Positions 1-64,000 of a DNA stretch of 64,000 nt are shown piece after piece; position 1 is the first letter of the stretch, and each line of letters starts with the position of its first letter. Source of the stretch: Candidatus Kryptobacter tengchongensis (GTDB taxonomy: Bacteria > Bacteroidota > Ignavibacteria > Kryptoniales > Kryptoniaceae). The stretch covers positions 62,001 to 126,000 of the forward strand of contig FAON01000013.1 of assembly GCA_001485605.1 (NCBI GenBank). The letters are read 5' to 3'. The translations under genes and the position numbers were made by a program. A model generated the notes under the pieces. That model was not told where the DNA came from. It saw nothing but the letters and a program-made list of their open reading frames with translations, and searched no databases.

Positions 1-1870
1 AAACTCTAACATAACCTCTCGTTCGCTTTGTCCTTGGATCACCTATTGCTTCAGCACCAAGGGCGGGATAAAATGGATTAAATCTATCATAAGGGATCTC
101 CGTGTTAAAATTATAACCGTCAACTCTTACACCAACATTTGCAATCATTCCTTCATATTCAAATTTGCTTTGGACATATCCAGCGATATAGTACGGATAT
201 GCTTTGTAATATTCTGCATAACCTGTTCTTGAAATAAAAGCATTTGCTGCAAAGCTTGAAACAGCGCTGTAATATGTGTCCCAATAGTTGAGTTTAAACC
301 CAGCTTTTATTTGTAACCTTGTTGTTATTTGGTTTGTATAATCACCGTAAACGCTCCATGCGTCAGTTCTTGCATCTTGACCGTAAAGTGTCGTAAACGA
401 ATAAACTGTTCTATACCCTTCATCCCATGGACCTGGTGGAATTGACCATACATCATCTCTTAAATAGCTTGGTCTCTGTGGCACAGGCAAAACAAGAACA
501 ATATATCTTTCTCTTGAATGATAAGCTGTCAATTCAAAAAATGAATGTTGATTTATCGCATATGTCCAGGTAAAACTTTGTGTTGTTGTTATCTCATCCC
601 TTGGTGAATCCGTCACGAGGACATATTTCCAAGCACCATCTCTGCCAGCCCAGCGAATATCATCCGAACCAGAAAACAAACCGCCACGATAATATTGATA
701 AAGTCCCATAAGTTTAAATTTATGCTTCGGGATTGGACTCCAAGATAAAGTTAAAGTATAATTTTGATAAATTTGTACCCTTTCAATTGTGGGGATTCTT
801 GTAGGTTTTTCTCTATACTCAGCCGAGATGAAAAATCTAAGAGCCTCTGGACTTGAGCCCAAAGGACCACCGAAACCAAGCAGAAACCTTCTGTAAGAAA
901 GTTTTCTATAATCATAAACGCCAAGTGGGTTTGGTCCGCCATCGGGATTTGGTGAGTGATTTTCAACCCACTTACGCCACATTTTATAAAGCCATTCGTC
1001 TGAGGAATCAGGATACATCCTTTTCCATCCTTCCAAAGTTCCCCATTTTTTCCATTCAACCGTTTCAGGACCATAAAGATAGGGACCCCAGTGGTATTGC
1101 CCTGGTGGTCTATATTCAAATCTTATTTCGCCAGATAATTTTGGACCACCTTCTTTTGTCACAACCTTAACAACACCAGACTGTGCATTTCCATATTCTG
1201 CACTAAAACCACCCGAGATGATTTCCATCTGTGCAACCGCAAGCGGATTATAATCATATTTCCACGAGTTATTTGATTTATCCCAAGCAAAACTATAACC
1301 TGGGACACCTGTATTTGTTGTTATTTGCTCAACACCATTTATCATAAAATTTAACTCATACGCTCCACCACCACGAATGCTATATGTCCCATTTGGATTT
1401 TGAATTATGCCAGCGGTTAATTCAAGAATTTGTTTTAATCCTTCAATCGGGGCACTTTCAATTTCTCTGGCTTCTATATTTACTGATGTTGAAGTTTTAT
1501 CCTTTTCTATAACAGGTCTTTTAGCTTCAACAATTATTGGTTCAACCTCAATCGCGGTTGGCTCAAGCTGAAAATTAACAGTTGTCGTTCTATCAACATA
1601 AACAACAACATCCCGCACTATGACTTTTTTATAACCAACCATGCTTGCGATTAAATTATATCTTCCAGGCGGAACATTAATTATAAAATACTCGCCCTCA
1701 AAATTTGCAGCTGCTCCCATTGTTGTTCCTTCTATTAAAACATTTGCCCCAGGAAGTGGCTCACCAGTTGTTCTATCCGTGATCTTTCCGGAAATTTTTC
1801 CCTTGGGAGTTTGAGATAACGAAACTGATATGATTAAAAGAAGTGAAATTACGACTTTTAAAAATCTCAT
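1..1870 (-). CDS. TonB-dependent outer-membrane receptor (C-terminal end cut by window edge)
   Basis: Open frame from an ATG at 1870 to the window edge, about 623 residues with no stop. I translated it directly. A signal peptide (MRFLKVVISLLLIISVSLSQ) is followed by a carboxypeptidase-regulatory-like beta-sandwich at about 25-110 (GKITDRTTGEPLPGANV), then a TonB plug with the typical EIISGGFSAEYGNAQSGVV stretch, then aromatic-rich barrel strands. Such receptors import bound substrates across the outer membrane using TonB energy; the ligand cannot be told from sequence. The start lies 11 nt after the stop of the secreted propeller gene upstream, so the two are probably co-transcribed. No clear Shine-Dalgarno sequence is seen. 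The remaining barrel strands lie outside the window. Confidence 0.93.
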   Translation of the reverse strand, partial: MRFLKVVISLLLIISVSLSQTPKGKISGKITDRTTGEPLPGANVLIEGTTMGAAANFEGEYFIINVPPGRYNLIASMVGYKKVIVRDVVVYVDRTTTVNFQLEPTAIEVEPIIVEAKRPVIEKDKTSTSVNIEAREIESAPIEGLKQILELTAGIIQNPNGTYSIRGGGAYELNFMINGVEQITTNTGVPGYSFAWDKSNNSWKYDYNPLAVAQMEIISGGFSAEYGNAQSGVVKVVTKEGGPKLSGEIRFEYRPPGQYHWGPYLYGPETVEWKKWGTLEGWKRMYPDSSDEWLYKMWRKWVENHSPNPDGGPNPLGVYDYRKLSYRRFLLGFGGPLGSSPEALRFFISAEYREKPTRIPTIERVQIYQNYTLTLSWSPIPKHKFKLMGLYQYYRGGLFSGSDDIRWAGRDGAWKYVLVTDSPRDEITTTQSFTWTYAINQHSFFELTAYHSRERYIVLVLPVPQRPSYLRDDVWSIPPGPWDEGYRTVYSFTTLYGQDARTDAWSVYGDYTNQITTRLQIKAGFKLNYWDTYYSAVSSFAANAFISRTGYAEYYKAYPYYIAGYVQSKFEYEGMIANVGVRVDGYNFNTEIPYDRFNPFYPALGAEAIGDPRTKRTRGYVRV

Positions 1871-1881
1871 GGCTTTAAATG

Positions 1882-3273
1882 CTATTTTATTAAAACCATT
1901 TTTCTAAATGGCGACTTAAAGTTGTCAACCTCAAGCTGATAATAGTAAACACCACTTGGTAAATTGCCAGCGTCAAAACTTGTGATATGCTTACCGGCTT
2001 TTTGAATTGAATTAACAATTGAAAATAACCTTTGACCAAGTGAATTATAAATGTTTATCCTCACAAAGCCATCTTTTGGAATTTCATAAATAATAGCAGT
2101 TGATGAGTTGAATGGATTTGGATAATTCTGATGAATGTAGAAATTTGATGGGATATTACTTTCTTGACTTACAGAAGTTACCTTTTCAAAAACAAAGGCT
2201 TTTCTTGCGAACATGTCAATCACATAAGCTTTTGATTCATCGGGGCTTAAAGCGACATCGCAAGGTGCGTTGAACGGGGCACCTTCAAGCGTTAAAACTT
2301 CCATTGCAAAATTACCAGCGACTTCAAATGCTTTAACAGTTTGAAATCCAGAATCAGGTCGGCAAACCCATAACCTACCTTTTTTGTCTACATAGATTCC
2401 TGATGGAACAAACCTACCGAGCGCCAGAAAACCAGCAAAATCGGTCAATGCCTGCCCAGTGTAATTTTCTGGCTTAATTTGCGTTCCACCCGTCCAAATT
2501 GCTACATTTCCAGCAGTTGGATTATCTTCTGAACTATTTCTTGATGTGAAAAATGGGGTGTTTGGATTATTATAATCTCCATCAGGTATAACTGCGATAT
2601 CCCGAATTGCATCGGTTCCACTGGGAGAGCGTCCACCTGGACAACTTGAGTAAAACGGCGGTGGAATATAAGCGCCGGGATCTGCAGATCCATCATCTGG
2701 GTTTGTTATTTGTCTACTTGTGAAGTTATAAACTCTTGGAGTAGGTCCTGGATTCCCAGCTTGATATGTCGTCCCAGCATAAACAAAGCTATCCTTAGTT
2801 GCGCTCAAACCAAAAACAAAAGTCCCGTAACCAGATTGTCCAAAATTAAACCCATACCTAATTTTTTGCTCCGAAGACCCGTTCTTAAAATAATCAAGCC
2901 CTGAAACACCAACAGCGCTTACTGAAGCAGGTTGCCTAAAAACAACAAGCACATCATTTTGAATTGTTGTTATACCACGAAGCGAATGAACATTTGTGGT
3001 GTCATTTCTTGCTGTATAATCGTAAACAAGCGTAAAAACATCATCATTTGGTCCAGCCTTCCACAAAGCGTTATGAGCTGATGTATCAGTTGCTTTTGAA
3101 GAAATAACCCAAAGATTACCGCTTGCGTCAACTGCACATAAAAACGGTCTAACATATGCTGTATCACTTGCTGGAAACTCAATTGATTTCTTGTATATCC
3201 ATTGCTCAACTTGAGCAAAAAGGAAAGTTGAGAGGAAAATTAAACCCAAGAAGAAGCTATAAAAAATTCTCAT
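1882..3273 (-). CDS. Secreted beta-propeller-like protein with T9SS sorting domain
   Basis: 463 residues. A signal peptide (about 1-20, ending in FLFAQ) leads into repeats with a propeller look: SGNLWVIS near residue 52, GRLWVCRPDSGF in the middle and SPDESKAYVIDM late. The last 85 or so residues form a type A T9SS sorting domain: QNYPNPFNSSTAI, NIYNSLGQRL, LPSGVYYYQLEV and a closing basic KMVLIK. The protein should cross the inner membrane by Sec and the outer membrane by T9SS, ending up on the surface or outside. No catalytic motif is recognised. It sits just upstream of the TonB receptor in the same direction, which suggests a joint surface role. Confidence 0.85.
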   Translation of the reverse strand: MRIFYSFFLGLIFLSTFLFAQVEQWIYKKSIEFPASDTAYVRPFLCAVDASGNLWVISSKATDTSAHNALWKAGPNDDVFTLVYDYTARNDTTNVHSLRGITTIQNDVLVVFRQPASVSAVGVSGLDYFKNGSSEQKIRYGFNFGQSGYGTFVFGLSATKDSFVYAGTTYQAGNPGPTPRVYNFTSRQITNPDDGSADPGAYIPPPFYSSCPGGRSPSGTDAIRDIAVIPDGDYNNPNTPFFTSRNSSEDNPTAGNVAIWTGGTQIKPENYTGQALTDFAGFLALGRFVPSGIYVDKKGRLWVCRPDSGFQTVKAFEVAGNFAMEVLTLEGAPFNAPCDVALSPDESKAYVIDMFARKAFVFEKVTSVSQESNIPSNFYIHQNYPNPFNSSTAIIYEIPKDGFVRINIYNSLGQRLFSIVNSIQKAGKHITSFDAGNLPSGVYYYQLEVDNFKSPFRKMVLIK

Positions 3274-3382
3274 GGTTGGACTAAAATTTTGTTTTATTTC
3301 GCTTCCAAATTGCAGAAATTTTTCTCAAAAGTCAAGAAATAAAAGAAGAAAAATCAATATATTCAAAAATTCAATTGACGCT

Positions 3383-4291
3383 TCATTTTAACAACTCAAC
3401 TGGAACCCTTGTCCCATATTTAGTTGATAGTGAAATCCGCCAGAAATGTTCATAAATGATTTTTGAAATTTGTGCTATTGTTTCGTCTGCTGATTTTAAA
3501 TTGTAATTGCTCATCACGACTATAACATATGGGTGTCTTGGAAGGAAAACGATACCCCATTCGCAATTGACTCCTTCTATACCTCCTGGTTTATTTGCAA
3601 TCTTAACATCAGGCGGAAGATACTTGTTAAGATTTGCTTCTTTCCCCTTTTTTAAAATTTCAACGGCTTGGTTTGATATTTCTTTGCTAACAACTTCGCC
3701 TTTATAGAGCATTTCCATAAGTTTCATCGCTTCAAATGGCGTTGATAGGTTTTCTTCGCCTCTTGCGGAGGCATCGGGTCTAATCATCTTGCGTTGCAAC
3801 TTTGTCTGTTTTAAGCCAAGTTTCTCAAGCGTTTTATTTACATTTTCCATCCCTACGAGATCAATTAAAATGTTTGTGGCTGTGTTATCACTTACAGTTA
3901 TCATCAAAACCGCAAGGTCATAAATGCTCAACTCTGAAAGACCATCCCCAAATTCTTTAAGCACACCACTTCCGCCGACTTGATATTTCTTCTCAATTTT
4001 AATCTTATCTGTTAATTTAAATTTTCCCTCGCTTGCTTGTTTAAGAACTTCAATTAAAATCGGAATTTTTATCGCGCTACCTTGGGGAAATAAAAAGTTT
4101 TCATTTATCAAAAATGTCTCGCCCGTTACAAGATTCTTAACAGCAACGCCAATGACGCCATTTGATGTATCAGCAATGAACTTTATTTTTTCAAATGTCT
4201 TCCTGTGAAGAACCTCAAGATTTTCTGGCTGTGATATCGTTGATGATTCCAATGAAAGAAATGCGATAATCAAAGCAATAATTTTTTTCAT
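3383..4291 (-). CDS. Class A beta-lactamase-fold serine hydrolase
   Basis: 302 residues with an N-terminal signal-like segment. The three active-site elements of the penicillin-binding/beta-lactamase fold are present: Ser72-x-x-Lys75 (SAIK), Ser134-Asp-Asn136 (SDN) and Lys234-Pro-Gly (KPG in place of KTG). The omega-loop ExxLN glutamate of true class A lactamases is not obvious; that region reads RKMIRPDASARGEENLSTP. The enzyme may be a periplasmic DD-peptidase or esterase relative, or a weak lactamase. Resistance should not be inferred from sequence alone. It follows the symporter gene after 10 nt, so it belongs to the M24 peptidase-symporter transcription unit. Confidence 0.85.
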   Translation of the reverse strand: MKKIIALIIAFLSLESSTISQPENLEVLHRKTFEKIKFIADTSNGVIGVAVKNLVTGETFLINENFLFPQGSAIKIPILIEVLKQASEGKFKLTDKIKIEKKYQVGGSGVLKEFGDGLSELSIYDLAVLMITVSDNTATNILIDLVGMENVNKTLEKLGLKQTKLQRKMIRPDASARGEENLSTPFEAMKLMEMLYKGEVVSKEISNQAVEILKKGKEANLNKYLPPDVKIANKPGGIEGVNCEWGIVFLPRHPYVIVVMSNYNLKSADETIAQISKIIYEHFWRISLSTKYGTRVPVELLK

Positions 4292-4301
4292 TTGGCTAAC
4301 T

Positions 4302-5726
4302 TTAATCTTTATTTTCTACAAATGGCTTCCATTTTTCGGGTGGATCTGGTGGAGTTAGCAAACTAACGATGATTAATACTATAATTGAACCAGCTGCCGA
4401 AGGTAAAACGATGTAATCGGCTTCAAGCAAAGGTTCTTTGCTGAACATATTGATAAGGGTTATGACCAATGTTATCCCCATTCCAGTTGCTATGCTTGCA
4501 ACCCCACCTGCGGTTGTAACTCTCTTCCAAAGAAATGCAGCAAGAAGTGCCGGGGTTAGCCCAGCCCCAATCATCGTATAAGCAGTTAAAGCCATCTGAA
4601 GTACGGTTTGAAATCTCGTCAAAAGAAGATAACCTAAAAAACCTAAAACAACGATCAAAATTCGCTGTAAAGTTATTATTTGTTTATGAGTGGCTTTCGG
4701 ATTTATAAATCTCTGGTAAATGTCCCTCACAAGGTTTGTGCTTGGTGTAAGAAGGAAACTATTTGCAGTTGAAATTATAATTGCCATTGCAGCTACAATA
4801 AGCATTACTCCAACTATTGGTGGAAGCCCAATTTCACCTCCGTGAGTTGCAAGATGTAAAATAACTTTTTCTGATTCTTGAAGTTTGAACTTAACACTTG
4901 CAAAAACCGCCAGAGCTGTGATTGATGTTTCAATTATAATTGTTCCGATGACCCAAAAAATAACAGCCTGTCTTGCTGCTTTGGCGTCTTTCGCGCTGAA
5001 AAATTTTTGATACATACTTGACTCACCTAAAAGAAGGAAAAAAGTTGGAAAGAAAACACCCATAGCCCAGATAAAATCTTTCTTACCAAAAACAGCAAAT
5101 CTATCTGGCGGTAATGTTTCCCTAACCACTGCCCAGCCACCAACATCATTTAAAACTATAGGAACAGCAAGAGCAATCCCTAAAAGCATTAAAGTCCCAT
5201 TGATTATATCCATCGTAACAACTGAAATAAGCCCAGCAAGCGCTGTAAATAAAACCACAAAAACAGCCGTGATTATAATTCCATACTCAATCGGAATCCC
5301 TACGACAAGATTTAATACAAAAGCTCCACCCTTGAACTGATAGCTTGCAATCGTCACATAAGCGATAACTATTGTTATAGTTCCAAGTATTCTTGCCCAC
5401 TTGTTATATCTTTGTTCAAGTATATCAGGCATTGTATACTGAGCAATTTTCCTGACCCTTCCAGCAAGGAAATATACAATTACAATAGCAACCCATGCCC
5501 CTGCTGATAACCACAATTCTGAAAAACCAACTCTATAAGCAAGACCTGCACCAGCGATTATACTTCCAGAGCCAATCCAAGTTGCAAGCAATGTCCCAAC
5601 AAGCTTATAAACAGGGGTTGTTCTTCCAGCGACCATGAAATCATCTTGAGTTTTAACAGCTTTTGTCTTATAAATACCAACCGCAAGTAAAAGCCCCAGA
5701 TAAATGAGTATAGCGTAAAGAAACAT
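4302..5726 (-). CDS. Sodium:solute symporter (SSS family)
   Basis: 474 residues, almost entirely hydrophobic, with about 13 membrane segments. The N-terminus has the SSS pattern: a first helix, then DDFMVAGRTTPVY and the glycine-rich ATWIGSGSIIAGAGLAYR stretch found near the sodium site in PutP/SGLT-like carriers. A later TPALLAAFLWKRVT segment also fits. It imports a small solute with sodium across the inner membrane. The substrate is not determined. A dipeptidase-like M24 enzyme directly upstream (19 nt) suggests an amino acid or peptide-derived substrate, which is inference. Confidence 0.9.
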   Translation of the reverse strand: MFLYAILIYLGLLLAVGIYKTKAVKTQDDFMVAGRTTPVYKLVGTLLATWIGSGSIIAGAGLAYRVGFSELWLSAGAWVAIVIVYFLAGRVRKIAQYTMPDILEQRYNKWARILGTITIVIAYVTIASYQFKGGAFVLNLVVGIPIEYGIIITAVFVVLFTALAGLISVVTMDIINGTLMLLGIALAVPIVLNDVGGWAVVRETLPPDRFAVFGKKDFIWAMGVFFPTFFLLLGESSMYQKFFSAKDAKAARQAVIFWVIGTIIIETSITALAVFASVKFKLQESEKVILHLATHGGEIGLPPIVGVMLIVAAMAIIISTANSFLLTPSTNLVRDIYQRFINPKATHKQIITLQRILIVVLGFLGYLLLTRFQTVLQMALTAYTMIGAGLTPALLAAFLWKRVTTAGGVASIATGMGITLVITLINMFSKEPLLEADYIVLPSAAGSIIVLIIVSLLTPPDPPEKWKPFVENKD

Positions 5727-5745
5727 TCCAACTCCTATTTTATTT

Positions 5746-6927
5746 TTAATAAATTAACACAAGTTCCTCCTGTTCCCTTCCAGTTATCAAAGCTTTCTTT
5801 TCAGAATTGATATAAACATTCACTTCAGATCTCACCCCCATTTTTCCAGGGATGTAAACTCCCGGTTCAAGAGAGAAAAGTGAACCAGGGACAAGTTTTC
5901 TCAAATCCTTTGTTTCAAAATTATCAATGTTTGCGCCATTCCCATGAACATTTTCTCCAATTGAATGACCAGTGCGATGTGTAAAAAATTCACCATATCC
6001 TCTTTCCTGAATATATTTCCTTGCAACTTCATCAACTTCCCAACCAGCGACATCTTGATTTTTACTTAAACGATTTTGTAAAAACGCCAATGCTTCCCTC
6101 CTTGCATCTCTTACGATGTGAAAGATTTTAACATATTCTTCTGGCGGGTCATCGCCTATAAACGCGCACCATGTGATATCATAAAAGATTGCACCAGGTT
6201 GATTTTTCTTCGCCCATAGGTCAATTAAAAGCTTATCGCCCGGCTTTATTTCCCTTGTATTTTCAGGGGTTGGATAAAAGTGTGGATTTGCTGGATGGTC
6301 ATTAACCCCAACAATTGGCGGATCTTCATCAGATGTCAAACCTTTATCATGAAATCTTTTCAATATAAATTGTTGAATTTCGTATTCAGTTTTATATTTT
6401 CCGTTTCTAACAGCTTTTCTAATTTCTTCAAAAGCCTCATCAAGTGTCTCATCAACGAGCTTCCCTGCTTCAAAATGTGTTTTAATTGTCTCTTCATCAA
6501 TTAAAGCTTCAAAAATCTGAACAAGGTCTGCCGATGAAACAACTTCATGACCAAAACTTTTCACAAGCTCAATTGTCCCAGCATCCACAATTGAAATATA
6601 TGGAATTGAATTAAACGGGGAATATTGCATTGCGATTTTTTTAGGCATCCCAAGAATTTCTTTTAATCTTTCGTGCAATTCACGCCAACCTGAATAATAA
6701 AATTTTTCTCCTGGTAAAGAATCAAGTTTATCAGGTTCAACCCTATGGACAAGTTTTATTGGCTTACCTTCCTTCGGGATGAAATAAAACCATCTCCTTG
6801 TAGCAAGTCCAGACATTGAAAGTCCAAGAATTTTCATCCCTATTTTATCCCTGTTATGGAAATCATAAAAAAGCCATCCATCAAGTCCAAACTCATGAAG
6901 CGTTTTTTGAATTTTTTCAATCTTCAT
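5746..6927 (-). CDS. M24 family metallopeptidase (Xaa-Pro aminopeptidase-like)
   Basis: 393 residues. It has an N-terminal creatinase-like domain (about 1-145) and a C-terminal pita-bread catalytic domain. All five metal ligands of the M24 fold can be placed: Asp236 (LLIDLWAK), Asp250 (FYDITW), His321 (HRTGHSIG), Glu354 (SLEPGVY) and Glu368 (RSEVNVY). No signal peptide is present, so it should act in the cytoplasm on small peptides, possibly Xaa-Pro substrates. It is the first gene of a unit with a symporter and a serine hydrolase. The catalytic fold is secure; substrate preference is not. Confidence 0.9.
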   Translation of the reverse strand: MKIEKIQKTLHEFGLDGWLFYDFHNRDKIGMKILGLSMSGLATRRWFYFIPKEGKPIKLVHRVEPDKLDSLPGEKFYYSGWRELHERLKEILGMPKKIAMQYSPFNSIPYISIVDAGTIELVKSFGHEVVSSADLVQIFEALIDEETIKTHFEAGKLVDETLDEAFEEIRKAVRNGKYKTEYEIQQFILKRFHDKGLTSDEDPPIVGVNDHPANPHFYPTPENTREIKPGDKLLIDLWAKKNQPGAIFYDITWCAFIGDDPPEEYVKIFHIVRDARREALAFLQNRLSKNQDVAGWEVDEVARKYIQERGYGEFFTHRTGHSIGENVHGNGANIDNFETKDLRKLVPGSLFSLEPGVYIPGKMGVRSEVNVYINSEKKALITGREQEELVLIY

Positions 6928-6954
6928 TTTGAACTCAAATTATATTTTTTTCAT

Positions 6955-6992
6955 ATTAAAAGTAAAATAAAGTAGCGGGGCAAAAGCCCCGC
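6955..6992 (-). terminator. Rho-independent terminator after fumC
   Basis: A perfect 7-bp GC stem, GCGGGGC/GCCCCGC, occupies 6975-6992 with an AAAA loop. On the minus strand it is followed by a T-rich run (ACTTTATTTTACTTTTAAT). It starts 8 nt beyond the fumC stop and separates fumC from the M24 peptidase unit. Confidence 0.85.
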
Positions 6993-6999
6993 TGATAGA

Positions 7000-8418
7000 T
7001 CAACCACCACCTGACACACCTGCAACAAATCCTCCTTCGGTCATCTTTTTAATGTCAAGCACTTTATCTAACTCATCTTCCTTCATCCACCCAAGTTCAA
7101 GCACAACTTCACGAATCGTTTTATTTTCAGCCATCGCTTTTTTAACGATTTGTGCAGCTTTATCATAGCCAAGATGTGGCGTAAGCGCAGTTGCAAGAAT
7201 TGCATTTTGCCCAGCAAGTCGCTCCATATGCTCTTTATTTGCCACAATTCCGTTTATACATTTATCAACGAAAACATCACTAACATTTGATAGAATTGTA
7301 ATTGACTCCAAAAGGTTTCGTGCAATGACAGGAAGAGCAACATTAAGCTCAAAGTTTCCAGATGAGCCAGCTAAAGTTATAACTGAATCATTCCCAATTA
7401 CCTGCATTGATACCATAATAACCGCCTCCGGGATAACAGGATTAATCTTCCCTGGCATTATTGACGAACCAGGTTGAAGCGCCGGAAGACGGATTTCAGC
7501 AAGACCCGCTTGAGGACCTGAATTCATCCATCTTAAATCATTCGCAATTTTGTAAAGAGCAACTGCAAGTGCTTTTAATGCACCGCTTAATTCAACAGCT
7601 GTATCCATTGATGCCTGTGCTGAAAAGTGATTCCTCGTTTCTCTAAAAGGTATCCCTGTTTCTTGAGCAAGTGCTTCAGCGATTCTTTTTCCAAATTCCG
7701 GGTGGGTATTGATTCCGGTTCCAACCGCTGTGCCACCAAGTGCAAGTTCATACAATCTGGGTAGTACGGCGTTAATTCTCTCAATTGCAAGCTCAATCTG
7801 TGCTGCATAACCTGAAAATTCCTGCCCAAGTCGCACGGGCATTGCATCCATAAGGTGCGTTCTCCCAGTTTTTACAATATCATCAAACTCTTTAGATTTT
7901 TCCAAAAGTGCCTTATGAAGCTTTTGAAGCGAAGGTAAAAGTTGCTCTTTAATTGCTATTGCTGCTGAAATGTGAATACAAGCCGGGATCACATCGTTTG
8001 AAGATTGCCCAAGATTAACATGATCGTTTGGATGAACAACACTTTTTTCACCCCTCTTCGCCCCAAGGATCTCACAAGCACGATTTGCTATAACCTCATT
8101 TGCATTCATGTTAGTTGATGTACCAGAACCCGTTTGAAAAATATCAAGCGGAAAGTGTTCATCAAGTTTTCCTTCAATGACTTCCCTTGCAGCTTCCATT
8201 ATTGCTTTTGCTTTTGCCTCGTCAAGTAAACCAAGCTCATGGTTAACCTTAGCTGCACAGTATTTAACAAGCCCAATTGCTTTAATAAATGTCCTTGGAA
8301 ATCTTATCCCACTTATCGGGAAGTTTTCAACAGCCCTTTGTGTTTGTGCCCCCCATAATGCCCAGGTTGGGACTTTAACCTCACCAAGTGCGTCTTTTTC
8401 AATTCTGAAGTCGGACAT
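7000..8418 (-). CDS. fumC: Class II fumarate hydratase
   Basis: 472 residues, full length for the iron-independent family. It interconverts fumarate and L-malate in the TCA cycle in the cytoplasm. Signatures are TGSGTSTNMNANE at 96-108, the catalytic-His region TGRTHLMDAMP around His188, and the fumarase/aspartase signature GSSIMPGKINP at 317-327. The stretches SGNFELNV and ALTPHLGYDKAA favour fumarase over aspartase. NPVIPE after the signature also occurs in aspartases, so a small doubt remains. The C-terminal tail is Gly-rich. The gene ends in its own terminator and appears monocistronic. Confidence 0.93.
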   Translation of the reverse strand: MSDFRIEKDALGEVKVPTWALWGAQTQRAVENFPISGIRFPRTFIKAIGLVKYCAAKVNHELGLLDEAKAKAIMEAAREVIEGKLDEHFPLDIFQTGSGTSTNMNANEVIANRACEILGAKRGEKSVVHPNDHVNLGQSSNDVIPACIHISAAIAIKEQLLPSLQKLHKALLEKSKEFDDIVKTGRTHLMDAMPVRLGQEFSGYAAQIELAIERINAVLPRLYELALGGTAVGTGINTHPEFGKRIAEALAQETGIPFRETRNHFSAQASMDTAVELSGALKALAVALYKIANDLRWMNSGPQAGLAEIRLPALQPGSSIMPGKINPVIPEAVIMVSMQVIGNDSVITLAGSSGNFELNVALPVIARNLLESITILSNVSDVFVDKCINGIVANKEHMERLAGQNAILATALTPHLGYDKAAQIVKKAMAENKTIREVVLELGWMKEDELDKVLDIKKMTEGGFVAGVSGGG

Positions 8419-8487
8419 TTTTGTTCTCCTCCTTACTTTTTATTTTGTGCTTTTGTAATTAAAATTTTGAAAATAAAATTGAAAAAT

Positions 8488-9924
8488 TCAAATCCTCCGC
8501 CGAAGATTAACAGCAACAGAAAAATAAACAACTGAAAACAAAATTCCAGACAGAACAAACCTTAAAATTACATCTTGAATTATCAAACTCACACTATAGC
8601 AAAAAAATGCCACCAACAAAGAGAAAACAAAAATAAGCATCATAAATTTTAATGGCAATATTTCAAACAGTCCTATTCCCCCAAGGGCTTTTGAGATAAA
8701 AAATAACATGATAAACGCTTCAATATATGTTGAGGCTACAACAGCAATAGCAGGACCTATCAAACCAAAAATTTTGACAAGAATTAATCCAAGAGCTAAG
8801 TTGAAAATCAAATCAAAGAATGAAACAAGCATATAAATTTTCTGTTTTCCAAGAGCCGAAAGTATTGAACTATAAACAAGAATTCTTACAGGAAGGAAAA
8901 AAAGATAAATTCTAAAAATGCCAACGCTTTCAAGATATTTTTCCGAGAAAAGAATAACGATGAATTCCCTTGAAAAAAATAAAAGAAAAGAAAAAGAAGG
9001 AAATATGAAAAGCGAAGTTAAACGCACAACATCTTTTATAAGTTGAACAACATCGGAATTCTTGCCAGCACTATATAATTTGCTTATCTCTGGAAAAATC
9101 ACCGATGCAAATGAGCTTGTAATTAACGGAACAATTGGCAATTCCTTTGCCCCAATAGTATAAGTTGCGTAAAAATCACCTGAAAAATTATTTGCAATTA
9201 TATACTTATCAACTTGCCTTGAAATTAAGGCGCTTATATGCCCAACTATAAGTGGAATCGTGAAAAGTAAAACCTCTTTAAAAGTTAAAAACATTTCATC
9301 CAACTTAAAGCCTTTTAAACCCCTGCCGAAAAATTTGTTTATAAGACACCAGGTATAAATGAACCGAACAATTGAAATAACTGAAAGCCCTGAAAAAATA
9401 AAAGATATTTTCTCACCAAGCGCTATCGCAAGAATGATAACGCCTATATAAGCGATTACATTCAGACCTGTGATTATAAAAAGTTTCCTAAACTTACCTT
9501 TCAAAATAAGAATTGCATCAAGAATTAAAGAAGGAAAAGAGAAAAATAGAAAAAATGCAAAGGACGGGAAATCTTCGTAAAATTTAGGATTGTTAATAAA
9601 CCTTGCTATTTCAAACCTTAACAGAAAAATGAAAAGTGTGAGCACAAAGCCGACAACTGACAAAAACCAGAAAATGCCTGTTATATATTCACCTGCGTTC
9701 TCCTTTGAACCAAGAAAATAAACTGAACTGGTGAAAGCAAAAGAGACAATTGGGAAAAAAGTGTTAAAAACAAGCCAGAATTGATCATAAGAGGCAAATT
9801 CAGATTTTGAAAGGTATCTCGCAAGGATGGCGGTGATCAACAAAAGCCCAAACCAATTGATAATCCTTGATAAACTCACAAATCCAGCTTTTTTAATAAT
9901 TGTCAAGTTCTCTCCAGAGCTCAT
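8488..9924 (-). CDS. Oligosaccharide/lipopolysaccharide flippase-like membrane protein
   Basis: 478 residues with about 12-14 hydrophobic helices, beginning with the Wzx-like pattern AGFVSLSRIINWFGLLLITAILARYLSKSEFASYDQFW. It belongs to the MOP/polysaccharide-biosynthesis exporter fold, which flips lipid-linked sugars across the inner membrane. The gene starts 3 nt after the FemAB-like transferase ends, so the two form a tight pair. No glycosyltransferases lie next to it, so the cargo (O-antigen, capsule or another lipid-linked precursor) is open. Confidence 0.83.
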   Translation of the reverse strand: MSSGENLTIIKKAGFVSLSRIINWFGLLLITAILARYLSKSEFASYDQFWLVFNTFFPIVSFAFTSSVYFLGSKENAGEYITGIFWFLSVVGFVLTLFIFLLRFEIARFINNPKFYEDFPSFAFFLFFSFPSLILDAILILKGKFRKLFIITGLNVIAYIGVIILAIALGEKISFIFSGLSVISIVRFIYTWCLINKFFGRGLKGFKLDEMFLTFKEVLLFTIPLIVGHISALISRQVDKYIIANNFSGDFYATYTIGAKELPIVPLITSSFASVIFPEISKLYSAGKNSDVVQLIKDVVRLTSLFIFPSFSFLLFFSREFIVILFSEKYLESVGIFRIYLFFLPVRILVYSSILSALGKQKIYMLVSFFDLIFNLALGLILVKIFGLIGPAIAVVASTYIEAFIMLFFISKALGGIGLFEILPLKFMMLIFVFSLLVAFFCYSVSLIIQDVILRFVLSGILFSVVYFSVAVNLRRRI

Positions 9925-9927
9925 AGG

Positions 9928-10896
9928 TTAACCAAAGTTAAAAAATTTCAAAATCCCTTTTGTATAGCTAACTTCAAATGAAATCTTTATTTCCCCGCCA
10001 AACTGCATTTTGAAGAAAGCAACCTTTTCAATATCCGCACCGCAAAAATCAAATTCTTTAACATTGTTTAAAGACAGGTCCTCAAATATTTTCCACATAA
10101 GGAAATGCGAACTATTGCTAATTTCCCTTTCAACCATTCCAGCGACAACATCATAAGCTTTCCCGTTCCATATAGAGATACCTCGTGATGCGATCACTTC
10201 ATTGTTTTTATCAACAAGATGATAGACTGTCAATAAGTTTTTCATTACAAGATTCTCAAGGAGATCCTTAAGCTTATCAAAACCGATGAAAAATTTTTCT
10301 CCACTTCGCTCAAAACTTAAAATTTGTTGTTCGGCGATTTTCTCCACGCTTTTCGTTTTAATAACAGTAAAACCTTTTTCCTGCGCATCTTTTATTTTTC
10401 TTTTAAGCGAGTTGCTAAACCCATCCCAAAGTTTTTCCAACGATTCAATGTTAAGTATAAAGGTATGTCTCGGTTTGATTTTGTAGCCAAGCCATTTAAA
10501 TTGCCTGACATCGTCAATTGTATAGTGGAGTTTCAAAACAAAAAAATCAAGATTTTCTTTAAGGTGCTCGTGAATTTTTAAAATTGATTCATTCTTTTCA
10601 ACTATTTTCTTTTGACGCTTTTCTTTTCCTAAATCCTGAAACATAATCCCGCTATAATATGAGAACAGAAGTGGGGTTAAAACATTGAAAAAAATTTTTC
10701 TCTTTGTGGGGTAAATTAAACCAGAAACAACCTCCTCTCCTTTCTTTACGAATAAAATGTTAAATGACAGATTAAAAATTTCACTATATACCTTAAGCCA
10801 ATCATAACTTTGAAATGGATTTGACTGTGGAGAGCAAATGTTGAATTTACTCCATTCTTCGGGATCGTTTGAAATTTCAACATGAAGTTGAGCCAT
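9928..10896 (-). CDS. FemAB/BioF2-like GNAT-fold transferase
   Basis: 322 residues, soluble, without a signal peptide. It fits the FemAB-like acyltransferase pattern: NPFQSYDWLKVYSEIF near the N-terminus, a central NSLKRKIKDAQEKGFTV helix, and a C-terminal GNAT half with VIASRGISIWNGKAYDVVAGM and LKEFDFCGAD-like segments (here VKEFDFCGADIEKV). Family members add amino acids or acyl groups to cell-wall or polysaccharide precursors, or to lipids. Pairing with the flippase gene suggests modification of a lipid-linked envelope glycan. The acceptor is unknown. Confidence 0.75.
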   Translation of the reverse strand: MAQLHVEISNDPEEWSKFNICSPQSNPFQSYDWLKVYSEIFNLSFNILFVKKGEEVVSGLIYPTKRKIFFNVLTPLLFSYYSGIMFQDLGKEKRQKKIVEKNESILKIHEHLKENLDFFVLKLHYTIDDVRQFKWLGYKIKPRHTFILNIESLEKLWDGFSNSLKRKIKDAQEKGFTVIKTKSVEKIAEQQILSFERSGEKFFIGFDKLKDLLENLVMKNLLTVYHLVDKNNEVIASRGISIWNGKAYDVVAGMVEREISNSSHFLMWKIFEDLSLNNVKEFDFCGADIEKVAFFKMQFGGEIKISFEVSYTKGILKFFNFG

Positions 10897-11114
10897 GGAT
10901 GTGCAAAATTATTTCACCAAGTAAAGGATATTAATCCAGAAAAACAGTCACAATTCAATTGTCTCAGAAATCACTAAATTAAACGATCTGACAACTTCCT
11001 TACTCTTTTTTCGTGAGAGTCTCTTCAAAAGTTTAGCGGAATAAATGTAATTAAGGTCTATTTTTGAATTTAAGTTAAAAATTTTGCTGTTAAATGTCAA
11101 GATGAAGCCATCAA

Positions 11115-12521
11115 TTATAAAATATATCTGCTCAGATCTCTATCTTTGACAATTGGTGAAAGTTTTTCCTGAACAAATTCTTTTGTGATCAAAATTTTCT
11201 GACCTTTTAACTTCGGTGCATCAAATAAAATATCTTCAAGCAGCGATGTCATAACGGTTTGAAGCCTTCTTGCGCCGATGTTTTCAAGTTGTTCATTCAC
11301 CTGTGCAGCATAATGAGCAATCTCTCTTATGGCGTCATCTGTAAATTCAAGTTCAACGCCTTCGGTTTCAAGTAATGCTTTATACTGCTTTATAAGAGCG
11401 TTTTCAGGTAAAGTCAAAATCTTAACGAAATCTTCTTCGGTCAATGGATTAAGTTCAACCCTTATTGGAAATCGCCCCTGGAGCTCAGGGATTAAGTCAC
11501 TTGGTTTTGCCACGTGAAAAGCACCTGCTGCGATGAAAAGTATATGATCTGTTTTTACAATTCCATATTTTGTCATTACATTTGAACCCTCAATTATAGG
11601 AAGCAGATCTCTTTGAACCCCTTCTCTTGAAACATCTGGTCCAACAGTATAGCCACCGGGATTTGCTATTTTATCAATTTCATCAATAAATACAATTCCA
11701 AGATTTTCAACTCTTTTTATAGCTTCTTTTATTACTGATTCCATGTCAATTAATTTTTGAGCCTCCTCCTGAATTAAATAATTTCTCGCCTCGGCTATCG
11801 TCATTCTCCTCTTTTTGTAGCGCTTTGGTATAACTGTCTCAATAAAATCCTGCATTGTCATAGCGAGATCATCCACAGGGATGGGACCGAAAACCTGCAT
11901 CCCGGGCAATGATTGGGTTGAGACCTCAATTTCTATCGTCCTTGAATCAAGCTTTCCTTCCTGCAACTGCCTTTTTAATTTTTCCCTCGTCCTCATCATT
12001 TCGTCATTTTCATATTCATCAAAAGATCCTTCGTCCTCATCAGGTTTTCTTCTTTTCTTCCTTGGCAAGAGTATATCAAGCAATCTCTCTTCGGCGAGTT
12101 CTTTTGCACGGTCTTTAATTTCTTCCATTTTTTCCATTTTGACCATATTCACCGCAATATCAACGAGTTCTCTTATCATTGATTCCACATCTCTTCCAAC
12201 ATATCCAACTTCGGTGAACTTTGATGCTTCAACTTTAACAAATGGTGCATTCGCAAGCTTTGCAAGTCTGCGCGCAATTTCAGTTTTTCCAACCCCTGTT
12301 GGACCGATTAAAATTATATTGTTTGGTGTGATTTCCTCCCGCAGATCAGGCGGAACCTGTTGTCTTCTCCACCTGTTGCGAAGCGCAATTGCAACAGCTC
12401 TTTTCGCTTGATCTTGACCTATGATATACTTATCAAGTTCTTTAACTATCTCCTCAGGCGTCAAATCTTTTAGATCTTTCCGATGTTTTATTTCAATTTC
12501 GTTTTGATCCTTATTTCTCAT
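11115..12521 (-). CDS. hslU: ATP-dependent protease ATPase subunit HslU (ClpY)
   Basis: 468 residues. This AAA+ unfoldase feeds proteins to the HslV peptidase in the cytoplasm. The Walker A motif GPTGVGKT is at 73-80 and Walker B VFIDEIDK at 277-284. The HslU-specific intermediate domain lies between them, here with a charged stretch ([10 protein letters not shown] near 156-165). A C-terminal hydrophobic tail ending in RYIL would dock into HslV. An N-terminal [20 protein letters not shown] opening is typical. hslU follows hslV by 29 nt, so the genes are co-transcribed. Confidence 0.97.
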
Positions 12522-12550
12522 CTCAACCCTGTGAGCTTTTAATTTTTAAA

Positions 12551-13114
12551 TTAAAGTTCCTCAATGACGATATTATGATTTGTGTAGATGCAAATATCTG
12601 CAGCAACTTTTAATGCCTCCTCAACTATTTCCCGCGCAGAAAGGTTTGAATGTTTTACAAGAACCCTTGCAGCAGCAAGGGCATAACTACCTCCTGAACC
12701 AATCGCAACTATCTTATCATCTGGCTCAATCACATCACCAGTTCCTGAAATTATAAGAGCGTTTTCTTTATCCATAACTGCAAGTAATGCGTTAAGCTGA
12801 CGAAGATACTTATCCATTCTCCAATCTTTCGCAAGTTCAGTCGCAGCACGAAGTAGATTTCCTTTGTACTGCTCAAGTTTAGATTCAAATCTCTCCATAA
12901 GCGCGAGGGCATCTGCTGAAGCTCCAGCGAAACCAACAAGTATTTTATTGTTATATATTTTTCTCACTTTTCTTGCGCCATGTTTCATTATCGTATCTGA
13001 TAAAGTCACCTGACCATCTCCACCCATTACAGCTTGCCCATTATGAATTAAGCCAAGTATGGTTGTAGATTTTATAAATTTTTCCACAGCTGAATTTAAT
13101 TTGTTTTTATTCAA
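12551..13114 (-). CDS. hslV: ATP-dependent protease peptidase subunit HslV (ClpQ)
   Basis: 187 residues. It is a proteasome-like peptidase whose catalytic N-terminal threonine is exposed by processing. The mature enzyme should start at Thr17 in [12 protein letters not shown], giving a 16-residue propeptide ([16 protein letters not shown]). Conserved GGDGQVT and GFAGASADA follow. The ATG at 13114 overlaps the end of rpoN by 8 nt, which implies translational coupling and supports this start, although a start nearer the threonine would resemble enteric HslV more closely. It works with HslU from the next gene. Confidence 0.95.
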
Positions 13115-14594
13115 TTTTTTTCCTCAATCTCGCCGGTAGAATCCCGAGCTGGTCCCTATATTTTGCAACGGTTCGCCTTGCGATATTTATACCCTGGCTC
13201 CGTAAGATTTCAGCAATCTGATCATCACTTAAGGGCTTTCGGGGATCTTCTTGGGAAATTATTTCTTTTATTCTTTCTTTTATTTCTTTGTTTGAAACCT
13301 CGTTTCCATCAGCAGTGTTAATCTTCTCACTAAAAAGATCTCTAAGTTTGTAAATCCCATAATCTGTTTGAACATATTTTTGATTTACCGCTCTGCTCAC
13401 CGTTGAGATATCAACCCCTGCTTTTTCAGCAACATCTTTGTAAATCATCGGTTTCAAACCTTCCCCAGTTTCAAAAAATTCCCTTTGCAATTCAACTATA
13501 GCTCTCATAATCCTCAAAAGAGTCTCCCTTCGCTGATAGATTGAAGCAATAAACCATTTCGCCCTTGAAAATTGTTTCTTTATCTCCTCTTTTAATTCTG
13601 GGTTTAATTTCCTTTGCTTTTTTAAAAGATCGTAATAACTTCTATTTAAACGAATCATTGGAATTGTTTTCTCATTCAGGCTAACAACAAATTCATCCCC
13701 AACTCTTTCAACTATAAAATCAGGCACAATGTATTCTTGGATGATGTTTTTTCCCTCACCTGGCTTTGGGTTTAATCTCTGGATAATTTTAAATACTTCC
13801 ATTAATTTATGCTCGCTTAATCCAAATTTCTTCATCAACTCTGAATATCTTTTGTTCATAAAGTCATCATACGCTTCTTTCAAGATCCGCATTGCAAGTT
13901 CTTTTTTATCTTCCGGTAAATCGCTAACCTCAAGTTGAACAAGAAGACATTCTTTTGAATCCCTTGCTCCTATCCCTGGTGGATCAAGTCGTTGAATTTT
14001 TTTAAGAACATTTTCAACCTCTTCTGCAGTAACATCCATTTTCTCACCAAGTCGCAAATCTTCTGCTATTTCTTCAACACTTCTCGTAAGATAGCCATCA
14101 TCGTCAACATTGCCAAGTATCTCTTCTGCTATTCTTATTTCCTTATCATTTTCGGTTACCTCCATAAATTGATTCATAAGCCTCTCAGAAAGTGATTCAA
14201 TAGCTGGGGGTTGCCATGGGATCTCATCTTCAAGTTCTTCCCCAATTATATCTTTTTGCTTGGGGACAAACATATCTTCCTCCTGGCTTTTAATGAAATC
14301 TTCAAGTGTATATTCTTCGTCCGATTTTGGAAGTTTATCTTCTGTGACCTCCTCATATTCCTCATTAAGTTCTTGCTTTATCACCTGCTCAAGCTCTTCG
14401 TTTTCCGATAGCTCAAGTTCAAGCATTTCATCAATGGATGTCTCAAGCCCTTCTTCAAGAAACGGATTTTGTTCAAGTTCCTCTTTGATTTTTTGTTCAA
14501 GTTGAATTACTGGAATTTGAAGAAGTTTCAGGTACTGAATTTGCTGTGGGGTTAATTTTGTTTCTATTGTTTGATGTTGTCCATATTTTAACAC
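13107..14594 (-). CDS. rpoN: RNA polymerase sigma-54 factor
   Basis: 495 residues, full length. Region I is Gln/Leu-rich ([21 protein letters not shown]). A strongly acidic region II follows (about 45-125), then the core-binding and helix-turn-helix regions, then the RpoN box ARRTVAKYR at 472-480, which reads the -24 element. Sigma-54 directs transcription that depends on AAA+ activators. The start is GTG at 14594; a GGAGG at 14604-14608 sits 9 nt upstream, inside the last codons of the DUF3109 gene, so translation of the two is coupled. No sigma-54 activator gene is seen in the window. Confidence 0.97.
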
Positions 14595-14600
14595 TTCTTC

Positions 14601-15197
14601 TCACCTCCAATTGTTTAAAGATTTGAGTTTTTCAAGCATTTTATTATACCAGTTTTGCCCAAAATATCTTATCAATGCTGGTTTCAAGAATTCATAAAGT
14701 TTTACATTTTCCTCTTTTCCTTTTTTAATCGCAGGTCTACACTCGTTTATCTTAACATATTTTAAAACCTCGCCCCCGACAAATGATCCATTTATCCCAT
14801 AATTTCTCAAAGGGAAAAGATGGCATGAGATAGGTTTTCTAAAATTAGTTTCACCTTTTAAAAAAGCTTTTTCAAATGAACATCTGGCAACTCCATTTTC
14901 CCAAAAAACAAAGACGCATTCCCTCCTGTCAATGCACAAGGTTGCAAAACCAGTATCGCTTTTCTCATAAAAACCATATTTCTCAATGAACTTAACATTT
15001 TTCTCCGGAAGATATTTTTTTACAACGGGAAGAAGGCTCTGAATTGTTTCAATTTCCTCTTTAAGAAGAGGAGCTCCGAAATCACCTTCCATAAAACAAC
15101 AAGCCCCCTTACATTTCTCAAGATCACACATAAAATATGAATTTGCGATCTCCGGGTCAACATAGATACCGTCTATAAATATCGCTCTTAAACTCAT
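14601..15197 (-). CDS. DUF3109 family cysteine-cluster protein
   Basis: 198 residues, cytoplasmic, function unknown. It matches the DUF3109 family by its opening (IDGIYVDPEIANSYFMCDLE) and its cysteines: CKGACCF near the N-terminus, LCIDRRECVF in the middle, ARCSFEKAF, SCHLFPLR and ECRPA late. These could bind zinc or an iron-sulfur cluster; that is inferred from cysteine spacing. It is the first gene of the rpoN-hslV-hslU transcription unit, separated from rpoN by 6 nt. A sigma-54-like site and a hairpin lie in the 112 bp before it. Confidence 0.85.
   Translation of the reverse strand: MSLRAIFIDGIYVDPEIANSYFMCDLEKCKGACCFMEGDFGAPLLKEEIETIQSLLPVVKKYLPEKNVKFIEKYGFYEKSDTGFATLCIDRRECVFVFWENGVARCSFEKAFLKGETNFRKPISCHLFPLRNYGINGSFVGGEVLKYVKINECRPAIKKGKEENVKLYEFLKPALIRYFGQNWYNKMLEKLKSLNNWR
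14604..14608 (-). promoter_or_regulatory. Shine-Dalgarno site fixing the rpoN GTG start
   Basis: GGAGG on the minus strand, 9 nt before the GTG at 14594 and overlapping the final codons of the DUF3109 gene. No ATG in this frame is as well placed. Confidence 0.75.
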
Positions 15198-15230
15198 AAC
15201 ATAATGTAAATCAATTTTAAATTAAACTCT

Positions 15231-15254
15231 TCCTCCCCTAAAACTCGGGGAGGG
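15231..15254 (-). terminator. Hairpin between GH57 gene and DUF3109-rpoN unit
   Basis: CCTCCCC (15232-15238) pairs with GGGGAGG (15247-15253), with an 8-nt loop. On the minus strand it is followed only by AAGAGTTTAATTT, a weak T-run, so it may be an imperfect terminator of the GH57 unit. It could instead be a leader hairpin of the DUF3109-rpoN transcript. Confidence 0.4.
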
Positions 15255-15267
15255 ATAAAAAATCTCT

Positions 15268-15284
15268 TACAATTTTTGTGCCAA
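15268..15284 (-). promoter_or_regulatory. Sigma-54-like promoter site upstream of the rpoN operon
   Basis: On the minus strand TTGGCACAAAAATTGTA matches the sigma-54 consensus TTGGCAC-N5-TTGCA except for T in place of the near-invariant C at -12. The GG-to-GT spacing is the canonical 10 nt. It lies 71 nt before the DUF3109 start. The substitution makes activity doubtful; see the finding. Confidence 0.25.
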
Positions 15285-15309
15285 AATTAAATTAATAAAA
15301 AAAATCAAA

Positions 15310-17037
15310 TTACAGAAATTCAACATCAGCCCACCATTTAATATCAATTTCATCAAAAATGTTGTCCCTTTCAGCGCACTCAACCACAAAATTCCACTCC
15401 TCAAAACTCAATTCCCCAGTGCTCGCATATCTTTCAATCATATCAGCTATTTTTGTAAAGTTCTCATTGTGAAAAACAAATCTCATCTCAGCATAGTCCC
15501 TAGCCGATATCGTTGAGATTAAAAATTGCCAATCAGAGGCTTGTAGAAGTAAAAGTTCCCTTGCAAGCTGTTTCAGCATAAAAATTAATTTTTCATCACT
15601 TGAGTCCGCAAATTTTCTCGCAAGCTCACGCATTCTCAACTCATTAGCATAAATATGTCTCCAAGTCCACTCGGTATCTTTGTTTAGCCAAATGTAATGA
15701 TAACCGCCCTCGCCCCATGAACCTTCTGGAAGGGAAATCACAACCGAAGGGTTAAGTTTTTCAATCGCTTCTGAAGCCGTTGCTGGTTTTACGAACCCTG
15801 AGCGATTTAGCTTTTGAAATACTTTCTTTAAAAACCGTGGACCTTCAAACCACCAGTGCCCAAAAAGCTCCGTATCGTATGGAGCTGTCAGTACACCTAC
15901 ATTCCCTGTTTGTTCAAAATGTTCTTTTAATGTCGTTGTTATCAACTCAACAAAATGTGAAGAGTTTTCTTCAAGCCGAGATTCAACTTTTTCAATTTCA
16001 TATTCAAGTTTATCCGCAAGGTCAGCTTTTGAATTTGTCACTCGCCAATATCTTAAACCACTTGGAAATTTTTTCTTGTGAAAATCAAGATACCATCCAT
16101 CCCCTGGATAACCCCATTCACCGCTCCAAACTTGCAATCCTGTCTTTGGGTCCCTTGTTAGGACAGCAACTGGTTTTTTCTCAGGTTTTCCAGAACTTAC
16201 AAGATAAATTTCATAGGGTGATTTTTCCTCCTCAGGTCTATATTTCACCTGTGATTCAAATTGCTCCCAAAGTTTTCTTAACCCCTCAAATCTTTCAAGA
16301 TAAACCCCTATGGTTTTCCCACCTTTTAAAGTCGCTGTGTCAATTATAAAAAATTCAATTCCATTTTCAGACAAAAATTCTTCAATCCCCTTCCTCTCAT
16401 ATTCAATAACCTCAGATCCATCCTCAGGTTGAACTGGCATCTTCCATCTATATCCAGGTCTATAGGCACATTCAGGAAGCCATATCCCCTTTGGTTTTCT
16501 TCCAAAGTATTTTTCATAAACTTTAACTCCAAGCTTTACCTGCGCTTGAATACTTGTATCAAGAGCAAGTAGCGGAAGATAACCATGAGTTGCTGCACAT
16601 GTTATTATCTCAACATTCCCAGAATCTTGAAGCTCACGAAAAGCAGAGATTAAATTCTGATTATACCTATTGGTAAAGCTTTCCAAGATGTTTTGATAAT
16701 ACTCCTTCCAAAATTTGGCAACCTTTACGAGATTTTTTCTGCCAGTCCTTGTGAATTCAATTTCATCCCCTTCGGCAAGCCTTATCCTCATTTGAAGATA
16801 CTGTAAAAATTCTTCAACAAATTCCCTACTTGCAAGTTGTTCCGCAAGCACAGGAGAAATGTTAATCGTTACTTTAAAATTTACCCCTTCGTTTTTCAAA
16901 TCATTAAAAGTGTTAAGCAACGGTATATAGCACTCGCTTGCAGCTTCATTTAACCAATCCATCCCATGTGGCCACCTCCCATGCCCTATTACATAAGGAA
17001 GGTGCGTGTGAAGAACAAGAACAAAATAACCATACAT
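15310..17037 (-). CDS. GH57 family glucan enzyme (branching-enzyme type)
   Basis: 575 residues from the preferred ATG at 17037. Family 57 enzymes cut and transfer alpha-1,4-glucan chains; this size and motif set resembles the archaeal/thermophile branching enzymes. Motifs in order are HTHLPY, ATHGYLPLL, GIWLPECAY with catalytic Glu189, YDTELFGHWWFEG with catalytic Asp388, and WGEGGYHYIWLN. A frame-extending ATG at 17052 exists, but the GGAGG at 17046-17050 would then lie inside the coding sequence. That GGAGG is spaced 8 nt from the ATG at 17037, so the shorter start is better. The enzyme is cytoplasmic and probably acts in glycogen metabolism. It is last in the truA-DUF3467-GH57 run. Confidence 0.9.
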   Translation of the reverse strand: MYGYFVLVLHTHLPYVIGHGRWPHGMDWLNEAASECYIPLLNTFNDLKNEGVNFKVTINISPVLAEQLASREFVEEFLQYLQMRIRLAEGDEIEFTRTGRKNLVKVAKFWKEYYQNILESFTNRYNQNLISAFRELQDSGNVEIITCAATHGYLPLLALDTSIQAQVKLGVKVYEKYFGRKPKGIWLPECAYRPGYRWKMPVQPEDGSEVIEYERKGIEEFLSENGIEFFIIDTATLKGGKTIGVYLERFEGLRKLWEQFESQVKYRPEEEKSPYEIYLVSSGKPEKKPVAVLTRDPKTGLQVWSGEWGYPGDGWYLDFHKKKFPSGLRYWRVTNSKADLADKLEYEIEKVESRLEENSSHFVELITTTLKEHFEQTGNVGVLTAPYDTELFGHWWFEGPRFLKKVFQKLNRSGFVKPATASEAIEKLNPSVVISLPEGSWGEGGYHYIWLNKDTEWTWRHIYANELRMRELARKFADSSDEKLIFMLKQLARELLLLQASDWQFLISTISARDYAEMRFVFHNENFTKIADMIERYASTGELSFEEWNFVVECAERDNIFDEIDIKWWADVEFL

Positions 17038-17043
17038 ATAAAA

Positions 17044-17050
17044 TTCCTCC
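17044..17050 (-). promoter_or_regulatory. Shine-Dalgarno site deciding the GH57 start
   Basis: GGAGGAA on the minus strand, with 8 nt from GGAGG to the ATG at 17037. It overlaps the upstream in-frame ATG at 17052, which argues against that start. Confidence 0.7.
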
Positions 17051-17061
17051 ATTTTTGATTT

Positions 17062-17361
17062 TTATGGCTTAAATCCAAGGGTTCTTTGATCAACTTCACC
17101 AAAAATCTTTATCTCACCAAATGTTGCCTCATATTTTCTGATGTTTTCATCAAGAGCTTTGAGCAAAAGTTTCGCATGTTGTGGTGTCATTATAATTCGT
17201 GCAAACACCCTCGCTTTTGGAACACCAGGAAGAATTCTTGTGAAATCAATGACAAATTCAGCAGGCGAATGAGTGATAATTGCAAGATTTGAATAAATTC
17301 CCTCCGCTTCTTTTTCCCCAAGCTCAATGTTAATTTGCTGTGGAATTGGCTGTTCGTTCAT
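17062..17361 (-). CDS. DUF3467 family protein
   Basis: 99 residues from the ATG at 17361. The conserved DUF3467 body starts right there: PQQINIELGEKEAEGIYSN, then LAIITHSPAEFVIDFTRILPG and the late MTPQHAKLLLKALDENIRKYE. The longer frame back to 17439 would overlap truA and adds 26 residues with no family likeness, so the short start is preferred. Function is unknown; the fold may be a small beta-alpha protein related to phage or chaperone-type domains. It lies between truA and the GH57 gene, 38 nt after truA. Confidence 0.85.
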   Translation of the reverse strand: MNEQPIPQQINIELGEKEAEGIYSNLAIITHSPAEFVIDFTRILPGVPKARVFARIIMTPQHAKLLLKALDENIRKYEATFGEIKIFGEVDQRTLGFKP

Positions 17362-17398
17362 GTTTTTATTTTTAATATAAGTTTTTTTGATCTTGTCT

Positions 17399-18136
17399 TC
17401 AAATGTTACCATATTCAACCCTTTCAAGAACCAAACCACATGCTGGAGCGTGCATTATTTCAATATCCCTGAACTTTTCAAAAAGAATTTTCTGAAAAAT
17501 CTCAAAGTCAAACCTACCTCTTGCAACATCAATCATAGCCCCAACAAGACCTCTGACCATGCCATAAAGAAACCTATTTGCCGTGATTTCAAAAATTAGC
17601 CTTCCGCCCTCATTTTGCCATTCCGCTTTTTTAACATAACAAATATAATTTTTTACATTTGTTCCCTTTTTAGAAAAAATTTCAAAATCGTGCTCCCCAA
17701 TTATAAGTTCTGCGCATTTCTTCAGTTTTTCAAAATCAACATCATACTTGACAAACCAAAAATAATTTCTACCAATTGCGATCTTATTTCTTGTGATAAA
17801 ATATCTATAAGTTTTCTCAACCGCATCATATCTTGCGTGAAAGTCCAAGCCAACTTCTTCAATCAGGTGAATCACGATGTCATCTGGGAGAATTGAATTC
17901 AAAGCTTTTTTCAAACTTTCGGTTGAGATTTTGCTTTTACATTTAAAGTTTGCAACTTGACCTCTCGCGTGAACCCCAGCATCGGTTCTGCTTGCGCCGA
18001 TTAGATTTACTTCCTCATTTATTATTTTCTTTATAGCATTCTTAATTTCACCTTGTACACTTCTCCCATTTGGTTGAACTTGCCAGCCTACAAAATTCGT
18101 CCCATCATATTCAATTAAAAGTTTAAGATTGCGCAT
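17399..18136 (-). CDS. truA: tRNA pseudouridine synthase A
   Basis: 245 residues. TruA isomerises uridines 38-40 in the anticodon stem-loop of tRNAs. The catalytic Asp is in the GASRTDAGVHARGQVANF signature (about residues 47-64). The N-terminal LIEYDGTNFVGWQVQPNGRSVQGE and the later ANRFLYGMVRGLVGAMI are also characteristic. Length is normal. It is the first gene of a minus-strand unit with DUF3467 and GH57 genes, and is divergent from the cation transporter gene across a 113-bp gap. Confidence 0.96.
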   Translation of the reverse strand: MRNLKLLIEYDGTNFVGWQVQPNGRSVQGEIKNAIKKIINEEVNLIGASRTDAGVHARGQVANFKCKSKISTESLKKALNSILPDDIVIHLIEEVGLDFHARYDAVEKTYRYFITRNKIAIGRNYFWFVKYDVDFEKLKKCAELIIGEHDFEIFSKKGTNVKNYICYVKKAEWQNEGGRLIFEITANRFLYGMVRGLVGAMIDVARGRFDFEIFQKILFEKFRDIEIMHAPACGLVLERVEYGNI

Positions 18137-18177
18137 TTATTAATAACTCGTTAATTTTTTAAATCTAATTTCAAAGT

Positions 18178-18206
18178 TTGCAATTGCACTTTTTCCTGAA
18201 TAAATT
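18178..18206 (+). promoter_or_regulatory. Candidate promoter of the cation transporter operon
   Basis: TTGCAA (18178-18183), a 17-nt spacer, and TAAATT (18201-18206). This would start transcription near 18213, leaving a leader of roughly 35-40 nt before the ATG at 18250. It resembles the two tRNA promoters in this window but is a weaker match. Confidence 0.35.
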
Positions 18207-18249
18207 TAAAAAAGTAATTTTAAAGTTTTTAAAGTAAATTCAAAGCGTG

Positions 18250-19650
18250 ATGCAGACCCAAGCAACAGCTGAGAAACAAAAAGCAGCCTTAAGTTCGGTT
18301 TTAGCAGCTGTTTTTTTAACTGGAATTAAACTGATCGTTGGTTTAATGACAGGGAGCTTGGGAATCCTCTCCGAAGCTGCACATAGCGGACTTGACCTTG
18401 TAGCAGCAGGAATGACTTACCTTGCCGTTAAAATCGCCGATAAACCTGCAGATAGAGAGCATACATACGGACATGGAAAATTTGAAAATTTATCAGCTCT
18501 TTTTGAAACTTTACTTCTTCTTGCCACATGCGCCTGGATTATATACGAAGCCATTGAAAGAATTTTCTTCCATGAGGTTCATATAGAAGTAAATTTCTGG
18601 AGTTTCGCCGTTATTATAACTGCGATTATCGTTGATTATTCCCGTTCAAGAATTTTGTTTAAAACAGCCAAAAAATATAACAGTCAGGCACTTGAAGCCG
18701 ATGCCTTACATTTCAGCACAGATATTTTAAGCTCTATGGTAGTAATAATTGGCTTAATTGGTGCTGGATTTGGATTTCACAAAGCGGATGCCTTCTCAGC
18801 ACTTGTTGTATCAGGCATAGTTATATGGATAAGCTTACGACTCGGAAAGAGAACAATTGATATGTTAACAGATAGAATTCCCGATGTTAACCTCGTTGAG
18901 ATGATAAAAAATAAAATCATTCAAATTGAAGGAGTTGTCAATTGCAGAAATATAAGAATTAGACAATCTGGTGCAAAATCATTCGTTGATATGGTCGTTG
19001 ATATAAAAAGGACGATACCATTTGAACACGCACATCAAATTATGAACTTAATTGAGGAAAAAATCAAAGAAATAATCCCAAATGTTGATATCGTGATCCA
19101 CTCTGAACCTGTTGAAACAAGCGATGAAACCATCATTGACAAGGTCAGAATGCTCCTGATAGGCTCTGGTATGTCTGCACATAACATTGAAGTTCAAAAA
19201 ATAAACGATAAATACTTTGTTGACCTCCACCTTGAGGTTGGGGCAACTCAAACACTTGAGCAAGCCCACGAAATTGCAAATAAAATTGAAGAAAAAATAA
19301 AAGAGAAAATCCCAAATGTTGAAAAGGTTTTAATTCACATTGATGAAGATAGCGATATGATAAAAGAAACTAAAATTGTAAATGATAGATGCGATGAAAT
19401 GATCAAAAAGATCAACCAAATTGCGAAATCTCAGAAAGGTGTGGTTGACTGTAAAGATATAACCATAATGGAAATAGACGGGAAATATAAAGTTACGATG
19501 AACTGTCTGCTTGATAGTTCTCTTTCGCTTTCAGAGGCACATGAGATCGCAACGACAATTGAAAATAAAATCTATCTTGATATAAAGGAGGTATCAAAGG
19601 TGATAGTTCATGCAGAGCCAGAAATGAAATTTAGAAAAGATATAAAATGA
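18250..19650 (+). CDS. Cation diffusion facilitator transporter with three C-terminal cytosolic domains
   Basis: 466 residues from the ATG at 18250 (a GTG precedes it directly). The N-terminal 200 residues form the CDF membrane domain with metal-site pairs His46/Asp50 (HSGLD) and His155/Asp159 (HFSTD), numbered from the GTG. It should export Zn2+, Fe2+ or Mn2+ by proton antiport. The remainder holds three successive ZT-dimer-like ferredoxin-fold modules (about 213-289, 294-368, 380-460). Each carries an AHxI...IExKI helix and a strand with VxIH or IVHAEP. Usual CDF proteins have one. It is the first gene of a plus-strand unit, overlapping the next gene by ATGA. Confidence 0.9.
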   Translation: MQTQATAEKQKAALSSVLAAVFLTGIKLIVGLMTGSLGILSEAAHSGLDLVAAGMTYLAVKIADKPADREHTYGHGKFENLSALFETLLLLATCAWIIYEAIERIFFHEVHIEVNFWSFAVIITAIIVDYSRSRILFKTAKKYNSQALEADALHFSTDILSSMVVIIGLIGAGFGFHKADAFSALVVSGIVIWISLRLGKRTIDMLTDRIPDVNLVEMIKNKIIQIEGVVNCRNIRIRQSGAKSFVDMVVDIKRTIPFEHAHQIMNLIEEKIKEIIPNVDIVIHSEPVETSDETIIDKVRMLLIGSGMSAHNIEVQKINDKYFVDLHLEVGATQTLEQAHEIANKIEEKIKEKIPNVEKVLIHIDEDSDMIKETKIVNDRCDEMIKKINQIAKSQKGVVDCKDITIMEIDGKYKVTMNCLLDSSLSLSEAHEIATTIENKIYLDIKEVSKVIVHAEPEMKFRKDIK

Positions 19651-20534
19651 AAACCTTCCTCTCACGAAAAAAATTAAAACCGTTTTGGATTTTCAAATCA
19701 CCAGAAAAATTCAGGATATGGAAAATCTTCCCGACAAGATTTGATAAAATTTTATGCGAGTTAAGGGACCTTGAAAAAAGACTTGTTAAATTCATTTGCC
19801 TTTCCACTAAAAATGGCGAGCGTGTTTGGGAAAATTTAAACATTGATGAAATGTGGTGGGTGCAAATATCTGATTCAGACGAGGATTTGTTTTTTCTCTG
19901 CGAATTCAAACGACCTGATTTCCCAATACAGGGTAAAATTTACGCTGTTGATTCTGAAACTGGAAAAATTCTATGGGAAAATAGTGAATACAATTTTCTT
20001 TTTGCCCTAAATGGAAAAGTTTACACCGTTAAAAATTTAATTGAGCAAAGATTTTTCTTTGAACTTGACTCAAGAACTGGAGAGGTGATTCAGGAATTTG
20101 GAGAAAGCCCAGAGTTTATAAACGAACTAAGGGAATTGAAATCGGAAAGCATGAACTTCATAGAAACATCACTGCCTTTTGATGAATATCATCCAGATTA
20201 CAACCACCTTTCAGAAAATATAAAACCATTTATTGAAAACGCAGATTTAAGGTTTCCTCCAGAAATTTTAACCAAAAGAAACTTCGCAATTATAAACTAT
20301 CACACACTTAACAAATCAAAACTTCCACTTGAAGCCGAAAAATTTTCAAGCATTTTGAAAATAATAAACCTTAATGAAAACGAACTTATCTATGAAGATG
20401 TTCTTTACAGTGATCTTTCATCTTTTATTCCAGACGCTTTCTTTTGTAAAGATGATTTAGTTTTCTATGTGAAAAATCAAAGTGAATTAATCGCAATAAA
20501 ATTACCCATAAGCTATGAAGATCATAACGGATAA
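19647..20534 (+). CDS. Propeller-like hypothetical protein (possible DUF4905)
   Basis: 295 residues, no signal peptide or membrane helix. Repeats of the form YAVDSETGKILWENSEY and FELDSRTGEVIQEFGE recall PQQ/propeller blades, and the overall layout resembles proteins labelled DUF4905 in the Bacteroidota/Chlorobi group; this is recollection, not a search. Function is unknown. It overlaps the transporter gene by 4 nt (ATGA) and yjbQ by 20 nt, so it is certainly expressed with them. It has no catalytic motif that I recognise. Confidence 0.7.
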   Translation: MKTFLSRKKLKPFWIFKSPEKFRIWKIFPTRFDKILCELRDLEKRLVKFICLSTKNGERVWENLNIDEMWWVQISDSDEDLFFLCEFKRPDFPIQGKIYAVDSETGKILWENSEYNFLFALNGKVYTVKNLIEQRFFFELDSRTGEVIQEFGESPEFINELRELKSESMNFIETSLPFDEYHPDYNHLSENIKPFIENADLRFPPEILTKRNFAIINYHTLNKSKLPLEAEKFSSILKIINLNENELIYEDVLYSDLSSFIPDAFFCKDDLVFYVKNQSELIAIKLPISYEDHNG

Positions 20535-20934
20535 ATTAACGGTTTCAACAAAAGGATTTAACGACATAATTGACATTACGGAGCAAGTTCAGTCAATTTT
20601 GAGAAAACATCAAGTTAAAAATGGAAATGTGACAATTTTCGTTTCTGGTTCAACTGCGGGTGTAACCACAATTGAATATGAATCAGGTTTATTGAAAGAT
20701 TTGCCAGAAGCATTTGAAAGAATCGCCCCCATGGACAAACGATATCACCACGATTCAAGATGGGGTGATGACAACGGTTATGCTCATGTAAGAGCCTCAA
20801 TCCTCGGGGCATCATTAACAGTTCCATTTGCGGATGGAAAACTTCTCGTTGGAACATGGCAGCAGATCGTCCTCGTTGATTTTGACAATCGCCCAAGAAC
20901 GAGAAATATAGTTATTCAAATAATAGGAGAATAA
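20515..20934 (+). CDS. YjbQ family protein (UPF0047; secondary thiamine-phosphate synthase)
   Basis: 139 residues, complete for the family. Signatures are FVSGSTAGVTTIEYESGL, the metal/phosphate-binding KRYHHDSRWGDDNGYAHVRAS and GTWQQIVLVDFDNRPR. E. coli YjbQ is reported to have weak thiamine-phosphate synthase activity, and the family is annotated so. The next gene, 2 nt downstream, is thiL, whose substrate is thiamine phosphate, so the neighbourhood agrees with a role in thiamine supply. The true physiological reaction remains uncertain. Confidence 0.88.
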   Translation: MKIITDKLTVSTKGFNDIIDITEQVQSILRKHQVKNGNVTIFVSGSTAGVTTIEYESGLLKDLPEAFERIAPMDKRYHHDSRWGDDNGYAHVRASILGASLTVPFADGKLLVGTWQQIVLVDFDNRPRTRNIVIQIIGE

Positions 20935-20936
20935 TT

Positions 20937-22001
20937 ATGGGCGAAACTTTCACTGAAATTTCGCAAGTTGGTGAATTTGGCTTAATTGCACGATTGAGTG
21001 AAATAGTTCAACCATATCGTGATTCCTTCATAGTCAAGGGCATTGGAGATGACGCAGCGGTTTATAAACCTACAGAAGGTAAAGTTCAAGTCGTTACAAC
21101 CGACGCCCTAATTGAAGGTGTTCATTTTGACCTTACATTCGTCTCAATGCGAAATTTGGGATGGAAAGCCATGGTCGTTAATTTAAGTGACCTTGCAGCA
21201 ATGCTTGCAACCCCAAGATATGCCTTGATAACAGTTGCCATCCCAAGGAAGATCTCTGTTGAAATGATGGAAAATTTATATTTTGGAATAAAATCAGCAT
21301 GTAATGAGTTCAACTTTTCACTCATCGGTGGGGATACAACAACCACATTTGGAAATATGGCGATTTCCGTCACTATGATTGGTGAGGCTGATAAAGATAT
21401 GATTCCATATCGCAGTGGCGCAAGGGTCGGAGATTATATCTGTGTAACTGGAACGCTTGGTTTATCGTATGCAGGATTAAAAATACTTCTTCGTGAAAAA
21501 AGAAAATTTGTGGAAGCAGAAGACAAACAAAATTTTAAACCAAACTTTGAACCATTTTTAAAAGCAATTGAAAAACATCTTAAACCCATGCCACGACTTG
21601 ATGTAGCGTATAAACTCAAAGATTTAAAAGTAAAAGTTAATTCAATGATTGATATAAGCGATGGGCTCTCATCTGATTTGAAACATATTTGTAGACAAAG
21701 CAATGTTGGAGCGGAGATATATGAAACCAGTTTGCCCATTGATGACCTTGTCAAAAAAATTGCAAAAGATGAATTTAATGAAGATTATCTAATGTATGCT
21801 CTACACGGTGGAGAAGATTATGAACTTTTATTTACCGTATCAGAAAGCGAACTCGGGAAATTGAACGAACTTCACGCCGATGTTAAAATTATTGGAAGAA
21901 TTCTTGATCGTGAACAAGGGATCAAACTGATAAAGGAAGACAAAAGCGAAATTGATATTGAATCTGGTGGATGGGATCATTTCAAAATTAAAATGTCATA
22001 A
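20937..22001 (+). CDS. thiL: Thiamine-monophosphate kinase
   Basis: 354 residues. ThiL phosphorylates thiamine phosphate to thiamine diphosphate, the active cofactor, in the cytoplasm. It has the AIR synthase-like fold with FGLIARLSEIVQ at the start, the metal-binding GIGDDAAVY, SLIGGDTTTTF, GDYICVTGTLGLSYAGL, and MIDISDGLSSDLKHIC, plus LHGGEDYELLFT in the C-terminal half. Length is typical. It follows yjbQ by 2 nt and precedes the secreted subtilase by 2 nt. Confidence 0.95.
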   Translation: MGETFTEISQVGEFGLIARLSEIVQPYRDSFIVKGIGDDAAVYKPTEGKVQVVTTDALIEGVHFDLTFVSMRNLGWKAMVVNLSDLAAMLATPRYALITVAIPRKISVEMMENLYFGIKSACNEFNFSLIGGDTTTTFGNMAISVTMIGEADKDMIPYRSGARVGDYICVTGTLGLSYAGLKILLREKRKFVEAEDKQNFKPNFEPFLKAIEKHLKPMPRLDVAYKLKDLKVKVNSMIDISDGLSSDLKHICRQSNVGAEIYETSLPIDDLVKKIAKDEFNEDYLMYALHGGEDYELLFTVSESELGKLNELHADVKIIGRILDREQGIKLIKEDKSEIDIESGGWDHFKIKMS

Positions 22002-22003
22002 AA

Positions 22004-23896
22004 ATGAGAAAAATTTTTCTGTTTGTTTTACTTTTTTCCATTCTATTCTCACAGGAGAAACAAAAATATTGGATTGTCTTCAAAGATAAAGGAATTTATG
22101 AGAATATCTCGCTTGCGAAAGGTAGCGCATTTTATGAAAATTTGAAACTTTCAATCTCAAAAAGATCATACGAGAGAAGATTGAAAACCGTCAAAGATGA
22201 GGGAAAAGTTTTTGATTATCATGACCTCCCTGTTTATGATGGATATATTGAACAAATTAAATCACTTGGGGTTAGAATTAATGTTGTCTCAAAATGGCTT
22301 AACTCCGTGAGTGCATATCTTGACAGTGAGCAGGTAAATAAAGTTAAATCTCTCCCATTTGTTCTTGAAGTTAAACCAGTTGCAAAATCAGCAAAAACTT
22401 TTTACGATGATCTTAAAATAGAAAACCCACTTGTTGAATATAATTATGGAAATTCTGAACTTCAGGTAAGGTTTTCAGGAGTTAAAGAACTTCACAGGAT
22501 GAACATTATAGGAAAAGATGTCATTGTGGGTATGATGGATACTGGATTCAGGCTAACACATGAAGCGCTCGCCGAGGTTGAAGTTATCGCCGAATATGAT
22601 TTCATTTTTAATGATTCAACTACAGCAAATGAGCCGATAGATTCTCCCAGTCAGGATTTCCACGGAACGCTTACCCTTTCTGTGCTTGGCGGAAAAAAGG
22701 ATGGAAAAATTTATGGGATTGCCCCAGGAGCTAAATTTGTCCTCGCAAAAACAGAAGATGTAAGAAGTGAAACACCAGTTGAAGAAGATAACTGGGTTAA
22801 AGCAATTGAGTGGATGGATTCACTTGGGGTTGATGTCGTATCAAGTTCAGTTGGTTATCTTGATTGGTATACTTATCAAGATATGGATGGAAACACTGCA
22901 AAGATAACTAAAGCAGCAGATATAGCTTTTCAAAAAGGTATCGTCGTAGTAAATTCAGCAGGAAATGAAAGAAATACACCTTGGAGATATATCATCGCCC
23001 CAGCTGACGGAAGGTATGTCATAGCAGTTGGAGCTGTTGATTCGCTTGGTAGAGTTGCAAGCTTTAGCTCAATGGGTCCAACCTATGATGGTAGAATAAA
23101 ACCAGATGTATGTGCCCTTGGTGTTTCAGTTTTTGGTGCATCAACAAGCTCAAAAAATAGCTATGTATATGCATCTGGAACATCGCTTTCTTGTCCAATA
23201 GTTGCTGGGATAGCTGCATTAATTCTTTCAACGCATCCAGAACTAAATTCGTTTGAAGTAAGAGATGCAATAAGAAATACCGCAAGTCGTTCAGAAAACC
23301 CAGATAATGACTACGGCTGGGGAATCGTCAATGGTCTCTCCGCTTGCCTTTACCACGGTCCAATCATAAGCAACTTCCCTGAAATAACGCAAAGCGTTGA
23401 TGGATACGAAATCTCAATTTATGCGATGTCAAGAAGTGGAATTAAAGAAGTTTTTATAATGGCAAACAATCAAAAGGTCCCGATGAAGTTAATCTCTGAA
23501 AATAAATACTCTGCGACTCTTAATACCCTGCCCTCAACATTTTTAATCTTTGTAGTTGATAACGAAAATAAAACAAACTTTTTAACTAAATATCTTGATA
23601 CAGAACCACCAAAAAGTTTTTATCTATCTCAAAACTTCCCAAATCCATTCAACACAAGCACAGTTTTTCTTCTTGATCTACCAGAACCATCGTATATTAA
23701 CATTTCAATTTACAATTTATTAGGTCAGAAAGTTAAAACACTTATTGATAGATATTTCCCTCAACCCGTCAAAGGCTTTAGAATAATGTGGGATGGAAGT
23801 GATGACCACGGAATAAACTTGCCAAGCGGTGTTTATTTTTGTAAGCTTGAAACACCAAAATATAGAACCGTTCGCAAAGTTGTCCTTATGAGATGA
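22004..23896 (+). CDS. Secreted S8 subtilisin-like protease with T9SS sorting domain
   Basis: 630 residues. The signal peptide (MRKIFLFVLLFSILFSQ) is followed by a propeptide-like region (about 20-125) and the subtilase domain with catalytic Asp179 (MMDTGF), His220 (FHGTL) and Ser394 (SGTSLSCP); Asn321 in SAGNER is the oxyanion residue. The C-terminal 85 residues form a T9SS type A domain (QNFPNPFNTSTVF, IYNLLGQKVKTL, LPSGVYFCKLE, final KVVLMR). It should be exported to the surface or medium and degrade proteins. It sits between thiL and the partner-switching genes with 2-nt spacing and a 4-nt overlap. Confidence 0.93.
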   Translation: MRKIFLFVLLFSILFSQEKQKYWIVFKDKGIYENISLAKGSAFYENLKLSISKRSYERRLKTVKDEGKVFDYHDLPVYDGYIEQIKSLGVRINVVSKWLNSVSAYLDSEQVNKVKSLPFVLEVKPVAKSAKTFYDDLKIENPLVEYNYGNSELQVRFSGVKELHRMNIIGKDVIVGMMDTGFRLTHEALAEVEVIAEYDFIFNDSTTANEPIDSPSQDFHGTLTLSVLGGKKDGKIYGIAPGAKFVLAKTEDVRSETPVEEDNWVKAIEWMDSLGVDVVSSSVGYLDWYTYQDMDGNTAKITKAADIAFQKGIVVVNSAGNERNTPWRYIIAPADGRYVIAVGAVDSLGRVASFSSMGPTYDGRIKPDVCALGVSVFGASTSSKNSYVYASGTSLSCPIVAGIAALILSTHPELNSFEVRDAIRNTASRSENPDNDYGWGIVNGLSACLYHGPIISNFPEITQSVDGYEISIYAMSRSGIKEVFIMANNQKVPMKLISENKYSATLNTLPSTFLIFVVDNENKTNFLTKYLDTEPPKSFYLSQNFPNPFNTSTVFLLDLPEPSYINISIYNLLGQKVKTLIDRYFPQPVKGFRIMWDGSDDHGINLPSGVYFCKLETPKYRTVRKVVLMR

Positions 23897-25908
23897 ATGA
23901 AAAAAATCAAAAAATATTTTCATTAGGTCAAATTTTACTTGCTTTTGGGCTCGCCTTTATCCTTCTTGCGATATCTCTTGTCAAAAAAATTTTCCCATTC
24001 CCAGTATTTGATGTTGCTTCAAACATCTTATTTTCAGCGTTGTTAATAACCTTAATTTTAATAGTTCAACCATTTGCACAAAAATTTGAGAGAAATCCAA
24101 TTGACGGAATGAAATTCATTCTAATTTTTTTAATTCCACTTGTCGGGCTTTCATTTACCTTCAAAAACTTGATCCACACCCAAAAGGAAGGAGAAATTGT
24201 AACCTTAATTTCATACTCTGATATCATCGCAAGCAACATTTACAATTTCGTTTATGCATTTTTGCTCTCAATAATCTTTTCAATTTTTCTCAAAATTTTA
24301 TTCTACGAACGAGGGAAGGAAGTAAAGTTAAAGTTTATCGCAATTCTTTTATATTTTGTCGCTGGCGAATTAATAAGAGAAATTTTAGATCTTTCGGGGT
24401 TTTTGTCACAGTTGATGATGCTGTTACAGGTGATTTTATTTATGTGGATTTCTTTTAGAATCCCCTGGGTAATAAGTTTGAGTAAAAAAGACAAACATAA
24501 AGCATTGTTTTTCTCCTTTTTTTCAATTTTGTTTTTATTTTTGCTACAAAGCCCATTCATCACAGGTAACGCTGCGGAAGGGATGAGATTTTATTCTGCT
24601 TTTTTCTTCTCATTTACACATTTTTATCTGCAACCCTTTTTAATAATCTACTTTTTCTTTGTTTTCGGGAGCACAATTTTTCATCTTCCAACTGGCGAAA
24701 TTTACGAGAGAAAAATTGCTGAGCTTTCAACTCTTCAAAATATCGGGAAACTCGTAGCGCAGGTTTTTGATGTGAGAGAATTTACTGAGACAGCCGTTAA
24801 AATTGCAATGGAGATAACAAATTCAAAATCTGCATGGGTTGAAATAAACATATCTGGAGCTGGTGATATCTATGCAAAATCAGGAATTATGGAAAGCGAT
24901 ATGCTAAAATTAATGGAAAAAGTATCACCAATCAAAGATAAATTTTTAAATCAAAATTCCGATTTTGGTTTTCATATTGAAAATTTTGACGATGGGACGA
25001 TATTCATTGCACCACTTATTGCGCACGGCAAGATCTCGGGATTTCTCTATCTTTTGAAGAAAAGAGAAAGTTTTAACCAAGATGAGATAAATCTTGCGCT
25101 TACCTTTGCAGATCAGATTGCAATCGGTGCCGAAAATTCAAGACTAATTCAGGAGTCAATTGAGAAAGAACGACTTTCAAGAGAGTTTGAACTCGCAAGG
25201 CAAATGCAGAAAAAACTCCTTCCAAAAGATTTACCCAAATTAGAAAAATTTGAAATCGCAGCTTTGTCTATTCCAGCTTTTGAAGTTGGGGGTGATTATT
25301 ATGATTTTGTCCTTCATGAAAATGGAAATATATCTTTGATCATTGCCGATGTTTCCGGGAAAGGTGTATCAGCGGCATTCTATATGGCTGAGATGAAAGG
25401 AATTTTTCAATCGCTTGCAAAAATTTATCCATTTCCTTTTGATTTCCTTATCAAAGTAAATGAAACAATTTATGGACATATTGACAAAAAATTTTTCATC
25501 ACCCTCATTTACGCTTATCTTGATCTAAGAAAAAACTTGATCCACATTGCAAGAGCAGGTCATCCTCCTCCTGTCCTCGTAAAAAATGGAATTCTTAAAT
25601 TTTTGAAAATTCCTGGCGTCGGAGTCGGTCTCATATCAAATAGTTCCTTTCAAAAATTTTTGAAACCACTTAAATTAAAACTTAAAAAGAACGATATGCT
25701 CGTGTTTTATAGCGATGGAATAATTGAAGCAATGAACGAGGAAAACGAAGAATTTGGATATGAACGACTTGAAAAGGTTATAATTAACGGAATGGCAAAA
25801 TCTTCCGATGATGTTGTCAAAATGATTTATGATGAGGTAATAAAACATCAGAATGAGGTGAAACAAGTTGACGATATAACAATCATTGCCTTAAAATGTA
25901 AAAAATAA
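23893..25908 (+). CDS. Membrane GAF-SpoIIE (PP2C) serine phosphatase
   Basis: 671 residues in three parts: an N-terminal membrane region of about 7-8 helices (1-260), a GAF-like sensor (about 280-415) and a PP2C/SpoIIE phosphatase (about 435-671). Metal-binding acidic motifs are GGDYYD at 466-471, IADVSGKG at 484-491, a late FYSDGI and QVDDITII. The family dephosphorylates STAS anti-sigma antagonists. The STAS gene comes next, overlapping by about one base of the stop if the first ATG is used. A signal sensed by membrane or GAF part would control the switch; which signal is unknown. Confidence 0.9.
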   Translation: MNEKNQKIFSLGQILLAFGLAFILLAISLVKKIFPFPVFDVASNILFSALLITLILIVQPFAQKFERNPIDGMKFILIFLIPLVGLSFTFKNLIHTQKEGEIVTLISYSDIIASNIYNFVYAFLLSIIFSIFLKILFYERGKEVKLKFIAILLYFVAGELIREILDLSGFLSQLMMLLQVILFMWISFRIPWVISLSKKDKHKALFFSFFSILFLFLLQSPFITGNAAEGMRFYSAFFFSFTHFYLQPFLIIYFFFVFGSTIFHLPTGEIYERKIAELSTLQNIGKLVAQVFDVREFTETAVKIAMEITNSKSAWVEINISGAGDIYAKSGIMESDMLKLMEKVSPIKDKFLNQNSDFGFHIENFDDGTIFIAPLIAHGKISGFLYLLKKRESFNQDEINLALTFADQIAIGAENSRLIQESIEKERLSREFELARQMQKKLLPKDLPKLEKFEIAALSIPAFEVGGDYYDFVLHENGNISLIIADVSGKGVSAAFYMAEMKGIFQSLAKIYPFPFDFLIKVNETIYGHIDKKFFITLIYAYLDLRKNLIHIARAGHPPPVLVKNGILKFLKIPGVGVGLISNSSFQKFLKPLKLKLKKNDMLVFYSDGIIEAMNEENEEFGYERLEKVIINGMAKSSDDVVKMIYDEVIKHQNEVKQVDDITIIALKCKK

Positions 25909-25919
25909 TGGAGAAAAAA

Positions 25920-26318
25920 ATGGGAAAAGAGATGAAAGAAAAAAATTTTGACCTAAAAATTGAAGAAAGAGGTGATGTTAAGATTTTAAAAATGAAAGGT
26001 TATCTTGACGCATATACCTCACTTCAATTTGAGGAAAAAATGAAAGAACTCATTGAATCAGGGAATTATAAAATCGTTGTTAACATGAAAAACCTATCAT
26101 ATATAAGCAGTGCGGGGTTTGGTGTCTTTATGGCTTTTGTTGATGAAGTCAGGAAAAACGGCGGAGACATCAAATTTTGCTGTCTCCCCGAAAAAATAGA
26201 TGAAATCTTTGAACTTCTTGGATTCAAACATATATTTGAAGTCTTGAACGATGAAAACAAAGCAATAGAATCGTTTGAAAAATTAGGGGTTAAAAATGCC
26301 AAAAAGAGAAAGAAATAA
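25920..26318 (+). CDS. STAS-domain anti-sigma factor antagonist
   Basis: 132 residues from the ATG at 25920. An upstream ATG at 25908 overlaps the previous stop (TAATG), but GGAG at 25910-25913 is spaced 6 nt from the second ATG, which I prefer. The STAS core includes GDVKILKMKGYLDAYTS and the phosphorylation-site loop MKNLSYISSAGFGVFMAF, with a Ser in the usual position. Such proteins bind an RsbW/SpoIIAB-like kinase when unphosphorylated. The kinase gene follows with a 23-nt overlap. It belongs to a complete partner-switching module. Confidence 0.92.
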   Translation: MGKEMKEKNFDLKIEERGDVKILKMKGYLDAYTSLQFEEKMKELIESGNYKIVVNMKNLSYISSAGFGVFMAFVDEVRKNGGDIKFCCLPEKIDEIFELLGFKHIFEVLNDENKAIESFEKLGVKNAKKRKK

Positions 26319-26766
26319 AAAACTCACAATCACAAGCGATCTGAGAAATCTAAACCTTGTCCGTGAATTTGTAAGTAAAGAGGCGATAAACTTTGGATTT
26401 GATGAGATTGAGACCGAAAAGATAATCCTCGCCGTTGACGAGGTATGCACAAACTCAATTAAACATTCATATAAGAATAAACCTGACGGAAAAATAACAA
26501 TTGAGTTAAAATCCCGCAAAGATAAATTCGTTGTAATAGTTTCATACGATGGGATACCTTTTGATCCCAAAAAGATCAAGGTTGAATCCCCACTTAAAAA
26601 ATTTACACGGACTGGCAAAGTGAAGAGGGGAAAACTTGGGATGTTTATAATTTATCAATTCATGGATGAAGTAAATTATACAAGAAGGGGGAATAAAAAT
26701 GTTGTTATCTTAACAAAATTTTTAAAGCGTAAAAATGAAAGCCTTAGAAGCAATTTTTACGCTTGA
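26296..26766 (+). CDS. RsbW/SpoIIAB-like serine kinase (anti-sigma factor type)
   Basis: 156 residues of the GHKL ATPase fold. The N-box includes Glu49 and Asn53 (ILAVDEVCTNSIKHSY). The G1 box is YDGIPFDPKK and the G2 region GKLGMFIIYQFMDEV. The kinase would phosphorylate the STAS protein from the preceding gene and otherwise sequester a target, typically a sigma factor or response regulator. No target gene is adjacent, so the output is unknown. It overlaps both neighbours (23 and 32 nt), which implies tight translational coupling. Confidence 0.9.
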   Translation: MPKRERNKKLTITSDLRNLNLVREFVSKEAINFGFDEIETEKIILAVDEVCTNSIKHSYKNKPDGKITIELKSRKDKFVVIVSYDGIPFDPKKIKVESPLKKFTRTGKVKRGKLGMFIIYQFMDEVNYTRRGNKNVVILTKFLKRKNESLRSNFYA

Positions 26767-28402
26767 ATCAATTTTTAACCTTGGGAAAGCGTTCGGCGAT
26801 GCAATAAAGCCTGAAGAAATTTTAAAGGTTTCAATTTTATCTATTATGGGGAAGTTAAAACTTAACAAAGTCGCCGGATTTATCTTTTCAGGCGATAAAT
26901 TTAAACAGGTTTATTCAAACGGCATTGAGATTGACAACGAATTTAGTCTGAACCGTTTTGAAGTGCCATTAAAATTGGTAAGGTTAAAACCACGCACAAT
27001 TGAAAAATTTCCTCAAAAATTACAACGCTTCATCAGAAAGAACAGTTTTGATTATATCCTCCCTATAAATTGGATTCCACCTCAAAAAAAGCAAAACAAC
27101 TATGCTCTCGGCGTAATTTTCATCAAAGCAGGTCGTAAAAATTTTACGAAGGCAGAACTTGATTATATTAATTTTGTTTTAAACTTTACAGCAATCTCTC
27201 TTAAAAATATCCTCTCACTTGCTGAACTAAAGAAAAATGTCTATAACTTAACTATTCTCAACGAATTTATGTTAAGCGTTCTATTGAAAAAAAGCGAGGA
27301 GGAAATTTTCAACTCCCTTGCGTTGATTTTAATGGGACATTTCAGGATTAAAAATGTTGGAATTGTTAAGGTTGAAAACGGGATGATAAAAACCTTTTCC
27401 CTGCCCCAAAATCAAACTTTTCCAACTAAATCCATCAAAAAAATTTTAAAATTGAAAACCTCAACAATTTCGCCGTCAAAAATAAACATTAAAAATTTTT
27501 CTCTCGCCATCGTCCAAAGTTCGGTAGATGGTGAAAGAAATTATGTATTGTTAATTGGTGGGAAAGGAAAAAAACAATTTAAAACAGAGGAAATAGACTT
27601 AATCAGGTCATTTCTCGCATCATCTATAAATGCAGTAGAAAATCTTAAAATGTTAAGTCTTGAGTATGACATGAAACTTGCGTACGAGATACAGAAAAAT
27701 CTTCTCCCGACTACACTGCCAAAAGATGAAAGAATTGACATATACGCTGTGACGATACCTTCAAAACTTGTAAGCGGTGATTATTACGATGTTATTAAGA
27801 TAAATAATGACGAGTTTATAATCGTCATAGCAGACGTATGCGGGAAAGGCGTGTCTGCCTCACTTTTGATGTCAAATCTCCAAGCCTCGCTCAAAAGCAT
27901 CTTGCTTTTCACAGATGACCTTAAAAAAGTGGTCAATCTACTAAACAAAATTGTTTTACTTAATACGCCAATTGAACAATTTATAACATTTTTTATATGC
28001 AAGTTAAATTTAAAAAACTTTGTTTTAGAATATGTCAATGCGGGACACAATCCGCCTGTCTTGTTAAGTGGCGACAAGGTTAAATTTCTTGAAGAGGGTG
28101 GAACTGTGCTCGGGGTATTTGAAAGCAAATATAAATCTAAAAAAGTTAAAATTAATCCCGGGGATTTACTCTTCCTTTACACAGATGGAGTTACAGAAGC
28201 TGTGAATATGTCTGGAGTCGAACTTGGAATTGATAAAATTATCAAAGTAATTAAAGCGCATAGAACTTTGAGTGCAAATAAAATTATTGATGAAATCAAC
28301 AAGTTAATCAGCAACTATGCATACAGTATAGAACAACTTGATGATATTACAATGGTTATTGTGAAGTTTTTGATTAGCCAAACCAAAGAGAAAACAAAAT
28401 GA
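26735..28402 (+). CDS. Soluble GAF-SpoIIE (PP2C) serine phosphatase
   Basis: 555 residues, no membrane segments. Two GAF-like regions (about 5-155 and 160-305) precede a PP2C/SpoIIE phosphatase domain with SGDYYDVIK, IADVCGKGVSAS, NAGHNPPVLL, FLYTDGVTEAV and LDDITMVIV. It is the second phosphatase in a module that already has a membrane-bound one upstream, so two inputs may act on one STAS protein. It overlaps the kinase gene by 32 nt and ends the plus-strand operon. No terminator hairpin is seen before the convergent gene 76 bp away. Confidence 0.9.
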   Translation: MKALEAIFTLESIFNLGKAFGDAIKPEEILKVSILSIMGKLKLNKVAGFIFSGDKFKQVYSNGIEIDNEFSLNRFEVPLKLVRLKPRTIEKFPQKLQRFIRKNSFDYILPINWIPPQKKQNNYALGVIFIKAGRKNFTKAELDYINFVLNFTAISLKNILSLAELKKNVYNLTILNEFMLSVLLKKSEEEIFNSLALILMGHFRIKNVGIVKVENGMIKTFSLPQNQTFPTKSIKKILKLKTSTISPSKINIKNFSLAIVQSSVDGERNYVLLIGGKGKKQFKTEEIDLIRSFLASSINAVENLKMLSLEYDMKLAYEIQKNLLPTTLPKDERIDIYAVTIPSKLVSGDYYDVIKINNDEFIIVIADVCGKGVSASLLMSNLQASLKSILLFTDDLKKVVNLLNKIVLLNTPIEQFITFFICKLNLKNFVLEYVNAGHNPPVLLSGDKVKFLEEGGTVLGVFESKYKSKKVKINPGDLLFLYTDGVTEAVNMSGVELGIDKIIKVIKAHRTLSANKIIDEINKLISNYAYSIEQLDDITMVIVKFLISQTKEKTK

Positions 28403-28478
28403 AGTCAAAGTTAAAAATCCCAATATAATTGATTTTGAAGAATAGCATTTAAATATCTGCTTGCGAGAAGATAGAAAT

Positions 28479-29609
28479 TTACTTCTTAAAGATGATTTTA
28501 TAGATTTTATCATCCCCTGGCTGTGGATTTCCACGACCATCCCTGTTGCTTGTTAAGATATACAAATTGCCATCTGGTCCTTCTACAACATCTCTTAACC
28601 TTCCAAACTTTCCCCTCCTATTGTCAAACGCGAACCATCTTTCAATCCTCATGACTTTATATGATTTTCCTAATTTTTGCAATTTAATTTTTATTAACGC
28701 TTGACTTCTCAAAGTTGCAACAAATAGATCACCCCTATAAAAAGTCATTCCAGATGGTGGCGTAGCATCTTTCCAAACAATGATAGGATCTATATAATCC
28801 TTTTCACCTGCAGCACCAATTACCCTGGGCCAACCATAATTTCCACCCTTGATAATCACATTAATCTCATCGTGCCCAAAACGACCATATTCACCTGATG
28901 GTCCATGTTCGGATTCAAATAAATCTCCCGTCTCAGGATGCCAGGCTAATCCTTGTGGATTTCTGTGACCATAGGAGTAAATTGGAGAGTTGGTAAATGG
29001 GTTATCGTTAGGTATCTCTCCATCAGGCGTTAATCTCAAAATTTTACCATTAAGTGAATTTAAATCTTGTGCGAGCTCCCCCTTAAAGATTTCACCTGTT
29101 GTGATGTAAAGCATTTTATCAGGACCAAACTTTATCCTTCCACCATTATGAAACCTTGCCCCAAGGATGCTGTCAATTATAACCTTGTCAAAAATTCCAT
29201 TCTCTCCATTGTCTTTGATTCTAATGACCCTGTTAAATATCTTACCATCTTTTGTTTCATATGTATACATTGCGTAAATATACGGCTTTTGGGGAAAATC
29301 CGGATGAACTGCAAGTCCCATTAGTCCACCTTCACCTATATGCTTTACATCAATTGTCATATATGGTTCAGAAAGCAACTTCCCATTTTTAATAAGCCGA
29401 ATTCTACCGGGTCTTTCGCTTACCAAAGCTCTTCCATCGGGAAGGAAAACAAGCGACCAAGGAATTTCAAGATTATCAATCCATACACTTACGCTGACAT
29501 TATCACCATCGGGGAGGTAAATATCTTCAACTTGCTGCGGTTTTTGTCCAACAATTTGAAAACATGAAATAAAGAAAATTAAGCTTAAGCTGTAGATAAC
29601 TAATTTCAT
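28479..29609 (-). CDS. PQQ-dependent sugar dehydrogenase (soluble aldose dehydrogenase type)
   Basis: 376 residues with a short signal peptide ending near SCFQIVGQ. It fits the soluble glucose/sorbosone dehydrogenase six-bladed propeller: LEIPWSLVFLPDGRALVSERPGRIRLI, GLMGLAVHPDFPQKPYIY, ARFHNGGRIKFGPDKMLYIT, YSYGHRNPQGLAWHPETG and ESEHGPSGEYGRFGHDEIN. Family members oxidise aldoses in the periplasm with pyrroloquinoline quinone. Whether this organism makes PQQ cannot be judged here. The gene stands alone, convergent with the phosphatase operon. Confidence 0.9.
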   Translation of the reverse strand: MKLVIYSLSLIFFISCFQIVGQKPQQVEDIYLPDGDNVSVSVWIDNLEIPWSLVFLPDGRALVSERPGRIRLIKNGKLLSEPYMTIDVKHIGEGGLMGLAVHPDFPQKPYIYAMYTYETKDGKIFNRVIRIKDNGENGIFDKVIIDSILGARFHNGGRIKFGPDKMLYITTGEIFKGELAQDLNSLNGKILRLTPDGEIPNDNPFTNSPIYSYGHRNPQGLAWHPETGDLFESEHGPSGEYGRFGHDEINVIIKGGNYGWPRVIGAAGEKDYIDPIIVWKDATPPSGMTFYRGDLFVATLRSQALIKIKLQKLGKSYKVMRIERWFAFDNRRGKFGRLRDVVEGPDGNLYILTSNRDGRGNPQPGDDKIYKIIFKK

Positions 29610-29755
29610 TGGAGTTGTTTTTTTTGAGAAGTTAAATAAACATAGTTAAAAAATCAAAATTGAAAATCTTGAACTATCGTGGGCATGAAAAAGCGCAGCG
29701 AAGATTTTTTTACAAACCAAGGCTTATTGTTAACTTTTTTAAAGCTTTGAAAAAC

Positions 29756-29784
29756 TTGCTTTTTTTAGATTAGTTAATTATATT
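29756..29784 (+). promoter_or_regulatory. Promoter of the tRNA-Asp gene
   Basis: TTGCTT (29756-29761), a 17-nt spacer, and TATATT (29779-29784). The tRNA begins 17 nt after the -10 element. The same spacing and the same -10 hexamer precede the tRNA-Gly/tRNA-Glu pair. Confidence 0.6.
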
Positions 29785-29801
29785 TATAACTGGTTTTTAT
29801 T

Positions 29802-29875
29802 GGAGCCGTGGTGCAATTGGTTAGCACGCCAGCCTGTCACGCTGGAAGTTGCGGGTTCGAGCCCCGTCGGCTCCG
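29802..29875 (+). tRNA. tRNA-Asp (GTC)
   Basis: 74 nt cloverleaf. The acceptor stem is GGAGCCG/CGGCTCC with discriminator G. The anticodon arm CCAGC-CTGTCAC-GCTGG gives anticodon GTC. The T arm is GCGGG-TTCGAGC-CCCGT, with one wobble pair. The 3' CCA is not encoded (GCA follows). It lies on the plus strand between two minus-strand genes. Confidence 0.97.
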
Positions 29876-29910
29876 CAAAAATAAAAAGGGCGGGTTGAAA
29901 ACCCGCCCTT
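29876..29910 (-). terminator. Terminator after the multiheme cytochrome gene
   Basis: A perfect 11-bp stem, AAGGGCGGGTT/AACCCGCCCTT (29886-29910), with a GAA loop. On the minus strand it is followed by TTTTTATTTTT. The hairpin is symmetrical and may also end the plus-strand tRNA-Asp transcript, where GTTCTTATT follows. Confidence 0.88.
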
Positions 29911-29930
29911 GTTCTTATTAAGTCAATCCC

Positions 29931-31781
29931 TTATCTTACAAGCACCATCTTCTTTGTAGCAACAAAATCCCCAGCCTCTAATCTATAGAAATAAATGCCA
30001 CTTGAAACATATTCACCGTAATCATTTTTACCATTCCATTCCACTCTATATAAACCAGCCTCATACTCTTGTCCATCAATCAATGTTTTAACCACTTTTC
30101 CAGTTAAATCATAAATTACAAGTTTGACATTAACTCTCTTCGGAATCGCAAACTCAATCGTTGTCGTTGGGTTAAACGGATTTGGATAATTTTGAAATAC
30201 TTCAAATTTAGAAACAATGCTTGCAATTTGCTCAACTTTCGTCGGCCACCACATTCTGAAATAAAACCACAAAGAATCAGCCAATTGAATATCAGTTGCC
30301 TCCGTCCAATCAGTTAAATTTGCATCCGTTGGTACACCAAAGTTTGGTATGTTACCTGTTGGATTCCTATGACAGCTTGCAGCGCAAGAATTTAACATGC
30401 CCTTCGTTGGAGTTGTAACCGTTCTATAATCAAGTGTTTTCTTTGGTGAAATCACTTCAAATGTATGACTATGTATGTCATAAGCCTTAGCTGTTGTCGC
30501 TGTTTTCGCCATATGGCATTTTGAACACCTGCTTGTGCCCCCAGTATTGTTTCTATTCTCAGGGTCATAGGAATGATGCGTATGCCTGCTTACAACAGAG
30601 GCAATTGTATCTCTGTTAGCAACTGGATCCATAATCATAGCCCTTGTTAAACCAGCAAATGGACCATATCCAGCGTGGCAAGCTAAACAAAGCGTGTTAT
30701 CATTATTCTTTGTTTTTATCCAAATATAGTTCCCACTTTGATCACGAACATACAACGAATCAACTACTTGATGTGGATTGCTTGTAACTTTGTGGGGATT
30801 GTGACATTCAAAACAAGTAACTTTATGATATGGATTTGAATAATGCTTTGACTTTAAAAGATCATTATATTGCTGGTGATGCTGCCTTGAAGTATAATTA
30901 TCTGGCCAAAGCCCTGGATTATGAATTATATAAAGTCCAAGGCTATCCCCAGGAATGTAACCTTTATTGTTTGTTTCATCCCATGGGTATTCATGAGTAC
31001 GATTATTACTTGAGCCTCTGAAATGGCATTGACCACAAACTTCAAGCTGCCTTTCATATGATAAATTTTTAGGATTGATTATTTTTGTTTTGTCCCCGGT
31101 AGAAGCATGATCAGACCCTGGACCATGGCAACTTTCACACCCAATTATCATATCATTGATACTATTGTTATTAGCCCACTTTGCAATCCAAAATGTATCG
31201 GCTTGAGAGCTTACATATTTTGTTATATTAAGTCCAGTTACATGACAACCCGCACAATTTTTATCATATGACTTAGCTCTAAAAGAATTAGTTTTTGTTG
31301 ACTTTAATGTTCCGTCACTATTAAACCAATTACCTGGGTTATAACTAGTCCAGTTGCCCGTTGAATTATCAAGATATCCCTTCAAATTCCATTGAATTGG
31401 GAGCATATAATAACTGCTATCAATTTTTACAAGATATCTTTGCTTCCACCCAAAACCATACACATAGGCAATTTCATACTCAACTGAGTCACCAGAGCTT
31501 GGCACAAGCTTCGCATACCATTTTGAACCATCAGTTCTTAAACGAACCAAAGCATTACCATAAGAAGAGCCCATTGAAACAGTTTGAGTAAAGTCCCCAC
31601 GAACAGTCTCGGAAGTGGGCAACAGATGAATCTTTGCATGAAGCGTTTGCTTATAATCCTTTGCGACTGGCTTAACATAAGCATGACAAGTTAAACACCT
31701 ATCAGTTCCAACATAAGATTGTGAAAAAACTACCCCATAAATTATAGTTAATAAGCCCAAAATTAAAAGCACCCTATTCAT
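29931..31781 (-). CDS. Multiheme c-type cytochrome with T9SS sorting domain
   Basis: 616 residues. After a signal peptide come seven canonical CXXCH haem sites with histidines at 33, 180, 219, 253, 327, 369 and 423. There is also one CX3CH site (Cys466-Cys470-His471, CAASCH). The last 85 residues are a T9SS domain (QNYPNPFNPTTTIEF, IYDLTGKVVKTLI, SSGIYFYRLEAG, final KKMVLVR). Haems would be attached in the periplasm and the protein then moved to the surface, where it could handle electrons or a nitrogen or sulfur substrate. No enzyme active site is recognised. It is monocistronic with a strong terminator; GAGAGG precedes the ATG. Confidence 0.93.
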   Translation of the reverse strand: MNRVLLILGLLTIIYGVVFSQSYVGTDRCLTCHAYVKPVAKDYKQTLHAKIHLLPTSETVRGDFTQTVSMGSSYGNALVRLRTDGSKWYAKLVPSSGDSVEYEIAYVYGFGWKQRYLVKIDSSYYMLPIQWNLKGYLDNSTGNWTSYNPGNWFNSDGTLKSTKTNSFRAKSYDKNCAGCHVTGLNITKYVSSQADTFWIAKWANNNSINDMIIGCESCHGPGSDHASTGDKTKIINPKNLSYERQLEVCGQCHFRGSSNNRTHEYPWDETNNKGYIPGDSLGLYIIHNPGLWPDNYTSRQHHQQYNDLLKSKHYSNPYHKVTCFECHNPHKVTSNPHQVVDSLYVRDQSGNYIWIKTKNNDNTLCLACHAGYGPFAGLTRAMIMDPVANRDTIASVVSRHTHHSYDPENRNNTGGTSRCSKCHMAKTATTAKAYDIHSHTFEVISPKKTLDYRTVTTPTKGMLNSCAASCHRNPTGNIPNFGVPTDANLTDWTEATDIQLADSLWFYFRMWWPTKVEQIASIVSKFEVFQNYPNPFNPTTTIEFAIPKRVNVKLVIYDLTGKVVKTLIDGQEYEAGLYRVEWNGKNDYGEYVSSGIYFYRLEAGDFVATKKMVLVR

Positions 31782-31925
31782 TTTAACCTCTCTAATTTTG
31801 TTTTTACTTCAGGATTAAAAATCATCAAAAACAATGCCAGTGAAAAAATTGAAATTTTAATACGGTAAAATTAATTTATTTTGAGATTTGTGGCAATATA
31901 CAACAAAATAAGTTAGATAATAAGT

Positions 31926-32945
31926 TCAAATTTTAGACAAAATTTGCTCCTGACTTTGTATAAATCTGACATGTTTTTTAAGCGCAAAATAAAAACCAAA
32001 TAAACTATTTGTTATATACCCAACCCCATGTGTTAACACAGCATACCCTAATGCAATTTCATGCTGTATGCTGTAAAGTTTAATCAATGTCCCAGTTATA
32101 AATGAATGATAGCTTCCCATTCCCCCTGGAGTTGGAAGAATAAAGCCAACCGTTGAGACGACGAAAATAACAAGGGCTGTAAAAAAACCAATTTTCTCCC
32201 TATCAATTTTAAAAGCAAATAGTGGAACATATGCTGCGAAAATATAACAAAGATAAATCAAGAAACTTAACACAATCACTTGCTTATAAACCCCTTTATG
32301 TCTTAAGGCTTCAAAGCCAGAGATGAAGTTTCCAAATGTATTTTCAAACTTTTCAGCTAATTTTTTACTGAAAATTCTAATAAATTTACCTAACAGAGAA
32401 GCAAATTTTCTTTGCCATATTAAAAGAATAAAAATTAAAATGATAAGCAATCCTATAATTAAGGCGCTGAACAAAGCCACTTGACCAAGCCATGGATAAT
32501 GCTTTTCAAAAATTTTTTTGTTCCATAACATTGCTACACCAAAAAAGAAAAGTGAAAAAATTATATCAAGGACACGCTCAAGTAAAACGCTTGCTAAACC
32601 TGATGCTTTTGAGATTCTCTCATCACTGCTTAAAGTATATGCCTTCACTATTTCCCCTGCACGAGGGAATATATTATTCGCAAAATAACCGATCATCGTC
32701 GCTTCAAAAAAATGAAGAAAAGATGTATCAGATTTAACAGGTTTTAAAAGATATTTCCACCTCAACGCTCTGAATAAATGCGACATCAAAAGTATAATGA
32801 ACATTATAAAAATATACAGATAATTAACATTTGCGAAGACATTTAAAAATTCCGTCCAATTAATCCCCTTAAAAGCAAAGTAAATAAAAATAACCGCAAT
32901 CAACACACTAAAAGCAAACTTCAAAAACCTTGCGAAATTTAACAT
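31926..32945 (-). CDS. Flippase-like/lysylphosphatidylglycerol synthase TM-domain protein
   Basis: 339 residues from the ATG at 32945; the longer frame begins with TTG at 32957. About eight membrane helices match the LPG-synthase transmembrane family (PF03706/UPF0104): SHLFRALRWKYLLKP, IGYFANNIFPRAGEIVKAYTLS and LLERVLDIIFSLFFFG near the N-terminal half, and PTPGGMGSYHSFITG late. Relatives flip or modify lipids in the inner membrane. The soluble aminoacyl-transfer domain is absent, so aminoacyl transfer is unlikely. It follows lolA by about 20 nt. Confidence 0.85.
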   Translation of the reverse strand: MLNFARFLKFAFSVLIAVIFIYFAFKGINWTEFLNVFANVNYLYIFIMFIILLMSHLFRALRWKYLLKPVKSDTSFLHFFEATMIGYFANNIFPRAGEIVKAYTLSSDERISKASGLASVLLERVLDIIFSLFFFGVAMLWNKKIFEKHYPWLGQVALFSALIIGLLIILIFILLIWQRKFASLLGKFIRIFSKKLAEKFENTFGNFISGFEALRHKGVYKQVIVLSFLIYLCYIFAAYVPLFAFKIDREKIGFFTALVIFVVSTVGFILPTPGGMGSYHSFITGTLIKLYSIQHEIALGYAVLTHGVGYITNSLFGFYFALKKHVRFIQSQEQILSKI

Positions 32946-32964
32946 CAAATAACTCAATTTGTTT

Positions 32965-33597
32965 TTACCTTAAATCCACAACCTTTACATCTGATGGGAT
33001 AGAAAATTTAAATAAGCTATCATCAACGCCGGAATTTATTTTTAAACTTTTCACGATGTATGTTGTGGTAGTGCCGTTTATATCAGTTACTTCAACCCTC
33101 GCTATGCTCAAATCTCCCTCAACTACCCACATCTTTGCTGATTCAATTGGCGAGTCGTCATTTTTGGGAGTCAACTTGAGAATGGTAATTCTTTTATCAT
33201 TAACTTTTTCAGTTTTTAAAACAAGTGGGATATATTCATCTGAAATTGAAAGAAGGAATTTATCTGGTGATAAAGCATTTCGGTCTTCTTTATATTTATC
33301 AATTATCACCTGTTTATTAACTTTTGAATAGAGCCAACTTGTATTTCCATCTGTTACAATAATTTGCTGCTCTGTTTCAATTCTGTACTTGTTTGATCTT
33401 TTGAAATAAAGAGTCCCTGAAAAGGTTTGTTCAAACTTTGACATGCCATACTTAACTATTTGCTCAAATTTCACAACAGCATCATTTATTCCCGAATATC
33501 TTTTCTTCAACTGATCAACGATTTCTTTTCCTGATTGTGAAAACAAAATTCCATTAAATAAAACCAAAAGAATGAAATTTTTAAAGCAAAATTTCAT
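32965..33597 (-). CDS. lolA: LolA-like outer-membrane lipoprotein carrier
   Basis: 210 residues with a signal peptide (ending ILFSQSG). LolA moves lipoproteins through the periplasm to the outer membrane. The sequence fits the LolA fold: IVDQLKKRYSGINDAVVKFEQIV, GTLYFKRSNKYRIETEQQIIVTDG, TSWLYSKVNKQVIIDKY and a late VKSLKINSGVDDSLFKFSIP with a final DVKVVDLR. It sits directly after ftsK (5 nt), a common arrangement in the Bacteroidota/Chlorobi group. Its cargo could include the LPP20 lipoprotein encoded elsewhere in this window. Confidence 0.88.
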   Translation of the reverse strand: MKFCFKNFILLVLFNGILFSQSGKEIVDQLKKRYSGINDAVVKFEQIVKYGMSKFEQTFSGTLYFKRSNKYRIETEQQIIVTDGNTSWLYSKVNKQVIIDKYKEDRNALSPDKFLLSISDEYIPLVLKTEKVNDKRITILKLTPKNDDSPIESAKMWVVEGDLSIARVEVTDINGTTTTYIVKSLKINSGVDDSLFKFSIPSDVKVVDLR

Positions 33598-33602
33598 AAC
33601 CT

Positions 33603-35969
33603 TTATCTACTTTTTATTTGTTTTAAAATCTCCTCAAGTTCAATTTCACTTTCAACTAAAACTTCCCTTGCTTTATTTCCTTCCATAGGCGGACCAACTA
33701 TTCCCTCTCTTTCAAGCTGATCAACAATACGTGCTGCTCTTGCATAACCTATCTTTAACTTTCTTTGCAACAAAGAGGTTGAAGCTTGTTTATACCTTAC
33801 GACAATTTTCGCAGCCTCCTCAAAAAATTCATCAAATTCACCCCCAGCACTGATTTCAATTCTCTGTTTTTCTAACACCGATGGAAGCTCATAAGGTTTA
33901 TCATACCCAGGCTGAGAAGCTATATAATCAACGATCCTTTCAACTTCTTCAGCGGAGACAAAAGCGTTTTGAATTCTTATGGGTTTCGTTGCACCAGCTG
34001 GAAGATAAAGCATATCCCCACTTCCGATTAATTGTTCGGCTCCATTCATGTCAAGAATTGTCCTTGAGTCAACCTTTGAAGCAACCTGATAAGCAATTCT
34101 GGTTGGGAAATTTGCCTTGATTAACCCAGTTATAACATCAACCGAAGGTCTCTGTGTTGCAATCACCAGATGGATACCCACACCTCTTGCAAGTTGCGCA
34201 AGTCGTGTGATCGGTTCCTCAACATCTCCCGCTGCAACAAGCATCAAATCGGCAAGCTCATCAATTATAACTACAATATAAGGCAGCTCATAATGTTGAG
34301 TTTCTTCGGTGCTTTTAATTTTCCCTTGCCTTACCTTATCGTTGTAATCTTGAATGTTCCTTACACCAGCTTTTGAAAACTTATCATACCTCTCGTTCAT
34401 CTCAAGAACTAAACTTTTCAAAGCAAGGACAGCGTTTTCAGGCGTAGTTATTATCTCCTCATCAACATCAGGACAAACAGCGAGATAATGATTGACAAGT
34501 TTACGATAGTTTACAAGTTCAACTTTTTTGGGATCTATGATCACAAATTTTATCTCAGAAGGTAAAAGTTTATAAAGCAAACTTACAATAATTGTATTTA
34601 TCCCAACGCTTTTACCCGAACCAGTTGCTCCACCAATAAGAAGATGTGGCATCTTTGCAAGATCATCACAATAAATCTCACCAGTTATCGTTTTCCCCAT
34701 TGCTATAGGAAGAACGCCGTTGAAATTTTTAAACTCCGGAGAATCAATAACATTTCTAATTTTAACAATTGAAGGTTTACGATTTGGAATTTCAATTCCA
34801 ACTGTTCCTTTCCCTGGCATTGGAGCAATAACCCTTATCCCACGAGCTGCAAGCGCAAGAGCTATGTCATCAGCAAGTGAAACAATCTCTCTCACTTTAA
34901 CATCAGCTGCTGGAACTATCTCATAAAGAGTGACAACTGGTCCAGGCGTTATGCTTATCCTTTCAATTTCAATGTCAAAGTTTGCAAGTTTATTCCTCAA
35001 AAGCTCTGCATTCATGCTGAGTTCCTCCTCATCAGCAACCATCTCGTTATCTCCAGGGTCAAGTAATTCAACAGGAGGGAGTTTAAAGTCAAGTTTCTTG
35101 CTTTGTTGCTTTCTTGAGGCTTCTCTTTCCTCAACTTTATCCCTCTTTTTCTCTTCGGTCTCTTCAATTTTCTCTTTCGGCTTTCCTTCAACCTCTAACT
35201 CAAGAGCTTTTGTTTCAGGTGTGGAAATCACAACTTCGGTTTGCTTTTGAACTTGAGTAATTTCAGGTTTTAAAACCTTAACATCTGATGGCTTTTTCTT
35301 CTTCGGTTTCAAATTCAAAAAGAAAGCCGAAATCTTTTCCCCAATACTTATTGCGACATCATAAAAGTTAACTTCCACAATAAAACCAAGAAAAATCAAA
35401 AAAGAAACAAGTGTTATAAACATGCTTCCAAGCCCCCCGAAAAGCTTTATCATAACATCAGCTACATAAAGTCCAACAATCCCGCAAATTTCGCTTTTAA
35501 ATTCTTCAGTTCCAAAGATAAGTTTCAAATTTCCAAGAAATAGTGACGAAAGAAAAGAGAAGAATAAAAGATAAAATGTCCATTTTACAAGTTTGCCTCT
35601 ATCTTTATTAAAAAACAAAAATAAACCCCAAAAAATTAAAATGAAACCTAACAGAATTGAGCTATATCCAAATGTATAATTTATCAAAAAGTAGGAAACT
35701 TTTGCTCCAACGAAACCAAGCCAGTTATGAGTCCGCTCAAGTTTTTCCCTTACCTGTTCATCTCCTGTTAATATCTTCCCAATTTCTGAAATTGAAACAA
35801 GATTCGCTTGATCCTTCGGAGTGTATGAAAGGATGCTTAAAATTAAAACAAAACCAAGAATAAAAATCAAAATTGAAAAACCTATCCTGTGCTTTGTTAA
35901 AAAACTTTCACCTTTTGAGTGATTCTTCCTTCTCTTATACTCAATATTTTTTGACTGTAAAGCCATCAT
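33603..35969 (-). CDS. ftsK: DNA translocase FtsK/SpoIIIE
   Basis: 788 residues. FtsK pumps DNA at the division septum so that chromosome termini are separated. About four N-terminal membrane helices (to about residue 215) are followed by a charged Lys/Glu linker, then the motor: the Walker A motif GGATGSGKSVGIN, the Walker B region YIVVIIDELADLM and ATQRPSVDVITG. The C-terminal winged-helix gamma domain (YKQASTSLLQRKLKIGYARAARIVDQLEREGIVGP region) reads oriented DNA signals. It is upstream of lolA in one unit. Confidence 0.96.
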   Translation of the reverse strand: MMALQSKNIEYKRRKNHSKGESFLTKHRIGFSILIFILGFVLILSILSYTPKDQANLVSISEIGKILTGDEQVREKLERTHNWLGFVGAKVSYFLINYTFGYSSILLGFILIFWGLFLFFNKDRGKLVKWTFYLLFFSFLSSLFLGNLKLIFGTEEFKSEICGIVGLYVADVMIKLFGGLGSMFITLVSFLIFLGFIVEVNFYDVAISIGEKISAFFLNLKPKKKKPSDVKVLKPEITQVQKQTEVVISTPETKALELEVEGKPKEKIEETEEKKRDKVEEREASRKQQSKKLDFKLPPVELLDPGDNEMVADEEELSMNAELLRNKLANFDIEIERISITPGPVVTLYEIVPAADVKVREIVSLADDIALALAARGIRVIAPMPGKGTVGIEIPNRKPSIVKIRNVIDSPEFKNFNGVLPIAMGKTITGEIYCDDLAKMPHLLIGGATGSGKSVGINTIIVSLLYKLLPSEIKFVIIDPKKVELVNYRKLVNHYLAVCPDVDEEIITTPENAVLALKSLVLEMNERYDKFSKAGVRNIQDYNDKVRQGKIKSTEETQHYELPYIVVIIDELADLMLVAAGDVEEPITRLAQLARGVGIHLVIATQRPSVDVITGLIKANFPTRIAYQVASKVDSRTILDMNGAEQLIGSGDMLYLPAGATKPIRIQNAFVSAEEVERIVDYIASQPGYDKPYELPSVLEKQRIEISAGGEFDEFFEEAAKIVVRYKQASTSLLQRKLKIGYARAARIVDQLEREGIVGPPMEGNKAREVLVESEIELEEILKQIKSR

Positions 35970-36034
35970 CTAAAAACCAAATTCTTTAAAATTCTCTTTA
36001 AAAAATTACTCAAAAAACTTCTTTATTGCAACAC

Positions 36035-36958
36035 TCAATCTTCACCAAGCGAATTCAATATATTAACATAGCTCATATACCTTCGCTTATCAATTTTTCC
36101 AGAGTGAACCGCTTCTTTAACAACACAATCAGGCTCATGCGTATGCGTGCAATTTGAGAATTTACATTCATCAATAAATTTCCTAAATTCAGGAAAGTAA
36201 AAACCAAGTTCATTTTTTTCTATCCCCGCCAAACCAAATTCCTTAATTCCAGGGGTATCCGCTATGAAACCACCAAATGATAGGTGATGAAGCTCAGTGT
36301 GAGTTGTAGTATGCCGTCCTTTCCCAGTTTTCTCGCTTACCTCTGTAGTTCTAACGTTTAAACCGGGCTCAATTGCATTTATTAATGCCGATTTCCCAAC
36401 ACCAGATTGACCTACGAAAACACTTGTCTTATCTTTGAGGATCTTTTTTAAAGTGTCAAGTCCTTCACCTGTTTCCGCACTTGTTTTTATGATTTCGTAT
36501 CCAGCTTTCTTACCATAAACCTTGATGAATTCATTGACCTCCCTCCAGTCCTCAATTAGATCAATTTTATTGATGCAAATTATCGGCTTTATGTTGTTTC
36601 TTTCACTTGCAATAAGCAATCTATCAACAAACCCCCATGGAACATGGGGCATGTTAAACGATGTAACAACTATTGCCTGATCAATGTTTGCAACTATCAC
36701 ATGCTCAAGCTCCCCTTTACCAACTGCTCTCCTATAAAGTTTATTAAATCTCTCAAAAACTTCCTCAATCACACCAGTCCCATCTTCAAGAACTTTAATT
36801 TTCACATTATCCCCAGCCACAACTGGACTTGTGCTTGTCTTATCTTTAAGTCGCATTTTCCCCCTCAGCTTGCACTGTATAAGCTTATCTCCAACCTGAA
36901 CATTAAATATGGCTCCATGCGCACTTATAACCTTCCCAGTTAAAATTTCATCCTTCAT
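36035..36958 (-). CDS. rsgA: Ribosome small subunit-dependent GTPase A
   Basis: 307 residues from the ATG at 36958; the longer frame to 37006 begins with TTG and adds residues unlike the family. RsgA assists late 30S ribosome maturation. An OB-fold (GKVISAHGAIFNVQVGD) precedes the circularly permuted GTPase with G4 NKID at about 130-133, G1 GQSGVGKS at 183-190 and G3 DTPG at 234-237. The C-terminal zinc-binding region has CKFSNCTHTHEPDC. It follows the start of ftsK at a short gap and is divergent from the T9SS cohesin-like gene. Confidence 0.94.
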   Translation of the reverse strand: MKDEILTGKVISAHGAIFNVQVGDKLIQCKLRGKMRLKDKTSTSPVVAGDNVKIKVLEDGTGVIEEVFERFNKLYRRAVGKGELEHVIVANIDQAIVVTSFNMPHVPWGFVDRLLIASERNNIKPIICINKIDLIEDWREVNEFIKVYGKKAGYEIIKTSAETGEGLDTLKKILKDKTSVFVGQSGVGKSALINAIEPGLNVRTTEVSEKTGKGRHTTTHTELHHLSFGGFIADTPGIKEFGLAGIEKNELGFYFPEFRKFIDECKFSNCTHTHEPDCVVKEAVHSGKIDKRRYMSYVNILNSLGED

Positions 36959-37058
36959 ACCACTTGCTTTTTCTTTTAAAATAACACATCCAAGCCCAAA
37001 TTCCAAAATTAAACTCCCAAATAAACTCTAAACCATCCGAGGGCTATTTCAAAATTAC

Positions 37059-37144
37059 ACAAAAATTTTTGTAAAAATTACAAAGTTATATGCTTTTGTC
37101 TTCTCTTATGAATTGAAGGCATAGTTTAAGTATTGATAATCAAT
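37059..37144. promoter_or_regulatory. Palindromes in the rsgA / T9SS-protein divergent region
   Basis: In the 276 bp between the two divergent genes, two perfect palindromes stand out: ACAAAAATTTTTGT at 37059-37072 and ATTGAT-A-ATCAAT at 37132-37144. They could be operator sites, but short AT-rich palindromes arise easily at this base composition. No convincing -35/-10 pair is seen near either start. Confidence 0.2.
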
Positions 37145-37234
37145 AGTTTTTCCAAAAGGAGTTTTGTTAAAATAATTGGCATATTCATTGAGGTAACTAA
37201 GTTGTGAAAATAAAATAAAACATCAGCTCGCAAA

Positions 37235-38347
37235 ATGTTCCGAAGAATCTTCAAAATATTCATAGCGATAGCGGTAATTGTAAATCTAATAAATTCCCAA
37301 AACCTTTTATATCTTGAAGGAAATGAAAAAATAAATACATCAACCGTTGAAGTAAATCTTATCTTATCAAACACCGATACAGTTAAAGGAATACAAGCAA
37401 CGTTAAAACTTGACAAACCATTTCTAAAGCTTGACACAATTATTGCTTTCTCAAACAATTTCCTGTTTAGATATTACGCACCCGATAGCGTTACAATAAA
37501 CTTTGTAATGCTTGCAAGCTCAGGCTATGAACTTAAACCTGGGAAAACCACATTAGCAAAAATAAAATTTAATGTTTTAAAATTTAACACTAGCGATAGC
37601 GTAAATATAAGATTTGAAAATCTACTTATGATAGCTCCAAAGGCTCAGAAACTAAATGCGACAGCAAACGGAATAACGCTCAAATTTACGGCAATGGAAA
37701 ATGAACTTGAGTTAAAGTTTAACATCAATTATTCTTCAATCGTTGCATGGTTAAAAAACAGTGAAAAAGTAAGGAAACTCAACATTGAACTTAAAATTAA
37801 AAATGGTTCAACTGCCGAATTTGTCTCCCTAATGCCAAGAAGCGCAGGATTTATGAAACTTAACTACGAGATAAAAGATAACATGGTCAAAATCAACTTG
37901 ATTTCAAGAGATGAAAATGGGCTTGAATCAGGTGAAGGTGAGATATTTTTTGTAACAGGAAAATTTAACAATGCAGATGATGTTGAAATATCAAAACTTG
38001 AAGTCATCAATTCAAATGGAACTATAGCAACACCAAACTTCAAACTTATAACAACAAGCATTTATCCTGTAAATTTCAAACTGGAACAAAATTATCCGAA
38101 TCCATTTAACCCAGCCACAACTATTAAATTCACGATTCCAAAAGATACAAGAGTTCAAATCGCCGTGTTTGATATAAATGGAAGATTGGTTAAAATTCTC
38201 GTTGATAAGATACTACCAGCAGGTGAACATATAACAGTTTGGGATGGAACAGATGAGAACGGCTCAAGCGTAAGTTCAGGAGTGTATTTATACAGGATGT
38301 ATGCTGATGGATTTGTGAACTCAAAAAAGATGTTACTTATAAAATAA
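37235..38347 (+). CDS. Secreted cohesin-like protein with T9SS sorting domain
   Basis: 370 residues. After a signal peptide (about 1-21) comes a beta-sandwich of cohesin/dockerin-partner type: NTSTVEVNLILSNTDTVKGIQATLKLD, then LAKIKFNVLKFNTSD. A second beta-rich module follows (NIELKIKNGSTAEFVSLM). The C-terminus has QNYPNPFNPATTIKF, VFDINGRLVKIL, SSGVYLYRMYADG and a final KKMLLIK, a T9SS type A sorting domain. It should be exported to the surface. Cohesin folds often mediate protein attachment, so it may anchor or bind other surface proteins; this is inference. It is the only plus-strand gene here and ends at a shared terminator. Confidence 0.8.
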   Translation: MFRRIFKIFIAIAVIVNLINSQNLLYLEGNEKINTSTVEVNLILSNTDTVKGIQATLKLDKPFLKLDTIIAFSNNFLFRYYAPDSVTINFVMLASSGYELKPGKTTLAKIKFNVLKFNTSDSVNIRFENLLMIAPKAQKLNATANGITLKFTAMENELELKFNINYSSIVAWLKNSEKVRKLNIELKIKNGSTAEFVSLMPRSAGFMKLNYEIKDNMVKINLISRDENGLESGEGEIFFVTGKFNNADDVEISKLEVINSNGTIATPNFKLITTSIYPVNFKLEQNYPNPFNPATTIKFTIPKDTRVQIAVFDINGRLVKILVDKILPAGEHITVWDGTDENGSSVSSGVYLYRMYADGFVNSKKMLLIK

Positions 38348-38350
38348 AAA

Positions 38351-38371
38351 TGGGCAGGATAAACCTGCCCA
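38351..38371. terminator. Bidirectional terminator between convergent genes
   Basis: An 8-bp stem, TGGGCAGG/CCTGCCCA, with loop ATAAA. On the minus strand it is followed by TTTTTATTTTAT; on the plus strand by CCATTTTATT. It serves the T9SS cohesin-like gene and the caspase-barrel gene, whose stop codon is 9 nt away. Confidence 0.85.
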
Positions 38372-38379
38372 CCATTTTA

Positions 38380-39963
38380 TTAAAAGCCATACCTTGCGCC
38401 AATCAGAAATTGCAAAGATGATACTTTCCATTCACTATCTTTAGCAACTTTTGTTAAGCCAAGGTCATACCTTGCTTCAATGAAAATTTTAAAGCCACCT
38501 AATTTAAAATCATACCCTGCGCCAATAGGTAAAGCAAATCTCGTTTTCGTATCTTCAATTTTATCCTCTTCTTCAATAGTTCCACCCTCTATAAAATTTC
38601 CATAAATATCTCTGACTATATAACCCGATGTAAACTTTATCTTTTTATCTAATACAAAACCAAGCGCCAAGCCTGCTCCAAAGTAGAAACCACCTGATTT
38701 CGCTTTCATCATAGGATTTAATGTCAAATATGAAAGTTTTGCATCCATATTCACATCTGGACCAAATTCAATTATAAAATTATCTGATAGACTTGAAAAC
38801 GGCTTTATTTTAAAACTTCCACTTTTTTCATCATAAAATAAATTCAAAGTAAGTGTAAATTTAGGATCAACTTGATATTCAAATCCAAATCCAACAACAC
38901 CGCCAGACCCTTCTAATTTTTCAAAGGTGAGCTCATCATTTTTAATTGAATGATTATTGCTATTAAATCCAATAAAACCGTAGCCCCAATACCTTGATAA
39001 CTTCGTCTGAGGTGTGAACACCTTTTCCTTTTCTTTTTCCTTTTCGTCTCGGACAATTCTTCTTGGTTGAGGTTTTGATTCTTCTTTTGGTTGGACAACT
39101 ATTACCTGTGGTTGCTTTTGCTCAATTGCAACTTCCCTTGACTTAATAAATATAAATTCACCATCCTCATCGCCCGGTAATTTCCCATACTGTGGATTTT
39201 GCGGAGCTCTAAACCTGACATTTTTAGACACATAATCTGCAAGTTCACTTGAAGTTATAATTCCATCACGATTAACATCTGCATCGCCATCAAGCCCACG
39301 CATAAAGTAAAAAGCAAAAATACTAACACCTTGATCTGCAAGGTCCATAACCTGCTCATCTTTACCCCCAGCAGTTATCGCAACCCTTGCTTTTTTAGCC
39401 GTAAACCGCGCAATTGCTTCAGACTTTGAACTGAAAAATTCTTCCCTGAGTCCAATTCCTCGTGTAAAAATTGTCCCACTATAACAAGCATCCATTGCAA
39501 AGAAAACATGCTTTGCTGGTATAGCCTCTTGAAACTCGTGAAGTTGGTCTGTTGAAATAGCTGTGCTTGCAAACTTTTCCATAACGCCATCAACAGGCAT
39601 GATATAACCTTTGTCTTTTCCAGCCATCGTCCTTGTAACGCCATGACCTGCAAAGTAAACAAAAACCCTGTCGTCTTTTCCAACCCTCTTTGAATCCATT
39701 AATTTGTCAAACGCTTTTAATATATTTTCCCTCGTCGCTTGATCATCGTAAAGTTCAATCACATTTTCTGGTTCAAATCCAAACTCACGAACAAGTTTTT
39801 CACGGATTAACTTTGCGCTTTTTGCTGCCCCGCTTAACATAGGCAAACTTTGATATTCGTTAATTCCAATGATCAAAGCCCAGCTTTTTCTATATCCCTC
39901 TTGCTGGGCAAAGCAAAAAGATAAAACCAAAGTAATAATGCTAAAAATAAAAAGTTTTCTCAT
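38380..39963 (-). CDS. Caspase-like (C14) protease fused to outer-membrane beta-barrel
   Basis: 527 residues from the ATG at 39963. The longer frame begins at a GTG (39975) lying inside the AGGAGG ribosome site, so it is rejected; the short start gives a clean signal peptide (MRKLFIFSIITLVLSFCFAQ). The caspase domain has His107 (YFAGHGV) and Cys160 (MDACYSG). An EF-hand-like loop (DADVNRDGIITSSE, about 227-240) follows, then a charged Lys/Glu/Pro linker (about 270-315), then a beta-barrel-like half (about 320-527) ending in QFLIGARYGF with a terminal Phe. It should be in the outer membrane with the protease probably periplasmic. It is the last gene of the LPP20 cluster. Confidence 0.85.
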   Translation of the reverse strand: MRKLFIFSIITLVLSFCFAQQEGYRKSWALIIGINEYQSLPMLSGAAKSAKLIREKLVREFGFEPENVIELYDDQATRENILKAFDKLMDSKRVGKDDRVFVYFAGHGVTRTMAGKDKGYIMPVDGVMEKFASTAISTDQLHEFQEAIPAKHVFFAMDACYSGTIFTRGIGLREEFFSSKSEAIARFTAKKARVAITAGGKDEQVMDLADQGVSIFAFYFMRGLDGDADVNRDGIITSSELADYVSKNVRFRAPQNPQYGKLPGDEDGEFIFIKSREVAIEQKQPQVIVVQPKEESKPQPRRIVRDEKEKEKEKVFTPQTKLSRYWGYGFIGFNSNNHSIKNDELTFEKLEGSGGVVGFGFEYQVDPKFTLTLNLFYDEKSGSFKIKPFSSLSDNFIIEFGPDVNMDAKLSYLTLNPMMKAKSGGFYFGAGLALGFVLDKKIKFTSGYIVRDIYGNFIEGGTIEEEDKIEDTKTRFALPIGAGYDFKLGGFKIFIEARYDLGLTKVAKDSEWKVSSLQFLIGARYGF

Positions 39964-39974
39964 GGCTTTATGCA

Positions 39975-39980
39975 CCTCCT
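39975..39980 (-). promoter_or_regulatory. Shine-Dalgarno site deciding the caspase-barrel start
   Basis: AGGAGG on the minus strand overlaps the first base of the upstream GTG and lies 11 nt before the ATG at 39963. It therefore supports the ATG. Confidence 0.65.
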
Positions 39981-39996
39981 TTTATTTTTATTATTT

Positions 39997-41958
39997 TTAT
40001 TTTTTCAAAGTTGTGATTACAACACTACTTTCAGCATAATCTTCAGATTTCAACCCAAGTCCACGGACATTTGACAAGTATACACTCGGGTTTTCAATTA
40101 AGATCAAACCTGAGCGTTCTTTTCCTTTAGGTAAAGGAAACGGATTTTCACTTGCAAACGCTTTCAATATCTCCCTTCCAAATGGTGGTTCAATCACAAA
40201 ATTGCCAGGAACTTTGTAAATTTTATTCGCTTCTATTTTGTTATTCCACTCCTTCTTATGTGGAAAAACAAGAATTGCATTGCCCTGTGCATCATAATAA
40301 ACAAGTTGAACATAACAATCTCTATTTGATCTAACAAAAATTTCAATTGTATCACCCTCATAATAGATTCCATCAGGTCTATCAACCCAAAGCTCAACCT
40401 TTAACTCTTCACCCTTCCTTTCAGATTTTATCAGTTCATCATCTACCTTGGGATTATAATTTTCAGGTGCAAGTGGGATATTTGGCAAAAATGACTTCGG
40501 GATGTTAACATTTGCTGTAGATAATACAATCTTCTTCATGGCATCCGTTGCTTTAAGATTTAAGTCAATTACATCTCCGCTTTCCCAATAGCTTCCTGTT
40601 ATTACAACCTTGCTTCCCGCGAATCTTCCAAAACTTTCAGGGGCTCCTAATTCATCTGAAGAATATCCAAGATTGGCGTATTTCACACTCACCATTTTAA
40701 TTTGCTCATCACTTATCAATGAAAATTTTGTATATCGCTCTATAGCTAATTCAATTTTCTGCTTCAAATATGAAGCCATAGGTCCAGGAAGTTTGTCTTG
40801 ATAGTAAATTCGTAAAATGGAAATCGTCTCAAGCTCCGGTGGAATTTTTGAAACAAGATTTAAGACAAGATCACGAATTTTATCATCCAATGTCGTAACT
40901 GTTTTTTTCAAAGTGAAAATTGTTTCACTTTCATTCCTTCGCAAAAACTCATTCCATTCGGCATATTCATCATACCGACCAAAGATATTGAATTCCGAAA
41001 GGTCAATTTTTGCAAATATAACATAGTAATTTTCTTGATGAGGTTTTAACTCAAATATCTCACATTTTACAATTCCAGAATTATCCGATATGCCAACTTC
41101 AGAAATTTTTCCAGCGCCAGTTTGAAATGAGAACTTAAATTTAATTCCGCTGACAGGATAAGTTTTCTCGCCATCAATGTAAACAATTTTAAGCAGAAGC
41201 GGTTTTAAAGGCTGATTAAATTTTATCTCCTGCTCTTCACCTTCTATTTTTTCAACTTTTACCCTTGAGAATAAGTCCTGCGCAATTGATTTAATCTCTG
41301 AAATTAACAATGCATCGTTAGCTTTCCATTCGTTATCAATGCTTGCCTCGGCAAGTGGTCTTGTGATAAATCTGTAAAGTGGAAGTAAGTCGTTATAGAG
41401 CGGTATGTTTTTATAAGCCTCAACGAGACCCAACATCGCTTGATAAATATTCCCTTTTAAGATGTTGTTTTTTGCAAACTCAAGGTTTTTAGAATATGCG
41501 TTATAATATTGATTAAGTTTGTCTTTAAGTTCTTTCCCAGCGGTTTCCCTTTCAAGGACGGCAAGTGAATAGTAAATGTCATCGTCGTCATCAAAATAAG
41601 TTTCAACAATTTTTAATCCCCCAATTTTAAGTTCACTTGTGACTTGAAGCTCAGCTGATGCACGTTCAGCGGATTCAACTTTTTTGCCCGATATAATTTC
41701 CAATTGTTCAACAACTGTTTTTGATTCAACAGTAACTCTTATTTGCTTTACGATATCTGCAAATGCTTCATTGTTTGCCTTTTGAATATCTTCAATTTTA
41801 TTTTTTGTCTTTTTTGCTGCACCAACTCCAAGAATGTAAAGTCGCTCGGGATACCTTGGGTGTTTCTTTGTTGTTATCCAAGCTGGTTTTTCACCTGCGT
41901 AAATTGAAGTTGAGAAAATAAACAAAATCGCAATCAGAATAATCCTTTTCATACTCAT
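39997..41958 (-). CDS. LPP20-domain protein with C-terminal DUF4384
   Basis: 653 residues, signal peptide to about 21. The N-terminal LPP20-type domain (about 25-145) starts PAWITTKKHPRYPERLYILGVGAA and ends DDDDIYYSLAVLERETA. A helical region, a transthyretin-like module (YPVSGIKFKFSFQTGAG) and a CsgG/FlgO-like region with KVVITGSYWESGDVIDL follow. The last 130 residues are DUF4384-like (RPDGIYYEGDTIEIFVRSNR, YDAQGNAILVFPHK). It is a paralogue of the 447-residue LPP20 protein 5 kb away. It overlaps the CsgG-like gene by ATGA; GGAGG precedes the start. A periplasmic or outer-membrane structural role is inferred. Confidence 0.78.
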   Translation of the reverse strand: MSMKRIILIAILFIFSTSIYAGEKPAWITTKKHPRYPERLYILGVGAAKKTKNKIEDIQKANNEAFADIVKQIRVTVESKTVVEQLEIISGKKVESAERASAELQVTSELKIGGLKIVETYFDDDDDIYYSLAVLERETAGKELKDKLNQYYNAYSKNLEFAKNNILKGNIYQAMLGLVEAYKNIPLYNDLLPLYRFITRPLAEASIDNEWKANDALLISEIKSIAQDLFSRVKVEKIEGEEQEIKFNQPLKPLLLKIVYIDGEKTYPVSGIKFKFSFQTGAGKISEVGISDNSGIVKCEIFELKPHQENYYVIFAKIDLSEFNIFGRYDEYAEWNEFLRRNESETIFTLKKTVTTLDDKIRDLVLNLVSKIPPELETISILRIYYQDKLPGPMASYLKQKIELAIERYTKFSLISDEQIKMVSVKYANLGYSSDELGAPESFGRFAGSKVVITGSYWESGDVIDLNLKATDAMKKIVLSTANVNIPKSFLPNIPLAPENYNPKVDDELIKSERKGEELKVELWVDRPDGIYYEGDTIEIFVRSNRDCYVQLVYYDAQGNAILVFPHKKEWNNKIEANKIYKVPGNFVIEPPFGREILKAFASENPFPLPKGKERSGLILIENPSVYLSNVRGLGLKSEDYAESSVVITTLKK

Positions 41959-42860
41959 TTCACCTCCACTGTAAATGTTAATTTACCAACATTGTGATAA
42001 AGATCCGTAGCAACAATTTCAACTGTGTTTCTTCCTTTTTTAAGTTTTATCTTTTTATAAAAATTCATCCCAGCAAGCCCAAGTTTAACATCAGCTGCTT
42101 CACCGTTTACCTTGATTGAAATTATACCGCTTTCATCAGTAACAATTCCACCAAGTTCAAAATCACGATTGCTGACCCTCAAATACCCATTATTTTTCAC
42201 AGATGGGTAATAAAGCTCAATTTTCGGAGGATCACTGTCTTTAAACGGGTCTTTTGCTATGTTAAACTCCTTATAAAGATCCCCAAATATATCCTCTTCT
42301 TCGGTCTCTTCCTCCACAACTTCTTCAACCTTTTGTTTCTTTTCCTGTTCTTGTTTTCCTTCTTGTTCAACTTTCAAAGCGACATGTTTCTCTGAGGGAT
42401 TTTCAGCAAGTTTATAAGCAAGTTGTTCCATAACCTTCAACAATCCAGATATTTTACCCTCATAATCAGCGCTTGCAGTTTGAACTATTTCTGATGTTTC
42501 AACGCTTATCCTTCTAACATTTACAGTGTAAAGTTCTTCAACTTTACCAATATCACCAGTTATAATCTCCTTTACCCCGAGAATTTTTCCAATCTGTACA
42601 TTATCCCCAACTCCCTCTGCAATTTCGCTCTGTTGCAAATTTTGCTCCATTAATATCTCTTTGATCTTCTCCCTTTCAAGCACATTAAATTTACCCGTTG
42701 AGTTCAATGCGACTCTAAACCTTGAAACGAGAACATCAATTTGAGCAGGTTCAAATCCCTTAGCGTCAAACTTTAAAACGGCGACATTTATTTTTTTATC
42801 CTGAGAAAAAAGCAACGATATAGCTAAAATTAAACTCAGAAAGAGTTTAAAGATTTTCAT
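41955..42860 (-). CDS. CsgG/FlgO-like protein with C-terminal Ig-like domain
   Basis: 301 residues with a signal peptide (ending LLFSQ). The region 24-150 matches the CsgG/LpoB/FlgO-type fold: NVAVLKFDAKGFEPAQIDVLVSRFR, FNVLEREKIKEILMEQNLQQ and GKILGVKEIITGDIGKVEE. A Lys/Glu-rich linker (about 163-195) leads to an Ig-like module (about 210-301) with SDPPKIELYYP, FELGGIVTDESGIISIKVNG and LKKGRNTVEIVATD. No lipobox cysteine is seen, unlike CsgG itself. It shares 4-nt overlaps with both neighbours. Members of this fold assemble rings or regulate envelope enzymes. Confidence 0.8.
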   Translation of the reverse strand: MKIFKLFLSLILAISLLFSQDKKINVAVLKFDAKGFEPAQIDVLVSRFRVALNSTGKFNVLEREKIKEILMEQNLQQSEIAEGVGDNVQIGKILGVKEIITGDIGKVEELYTVNVRRISVETSEIVQTASADYEGKISGLLKVMEQLAYKLAENPSEKHVALKVEQEGKQEQEKKQKVEEVVEEETEEEDIFGDLYKEFNIAKDPFKDSDPPKIELYYPSVKNNGYLRVSNRDFELGGIVTDESGIISIKVNGEAADVKLGLAGMNFYKKIKLKKGRNTVEIVATDLYHNVGKLTFTVEVK

Positions 42861-43834
42861 TTTAATTCCCCCTTACTTTTGTTTAGTTTTTCAAGTTCTT
42901 TATCAAGTTGATTTAATGCCTCATTTAGAATCTCTTCTATAGGTTTATCCTGGTTTGTGAGTTTTTCAGGTGGGTTTTGTTTTATCGCGTTTATTGCGAC
43001 TTGTTTTATTTGATAGATCAAGTTTTTCTTATACATTCGTGCAAGGGCATAATTTGCACCTGTTTTCGGATCAATCCAGAAGCCAACTATCTGTGAGCCT
43101 GTTAATTTTGCGTTTGAAATCGTTCTTGATATCCTTCGCGAATAGCTTAATTCAAAAGCTTTATTCCCCTCTGACCAATTATCAAGTAATGTCTGAATTT
43201 TCAAATTTATAATTCTTGAAAGCTCGGACCGTGCATTTTGAATTGCTCGTTTTCTTGTCTCAGCTGGATCAAAATATCTATCAGACGCGCCAACAGCGTA
43301 AATCGCAACATCAGAAACAGGAATTTTATAAATCCATTTAGGTTGTTTTCTTGAAGAAACACTTAACCCTGCAAGTGCGGGATCGTAAACAAATTCATCG
43401 GGAATTGAATAAACTGTATCAGTTGAAATAGCTTTTACAGGGATACGAAGCAAAACATATAAAATTTTTGATTTCGGATCATGCCATTGTGAAACAAGTT
43501 CATAATTTGACTTTATAAGATTAAAAAGCGTCGTATCAATTTCTTCTTCATATTCTTCCTCAAAATGTGAAAGTCCAGAAAAAAGACTTCCTGTGTCCTC
43601 AAACCAATTTATTTGCTTTACCTTAACACCAACTTCAATTGTTCTGGCGAGTTCAAAGATAGCGTCTTCAATTGCTTTTGCTTTTGTAGTTTCTGGGTAA
43701 AAATACGGAGACGACGCACCAACAGCATAAAGATATTCCTTTGACTGAGGAAGCACAGAAAGCCACGAGGGTTGCTGACCGCAAACTTTTGAAAATGTTA
43801 ACAAAGTCAAAATTGTAAAAACAAGTTCCTTCAT
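42857..43834 (-). CDS. Tandem LPP20-domain envelope protein
   Basis: 325 residues with a signal peptide. Two LPP20-type repeats are plain: PSWLSVLPQSKEYLYAVGAS (about 22) with a matching end ILYVLLRIPVKA, and PKWIYKIPVSDVAIYAVGAS (about 165) with SRRISRTISNAKLTGSQIVGF and NYALARMYKKNLI. A helical C-terminal tail ends EALNQLDKELEKLNKSKGELK. The second repeat closely resembles the 190-residue lipoprotein two genes upstream, which has ATLAGSQIVEFYYDKD and ALKLLDKELEKWDLSK. Overlaps of 4 nt with both neighbouring genes place it in the operon. The LPP20 domain also occurs in flagellar FlgP; no flagellar gene is near. Confidence 0.8.
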   Translation of the reverse strand: MKELVFTILTLLTFSKVCGQQPSWLSVLPQSKEYLYAVGASSPYFYPETTKAKAIEDAIFELARTIEVGVKVKQINWFEDTGSLFSGLSHFEEEYEEEIDTTLFNLIKSNYELVSQWHDPKSKILYVLLRIPVKAISTDTVYSIPDEFVYDPALAGLSVSSRKQPKWIYKIPVSDVAIYAVGASDRYFDPAETRKRAIQNARSELSRIINLKIQTLLDNWSEGNKAFELSYSRRISRTISNAKLTGSQIVGFWIDPKTGANYALARMYKKNLIYQIKQVAINAIKQNPPEKLTNQDKPIEEILNEALNQLDKELEKLNKSKGELK

Positions 43835-44202
43835 TTTATCGTTTTAAGGGAAAGAATATGTTTAGTAACTCCAAGCCCAATTAGAATTATGATTATGCTA
43901 ACAAGTATATTTGAAACTGCGAAAAATGCCGTATATCCCATGACAAGCCACATGACTGAAAGTGATATAATTTTACCACGCAGTGTTATAGCCCTTTGTT
44001 CACGATAGTTTTTTATGTAAGAGCCAAAAACTTTATGATTTAAAAGCCAATTATAAAATTTTTTTGAACTCCTTGCAAAGCAAGCAGCAGCCAAAAGAAG
44101 AAAAGGCGTTGTCGGAAGAACTGGAAGAAATGCGCCAAGAATCCCAAGACCCACAAAAATAAATCCAAGACCAATCAAAGCAAATCTATATAGTTCACTC
44201 AT
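43831..44202 (-). CDS. YbaN/DUF454 family inner-membrane protein
   Basis: 123 residues from the ATG at 44202; a TTG at 44232 would add 10 residues. It has the DUF454 pattern: ALIGLGFIFVGLGILGAFLPVLPTTPFLLLAAACFARSS, then FYNWLLNHKVFGSYIKNYRE and two further hydrophobic segments. Function is unknown. Its location inside the envelope cluster, overlapping the tandem LPP20 gene by 4 nt, suggests co-expression, though YbaN-like genes are widespread and the link may be incidental. Confidence 0.85.
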   Translation of the reverse strand: MSELYRFALIGLGFIFVGLGILGAFLPVLPTTPFLLLAAACFARSSKKFYNWLLNHKVFGSYIKNYREQRAITLRGKIISLSVMWLVMGYTAFFAVSNILVSIIIILIGLGVTKHILSLKTIK

Positions 44203-44340
44203 CGCTTCAAAACTTAACCATTTTTCTTTCAATTTATTATAAACACATCAAAAATCAAAAATACTCTCCCCAGACTAAAAGTTTTCAAAAACTGCTTACA
44301 GGTTTTAAATTTTAGGTTTGTAGTTTTTCAAATAACTAAA

Positions 44341-44366
44341 AAAGGTCGGGGGTTACCCCGACCTTT
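44341..44366 (-). terminator. Terminator after the LPP20 lipoprotein gene
   Basis: A perfect 11-bp stem, AAAGGTCGGGG/CCCCGACCTTT, with a GTTA loop. On the minus strand it is followed by TTTTAGTTATTTG. It divides the cluster into an upstream unit (lipoprotein, long LPP20, DUF6175-like, barrel) and a downstream unit beginning at YbaN. Confidence 0.8.
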
Positions 44367-44377
44367 CACAAAAATTT

Positions 44378-44950
44378 TCACTTGCTCAAGTCCCACTTTT
44401 CAAGTTCTTTGTCAAGAAGTTTAAGTGCCTCATCCGCTTTCATTTCAACAAATGCCGTCTTTTTCTGACGTTGGGCTTCGGTCATTGAGCGCATTATTTC
44501 ATTCACAATGTCATTCTTTCTTAAAACAGCAAGTGCATAATATATCTTGTTGTCTTTATCATAATAAAATTCCACAATTTGAGAACCTGCAAGCGTTGCC
44601 TGGCTTACTGACCTGCTCACGCTTCTTGAGAATTCTTCAGATGTTATCGTCCCCTGGTTGTTTACAAATTCCTGATGCTCCTGCATAAAATTATCAAGCA
44701 AGCTTTTAACCTTTATTTGAATAATTCTGCCAAGTTCCTGTCTTGCAGCATCCGCTGCTTTATTTCTCGCAAGCACAGGATTTGCTCCAACATTTGCTGC
44801 GCCAACTCCATAAATTGCATCAACAGCTGTTGGTGGATTATTTACCCAAGCTGGGGCTGGAGATTCAGGAACTGCAACTCGTTCCTTACCCCCACAACCG
44901 ACCATAAATAATACAACCGCAAAAACTAACACTAAAGAAATATACCGCAT
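44378..44950 (-). CDS. LPP20-family lipoprotein
   Basis: 190 residues from the ATG at 44950. The longer frame to 45007 would put a basic stretch before the signal peptide; GGAGG at 44959-44963 is spaced 8 nt from the preferred ATG. The signal ends in a lipobox, FMVGCGG, so it should be a lipoprotein. The LPP20 domain has PAWVNNPPTAVDAIYGVGAAN, a helix ARNKAADAARQELGRIIQIKV and ATLAGSQIVEFYYDKDNKIYYALAVLRK (read in parts). It closely resembles the second repeat of the tandem LPP20 protein. An outer-membrane location is likely. Confidence 0.87.
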   Translation of the reverse strand: MRYISLVLVFAVVLFMVGCGGKERVAVPESPAPAWVNNPPTAVDAIYGVGAANVGANPVLARNKAADAARQELGRIIQIKVKSLLDNFMQEHQEFVNNQGTITSEEFSRSVSRSVSQATLAGSQIVEFYYDKDNKIYYALAVLRKNDIVNEIMRSMTEAQRQKKTAFVEMKADEALKLLDKELEKWDLSK

Positions 44951-44958
44951 GATTTTTA

Positions 44959-44963
44959 CCTCC
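44959..44963 (-). promoter_or_regulatory. Shine-Dalgarno site deciding the lipoprotein start
   Basis: GGAGG on the minus strand, 8 nt before the ATG at 44950. It lies inside the longer reading frame, which it argues against. Confidence 0.7.
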
Positions 44964-45003
44964 TTTTTGATTTTGTTTTTAAAAAAGATAATTTTTGTTT
45001 TTT

Positions 45004-46347
45004 TCATTCTTCAATCTTCGCATTTGATAACATCTCAACAAGCTCTTTGTTTGAAAATTTCATTCCTTTTAACGCCTTCTCGTAAGCATCTCTTTCACTT
45101 TTCCCTACAGCTCTTGACTTAACGCTCATGCTCCCAATTATTTGACCACTTTCTAAATCCTTAAGAAATAAATTCAACTCTGCTTCAACAGTGTAAAGCA
45201 TACCACCAACCCCTTGAACTGACGAGACAACTCTTGAACCTATATCACCACCCACAACAAATCTTGCTTCATCTTCAACCTTGTATCCATTTTTTTCAAT
45301 TGCTTGAGTTAATTTTTTCATAACATCAAATATCAACTTATCTTCTTTTGCGCCCTTTAAAGACACGGTAACACTTGGGGTCATTTCTGCACTTGTCGTA
45401 TAAGTAAATTCAGCCTTAATTTGTGAAATTATCCGCGCATATTCACTTGGTAACCCAGGAATTGAAAAACTTGCAATTATCTGGTTTGCCCTTTTACCCA
45501 TTGCGATCGCTTTGATACTCGCGATGCCCTGCTCATCCGTTGTGGTTCTTTCTATTACCTCGCCAGTTTTATATGTAAAAACCACATTTGCATTTACAAT
45601 CGGTACCAAAACATTTCCTTGATAAAACACTTTAACAACAAGCTCTTCTGGAAGCTCTTCACCAATTCTACCAACCTGATTATCTCCTGAAACCTTCTCA
45701 ATTTTAATCCTTGAAATTAAATCTCTTATCTCAGATTCAATTCCGCTTGCTGTTAAATCAACATCTGGTTTATAGGGAATTTTTGAAAGGGCGTTATAAA
45801 AAACCTGTTTTGAATAAATATCATAAATTTTTTGCTGTGCATCCTTTAAATTCTGAATTGCCTGTAAAACTTTTCCCGCACCTATAAATGATTGAGCATC
45901 TTCATAAAGCTTCTTAATTTGCATCCATGCATTCTCAATCTCATCTTCAAGTGAAGCCAAATACCGTTGCTTATCAAGAACCGCCAAAGCATACCATGTT
46001 TTAGCTTTTTTATCAAAATCCATTTCAACTATCTCACAACCTGTCAAAATCTCATCAACTATCGTTTTTGACTTTTGTTGAAATTCAGAGTAATAATCTG
46101 ACTCTTTGTTTATGATTCTTTCTTTCTCCAAACTCGTAATTTCTGATTGAACTTGAACTTTTATCTGTGAAGCGACATCTGCAATTGCATTCTGCTTTGC
46201 TGTCTCTCTCGCATCTTCACCAACAGCTGCACCAATTCCAAGGATATAAAATTCTTTTGGATATTTTGGATGTGTCTGGGTTTTATACCAGTTCGGTTGG
46301 GAAAAGACATAAGATGAAAATAAAATTGTCAATAAAAGAAATCGCAT
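45004..46347 (-). CDS. LPP20-domain envelope protein with FlgT-like layout
   Basis: 447 residues with a signal peptide (ending YVFSQ). The LPP20 region starts PNWYKTQTHPKYPKEFYILGIGAA and ends KAKTWYALAVLDKQR, then a helical segment (ALEDEIEN-like, YEDAQSFIGAGKVLQAIQNL). A transthyretin-like module (VPIVNANVVFTYKTGEVIE) and a C-terminal domain with FVVGGDIGSRVVSS and LYTVEAELNLFLKDL complete it. It is the clear paralogue of the DUF4384 protein gene, sharing the HPKYP/HPRYP opening and the same order of parts up to the C-terminus. It has no DUF4384. Position between the lipoprotein and the DUF6175-like gene suggests one complex. Confidence 0.78.
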   Translation of the reverse strand: MRFLLLTILFSSYVFSQPNWYKTQTHPKYPKEFYILGIGAAVGEDARETAKQNAIADVASQIKVQVQSEITSLEKERIINKESDYYSEFQQKSKTIVDEILTGCEIVEMDFDKKAKTWYALAVLDKQRYLASLEDEIENAWMQIKKLYEDAQSFIGAGKVLQAIQNLKDAQQKIYDIYSKQVFYNALSKIPYKPDVDLTASGIESEIRDLISRIKIEKVSGDNQVGRIGEELPEELVVKVFYQGNVLVPIVNANVVFTYKTGEVIERTTTDEQGIASIKAIAMGKRANQIIASFSIPGLPSEYARIISQIKAEFTYTTSAEMTPSVTVSLKGAKEDKLIFDVMKKLTQAIEKNGYKVEDEARFVVGGDIGSRVVSSVQGVGGMLYTVEAELNLFLKDLESGQIIGSMSVKSRAVGKSERDAYEKALKGMKFSNKELVEMLSNAKIEE

Positions 46348-46369
46348 AATTGTAACACCTGTTTTAATT

Positions 46370-47605
46370 TTACTCCGTTATCTCAAGAATTAAAAGTTTT
46401 CTATTTGCATTGATTCTTTTAACTTTAACAGGAACAGCGGTTTCAATTTGTTTTCTTATATCCCTGAATAAAGCAAGTGGAGAGTTGTACTTTTTAGGAT
46501 CAACCCATACAATATAATCAATTGTTTGATCGGTTACGACATTTTGTTTCGTTCTATTGCACAATTTCTTTAATGCTGATTCAGTAGCCATTAAAATTTC
46601 GTCATGCGTGTCCTCATCAAAATTCCCAGTGATTCTGAAAAGAAGTTTAAACTGCAAACCTCTTGTTAAGTCATCTTTCCAGTAAGCCATGATCCTGCTC
46701 AAGACTTTGTCAATTGCATCGTTCATTGCTTCTTCAACAACCGCTTCTTCAGGAACTGCGTATTCGCCACTATAACCTGTTTCAGTTCCAAGCAATCTTG
46801 CCGTCGTTGTCTCATAAGCTCTTGCTGCTACAATTGCTTTTCTATACTCAGTGGAGCCAATATATCTTTTTTCAACTTTAACATTATAAGTTATATAAAC
46901 ATCGCTTCCAATCGCAAGCGCAAGTTGATATGCGTAATCTTCCTCCACCCCCTTAAGACCAGCCTGCGCTTGTGCAAGCTCACTCAAAGTTTCCATTTGC
47001 TCAGGAACTTGGACATCGTATTTTCTCGCCGTAAGATATGACTCAATTACTTCAGCTCCCTTCTTCAACAATCTATCGCTTCTGAGCAAATCAACTGGGC
47101 TAACTCCCTTCGGTGTTTCTGGAACAACCATTATAAATGGCAAACCGATTGCCTCAGTTATCTCTTCTTTCGGTTTAATTACATTTCTCGCAACAAGATC
47201 ATCGGTTAAAAGTTTTTTGTTAACACGATAATATTTTGTGATCTTAACACGCCCATCGGCAAGCTTAACTCTTGATTCATATTCCGTTGATTCAAAAGTT
47301 ATATATTTTGCTATATTTCGCTCATCAAATATCTCATCTTGAATTGACTCAAAAGCTTTCCTTTCATCTGGCGTTTGCAAAATTGGGTCAGTTGCTCCAA
47401 TTAGAACATAGTAAATTGCTGCCCTTCTCCCATCAATCTCAGCAACTTTATTATCTTTCCCAATCCCGGAAGCCTTTATAGTAACCTCGGTGGGTGAATA
47501 ACTCTCAATAAATGTTGCCTCCCTTGAAACAGGTAGGTTCTTTTGAGAATAACCAGCCGAGAAACCTAAGAGCACAAGTAAAAACCCATAAATTAGCTTT
47601 TTCAT
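46370..47605 (-). CDS. Secreted envelope protein, DUF6175-like
   Basis: 411 residues with a signal peptide (ending GYSQ). It has the layout ATFIESYSPTEVTIKASGIGKD, EIDGRRAAIYYVLIGATDP, VARNVIKPKEEITEAIGLPFIMVVPE, then QLALAIGSDVYITYNVKV and TTTARLLGTETGYSGEY. I recall proteins of this pattern as DUF6175, but I could not check. The ALAIGSDVYITYNV segment resembles the CsgG/FlgO nucleotide-binding-like fold. It lies 23 nt upstream of the long LPP20 gene. Function is unknown. Confidence 0.7.
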   Translation of the reverse strand: MKKLIYGFLLVLLGFSAGYSQKNLPVSREATFIESYSPTEVTIKASGIGKDNKVAEIDGRRAAIYYVLIGATDPILQTPDERKAFESIQDEIFDERNIAKYITFESTEYESRVKLADGRVKITKYYRVNKKLLTDDLVARNVIKPKEEITEAIGLPFIMVVPETPKGVSPVDLLRSDRLLKKGAEVIESYLTARKYDVQVPEQMETLSELAQAQAGLKGVEEDYAYQLALAIGSDVYITYNVKVEKRYIGSTEYRKAIVAARAYETTTARLLGTETGYSGEYAVPEEAVVEEAMNDAIDKVLSRIMAYWKDDLTRGLQFKLLFRITGNFDEDTHDEILMATESALKKLCNRTKQNVVTDQTIDYIVWVDPKKYNSPLALFRDIRKQIETAVPVKVKRINANRKLLILEITE

Positions 47606-47678
47606 ATCTTATGCTTTTTTATTTTCTTTTTAAAATTAATTTAAACCAGATTTCCAAATTGTGCTTAAAATCACACCT

Positions 47679-49313
47679 TCACCAACCAACAGCACCTTTG
47701 ATAGCTGCAATTGGGTCAAATCCAAGTTTGGGTAATGAATAATTAAAGTAAAGCGAAAACATAACTCCAGAGTGATTTCCAGCTAAACCTGGAACAGTTC
47801 CTGACCAATTTTCAGAAGACCATTCTTCACTTTCAGAGAAAATTCTATATCCTAAATTAAAGCCAAAGTTAATATCGGGCGTTACAACATATTCAATTCC
47901 AAGTCCAATCCCAAATCCAAATCCAGAATGTATAAGTTTGCTCTCATCTTTTGAAAACCTTATACTTTCAAAAATCAATTCAGCTTTTCCAGTTGCAGCG
48001 AATCTTTTATAATAAAATTTTTTTATCAGGATACCATTTAAACCCAAAATTCCAACATCTGGTTTTTCTCCAAAGATATTCCTCATTGCTTGAAGGTTTT
48101 CTGCATCTCCACCCCCAAGAAAAACTCCAACTCCAGCCCAGAGCTGAGAAACATTGATATTCCTTCCGAAATTATAAATCAATTCAGCATGAATTGAATA
48201 AGCAATCATTTTTTCTGTATTCTGTTCACCAAACCAGCTGGTGTATTTTACCGTAAATGGATTATTTATCAATTTAACAACAACATCAATTGGTAATCTT
48301 GGTCTTTCAGAAACATAAACGCCAGGTTCAATTCCACCACCAATTATAATTTGAGCCCTTGAAAAAGCTCTTGGATTAGTTGTATTGTCTTCAACCTTAA
48401 TTACCCTTACAAAACCCACTTTTTTCTGAGCGACGCTACCACTTGGGTCTTCTTGCAATTCCACGAGATCAAAGCCATCATCAATTTTTATCCCTTCTCT
48501 TTTTCCCATTGGAAAGCTCACAGCATTTGAATAAACCTCCATTACTTGTGAACCCAACCGAAACTCTGGGATGTCTCTTGTTGCAACTTGAATATCGCGA
48601 GCAAGAGCTATAACAGCGGTTCTAAATGCGTATTCTTTATAATTAACTCTTTCACCTTCGTGTTTAAGCGTTTTTCCTATTCCAGCAGTCCCGATACCCT
48701 TTGTCTCTTTTCTAACAATAAGTTTCAAATCCCCTTCGCCATTTTCCTTGTAAATGACCCGATACCAAATAGCTCCTGCATTTAACTCCGTTGTGACAAT
48801 TTGACTTAAATTATCAACATAAACATTATATTTGCTTATAACTGGAACATATATAAACGCTGAGTTCATAATTTTCATTGCTTGTTCAGCGGTTATTCCA
48901 AGTGCTTTGGCTTTTGTTGCAATAAAACTATTTCTCTGCTCTTCTGTTAACAAATTTTGAGCTCTTATCTCCTTTTCAATGTCAAGAATCTCAATAATCT
49001 TTGGGACGAATTTCTCTTTCAAAATTTCAACAATTTCATCAAGTGAGATATTGGAACCCCGTGACTCAACTTCTTCTCTAAAATCTTCAAGAAGCTCAGC
49101 TGGTATTGGGTTATAATCAAATCTTGGCATTTCAATATATTCACGAAGCTTTTTAATGATATACTCTGCTTCCTTTTGTTCAATTTTTATAGATGGGTCT
49201 GAAACAATTAAAACATTGGCATAAGAAATTGATTTTCTTTCATACTTTAAATCTTGAGCCATTAACCCCAAATTCAAAAAAAGAGATAGGAGAATAAGTA
49301 AACCCATTTTCAT
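47679..49313 (-). CDS. Outer-membrane beta-barrel protein of the LPP20 cluster
   Basis: 544 residues from the ATG at 49313; a GTG at 49322 precedes it in frame and another ATG lies at 49307. A signal peptide (ending NLGLMAQ) is followed by a soluble helical region (about 30-190), a mixed region with FRTAVIALARDIQVATRDIP, and a C-terminal barrel-like half with strands such as GFGFGIGLGIEYV and DINFGFNLGYRI. The family is not recognised. It is the first gene of the cluster by direction of transcription, starting about 126 bp from tRNA-Glu. It may be the outer-membrane anchor of the system. Confidence 0.65.
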   Translation of the reverse strand: MKMGLLILLSLFLNLGLMAQDLKYERKSISYANVLIVSDPSIKIEQKEAEYIIKKLREYIEMPRFDYNPIPAELLEDFREEVESRGSNISLDEIVEILKEKFVPKIIEILDIEKEIRAQNLLTEEQRNSFIATKAKALGITAEQAMKIMNSAFIYVPVISKYNVYVDNLSQIVTTELNAGAIWYRVIYKENGEGDLKLIVRKETKGIGTAGIGKTLKHEGERVNYKEYAFRTAVIALARDIQVATRDIPEFRLGSQVMEVYSNAVSFPMGKREGIKIDDGFDLVELQEDPSGSVAQKKVGFVRVIKVEDNTTNPRAFSRAQIIIGGGIEPGVYVSERPRLPIDVVVKLINNPFTVKYTSWFGEQNTEKMIAYSIHAELIYNFGRNINVSQLWAGVGVFLGGGDAENLQAMRNIFGEKPDVGILGLNGILIKKFYYKRFAATGKAELIFESIRFSKDESKLIHSGFGFGIGLGIEYVVTPDINFGFNLGYRIFSESEEWSSENWSGTVPGLAGNHSGVMFSLYFNYSLPKLGFDPIAAIKGAVGW

Positions 49314-49448
49314 TTTCAGCACCCTACTGAATTTGTTTGCAAAACTTCAGTTTAATATAAGTAATCTTTCACTATTTGTCAAGCGTTAAAGGGGAAAATG
49401 TTTTAAGAGCGGTTTTCAAACTATCAGGTAGGTTATTAATAGTTGAAG

Positions 49449-49522
49449 TAGCGCGTGCGGGATTCGAACCCGCGATCTCCGCCTTGAGAGGGCGGTGTCC
49501 TAGACCACTAGACGAACGCGCC
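49449..49522 (-). tRNA. tRNA-Glu (CTC)
   Basis: 74 nt. The acceptor GGCGCGT/ACGCGCT has a G-U first pair, with discriminator A. The anticodon arm CCGCC-CTCTCAA-GGCGG gives anticodon CTC. The T arm is GCGGG-TTCGAAT-CCCGC. CCA is not encoded. It lies 14 nt after tRNA-Gly and is probably processed from the same transcript. Confidence 0.96.
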
Positions 49523-49536
49523 ATTAAAATTTAAAG

Positions 49537-49609
49537 AGCGCGAGACGGGACTCGAACCCGCGACACCCAGCTTGGGAAGCTGGTGTTCTACCACCTGAAC
49601 TACTCGCGC
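49537..49609 (-). tRNA. tRNA-Gly (CCC)
   Basis: 73 nt. The acceptor is GCGCGAG/CTCGCGC with discriminator T. The anticodon arm CCAGC-TTCCCAA-GCTGG gives anticodon CCC, reading GGG. The T arm is GCGGG-TTCGAGT-CCCGT. CCA is not encoded. The flanking bases extend the acceptor stem by a few pairs. Confidence 0.96.
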
Positions 49610-49624
49610 TCTTTTTCATAAATA

Positions 49625-49653
49625 AATATAAATTTTCAAACTCAAAAAATCAA
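49625..49653 (-). promoter_or_regulatory. Promoter of the tRNA-Gly/tRNA-Glu pair
   Basis: On the minus strand TTGATT (49648-49653), a 17-nt spacer, and TATATT (49625-49630). It lies 15 nt before the tRNA-Gly 5' end. The architecture matches the tRNA-Asp promoter. Confidence 0.6.
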
Positions 49654-49658
49654 GTTTC

Positions 49659-50270
49659 TCACTGCTCCGCATATTTAACAGAGCAACCGTATGGCTTAGT
49701 AATTGATACGCTTACTGGTTTACCAGCAAGGATTTCGTTTAACGCATTTCTTACATAATTAATTTTCTCTTTCTTTTCTCCTCTCGGATCATCATCTATC
49801 GCACCATTGTAAACAAGCTTTCCATTTTTATCTATGATAAACATATGTGGCGTCGTTTTAGCGTCAAACATTCTGCCAACTTTTCCATCTGGATCCATTA
49901 AATAAGCAGTATAAACCGCGCCCCATTCGCTATAAATTTTTTGTAACTCCTTTGGTTCTCTGTAATCTCTATGTTTTGGATTAGTAGAGTTTATAATGAT
50001 CCAAACGATTCCTTTTTGTGTAAATTCCTTCTGAACAGTTGTCATTATTTTTTCTTTATAAACACGTTGAACAAACGGACAATTTGGATTGCTCCATTCA
50101 AGGACTACGATTTTATCCTTAAAATCAGATAGCTTTACAACTTTACCGTTTAAATCAACTAAACTAAAATCAGGGACAACATTGCCAACCTCAACTTTTT
50201 TATCTTCACCAGGTAAAAGTGGAAGAGCAAACACCAACAAAAGCATTCCTGTGATTTGTATTATGTTCAT
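49659..50270 (-). CDS. Secreted thioredoxin-fold (redoxin) protein
   Basis: 203 residues with a signal peptide (to about 21). It is an AhpC/TSA-type redoxin: VGNVVPDFSLVDLNGKVVKLSDFKDK, then the active-site region LEWSNPNCPFVQRVYK with Cys64, and TTPHMFIIDKNGKLVYNGAIDD. The CxxC second cysteine is replaced (CPFV). The only other cysteine is Cys196 near the C-terminus (YGCSVKY), which could resolve a disulfide. A periplasmic thiol or peroxide function is inferred. It follows the DsbD-alpha-like gene by 14 nt. Confidence 0.85.
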   Translation of the reverse strand: MNIIQITGMLLLVFALPLLPGEDKKVEVGNVVPDFSLVDLNGKVVKLSDFKDKIVVLEWSNPNCPFVQRVYKEKIMTTVQKEFTQKGIVWIIINSTNPKHRDYREPKELQKIYSEWGAVYTAYLMDPDGKVGRMFDAKTTPHMFIIDKNGKLVYNGAIDDDPRGEKKEKINYVRNALNEILAGKPVSVSITKPYGCSVKYAEQ

Positions 50271-50284
50271 TTCAAATCCTCCTA

Positions 50285-51076
50285 TTACTTTTGTTTTAAA
50301 TTTAACTCATAACCTTCTCCATTTATGACGACGATGCCACTTAAAAAGTTCACTTTAGCGTTCGCAACAGTTGGGGTAATCAGCATCTCAATTTTTCCAT
50401 CCCTCACCTTTATACTTTTTAAATCAATCAGAAAGTTATCCATAAAATCAGGATAGAAATCTTGAACCCTATCCAAATTTTTTCCCGAAAGCTCGATTTT
50501 TACCAAATTTGAATTTCCTTTTTTCTCAACCTTAAAATTTTTAATCGTTAAACCTGAACTTTCAAATTTCTTCGGCAACATATCTTTATATTTTTTGATT
50601 AACCTTTTTTCAACATCACTTGTTTTTTTCAATTTATATTCCACTGTTGCATTCCCAGGGATGCAACTTTCGCTACATACAAGCCAATTAAGGTGAACTT
50701 TTATATTGCTTTGTCTTTTTACCGCTTCATTTGAAACAACCTGAATTGGAATCAGCAAAACGACTTCATTATAATAACCAAATGACACAATATCACCGTG
50801 AACAATTTTCACTGGAATTGGAAACTGGATTTCCCCGGATTTAAGCGAAGGCGGAAGGATTAACTTTATTTCAGGAGCAAGTCCAGCATCACCTGGATTT
50901 CGCCAGTAAATATACCAACCTGGCGAAATTGTAAATCTAACACCAAGATAAAACTTATCTGAAGCACCATCCCAATCAGAAATGATGTTAACTTTGACAA
51001 GCTCTTTATCTTGGGAAATCATATGATTTTGACTCATTAGTGTTAGGATGATTAAACTAAACACCAAGTTCCTCAT
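50285..51076 (-). CDS. Stand-alone DsbD N-terminal (alpha) domain-like protein
   Basis: 263 residues from the ATG at 51076; the longer frame begins with TTG at 51088. After a signal peptide, the sequence fits DsbD-alpha/PF11412: VRFTISPGWYIYWRNPGDAGLAPEI, then the redox pair in LNWLVCSESCIPGNA, whose two cysteines would exchange disulfides. The membrane electron-transfer domain and the C-terminal thioredoxin domain of DsbD are missing. The neighbouring redoxin gene could supply the partner. It overlaps the acyl-CoA synthetase gene by 20 nt. Confidence 0.82.
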   Translation of the reverse strand: MRNLVFSLIILTLMSQNHMISQDKELVKVNIISDWDGASDKFYLGVRFTISPGWYIYWRNPGDAGLAPEIKLILPPSLKSGEIQFPIPVKIVHGDIVSFGYYNEVVLLIPIQVVSNEAVKRQSNIKVHLNWLVCSESCIPGNATVEYKLKKTSDVEKRLIKKYKDMLPKKFESSGLTIKNFKVEKKGNSNLVKIELSGKNLDRVQDFYPDFMDNFLIDLKSIKVRDGKIEMLITPTVANAKVNFLSGIVVINGEGYELNLKQK

Positions 51077-52877
51077 ACATCTGCTCAATTAGATGTTTAT
51101 ATTTTTGCTCAACGACTTTTCTTTTAACTTTCAATGTTGGGGTCAATTCCCCGTCTTCAATTGTAAATGGTTTTTCAAGCAGGCGAAAGTTTCTTATATG
51201 CTCGTGCTGTGCAAGCTCCTTGTTTATTCTTTTAAGTTCTCTTTCAAATAATCTATAAATTTCATCCCTGTGAATTAACTCCTTCTCATCATGAAATGGT
51301 ATTCCCTGCTGTTTTGCATAATCTTTTATCGCTTCAAAATCTGGAACGATCAAAGCTGTTAAAAATGGTTTACCCTCACCGATCACAACTGCCTGGTCAA
51401 TATAATTTGATTGAATCAATAAACTTTCAATCGGCTGTGGCGCGATATTTTTCCCACCAGAGCTAACGAAGATATGCTTCTTTCTGTCCGTTATAACAAG
51501 GAAACCATCTTCATCAAAATAACCAATATCACCCGTATGGAACCATCCATCTTTATCAATCACCTCAGCTGTTGCTTCTGGGTTATTGTAATAACCAAGC
51601 ATCACATTCGGACCACGTGCAAGAATTTCACCATCTTCAGCAATTTTTATTTCAACTCCTGGAATCGGCTTCCCAACAGTTCCAAATTTATAATCATCAA
51701 GGCGATTTACGGTTAAAACTGGCGATGTTTCTGTAAGTCCATATCCTTCAATGATTTTAATTCCAAGTGCTTCAAAAAATTCACCAAGTTCCTTTGCAAG
51801 TGCAGCTCCTCCAGAAACAAAGAATTTTATCCTTCCCCCAGTTCTTTCTTTCAATTTTGAAAATACAAGTTTATCTGCAAGAGCATATTGAGATTTAAGC
51901 CATGCTGGAACTTTTCCCCTTTTACTTGCTTGGACATATTTTTTCCCAACATCAAGAGCCCAATAGAAAATTTTCCTTCTAATTGCTGGTCCAGCCTCAA
52001 CCCCCTTTATTATCCTATTATAGAGTCGCTCAAACAATCTCGGGACAGAGGTCATAACAGTAGGTTTCACTTCAAGTAAATTTTGTGCAATTGTGTCTAT
52101 GCTTTCGGCGAGCGCAACTGTTCCACCACAAGCAAACGCTGCATAAAATCCCGCCATTCTTTCAAACGAATGAGAAAACGGAAGATAAGAAAGGAATGTA
52201 TCTTCTGGGGTCATCGGGACAACTTGCGTAGCACTTAAGATATTTGATACAAGATTTTTATGCGTAAGGACAACCCCCTTCGGTTCCCCAGTTGTGCCAG
52301 AAGTGTAAATTATCGTCAAAATATCCTCTGGTTTTATCTCCTTTATCATATTTATCCAGTAATCAGGATTTTTCTCCTTGAAATCTCTTCCAAGTTCCAT
52401 CAATTCCTTCAAACTCAAAAGATAATCGGGGGCTGCAATTCCCTTCTCTGTAAAGATTATAACTTTATCAAGTGTCTTAACTTGATCATAAATTTTTTCA
52501 ACTTTAGAAAATTGAACTTGATTTGACACAAAAGTTGCCTTAACACCGGCGTTGTTAAAAATATATTCAATCTGCTTTGCGGTCAAAGTTGGATAAACAG
52601 GCACATCAATTATGCCTGTCGTCGTCATGGCAAAATCAACAATTATCCATTCAATTCTATTTTCCGATATAATTCCAACTTTATCACCTTTTTTCAATCC
52701 AAGCGCAGCAAGCCCACATGCCGTAAGTTCAACCATTTCCCTTAATTCCTTATATGAAAGCGGTTTATAAACCCCGGCAACTTTGTAAAGATACGCTGGT
52801 TTGTCTGAATCAATAAAGTGACGAGTTATAACATCAAACATTTCTGCAATTGTGGAAAATGGTTTTACAACAGGCAT
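51057..52877 (-). CDS. Long-chain acyl-CoA synthetase (AMP-binding, FadD-like)
   Basis: 606 residues. The enzyme activates fatty acids to acyl-CoA through an acyl-AMP. The AMP-binding P-loop-like signature YTSGTTGEPKG is at 191-201. Further motifs are GGAALAKELGEFFEALG, IIEGYGLTETSPV, GWFHTGDIGYFDEDGFLVITDRKK (read in parts) and a late TPTLKVKRKVV with catalytic Lys. Length agrees with the FAA/long-chain class. A strong AAGGAGAT ribosome site precedes the ATG. It lies 24 nt from acpS, which suits a lipid-metabolism unit. Confidence 0.93.
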   Translation of the reverse strand: MPVVKPFSTIAEMFDVITRHFIDSDKPAYLYKVAGVYKPLSYKELREMVELTACGLAALGLKKGDKVGIISENRIEWIIVDFAMTTTGIIDVPVYPTLTAKQIEYIFNNAGVKATFVSNQVQFSKVEKIYDQVKTLDKVIIFTEKGIAAPDYLLSLKELMELGRDFKEKNPDYWINMIKEIKPEDILTIIYTSGTTGEPKGVVLTHKNLVSNILSATQVVPMTPEDTFLSYLPFSHSFERMAGFYAAFACGGTVALAESIDTIAQNLLEVKPTVMTSVPRLFERLYNRIIKGVEAGPAIRRKIFYWALDVGKKYVQASKRGKVPAWLKSQYALADKLVFSKLKERTGGRIKFFVSGGAALAKELGEFFEALGIKIIEGYGLTETSPVLTVNRLDDYKFGTVGKPIPGVEIKIAEDGEILARGPNVMLGYYNNPEATAEVIDKDGWFHTGDIGYFDEDGFLVITDRKKHIFVSSGGKNIAPQPIESLLIQSNYIDQAVVIGEGKPFLTALIVPDFEAIKDYAKQQGIPFHDEKELIHRDEIYRLFERELKRINKELAQHEHIRNFRLLEKPFTIEDGELTPTLKVKRKVVEQKYKHLIEQMYEELGV

Positions 52878-52901
52878 ATTAGATCTCCTTTTTGGTTTGG
52901 A

Positions 52902-53273
52902 TTAATTTTTTTCAACCACAGCGAAAGCAACTGCATAATTTAGAGAATGCGAGATTGAAATGTAAAATGAGCAGGAACTAAACTGTTCTTTAATTTGATT
53001 GTGAAGTATGACCTCTGGTTTACCGTTTTCGTCATTTAAAATTTCAACATCTTTCCACCTGAAAATCCCACTCCATCCAGTTGAGATCGCCTTGCTTATT
53101 GCCTCCTTTGCTGCAAATCTTCCAGCGAGGTGCTGATAAATGTTATTTTTTGAAAAGCAATAATCTATTTCACGTTGTGTAAATACTTTATTCAAAAAGT
53201 GCTCACCCCATTTTTCTGTTAAATTTTTAAATCTATCTATCTCAACTATGTCAACTCCAATTCCAACTATCAT
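52902..53273 (-). CDS. acpS: Holo-[acyl-carrier-protein] synthase
   Basis: 123 residues, normal length. AcpS transfers 4'-phosphopantetheine from CoA to ACP. The metal-binding Asp8 is in MIVGIGVDIVEIDRF and the second ligand in LAGRFAAKEAISKA. ISISHSLNYAVAFAVV closes the domain. It overlaps the HAD phosphatase gene by 4 nt (ATGA). It is next to acyl-CoA synthetase. Confidence 0.95.
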   Translation of the reverse strand: MIVGIGVDIVEIDRFKNLTEKWGEHFLNKVFTQREIDYCFSKNNIYQHLAGRFAAKEAISKAISTGWSGIFRWKDVEILNDENGKPEVILHNQIKEQFSSCSFYISISHSLNYAVAFAVVEKN

Positions 53274-53962
53274 TGCCAGCCGTTTTCTTTTTTGATTATA
53301 TCTATCAACTCAATTATATCATTTAATTCATAATCTGCTTCAGGGTTTTGCGTGTTAAATGTATCACCGTATCTTGCGAATGCAGTTTTCATTCCGACTT
53401 TCTTTGCCCCAACAACATCTCTCTCCGCCCAATCTCCGACCATAATTGCTTCATGGGGTTCAACACCCAAAAGCTCAAGGGCTTTGAGAAATGGCACAGG
53501 ACTTGGTTTCCTTTCACCGGTATCATCAAAAGTAATTACATGATCAAAAATATGATGAAAATTCAAATAACATAACCTCAACCAAGCCTCACGAGCAGGC
53601 GCATCAGAAATAACGGCAAGCTTCAAGCCCATCTTTAAAAGTGTTGTTAAAGTCATATAAACATGAGGATAAGGAACAAGAGCAGCTTCTCGTGCTCTCC
53701 TGTATGCGACAATCCCAGCAGATAAAATTTTATAATCAATCCTTCCATAAATTTCCCTCAAAAAATCATCAAAAACTTGTTGATATTCTATCCCCTTTTC
53801 TGCGTAAATTCTATCAATTCTCTGCTTTGCTTCCTCAGGTGGAATTTTTAACCCAGCGTCAATCATTGCACTTATAGCTGCTTCTATTGCTTGTTTCTTC
53901 ATCGTCATAAAATCAACAAGCGTATTATCAAGATCAAATATAACTGCTTTGATCATTTTCAT
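53270..53962 (-). CDS. HAD-IA family hydrolase
   Basis: 230 residues from the ATG at 53962. The upstream in-frame extension to 54040 lies inside aroQ; the chosen ATG makes a classic ATGA overlap with the aroQ stop. The HAD motifs are IFDLDNTLVD (nucleophile Asp10), VISDAP (motif II), a Lys in GERKPSPVPF (motif III) and VGDWAERDVVGAKKVGM (motif IV). It resembles small-substrate phosphatases of the TIGR02253 type, but the substrate is not determined. It is cytoplasmic. Confidence 0.88.
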   Translation of the reverse strand: MKMIKAVIFDLDNTLVDFMTMKKQAIEAAISAMIDAGLKIPPEEAKQRIDRIYAEKGIEYQQVFDDFLREIYGRIDYKILSAGIVAYRRAREAALVPYPHVYMTLTTLLKMGLKLAVISDAPAREAWLRLCYLNFHHIFDHVITFDDTGERKPSPVPFLKALELLGVEPHEAIMVGDWAERDVVGAKKVGMKTAFARYGDTFNTQNPEADYELNDIIELIDIIKKENGWQ

Positions 53963-54399
53963 TTTTTGGTTAATTTCAAAATCGCTTCTACACCTAAAAT
54001 ATAACTCAAATGTCCAAAACCTGCAATATACCCACTGCAAACTGGGGCTATCACGCTTTTTTGTCTAAACTTTTCCCTCTCCCCCCTTGTATATAAATTT
54101 GATAAATGAACTTCAACTACCGGTATTTTTAAGGCGGAGATCGCATCCCTTATGGCATAGGAATAATGTGTAAATGCCCCTGGATTTATAACAACGCCAT
54201 CAAAATCTGAATCAATAAGTGAATTTAATTTGTTAACAATTTCACCTTCAATATTTGATTGGAAGAATTCAAATTCAACATCTTGAAAATTTTCCGCCAA
54301 AATTTTGTTGATCTCCTCAAGCGTCAATACTCCGTAAATTTCCGGCTCTCTCTTACCAAGTATCGCCAAATTTGGACCATGGATAACAAGAATTTTCAT
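53959..54399 (-). CDS. aroQ: Type II 3-dehydroquinate dehydratase
   Basis: 146 residues. It catalyses the third step of the shikimate pathway. The family opening LVIHGPNLAILGKREPEIYG contains the catalytic Tyr22 and Arg17. NPGAFTHYSYAIRDAI and VVEVHLSNLYTRGE with His98 follow. It overlaps by ATGA both the small hypothetical gene upstream and the HAD gene downstream. Confidence 0.95.
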   Translation of the reverse strand: MKILVIHGPNLAILGKREPEIYGVLTLEEINKILAENFQDVEFEFFQSNIEGEIVNKLNSLIDSDFDGVVINPGAFTHYSYAIRDAISALKIPVVEVHLSNLYTRGEREKFRQKSVIAPVCSGYIAGFGHLSYILGVEAILKLTKK

Positions 54400-54677
54400 T
54401 TTTCACCTATTTTTAACTTAGCCAGTTCATCCTCAATTATGCTTTTAATGTCTTCATTTATTAAACTTTCATCAATTCCCATCTCCATAATGCTTTGTGA
54501 AAGCAATGAGATTCTTTTCTGTGTGTTTGCAAGTTTATTTATAATTATCATTTTTTGTTCCCTCAAAACGCAATATCCACCTTCAAAATCTCCACGTTCA
54601 TATCTTAAGGTTATTCCTAAGCTCCTGACAAATTTTTCAAGTTCTTCAAGTATCGTTTCCGGTTTGCGCTTTCTCAT
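54396..54677 (-). CDS. Conserved small hypothetical protein
   Basis: 93 residues, soluble, no signal. It contains LEELEKFVRSLGITLRYERGDFEGGYCVL, a short beta segment REQKMIIINK and a helical end. I recall a similar GDFxGG(Y/x)C pattern in unnamed proteins of the Bacteroidota/Chlorobi group, but it has no known function to me. It overlaps aroQ by 4 nt, supporting that it is a real expressed gene. Confidence 0.75.
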   Translation of the reverse strand: MRKRKPETILEELEKFVRSLGITLRYERGDFEGGYCVLREQKMIIINKLANTQKRISLLSQSIMEMGIDESLINEDIKSIIEDELAKLKIGEK

Positions 54678-54688
54678 AGGTTGTGATA

Positions 54689-55930
54689 TTAGTTGTAAAG
54701 CAAGTATTTTTCCCGGATTTTTAAGAATTTTTTCAATTCACTTTCCCACGACTTTATTATCTCTTCGGGTTTTTTACCCTCATCAATCATCAATCTGATC
54801 CTGTCGGTGCCCCATAACCTGTCCTGTCCTGATGTTCTCCATTTGAAATAATTTGGATACATTTTTTTCAAAGTGTAAAGGATATAAACAGCAGTTTTAA
54901 CTGGCTCAAATTTTTCACGGTCATAAACATTTAAATAAACACCTGCACACTTTTGACCCTCATATTTTGGGTCAATTGTAACCTTTTCAATATCAACTGG
55001 AGTGAATTCAATCGGTTCAAACTTTACACCCGGGAGGTTATAAGAATTAAGTTCGCTTGCGAAGTTTTCTGCATCTATCCACGGTGCCCCGATCCACTCA
55101 AACGGATGCTCCGTTCCTCTTCCTTCTGATACATTTGTTCCCTCAATAAAACATGTTGCAGTATAAACAATAGCAGTCTTAAGTGAGATCATATTTGGGG
55201 ATGGTTTAACCCAGGGAAGCCCAGTTTGGTCAAACCACATTTTTCTTGAGTAATTTTCCATTTTTATTACAGTTAAATCAGCTTTTACTCCATTTTCAAG
55301 CCATCCTTCTTCATTAAACATCTTCGCAAGCTCCCCAACCGTCATACCATGTGCAACCGGGATAGGATGAAGTCCAACAAAGGATCTAAATTTCGGCTCA
55401 AGAACAGGACCATCAATATAAACACCACGAATTGGGTTTGGTTTATCAAGGACGATAAACTTTTTCCCAAGCTCTGCGCAGGCTTCCATACAATAGCTCA
55501 TAGTTGAAATGTAAGTATAAAATCTTGCTCCAACATCTTGAATGTCAAAAATTAAAATATCAATATCTTTGAGCATTTCGGGCGTTGGTTTTTTAACTTC
55601 ACCATAAAGAGAATAAACTTTGATCCCAGTTTTTGTATCAACGCCGTGAGAAATACTTTTACCATCCGGGACCTCTCCTCTTATCCCATGCTCAGGTCCA
55701 AAGAGCGCAACAACTTTAACATCTTGCATTGAGTTTAAAACATCAACGATATGTCTTCCATCTGGCAAAACCCCCGTGTGATTCGTAACAATTCCGATTT
55801 TTTTCCCTTTTACAATTTCAAGATACCTCTCAAGGAAAACCTCTGCTCCAGTTTTAACTCTGGTGGTTTGGGAGAAAGCTAGATTTAAAAGCAAGGTAGT
55901 TAGCATAATTAATTTTTTCATTTTTCTCAT
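54689..55930 (-). CDS. DUF1343 / NamZ-like exo-beta-N-acetylmuramidase
   Basis: 413 residues with a signal peptide (ending LNLAFSQ). The family removes terminal N-acetylmuramic acid from peptidoglycan fragments, as shown for NamZ. Marks of the DUF1343 family are GIVTNHTGVLPDGRHIVDVL, FGPEHGIRGEVPDG, IDILIFDIQDVGARFYTYI, LDKPNPIRGVYIDGP, VAHGMTVGELAKMF and GLPWVKPSPNM. It is likely periplasmic. It lies 11 nt upstream of the small hypothetical gene, and a terminator of ndk separates it from the previous gene. Confidence 0.9.
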   Translation of the reverse strand: MRKMKKLIMLTTLLLNLAFSQTTRVKTGAEVFLERYLEIVKGKKIGIVTNHTGVLPDGRHIVDVLNSMQDVKVVALFGPEHGIRGEVPDGKSISHGVDTKTGIKVYSLYGEVKKPTPEMLKDIDILIFDIQDVGARFYTYISTMSYCMEACAELGKKFIVLDKPNPIRGVYIDGPVLEPKFRSFVGLHPIPVAHGMTVGELAKMFNEEGWLENGVKADLTVIKMENYSRKMWFDQTGLPWVKPSPNMISLKTAIVYTATCFIEGTNVSEGRGTEHPFEWIGAPWIDAENFASELNSYNLPGVKFEPIEFTPVDIEKVTIDPKYEGQKCAGVYLNVYDREKFEPVKTAVYILYTLKKMYPNYFKWRTSGQDRLWGTDRIRLMIDEGKKPEEIIKSWESELKKFLKIREKYLLYN

Positions 55931-55942
55931 AGATTTATTATT

Positions 55943-55971
55943 AAAAAACCCACGGGGTTAAAACCCGCGGG
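55943..55971 (-). terminator. Terminator after ndk
   Basis: On the minus strand CCCGCGGG pairs with CCCCGTGGG (one G-U pair), followed by TTTTTTAATAATAAA. It lies in the 49 bp between ndk and the NamZ-like gene. Confidence 0.82.
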
Positions 55972-55979
55972 CAGCTGAT

Positions 55980-56408
55980 TTACATTTGATTTGCAATTAA
56001 CTCGCTCTCTGGGAAGAAAAACGAAATTTCAATTTTCGCATTTTCGGGTGAATCAGAACCATGAACGATGTTTTCCTGCTTATTATCCGCATATAGTTTT
56101 CTTATCGTCCCCTCCTTTGCCTCTTTCGGGTCAGTTGCACCAATGAGTTCCCTGAAATCGTTAACAGCGTTTTCCTTCTCAAGCACCATTACAACAACTT
56201 TATCAGATGTCATAAAATTGACAAGATCACTGTAAAATGGTTTTTCCCTATGAACATAATAAAATGCTTTCGCTTGTTCGGGGGTTAATTTAAGCATTTT
56301 CAAGGCAACGATTTTAAATCCTGCTTCCTCAATATGAGAGATGACTTTACCAATTAAATTTTTCCTTATGCAATCGGGCTTTAGAATGGCAAGCGTTCTT
56401 TCAAGCAA
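55980..56408 (-). CDS. ndk: Nucleoside diphosphate kinase
   Basis: 142 residues. It balances nucleoside triphosphate pools using a phosphohistidine: His116 in NIVHGSDS. The opening [15 protein letters not shown] is typical. The start codon appears to be TTG at 56408: the frame has a stop two codons upstream, and TTG is preceded by AGGA at 56416-56419, which overlaps the end of sucD. It follows sucD by 10 nt, so the two are co-transcribed. Confidence 0.95.
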
Positions 56409-56418
56409 ATTTCATTCC

Positions 56419-57408
56419 TTATTTTGTTTTTGATACATTCTTTTTGCGATAATTTGATTTCTTTACTTTGTTGCTTTTTTGAACCTTTTTCACTTTCCTT
56501 GAAGAAGATAAGATAAAAACTTTTTTCTTTGGTTTTTCACCCAGAACTCTTTTCACTGTCTCTCCAATTACAGCTGGATTTTCTATCACATGAATTCCAG
56601 CTTCACTAAGAGCTTTCATCTTCTCTTGCGCTGTTCCTTTTCCACCTGAAATAATTGCGCCAGCATGACCCATTCTCCGTCCTGGCGGAGCTGTTCTGCC
56701 AGCAATAAATCCAAAAACCGGCTTATCAACATAATTCTTCACGAATTCGGCTGCTTCTTCTTCTGCCGTGCCACCGATTTCGCCTATCATCACGATTGCT
56801 TCCGTTTCCGGGTCCTCGTTAAAAAGTTTGATTATATCCGTAAACTTTGACCCAATTACAGGATCCCCGCCAATGCCAACACATGTAGATTGACCGAAGC
56901 CAAGTTCTGTTAGTTGCTTCACCGCTTCATAAGTCAATGTCCCACTTCTTGAAACAACACCAATTGTTCCCTCCTTGTGAATAAATCCAGGCATTATTCC
57001 AACTTTGGCTTTACCCGGTGAGATGACACCGGGGCAGTTTGGTCCAATAAGCCGTGAATTCGTGTGCTTGAGATATTCATAAACCTGAATCATATCTTTT
57101 GCAGGTATACCTTCGGTTATGCAGACAATAAGTTTTATCCCGGCGTCAGCAGCTTCAATTATCGCATCAGGGGCAAATGGCGCTGGAACAAAAATAATTG
57201 AAGTGTTGGCTCCTTCTTTTTCAACCGCTTCACGTACCGTGTTAAAAATTGGAATTTTGTCATCAAAAAATGTTCCGCCCTTACCCGGGACAACACCGGC
57301 AACAACATTTGTTCCATACTCAATCATCTGCCTTGTGTGGAATGAACCCTCACCACCAGTTATCCCTTGAACCACAAGACGGGTGCTTTTGTCAACAAGT
57401 ATTGCCAT
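56419..57408 (-). CDS. sucD: Succinyl-CoA ligase alpha subunit with basic C-terminal tail
   Basis: 329 residues. The enzyme joins or splits succinyl-CoA in the TCA cycle with the beta subunit, which is not in this window. The CoA-binding Rossmann part begins [25 protein letters not shown]. The phosphohistidine is His248 in [15 protein letters not shown]. After about residue 293 a tail of 36 residues carries 14 Lys and 2 Arg, beyond the usual end of about 290-300. The downstream gene is ndk; the upstream gene is the methyltransferase of the restriction-modification pair. Confidence 0.94.
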
Positions 57409-57427
57409 TTCTTAATCCCAAATTTTT

Positions 57428-58333
57428 TTATAATAACTTTTGCTGAAAAGATAAAGAAAAACTTTTTAACCTTCGTTCCGAAAGTTTCACATAATCTTTA
57501 TTGATTTCATAGCCAACATAATATCTATTTGTCATTACGCTTGCAATTGCGGTTGTTCCACTCCCCATAAAAGGGTCAAGGACAACTTCCCCTTCATAAG
57601 TGTAAAGTTGAATTAAACGATAAGGTAGTTCAACAGGAAAAGGCGCTGGATGTCCAACTTTTGTTGCCAACTCTGCTGGAAAATTCCAAAGGCTTTTTGT
57701 AAACTCAAGAAATTCTTCCCTTGTGATGGTGCTTTTTCTTTTGTGTGGGTTTTCACGAGTAAAAGTGTCTTTTGAAAAGACAAGTATATATTCGTGCTGG
57801 TCCCTAAGAGTTGGGTTCCTTGCCGATAACCAACTTCCCCATGCAGTTGAAGGACTACCTCCACCACTTTTGTTCCATATTATTTCACCTCTCATTAAAA
57901 ATCCAAGTTCAAGCATGTCTTCAATTATAAAAGCATGTAAGGGCAAATATGGCTTTCTTCCAAGATTTGCTATATTTATACAGGCACGACCACCAGGAAC
58001 CAAAACCCTTTTGACTTCTTTCCAGACTCTCTTTAAAAATTCCCTATATTCTTCAAGCGTTAAATCTTCATCGTATTCCTTCCCAACATTATAAGGCGGA
58101 GATGTTACCATAAGATGAACACTGCAATCAGGAAGTTCGCTCATATTCTCACTTGATTTGCAAAAAATTTTATTCAAATTTTCAGGTGAAATTTTATTCT
58201 CAACATAAATCGTTTTTTCCTCCTTGGGCAAACTTGCATATAATCTACTTGAATAAAATGGAGTTGAGTCATGATTGACTCTTCCACGAGTTCCAAATGA
58301 ACTTGTGATAGTTTTCCTTAATTTTCGCTCCAT
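57428..58333 (-). CDS. Type II DNA methyltransferase (TSPPY type)
   Basis: 301 residues from the ATG at 58333. A GTG at 58345 would add 4 residues, but AGGTGG at 58342-58347 is spaced 8 nt from the ATG. The catalytic motif TSPPYN (about 77-82) suggests N4-cytosine methylation, though N6-adenine cannot be excluded. The SAM-binding motif DPFMGSGTTA is near the C-terminus, so the order is catalytic before SAM motif (beta class). It overlaps the restriction nuclease gene by 16 nt, so it protects the chromosome from that nuclease. Confidence 0.9.
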   Translation of the reverse strand: MERKLRKTITSSFGTRGRVNHDSTPFYSSRLYASLPKEEKTIYVENKISPENLNKIFCKSSENMSELPDCSVHLMVTSPPYNVGKEYDEDLTLEEYREFLKRVWKEVKRVLVPGGRACINIANLGRKPYLPLHAFIIEDMLELGFLMRGEIIWNKSGGGSPSTAWGSWLSARNPTLRDQHEYILVFSKDTFTRENPHKRKSTITREEFLEFTKSLWNFPAELATKVGHPAPFPVELPYRLIQLYTYEGEVVLDPFMGSGTTAIASVMTNRYYVGYEINKDYVKLSERRLKSFSLSFQQKLL

Positions 58334-58947
58334 ATATCCAACCACCTTCTATATGGGTTTACTTTTATATTTTCAGATTTAAGCCACAAAATTTCTATTT
58401 TTTTAGTTCCGTTATGCTCTACAAGCATTCTAAGAGCTTTAGAAGAAAATTCAATCCCTCTTGGGTTAGTGCCTTTTTTAGGGATTTTCATATAAGCTTC
58501 CCTACCCAATTTTTTAAAGACTTCCTGTTGGACCTCCAAAGGGATAAAGTAAAAATATCCTATTCCGCCCCAATTAATCTGAATAAAAATCAAATGGGTA
58601 CGCGGTTCATAATTCTTAACAAACTCCTCAACTTTTCTCCAATCAACGGTCCAAATAATTTTTACACCGCTAAACCCTTTCCCTTCTTTCGTTTTTATTG
58701 AAATCAATTCATCAAAAACCCTAACATCTGCCTCAAAACTATTTATCCCAGGAGGAATGACATTTTCTTCACCAAATTTATACATTAAAAGTGCAATAAT
58801 GATTTGCTCTCTTATAGTGCCTACCTCCATTCCAACTTTACCGCCACGACTTATCTCCTGCTCAGCGATTTGAAACATAATTGGAAGTTTAACTTTTATC
58901 TTTTCAATAATCTCGTTATCCTCAAAAAGTTTGTAAATTTTGGTCAT
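58318..58947 (-). CDS. Type II restriction endonuclease, ThaI-like
   Basis: 209 residues. It looks like the ThaI family (ThaI of Thermoplasma acidophilum cuts CGCG): ISRGGKVGMEVGTIREQIIIALLMYKFGEE near 32-60, a PD-(D/E)xK-like core FEADVRVFDELISIKTK with Glu72, Asp74, Lys85 and Lys87, then GVKIIWTVDWRKVEEF and HLIFIQINWGGIGYFYFIPLEVQ. The family assignment comes from memory of the pattern. Recognition of CGCG is an inference. It is followed immediately by its methyltransferase gene. Confidence 0.8.
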   Translation of the reverse strand: MTKIYKLFEDNEIIEKIKVKLPIMFQIAEQEISRGGKVGMEVGTIREQIIIALLMYKFGEENVIPPGINSFEADVRVFDELISIKTKEGKGFSGVKIIWTVDWRKVEEFVKNYEPRTHLIFIQINWGGIGYFYFIPLEVQQEVFKKLGREAYMKIPKKGTNPRGIEFSSKALRMLVEHNGTKKIEILWLKSENIKVNPYRRWLDIWSEN

Positions 58948-58950
58948 AGC

Positions 58951-60396
58951 TTAGACTTTGTAATTTTTCTCCAAAAAATCCGAAACTCTTAAGATCGTTC
59001 CTTCATCAAATTGTCGTCCTATTATCTGCATTCCTATAGGCAAACCTTTGCTATCAAAACCGACTGGAACATTTATCGCTGGGACACCCGCAAGATTTAC
59101 AGAAACAGTGTAAATATCAGAAAGATACATTTTTAAAGGGTCATCGGTTTTTTCGCCGATTTTGAAAGCTGTGGTTGGGGATGTTGGAGTAATTATAACA
59201 TCAACATTTTCAAAAGCCCTATCAAAATCTTCCTTTATTAACCTTCTTACTTTTTGAGCTTTGCGATAGTATGCCTCATAATATCCAGCGGATAAAACAT
59301 AAGTGCCAAGCATGATTCTCCTTTTAACCTCTGGACCAAAGCCTTCGCTTCTTGACTTGACATACATTTCATATAAACTTTTAGCATTTGGGGAGCGATA
59401 TCCATATCTTGCGCCGTCATAGCGTGCGAGGTTTGATGAGGCTTCAGCTGTGACAAGTATATAATAGGTTGGGATGTTGTATTCGGTATGCGGTAATGAA
59501 ATTTTTTCAATGATTGCTCCATTTTCTCTCAAAAAGTCAATTTGCTTTTCAATTGCTTCCTTTATCTCATCTTCCAAACCCTCCGAGAAATATTCAACAG
59601 GGATTCCAACACGCAAACCTTTAACATCTTTATCAAGATAACTTAAATAATCAGGCACGGGCATATTTGCTGAGGTTGAATCGTTTTCATCATGTCCAGC
59701 TATCACTTGCAAAACAAGCGCTACATCTTTTGTTGAATTCCCAAACGGACCAATTACATCAAATGAAGAAGCAAAAGCCACAAGCCCGAATCTTGACACC
59801 CTTCCATAAGTTGGTTTTAAACCATAAACGCCACAAAACGCTGCTGGTTGTCTTATTGAACCACCAGTATCAGATCCGAGAGCAGTTGTTGAAAGCCCAG
59901 CTGCAACAGCAACCGCACTTCCACCACTTGACCCACCTGGCACTCTTTCCTCATCATATGGATTTAAAGTTGGTCCAAAATATGAATTTTCAGTTGATGA
60001 CCCCATAGCAAATTCATCAAGATTAGTCTTCCCTATGATAATTGCATCCTCTTTAAGAAGTCGCTCAACAGCAGTTGCATTGTAAAGCGAGATAAAATTT
60101 TCAAGTATTTTTGAGGCACAGGTGCATCTTTCATCTTTAACACAGATGTTATCTTTGATTGCGATAACCATCCCAGCAAGTTTTCCTGCTGTTCCAGATT
60201 TAATTTTTTCATCTATTTCAACCGCTTTTTTGATTGCTTTTTCTTCAAAAACGCTTAAGAAAGCATTTAGATTTTGATATTTTTTAATTTTTTCAAGGTA
60301 TTTTTTAACGATTGATTCACAGGTTGTTTCCCCCGACAGAAGTTTTTCCCTTATTTGATCGTAGGTTAAAACATCAAATTTTTTTACTTTGCTCAT
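58951..60396 (-). CDS. gatA: Asp/Glu-tRNA amidotransferase subunit A
   Basis: 481 residues. GatA supplies the amidase of GatCAB, which makes Gln-tRNA(Gln) and/or Asn-tRNA(Asn) by transamidation. The Ser-cisSer-Lys amidase elements are visible: [14 protein letters not shown] (Lys), [20 protein letters not shown] and [18 protein letters not shown]. The C-terminal [27 protein letters not shown] is typical. gatB and gatC are not in the window. It overlaps the tatA-family gene upstream by 4 nt (ATGA). Confidence 0.95.
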
Positions 60397-60803
60397 CTTC
60401 TCTTTGATTTTGTTTTCATCCGTATACCGCTTTTCTTTTTTCTACTTGTTCTCCTGTCCTTTTTCTTCGGATAGATTTTATCTCGGTCATTTTTAGCTGT
60501 CTCAATGCTTGCAATTTGATTTGTTTCAGCAGGTTGAGCATCTTTTACAAATTTCAAATCATCTATCGTTGTCTCATTAACAGACTTAACTTCGCTTTGT
60601 GGAGATGTTAAATTTAGGTCGGAATTTAGGTCAATACCCGTGACACTTTGGATTTCACTTTGAACATCTTGCATTGCCTTTTTAAATTCACGAACCGCTT
60701 TTCCCAAACTTCTTGCTATATCAGGTATTTTTTTAGGACCGAAAAAAATTAAAATAAACAAAGCAATTACCAGCAGTTCTCCAAACCCAATATTGTCAAA
60801 CAT
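60393..60803 (-). CDS. Twin-arginine translocase TatA/TatB-family protein with basic tail
   Basis: 136 residues. A short N-terminal helix ([24 protein letters not shown]) and an amphipathic segment ([20 protein letters not shown]) define the TatA/B family. Folded proteins with twin-arginine signals are exported by this system. The length and extended tail are more like TatB than TatA; the last 26 residues contain 9 Lys and 6 Arg. A second TatA-like gene lies 33 nt upstream. tatC is not in the window. Confidence 0.85.
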
Positions 60804-60836
60804 AAAAGCACCCCCAACATCGCTTTAATTTTAGGA

Positions 60837-61031
60837 TCACTCCTTCTTTTCGGTTTTCTGTTCAATTTCTTTGGGTTTTTCATTCTGCGGTTCCTCTTCA
60901 CGCAGGGCTTTTTTAAATTCCTTTATACCACTACCAAGCCCACGCGCAAGCTCGGGAAGTCGCTTGCCTCCAAAAAGTATTAAAAGGACAATCAAAATTA
61001 AAAGTAATTCCTGCCACCCAAGCCCAAACAT
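60837..61031 (-). CDS. tatA: Twin-arginine translocase subunit TatA
   Basis: 64 residues. [38 protein letters not shown] is a textbook TatA helix-hinge-amphipathic pattern with FGGKRLPEL. The C-terminal part is a short charged tail. It oligomerises to form the passage for folded proteins. It precedes the longer TatA/B-type gene in the same direction. Confidence 0.93.
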
Positions 61032-61113
61032 GACAATTCACCTTTTTTTATTTTTTTGAACTCATATCTTTCAAAGTTACTGTCCAGCAGGTTTTTGTGA
61101 GCTTATCAAAAAA

Positions 61114-61839
61114 TTATTTGCTCAAAAATTCCTCCGCAAGTGATAACGAATAAATCAAGGAATTAAAGATCTTCGCACCATCCGTGCAACCAAGCACTGG
61201 TTCAGAACATCTCTCAGGATGTGGCATCATTCCAAGAACATTTCCTTCCTCATTTATTATCCCAGCGATATTATAAACAGAACCATTTGGATTTGCTTCA
61301 TCTATGACATTACCATTTTTATCACAATATCTGAAAACTACCTGACCGTTATCTATTAACTTCTTCAATGTTTCATCATCAACATAATAATTCCCATCTC
61401 CGTGCGCAATCGGAAGTTTCAAAACCTCGCCATTTTCGCACAACGATGTAAATAATGTGTTGTTATTTTCAACACGGACATAGACAAATTTGCAAACGAA
61501 CCTTAACGATGCATTTCTTAACAAAGCTCCTGGCAAAAGCCCGGCTTCAACTAGAACCTGAAAACCGTTACAAATCCCCATAACTTTACCACCACGCTTT
61601 GCAAATCTTTTCACATCATTCATCACTGGAGAAAATCTCGCAATCGCACCAGGTCTTAAATAATCACCGTAGGAAAATCCACCTGGTAATATCACAACAT
61701 CAACATCGCCAACTGAAGATTCTTTATGCCAGATAAACTTAACATCCTGTGCAAAAACCTTCTTCAAAACATAATAAGTATCGTGGTCACAATTTGAACC
61801 TGGGAAAACGATGACTCCAAATTTAATTTTTGAACTCAT
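61114..61839 (-). CDS. purQ: Phosphoribosylformylglycinamidine synthase subunit PurQ
   Basis: 241 residues. PurQ is the glutaminase of FGAM synthase in purine synthesis, working with PurL and PurS (neither in this window). It is a class I glutamine amidotransferase: Cys90 in [11 protein letters not shown], the partner [10 protein letters not shown] and [22 protein letters not shown], and the His/Glu of [11 protein letters not shown]. It is followed by the tat genes after an 82-bp gap. Confidence 0.95.
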
Positions 61840-61986
61840 AAGATTTATCGTTCATCTCTTTAAATTATAAATATTCAACAGGCTGTTAGTTTCTATTTGC
61901 ACACAAGCGGGCACTATTGAAAAAAATTGTTTTTTTATCTTCGTTCAAATTTAACAAAAAATGGAAACAAAATAAAAATTTTTCGT

Positions 61987-63600
61987 TCATATCCGAATGT
62001 CTTGAATTATCGTATCTTTAAGCCAGTTTTCATCGTCACGGTATGGATAATCTGTAGTATAATGCAGTCCTCGGCTTTCTTTCCTCATCAGCGCAGAACG
62101 AATTATTAAAAGCGCAACGGTAGCAAGATTTCGTAATTCAACAATATCTGCTGTTACTTTTGTCTTTTTATAAAATTCCTCAATTTCATTTGCAATTAAT
62201 TCAACTCTTCTTTTTGCTCGCTCAAGTCGTAAAGTTGAACGGACAATTCCAACATAATCCCACATCAACTGTTGAATTTCTCTTTTATCGTGTGAAATTA
62301 AAATCCATTCCTCCATATTGAATACACCTGTATCAACCCAGTCTGGTATATCAGGAAACTTGAAAAAGTTTTCCTTAACAAATCTAATTGAATCAATTGC
62401 TGCTCTATCCGAAAAGACAAGCGCCTCAAGAAGTGAATTGCTCGCAAGACGATTCGCTCCATGAACTCCTGTCATTGCAGTTTCTCCAGCTGCATAAAGT
62501 CCAACTATTGATGTTCTCCCCCACAAATCAGTGACAACTCCACCACATGAATAGTGTGCTGCTGGAACAACTGGGATCGGTTCTTTTGTGATGTCAATTT
62601 TAAACTCAAGGCATTTCTCATAAATATGCGGAAATCTATCTTTAACTTTGTCGGGGTCAAGATGAGTTAAATCAAGATAGACAAATTCATCGCCCGATTT
62701 CTTAAGCTCTGTATCAATCGCTCTTGCAACTATATCTCGTGGTGCAAGTGAACCCCGTGGGTCATATTTTTTCATAAAATCTTCACCCCTTTTTGTCCTC
62801 AAAACTCCACCAAATCCTCGCACAGCTTCTGATATTAAAAAAGCTGGTGAGCCTGAATTATAAAGCGTCGTTGGATGAAACTGAATAAATTCCATATTTC
62901 CTATTTTAGCTCCAGCTCTATAAGCCATTGCAACGCCATCACCGGTTGCTATAGCAGGGTTTGTTGTATGAAGATAAACTTGTCCAAGCCCACCCGTTGC
63001 AAGAATTGTAACTTTTGAAAGAAACTTTTTCACTTGCCCAGTTTTTACATCAAGAGCGTAAACTCCCCAACAATGTATGTTATCAAGTTTTTTGCTTTTA
63101 TCAATTCCAACCAAGTGATGTTCCGTAATTAAATCAATCGCCACATGATGCTCAAATAACTCAACATTTGGATGGCTTAAAACTTTCTCAAGGAGCGCCC
63201 TTTCAATTTCCCTACCTGTTAAATCTTTTGCATGGACAATTCTTTTTCTTGAATGTCCCCCTTCCATTCCAAGGTCAAGCCTACCGTTTTGAGTCCTCGT
63301 AAATTCAACCCCGATTTGAATTAACTCTTCAACTTTTTTCGGTCCCTCACGCACCATAATCTCAACAGCCTCACGCTTACACAATCCCGCCCCCGCATTT
63401 AAGGTATCCTGAATGTGAAGTTCATATGAATCATCAGGGGAAAAAACAGAAGCGATACCACCTTGAGCGTAATTTGTGTTTGATTCCGCCTTTTCTTTCT
63501 TTGTAACTATAACAACCCGACCATATTCAGCAACTTTTAAAGCGTAAAACAAACCAGCAATTCCACTTCCAATAACAAGGAAATCAGAAATTATCTCCAT
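61987..63600 (-). CDS. nadB: L-aspartate oxidase
   Basis: 537 residues. NadB oxidises L-aspartate to iminoaspartate for NAD synthesis. The FAD-binding dinucleotide motif is at the N-terminus ([19 protein letters not shown]). [31 protein letters not shown] and [21 protein letters not shown] follow. [15 protein letters not shown] and a helical C-terminal domain ([16 protein letters not shown]) complete it. It starts 5 nt after nadC ends, so both are in one NAD operon. Confidence 0.96.
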
Positions 63601-63605
63601 AAAAT

Positions 63606-64000
63606 TTAAATTTTTATTTCAAGTGAAATATCAAGCGCCTTTGGTGAATGAGTTAGCATTCCAATTGATATATAATCAACCCCAGCCTCAGCTATTTGAC
63701 GGACATTTTCAAGCGTAATCCCACCAGACGCTTCAATCTCAAGTTTACCATTTATTAAATCAACCGCTCTCCTCAAGTCATCAATGCTAAAATTATCAAG
63801 CAAAATCCTATCTATCTCCTCATATTTCAAAATTTTTTTCACATCCTCAAGATTCTGTGCTTCAACTTCAATTTTTACATCAATGTTTTTCTCCTTGACA
63901 TATTTCAAACATCTTTCTATCGCTCTTTCAACTCCACCCGCAATTGCTATATGATTATCCTTTATCAAAATCATATCATATAATCCAAACCTGTGATTCA
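63606..64000 (-). CDS. nadC: Nicotinate-nucleotide pyrophosphorylase, N-terminus cut by window edge
   Basis: The frame runs beyond the ATG at 63974 to the window end, where I read [18 protein letters not shown], the conserved NadC catalytic segment. About 131 C-terminal residues are in the window. Other marks are [61 protein letters not shown]. The ATG at 63974 is therefore internal. NadC makes nicotinate mononucleotide from quinolinate, the second NAD-pathway enzyme beside nadB. Confidence 0.94.

Follow-up and report, generated by a model that had tools for sequence, protein, structure and literature searches.

A conserved envelope gene cluster with H-ring-like predicted folds in an arrangement that needs no flagellum

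Nine adjacent genes in the 64,000-nucleotide stretch of DNA analysed here (the window) combine predicted folds like those of the H-ring in a novel way that is not dependent on a flagellum. In Vibrio, the H-ring of the flagellar motor is formed by FlgT, FlgO and FlgP. We give a probability of about one half to the reading that the genes encode a periplasmic ring or disk anchored in the outer membrane (OM), related to the H-ring in fold and able to work without a flagellum. The ring itself we infer from the folds, the gene set and the co-occurrence of the genes. The host, a bacterium of hot springs with a genome of 2.68 Mb, is Candidatus Kryptonium or a close relative.

All nine ORFs, here g1 to g9, were found on the minus strand between 38380 and 49322, at the places given by the initial annotation of this DNA, except that the cluster end at 49313 proved to be an ATG inside g9, three codons from the end of this ORF at 49322. 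The 4-nt overlaps number four (g2/g3, g3/g4, g4/g5 and g6/g7) and not three, and all nine products, rather than eight, appear to be secreted or membrane proteins, including the DUF454 membrane protein g5. Because a terminator lies between g6 and g5 and a promoter-like site precedes g9, the cluster consists of two transcription units and not one, a point missed in the initial annotation. These units, TU1 (g9-g8-g7-g6) and TU2 (g5-g4-g3-g2-g1), were assigned from consensus matches with comparative support. The features are:

38349..38373, no strand assigned: bidirectional terminator-like hairpin closing TU2
38380..39975, minus strand: g1, periplasmic caspase, linker and C-terminal OM barrel (Pfam C14, 66 bits; OMP_b-brl_2, 43 bits)
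39997..41958, minus strand: g2, LPP20, Ig/MG-like, FlgO/CsgG-like and DUF4384 domains (Pfam, HHalign)
41955..42860, minus strand: g3, short CsgG/FlgO-like alpha/beta domain, acidic linker and Ig-like domain (Pfam CsgG, 33.4 bits)
42857..43834, minus strand: g4, secreted, two LPP20 domains (Pfam, HHalign)
43831..44232, minus strand: g5, membrane protein of the DUF454 (YbaN-like) family, opening TU2 (Pfam, 143.8 bits)
44340..44367, minus strand: intrinsic terminator ending TU1, between g6 and g5 (strong hairpin with 12-bp stem, and T run)
44378..45007, minus strand: g6, LPP20 lipoprotein with the lipobox Cys in ...FMVGCGG (Pfam LPP20, 38.2 bits)
45004..46347, minus strand: g7, secreted, LPP20 (SHS2-type) domain, Ig/MG-like middle domain and C-terminal domain (Pfam LPP20, 55.9 bits)
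46370..47605, minus strand: g8, DUF6175 protein, predicted fold FlgT N+M-like with an additional alpha/beta domain at the C terminus (AF2, Foldseek, Pfam)
47679..49322, minus strand: g9, signal peptide, predicted FlgT M+C-like periplasmic region and 8-stranded OM barrel (AF2, Foldseek)
49354..49382, minus strand: promoter-like site of TU1, TTGACA-17-TATATT, preceding g9 (consensus match)

In an alignment of six genus members, the stem of the TU1 terminator was kept with compensatory changes in four, and in the other two an unrelated hairpin plus T-run stands in its place; the TTGACAA of the promoter-like site was unchanged across four members. The order of the nine genes is kept in other genus members wherever the contigs are long enough. 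The cluster is thus far from a chance assembly, as the block is conserved in these genomes, in some of which it is cut by contig ends.

A resemblance to the H-ring was found in the models of g9 and g8. The AlphaFold model of g9 (pLDDT 80, built from a shallow alignment of 7 sequences) places the FlgT M+C-like region at about residues 25-342 and the barrel at about residues 343-530. Its best PDB matches by Foldseek were 8z5n (E 8.7e-10) and FlgT 3w1e (E 1.6e-9), the latter aligned to g9 residues 25-342, and in structure alignment the barrel reached a Z score of 17.4 to NspA and OprF. Pfam detected only a weak OM barrel in g9; taken with the model and the Z score, this match bears out the second "probable outer-membrane barrel" of the initial annotation. 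We propose that g9 may represent a new protein type, in which a FlgT-like periplasmic region is carried on its own OM barrel.

The g8 protein is the most conserved of the cluster (43-57% identity outside the genus) and belongs to Pfam DUF6175 (PF19672; 37.8 bits against a cut-off of 23), listed there as a family of unknown function; all 15 members of the g8 family that were scanned matched it. The g8 model (pLDDT 85, likewise from a shallow alignment of 7 sequences) best matched 8z5n (E 1.8e-8) and FlgT 3w1e (E 8.3e-8), with CsgG and PelC next in rank, and its middle domain, compared by VIA-align, scored Z 12.6 with PelC and Z 10.9 with CsgG. Superposition of g8 residues 39-311 on FlgT by the same program gave Z 10.2 with an rmsd of 16.8 A over 214 residues, a large value that we read as a differing arrangement of the domains, so that the predicted likeness would rest on the individual domains. 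The closest named matches of g8 are from Ca. Kryptonium thompsonii, a Ca. Kryptonia bacterium and a Ca. Thermokryptus, and no relatives were found in the plasmid collection.

The two proteins were modelled independently, and both had FlgT as their top PDB match, chain 0 of 8z5n (the Vibrio LPHT ring) being probably FlgT judging from its length and identical behaviour. The N, M and C folds of FlgT were all found, at the fold level only, as N+M in g8 and M+C in g9. They are not joined on one chain, as in FlgT, but split over two genes, with the middle domain duplicated. The Pfam families FlgT_N, FlgT_M and FlgT_C were absent from the 15 g8 and 16 g9 members scanned, and profiles of g8 and g9 run against PDB sequences did not find FlgT, which was found by structure search alone. 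Because the FlgT families are unmatched in this way, the predicted kinship is one of fold. Many envelope systems contain middle domains folded in this manner (PelC, TolB, LptE), and a FlgT-like fold by itself does not prove oligomerisation. The analogy to FlgO, FlgP and FlgT, originally drawn from the LPP20 and CsgG domains alone, is stronger now that structure prediction, recommended in the initial annotation, has given FlgT as the best match of both g8 and g9.

The LPP20 domains are the second element shared with the H-ring. Four proteins scored above the curated Pfam cut-off, with five such domains between them (one each in g2, g6 and g7, two in g4), in line with the number first counted. 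The all-against-all comparison that had also been recommended was done by HHalign of family alignments; it showed the five LPP20 domains to be mutually homologous and linked the middle domain of g7 to that of g2 and the CsgG-like core of g3 to residues 360-505 of g2 (93%, E 4e-7). FlgP has a modified SHS2 fold, common to Lpp20 and FlgT, and in FlgP and FlgT ring formation correlates with an insert that separates strand 2 from the SHS2 helix (PMC12222027). A long insert at this place was identified, from the sequences, in all five LPP20 domains of the cluster.

To the DUF6175 family these results add a FlgT-like predicted fold and a constant partner, g9. In the class of the host, g8 was found in 16 of 294 genomes and g9 matches in 20, two of which are marginal and partial. 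All 16 genomes with g8 have g9, against a full-length g9 in 2 of the 278 without g8, a coupling with a Fisher p of 1.6e-24, uncorrected for phylogeny; of these two carriers, one is a 78% complete genus member and the other has g9 at a contig end. Outside the class, a family of nine genomes (f31) has g8 in 9/9 and likewise g9 in 9/9, the two genes usually lying far apart; an impression from local synteny that g9 is missing there was overturned by direct search. Across 14 genomes, g7, g8 and g9 show correlated pairwise distances (r 0.86-0.88), which fits joint inheritance and can also arise from shared phylogeny alone. A contig of Electryoneota carries g9-g8-g7-g6 in the same order as the host together with a g4-like gene, and in a genome from the host's order the set is spread over two contigs, the first with g6-g4-g9-g8-g7 and the second with the CsgG and g2-like genes. 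Related LPP20 clusters of order-mates (loci L046, L048, L050 and L052) were not counted as this system because HHalign gave no match of the 450-aa lipoproteins encoded beside them to g8 or g9.

The initial annotation had stressed the lack of flagellar genes. This holds for the part of the window's ORFs that was scanned, in which none was found; it does not hold for the organism, whose other contigs carry complete loci for a flagellum (with FliF on C12 and FlgI on C11, and also FlgH, MotB, flagellin and FliK). FliF is present in all seven genomes of the genus and FlgI in all six genus carriers tested, and Ca. Kryptonia have been described as motile (PMC4737851). The possibility has to be weighed that the cluster is the host's equivalent of the flagellar H-ring, encoded apart, which would brace the L/P ring and the OM around the rotating rod, much as an OM ring of H. 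pylori shields the membrane during rotation (PMC11756786). This is consistent with a genome that encodes a flagellum including the P- and L-rings and in which LPP20 genes were found in the cluster only, with two sampled flagellar loci of the host in which relatives of the cluster genes were absent, and with the higher frequency of g8 among FliF-positive genomes of the class (13/114 against 3/180; p 8e-4, uncorrected for phylogeny). However, FlgI is absent from 12 of 25 genomes with g8 (all nine of f31 and three others, G293, G316 and G356), and FliF is absent from all seven of these 12 that were tested. Moreover, 101 of the 114 flagellated relatives do without g8, and in none of the 13 flagellated class genomes with g8 do FliF or FlgI lie on the contig of the cluster. 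Linkage to flagellar genes, which if constant would in the initial annotation have spoken against its reading, was seen in no carrier. The core does not need a flagellum, and in flagellated hosts a flagellar role is possible; a dedicated H-ring equivalent, already weakened by the flagellum-free carriers, appears unlikely.

The domains recognised initially in the proteins of TU2 were all recovered: DUF454 in g5, CsgG in g3, DUF4384 in g2, and a caspase and an OM barrel in g1, in which the His111/Cys164 dyad of the C14 domain is present and conserved in the genus. By contrast, the view of one nine-gene machine with a protease attached was not supported, as the caspase, DUF4384 and CsgG genes form a separate unit with a different distribution. 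Relatives of the g1 caspase occur in 44 of 149 genomes of the class, and TU1 and TU2 were seen together in the host genus only. Since caspase/DUF4384/LPP20 neighbourhoods recur in other loci, the theme of TU2 is recurrent and separable from TU1. An alternative built on this unit is envelope stress sensing or quality control without any ring, in which LPP20 and CsgG-like (LpoB-like) proteins would sense the OM or the wall and the caspase would degrade its targets. It would account for the secreted caspases found, at several loci of the class that are unrelated to one another (L172, L173, L174, L177 and L178), next to a DUF4384 or LPP20 gene, for the CHASE2 cyclase and M48 peptidase beside such genes in L043 and L177, and for the weak match of a related CsgG protein to LpoB. 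Yet it covers TU2 alone, TU1 being present in many genomes without TU2 and having an architecture of the FlgT type that is not enzymatic, and we regard it as improbable.

An export or transport complex, with the CsgG/PelC-like domains as OM channel and g9 as anchor, is the least probable alternative: it draws on the PelC and CsgG matches of the g8 middle domain and the Pfam CsgG match of g3, but that match covers only positions 43-98 of the 210-position profile, the g3 core is short (about 145 residues), the signal peptide (type I, ending LLFSQDKK) has no lipobox Cys such as a CsgG lipoprotein carries, no pore hairpins are evident in the g3 sequence, the g9 barrel is small and 8-stranded, g1 matches small OMP_b-brl families, and TU1 and TU2 contain no gene for a substrate, an ATPase or the export of exopolysaccharide. 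With its short core and no lipobox, g3 is unlikely to form a pore of the CsgG type; of the "ring or secretion machine" first suggested, the ring is kept as the best reading and secretion is not supported.

For the OM-anchored ring or disk, the following arrangement may be envisaged. The g9 protein would be anchored in the OM through the 8-stranded barrel, with its FlgT M/C-like domains facing the periplasm, a topology suggested by the signal peptide and the N-terminal position of these domains in the predicted fold. The g8 protein would be the FlgT N/M-like partner that assembles on g9, a putative contact in keeping with their observed co-occurrence. The lipoprotein g6, together with g4 and g7, might use the SHS2 domains and their inserts to polymerise, giving additional rings or a mat beneath the OM, by analogy with the Campylobacter FlgP disk. 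TU2 would add a second, separately distributed module of the FlgO/CsgG-like g3, the DUF4384 protein g2 as adaptor and the caspase g1, whose probable task, tethered to its barrel, is the trimming or turnover of envelope proteins at the ring structure. Where the host is flagellated, the ring may also brace the site at which the flagellum leaves the cell; where it is not, the ring would have to serve another envelope-spanning structure or the stability of the outer membrane.

With the Vibrio H-ring (FlgT 3w1e; LPHT ring 8z5n) the cluster shares the FlgT N/M folds in g8 and M/C folds in g9, as predicted, the LPP20-type (FlgP) and FlgO/CsgG-like domains and the OM location. It differs in that g9 bears its own barrel, in that the LPP20 domains are multiplied and a caspase/DUF4384 module lies next door, and in that the genes lie outside flagellar loci and also occur in genomes without flagella. 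The FlgP basal disk of Campylobacter and the FapH ring of H. pylori are likewise OM-associated disks or rings of SHS2/LPP20-type proteins and lipoproteins (PMC12222027, PMC11756786), but they are bound to the flagellum, and a FlgT-barrel or DUF6175 protein is not described for them. The CsgG curli channel and the PelC lipoprotein ring of exopolysaccharide export have in common with the cluster a middle domain of the TolB-N/CsgG/PelC type (by structure in g8, by sequence in g3 and g2), whereas here no pore hairpins are evident, and a g3 lipobox and substrate genes are lacking. Pairs of a secreted caspase and a DUF4384 protein similar to g1/g2 recur in relatives of the class, from which the present pair differs by the tethering of g1 to an OM barrel and by the additional LPP20 and FlgO-like domains of g2.

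Flagellar outer rings (FlgO/P/T, FlgP disks) have been studied as parts of the motor. We tentatively suggest that the genes encode a stand-alone OM ring machine of FlgT/FlgP/FlgO-like proteins, anchored by the FlgT-barrel protein and flagellum-independent in the FCB group, and that the flagellar H-ring is possibly one specialised use of an older toolkit. A conserved gene set that shares these folds where no flagellum is detected would open the origin of the rings, and what else they may brace, to direct test. In the open-licence literature, no papers were found on DUF6175, nor any that join the LPP20, DUF4384 and CsgG families or describe such a caspase-containing system. Among five cluster proteins analysed with PADLOC, the caspase alone matched a defence model, and a defence role was set aside in view of the secreted products and the stable conservation of the genes.

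In families f10 and f46 (L015, L098 and L099), two adjoining genes encode g8, the DUF6175 protein with a predicted fold like the N and M domains of FlgT. The break between the two genes falls where the N domain meets the M domain, which supports the domain parsing of g8. The genome from which the window comes carries a second FlgT-barrel (g9) paralogue at C6:10211-11866 (L161:10175-11902), which is kept throughout the genus and has no other cluster gene near it.

At L043 and L177, genes for a CHASE2-guanylate cyclase and an M48/SH3 peptidase adjoin LPP20/DUF4384 or LPP20/caspase genes, and this association with LPP20 genes is a recurrent envelope-signalling neighbourhood. A further secreted caspase of the window's genome, on contig C1 (L164:9504-12056), is a fusion protein with four or more PEGA domains.

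Other features of the window are as follows.

29931-31781, multihaem cytochrome-like protein with CXXCH motifs and an MtrC/MtrF-like match

49448-49609, two tRNA genes (Glu, Gly), immediately upstream of the predicted promoter of TU1 (g9-g8-g7-g6)

57428-58947, restriction-modification pair, an N4/N6 DNA methylase adjoining a ThaI-type restriction endonuclease

The cytochrome-like protein bears a C-terminal sorting domain for type IX secretion and is possibly an exported, extracellular cytochrome. The endonuclease scores 242 bits against a family whose namesake is an archaeal enzyme.
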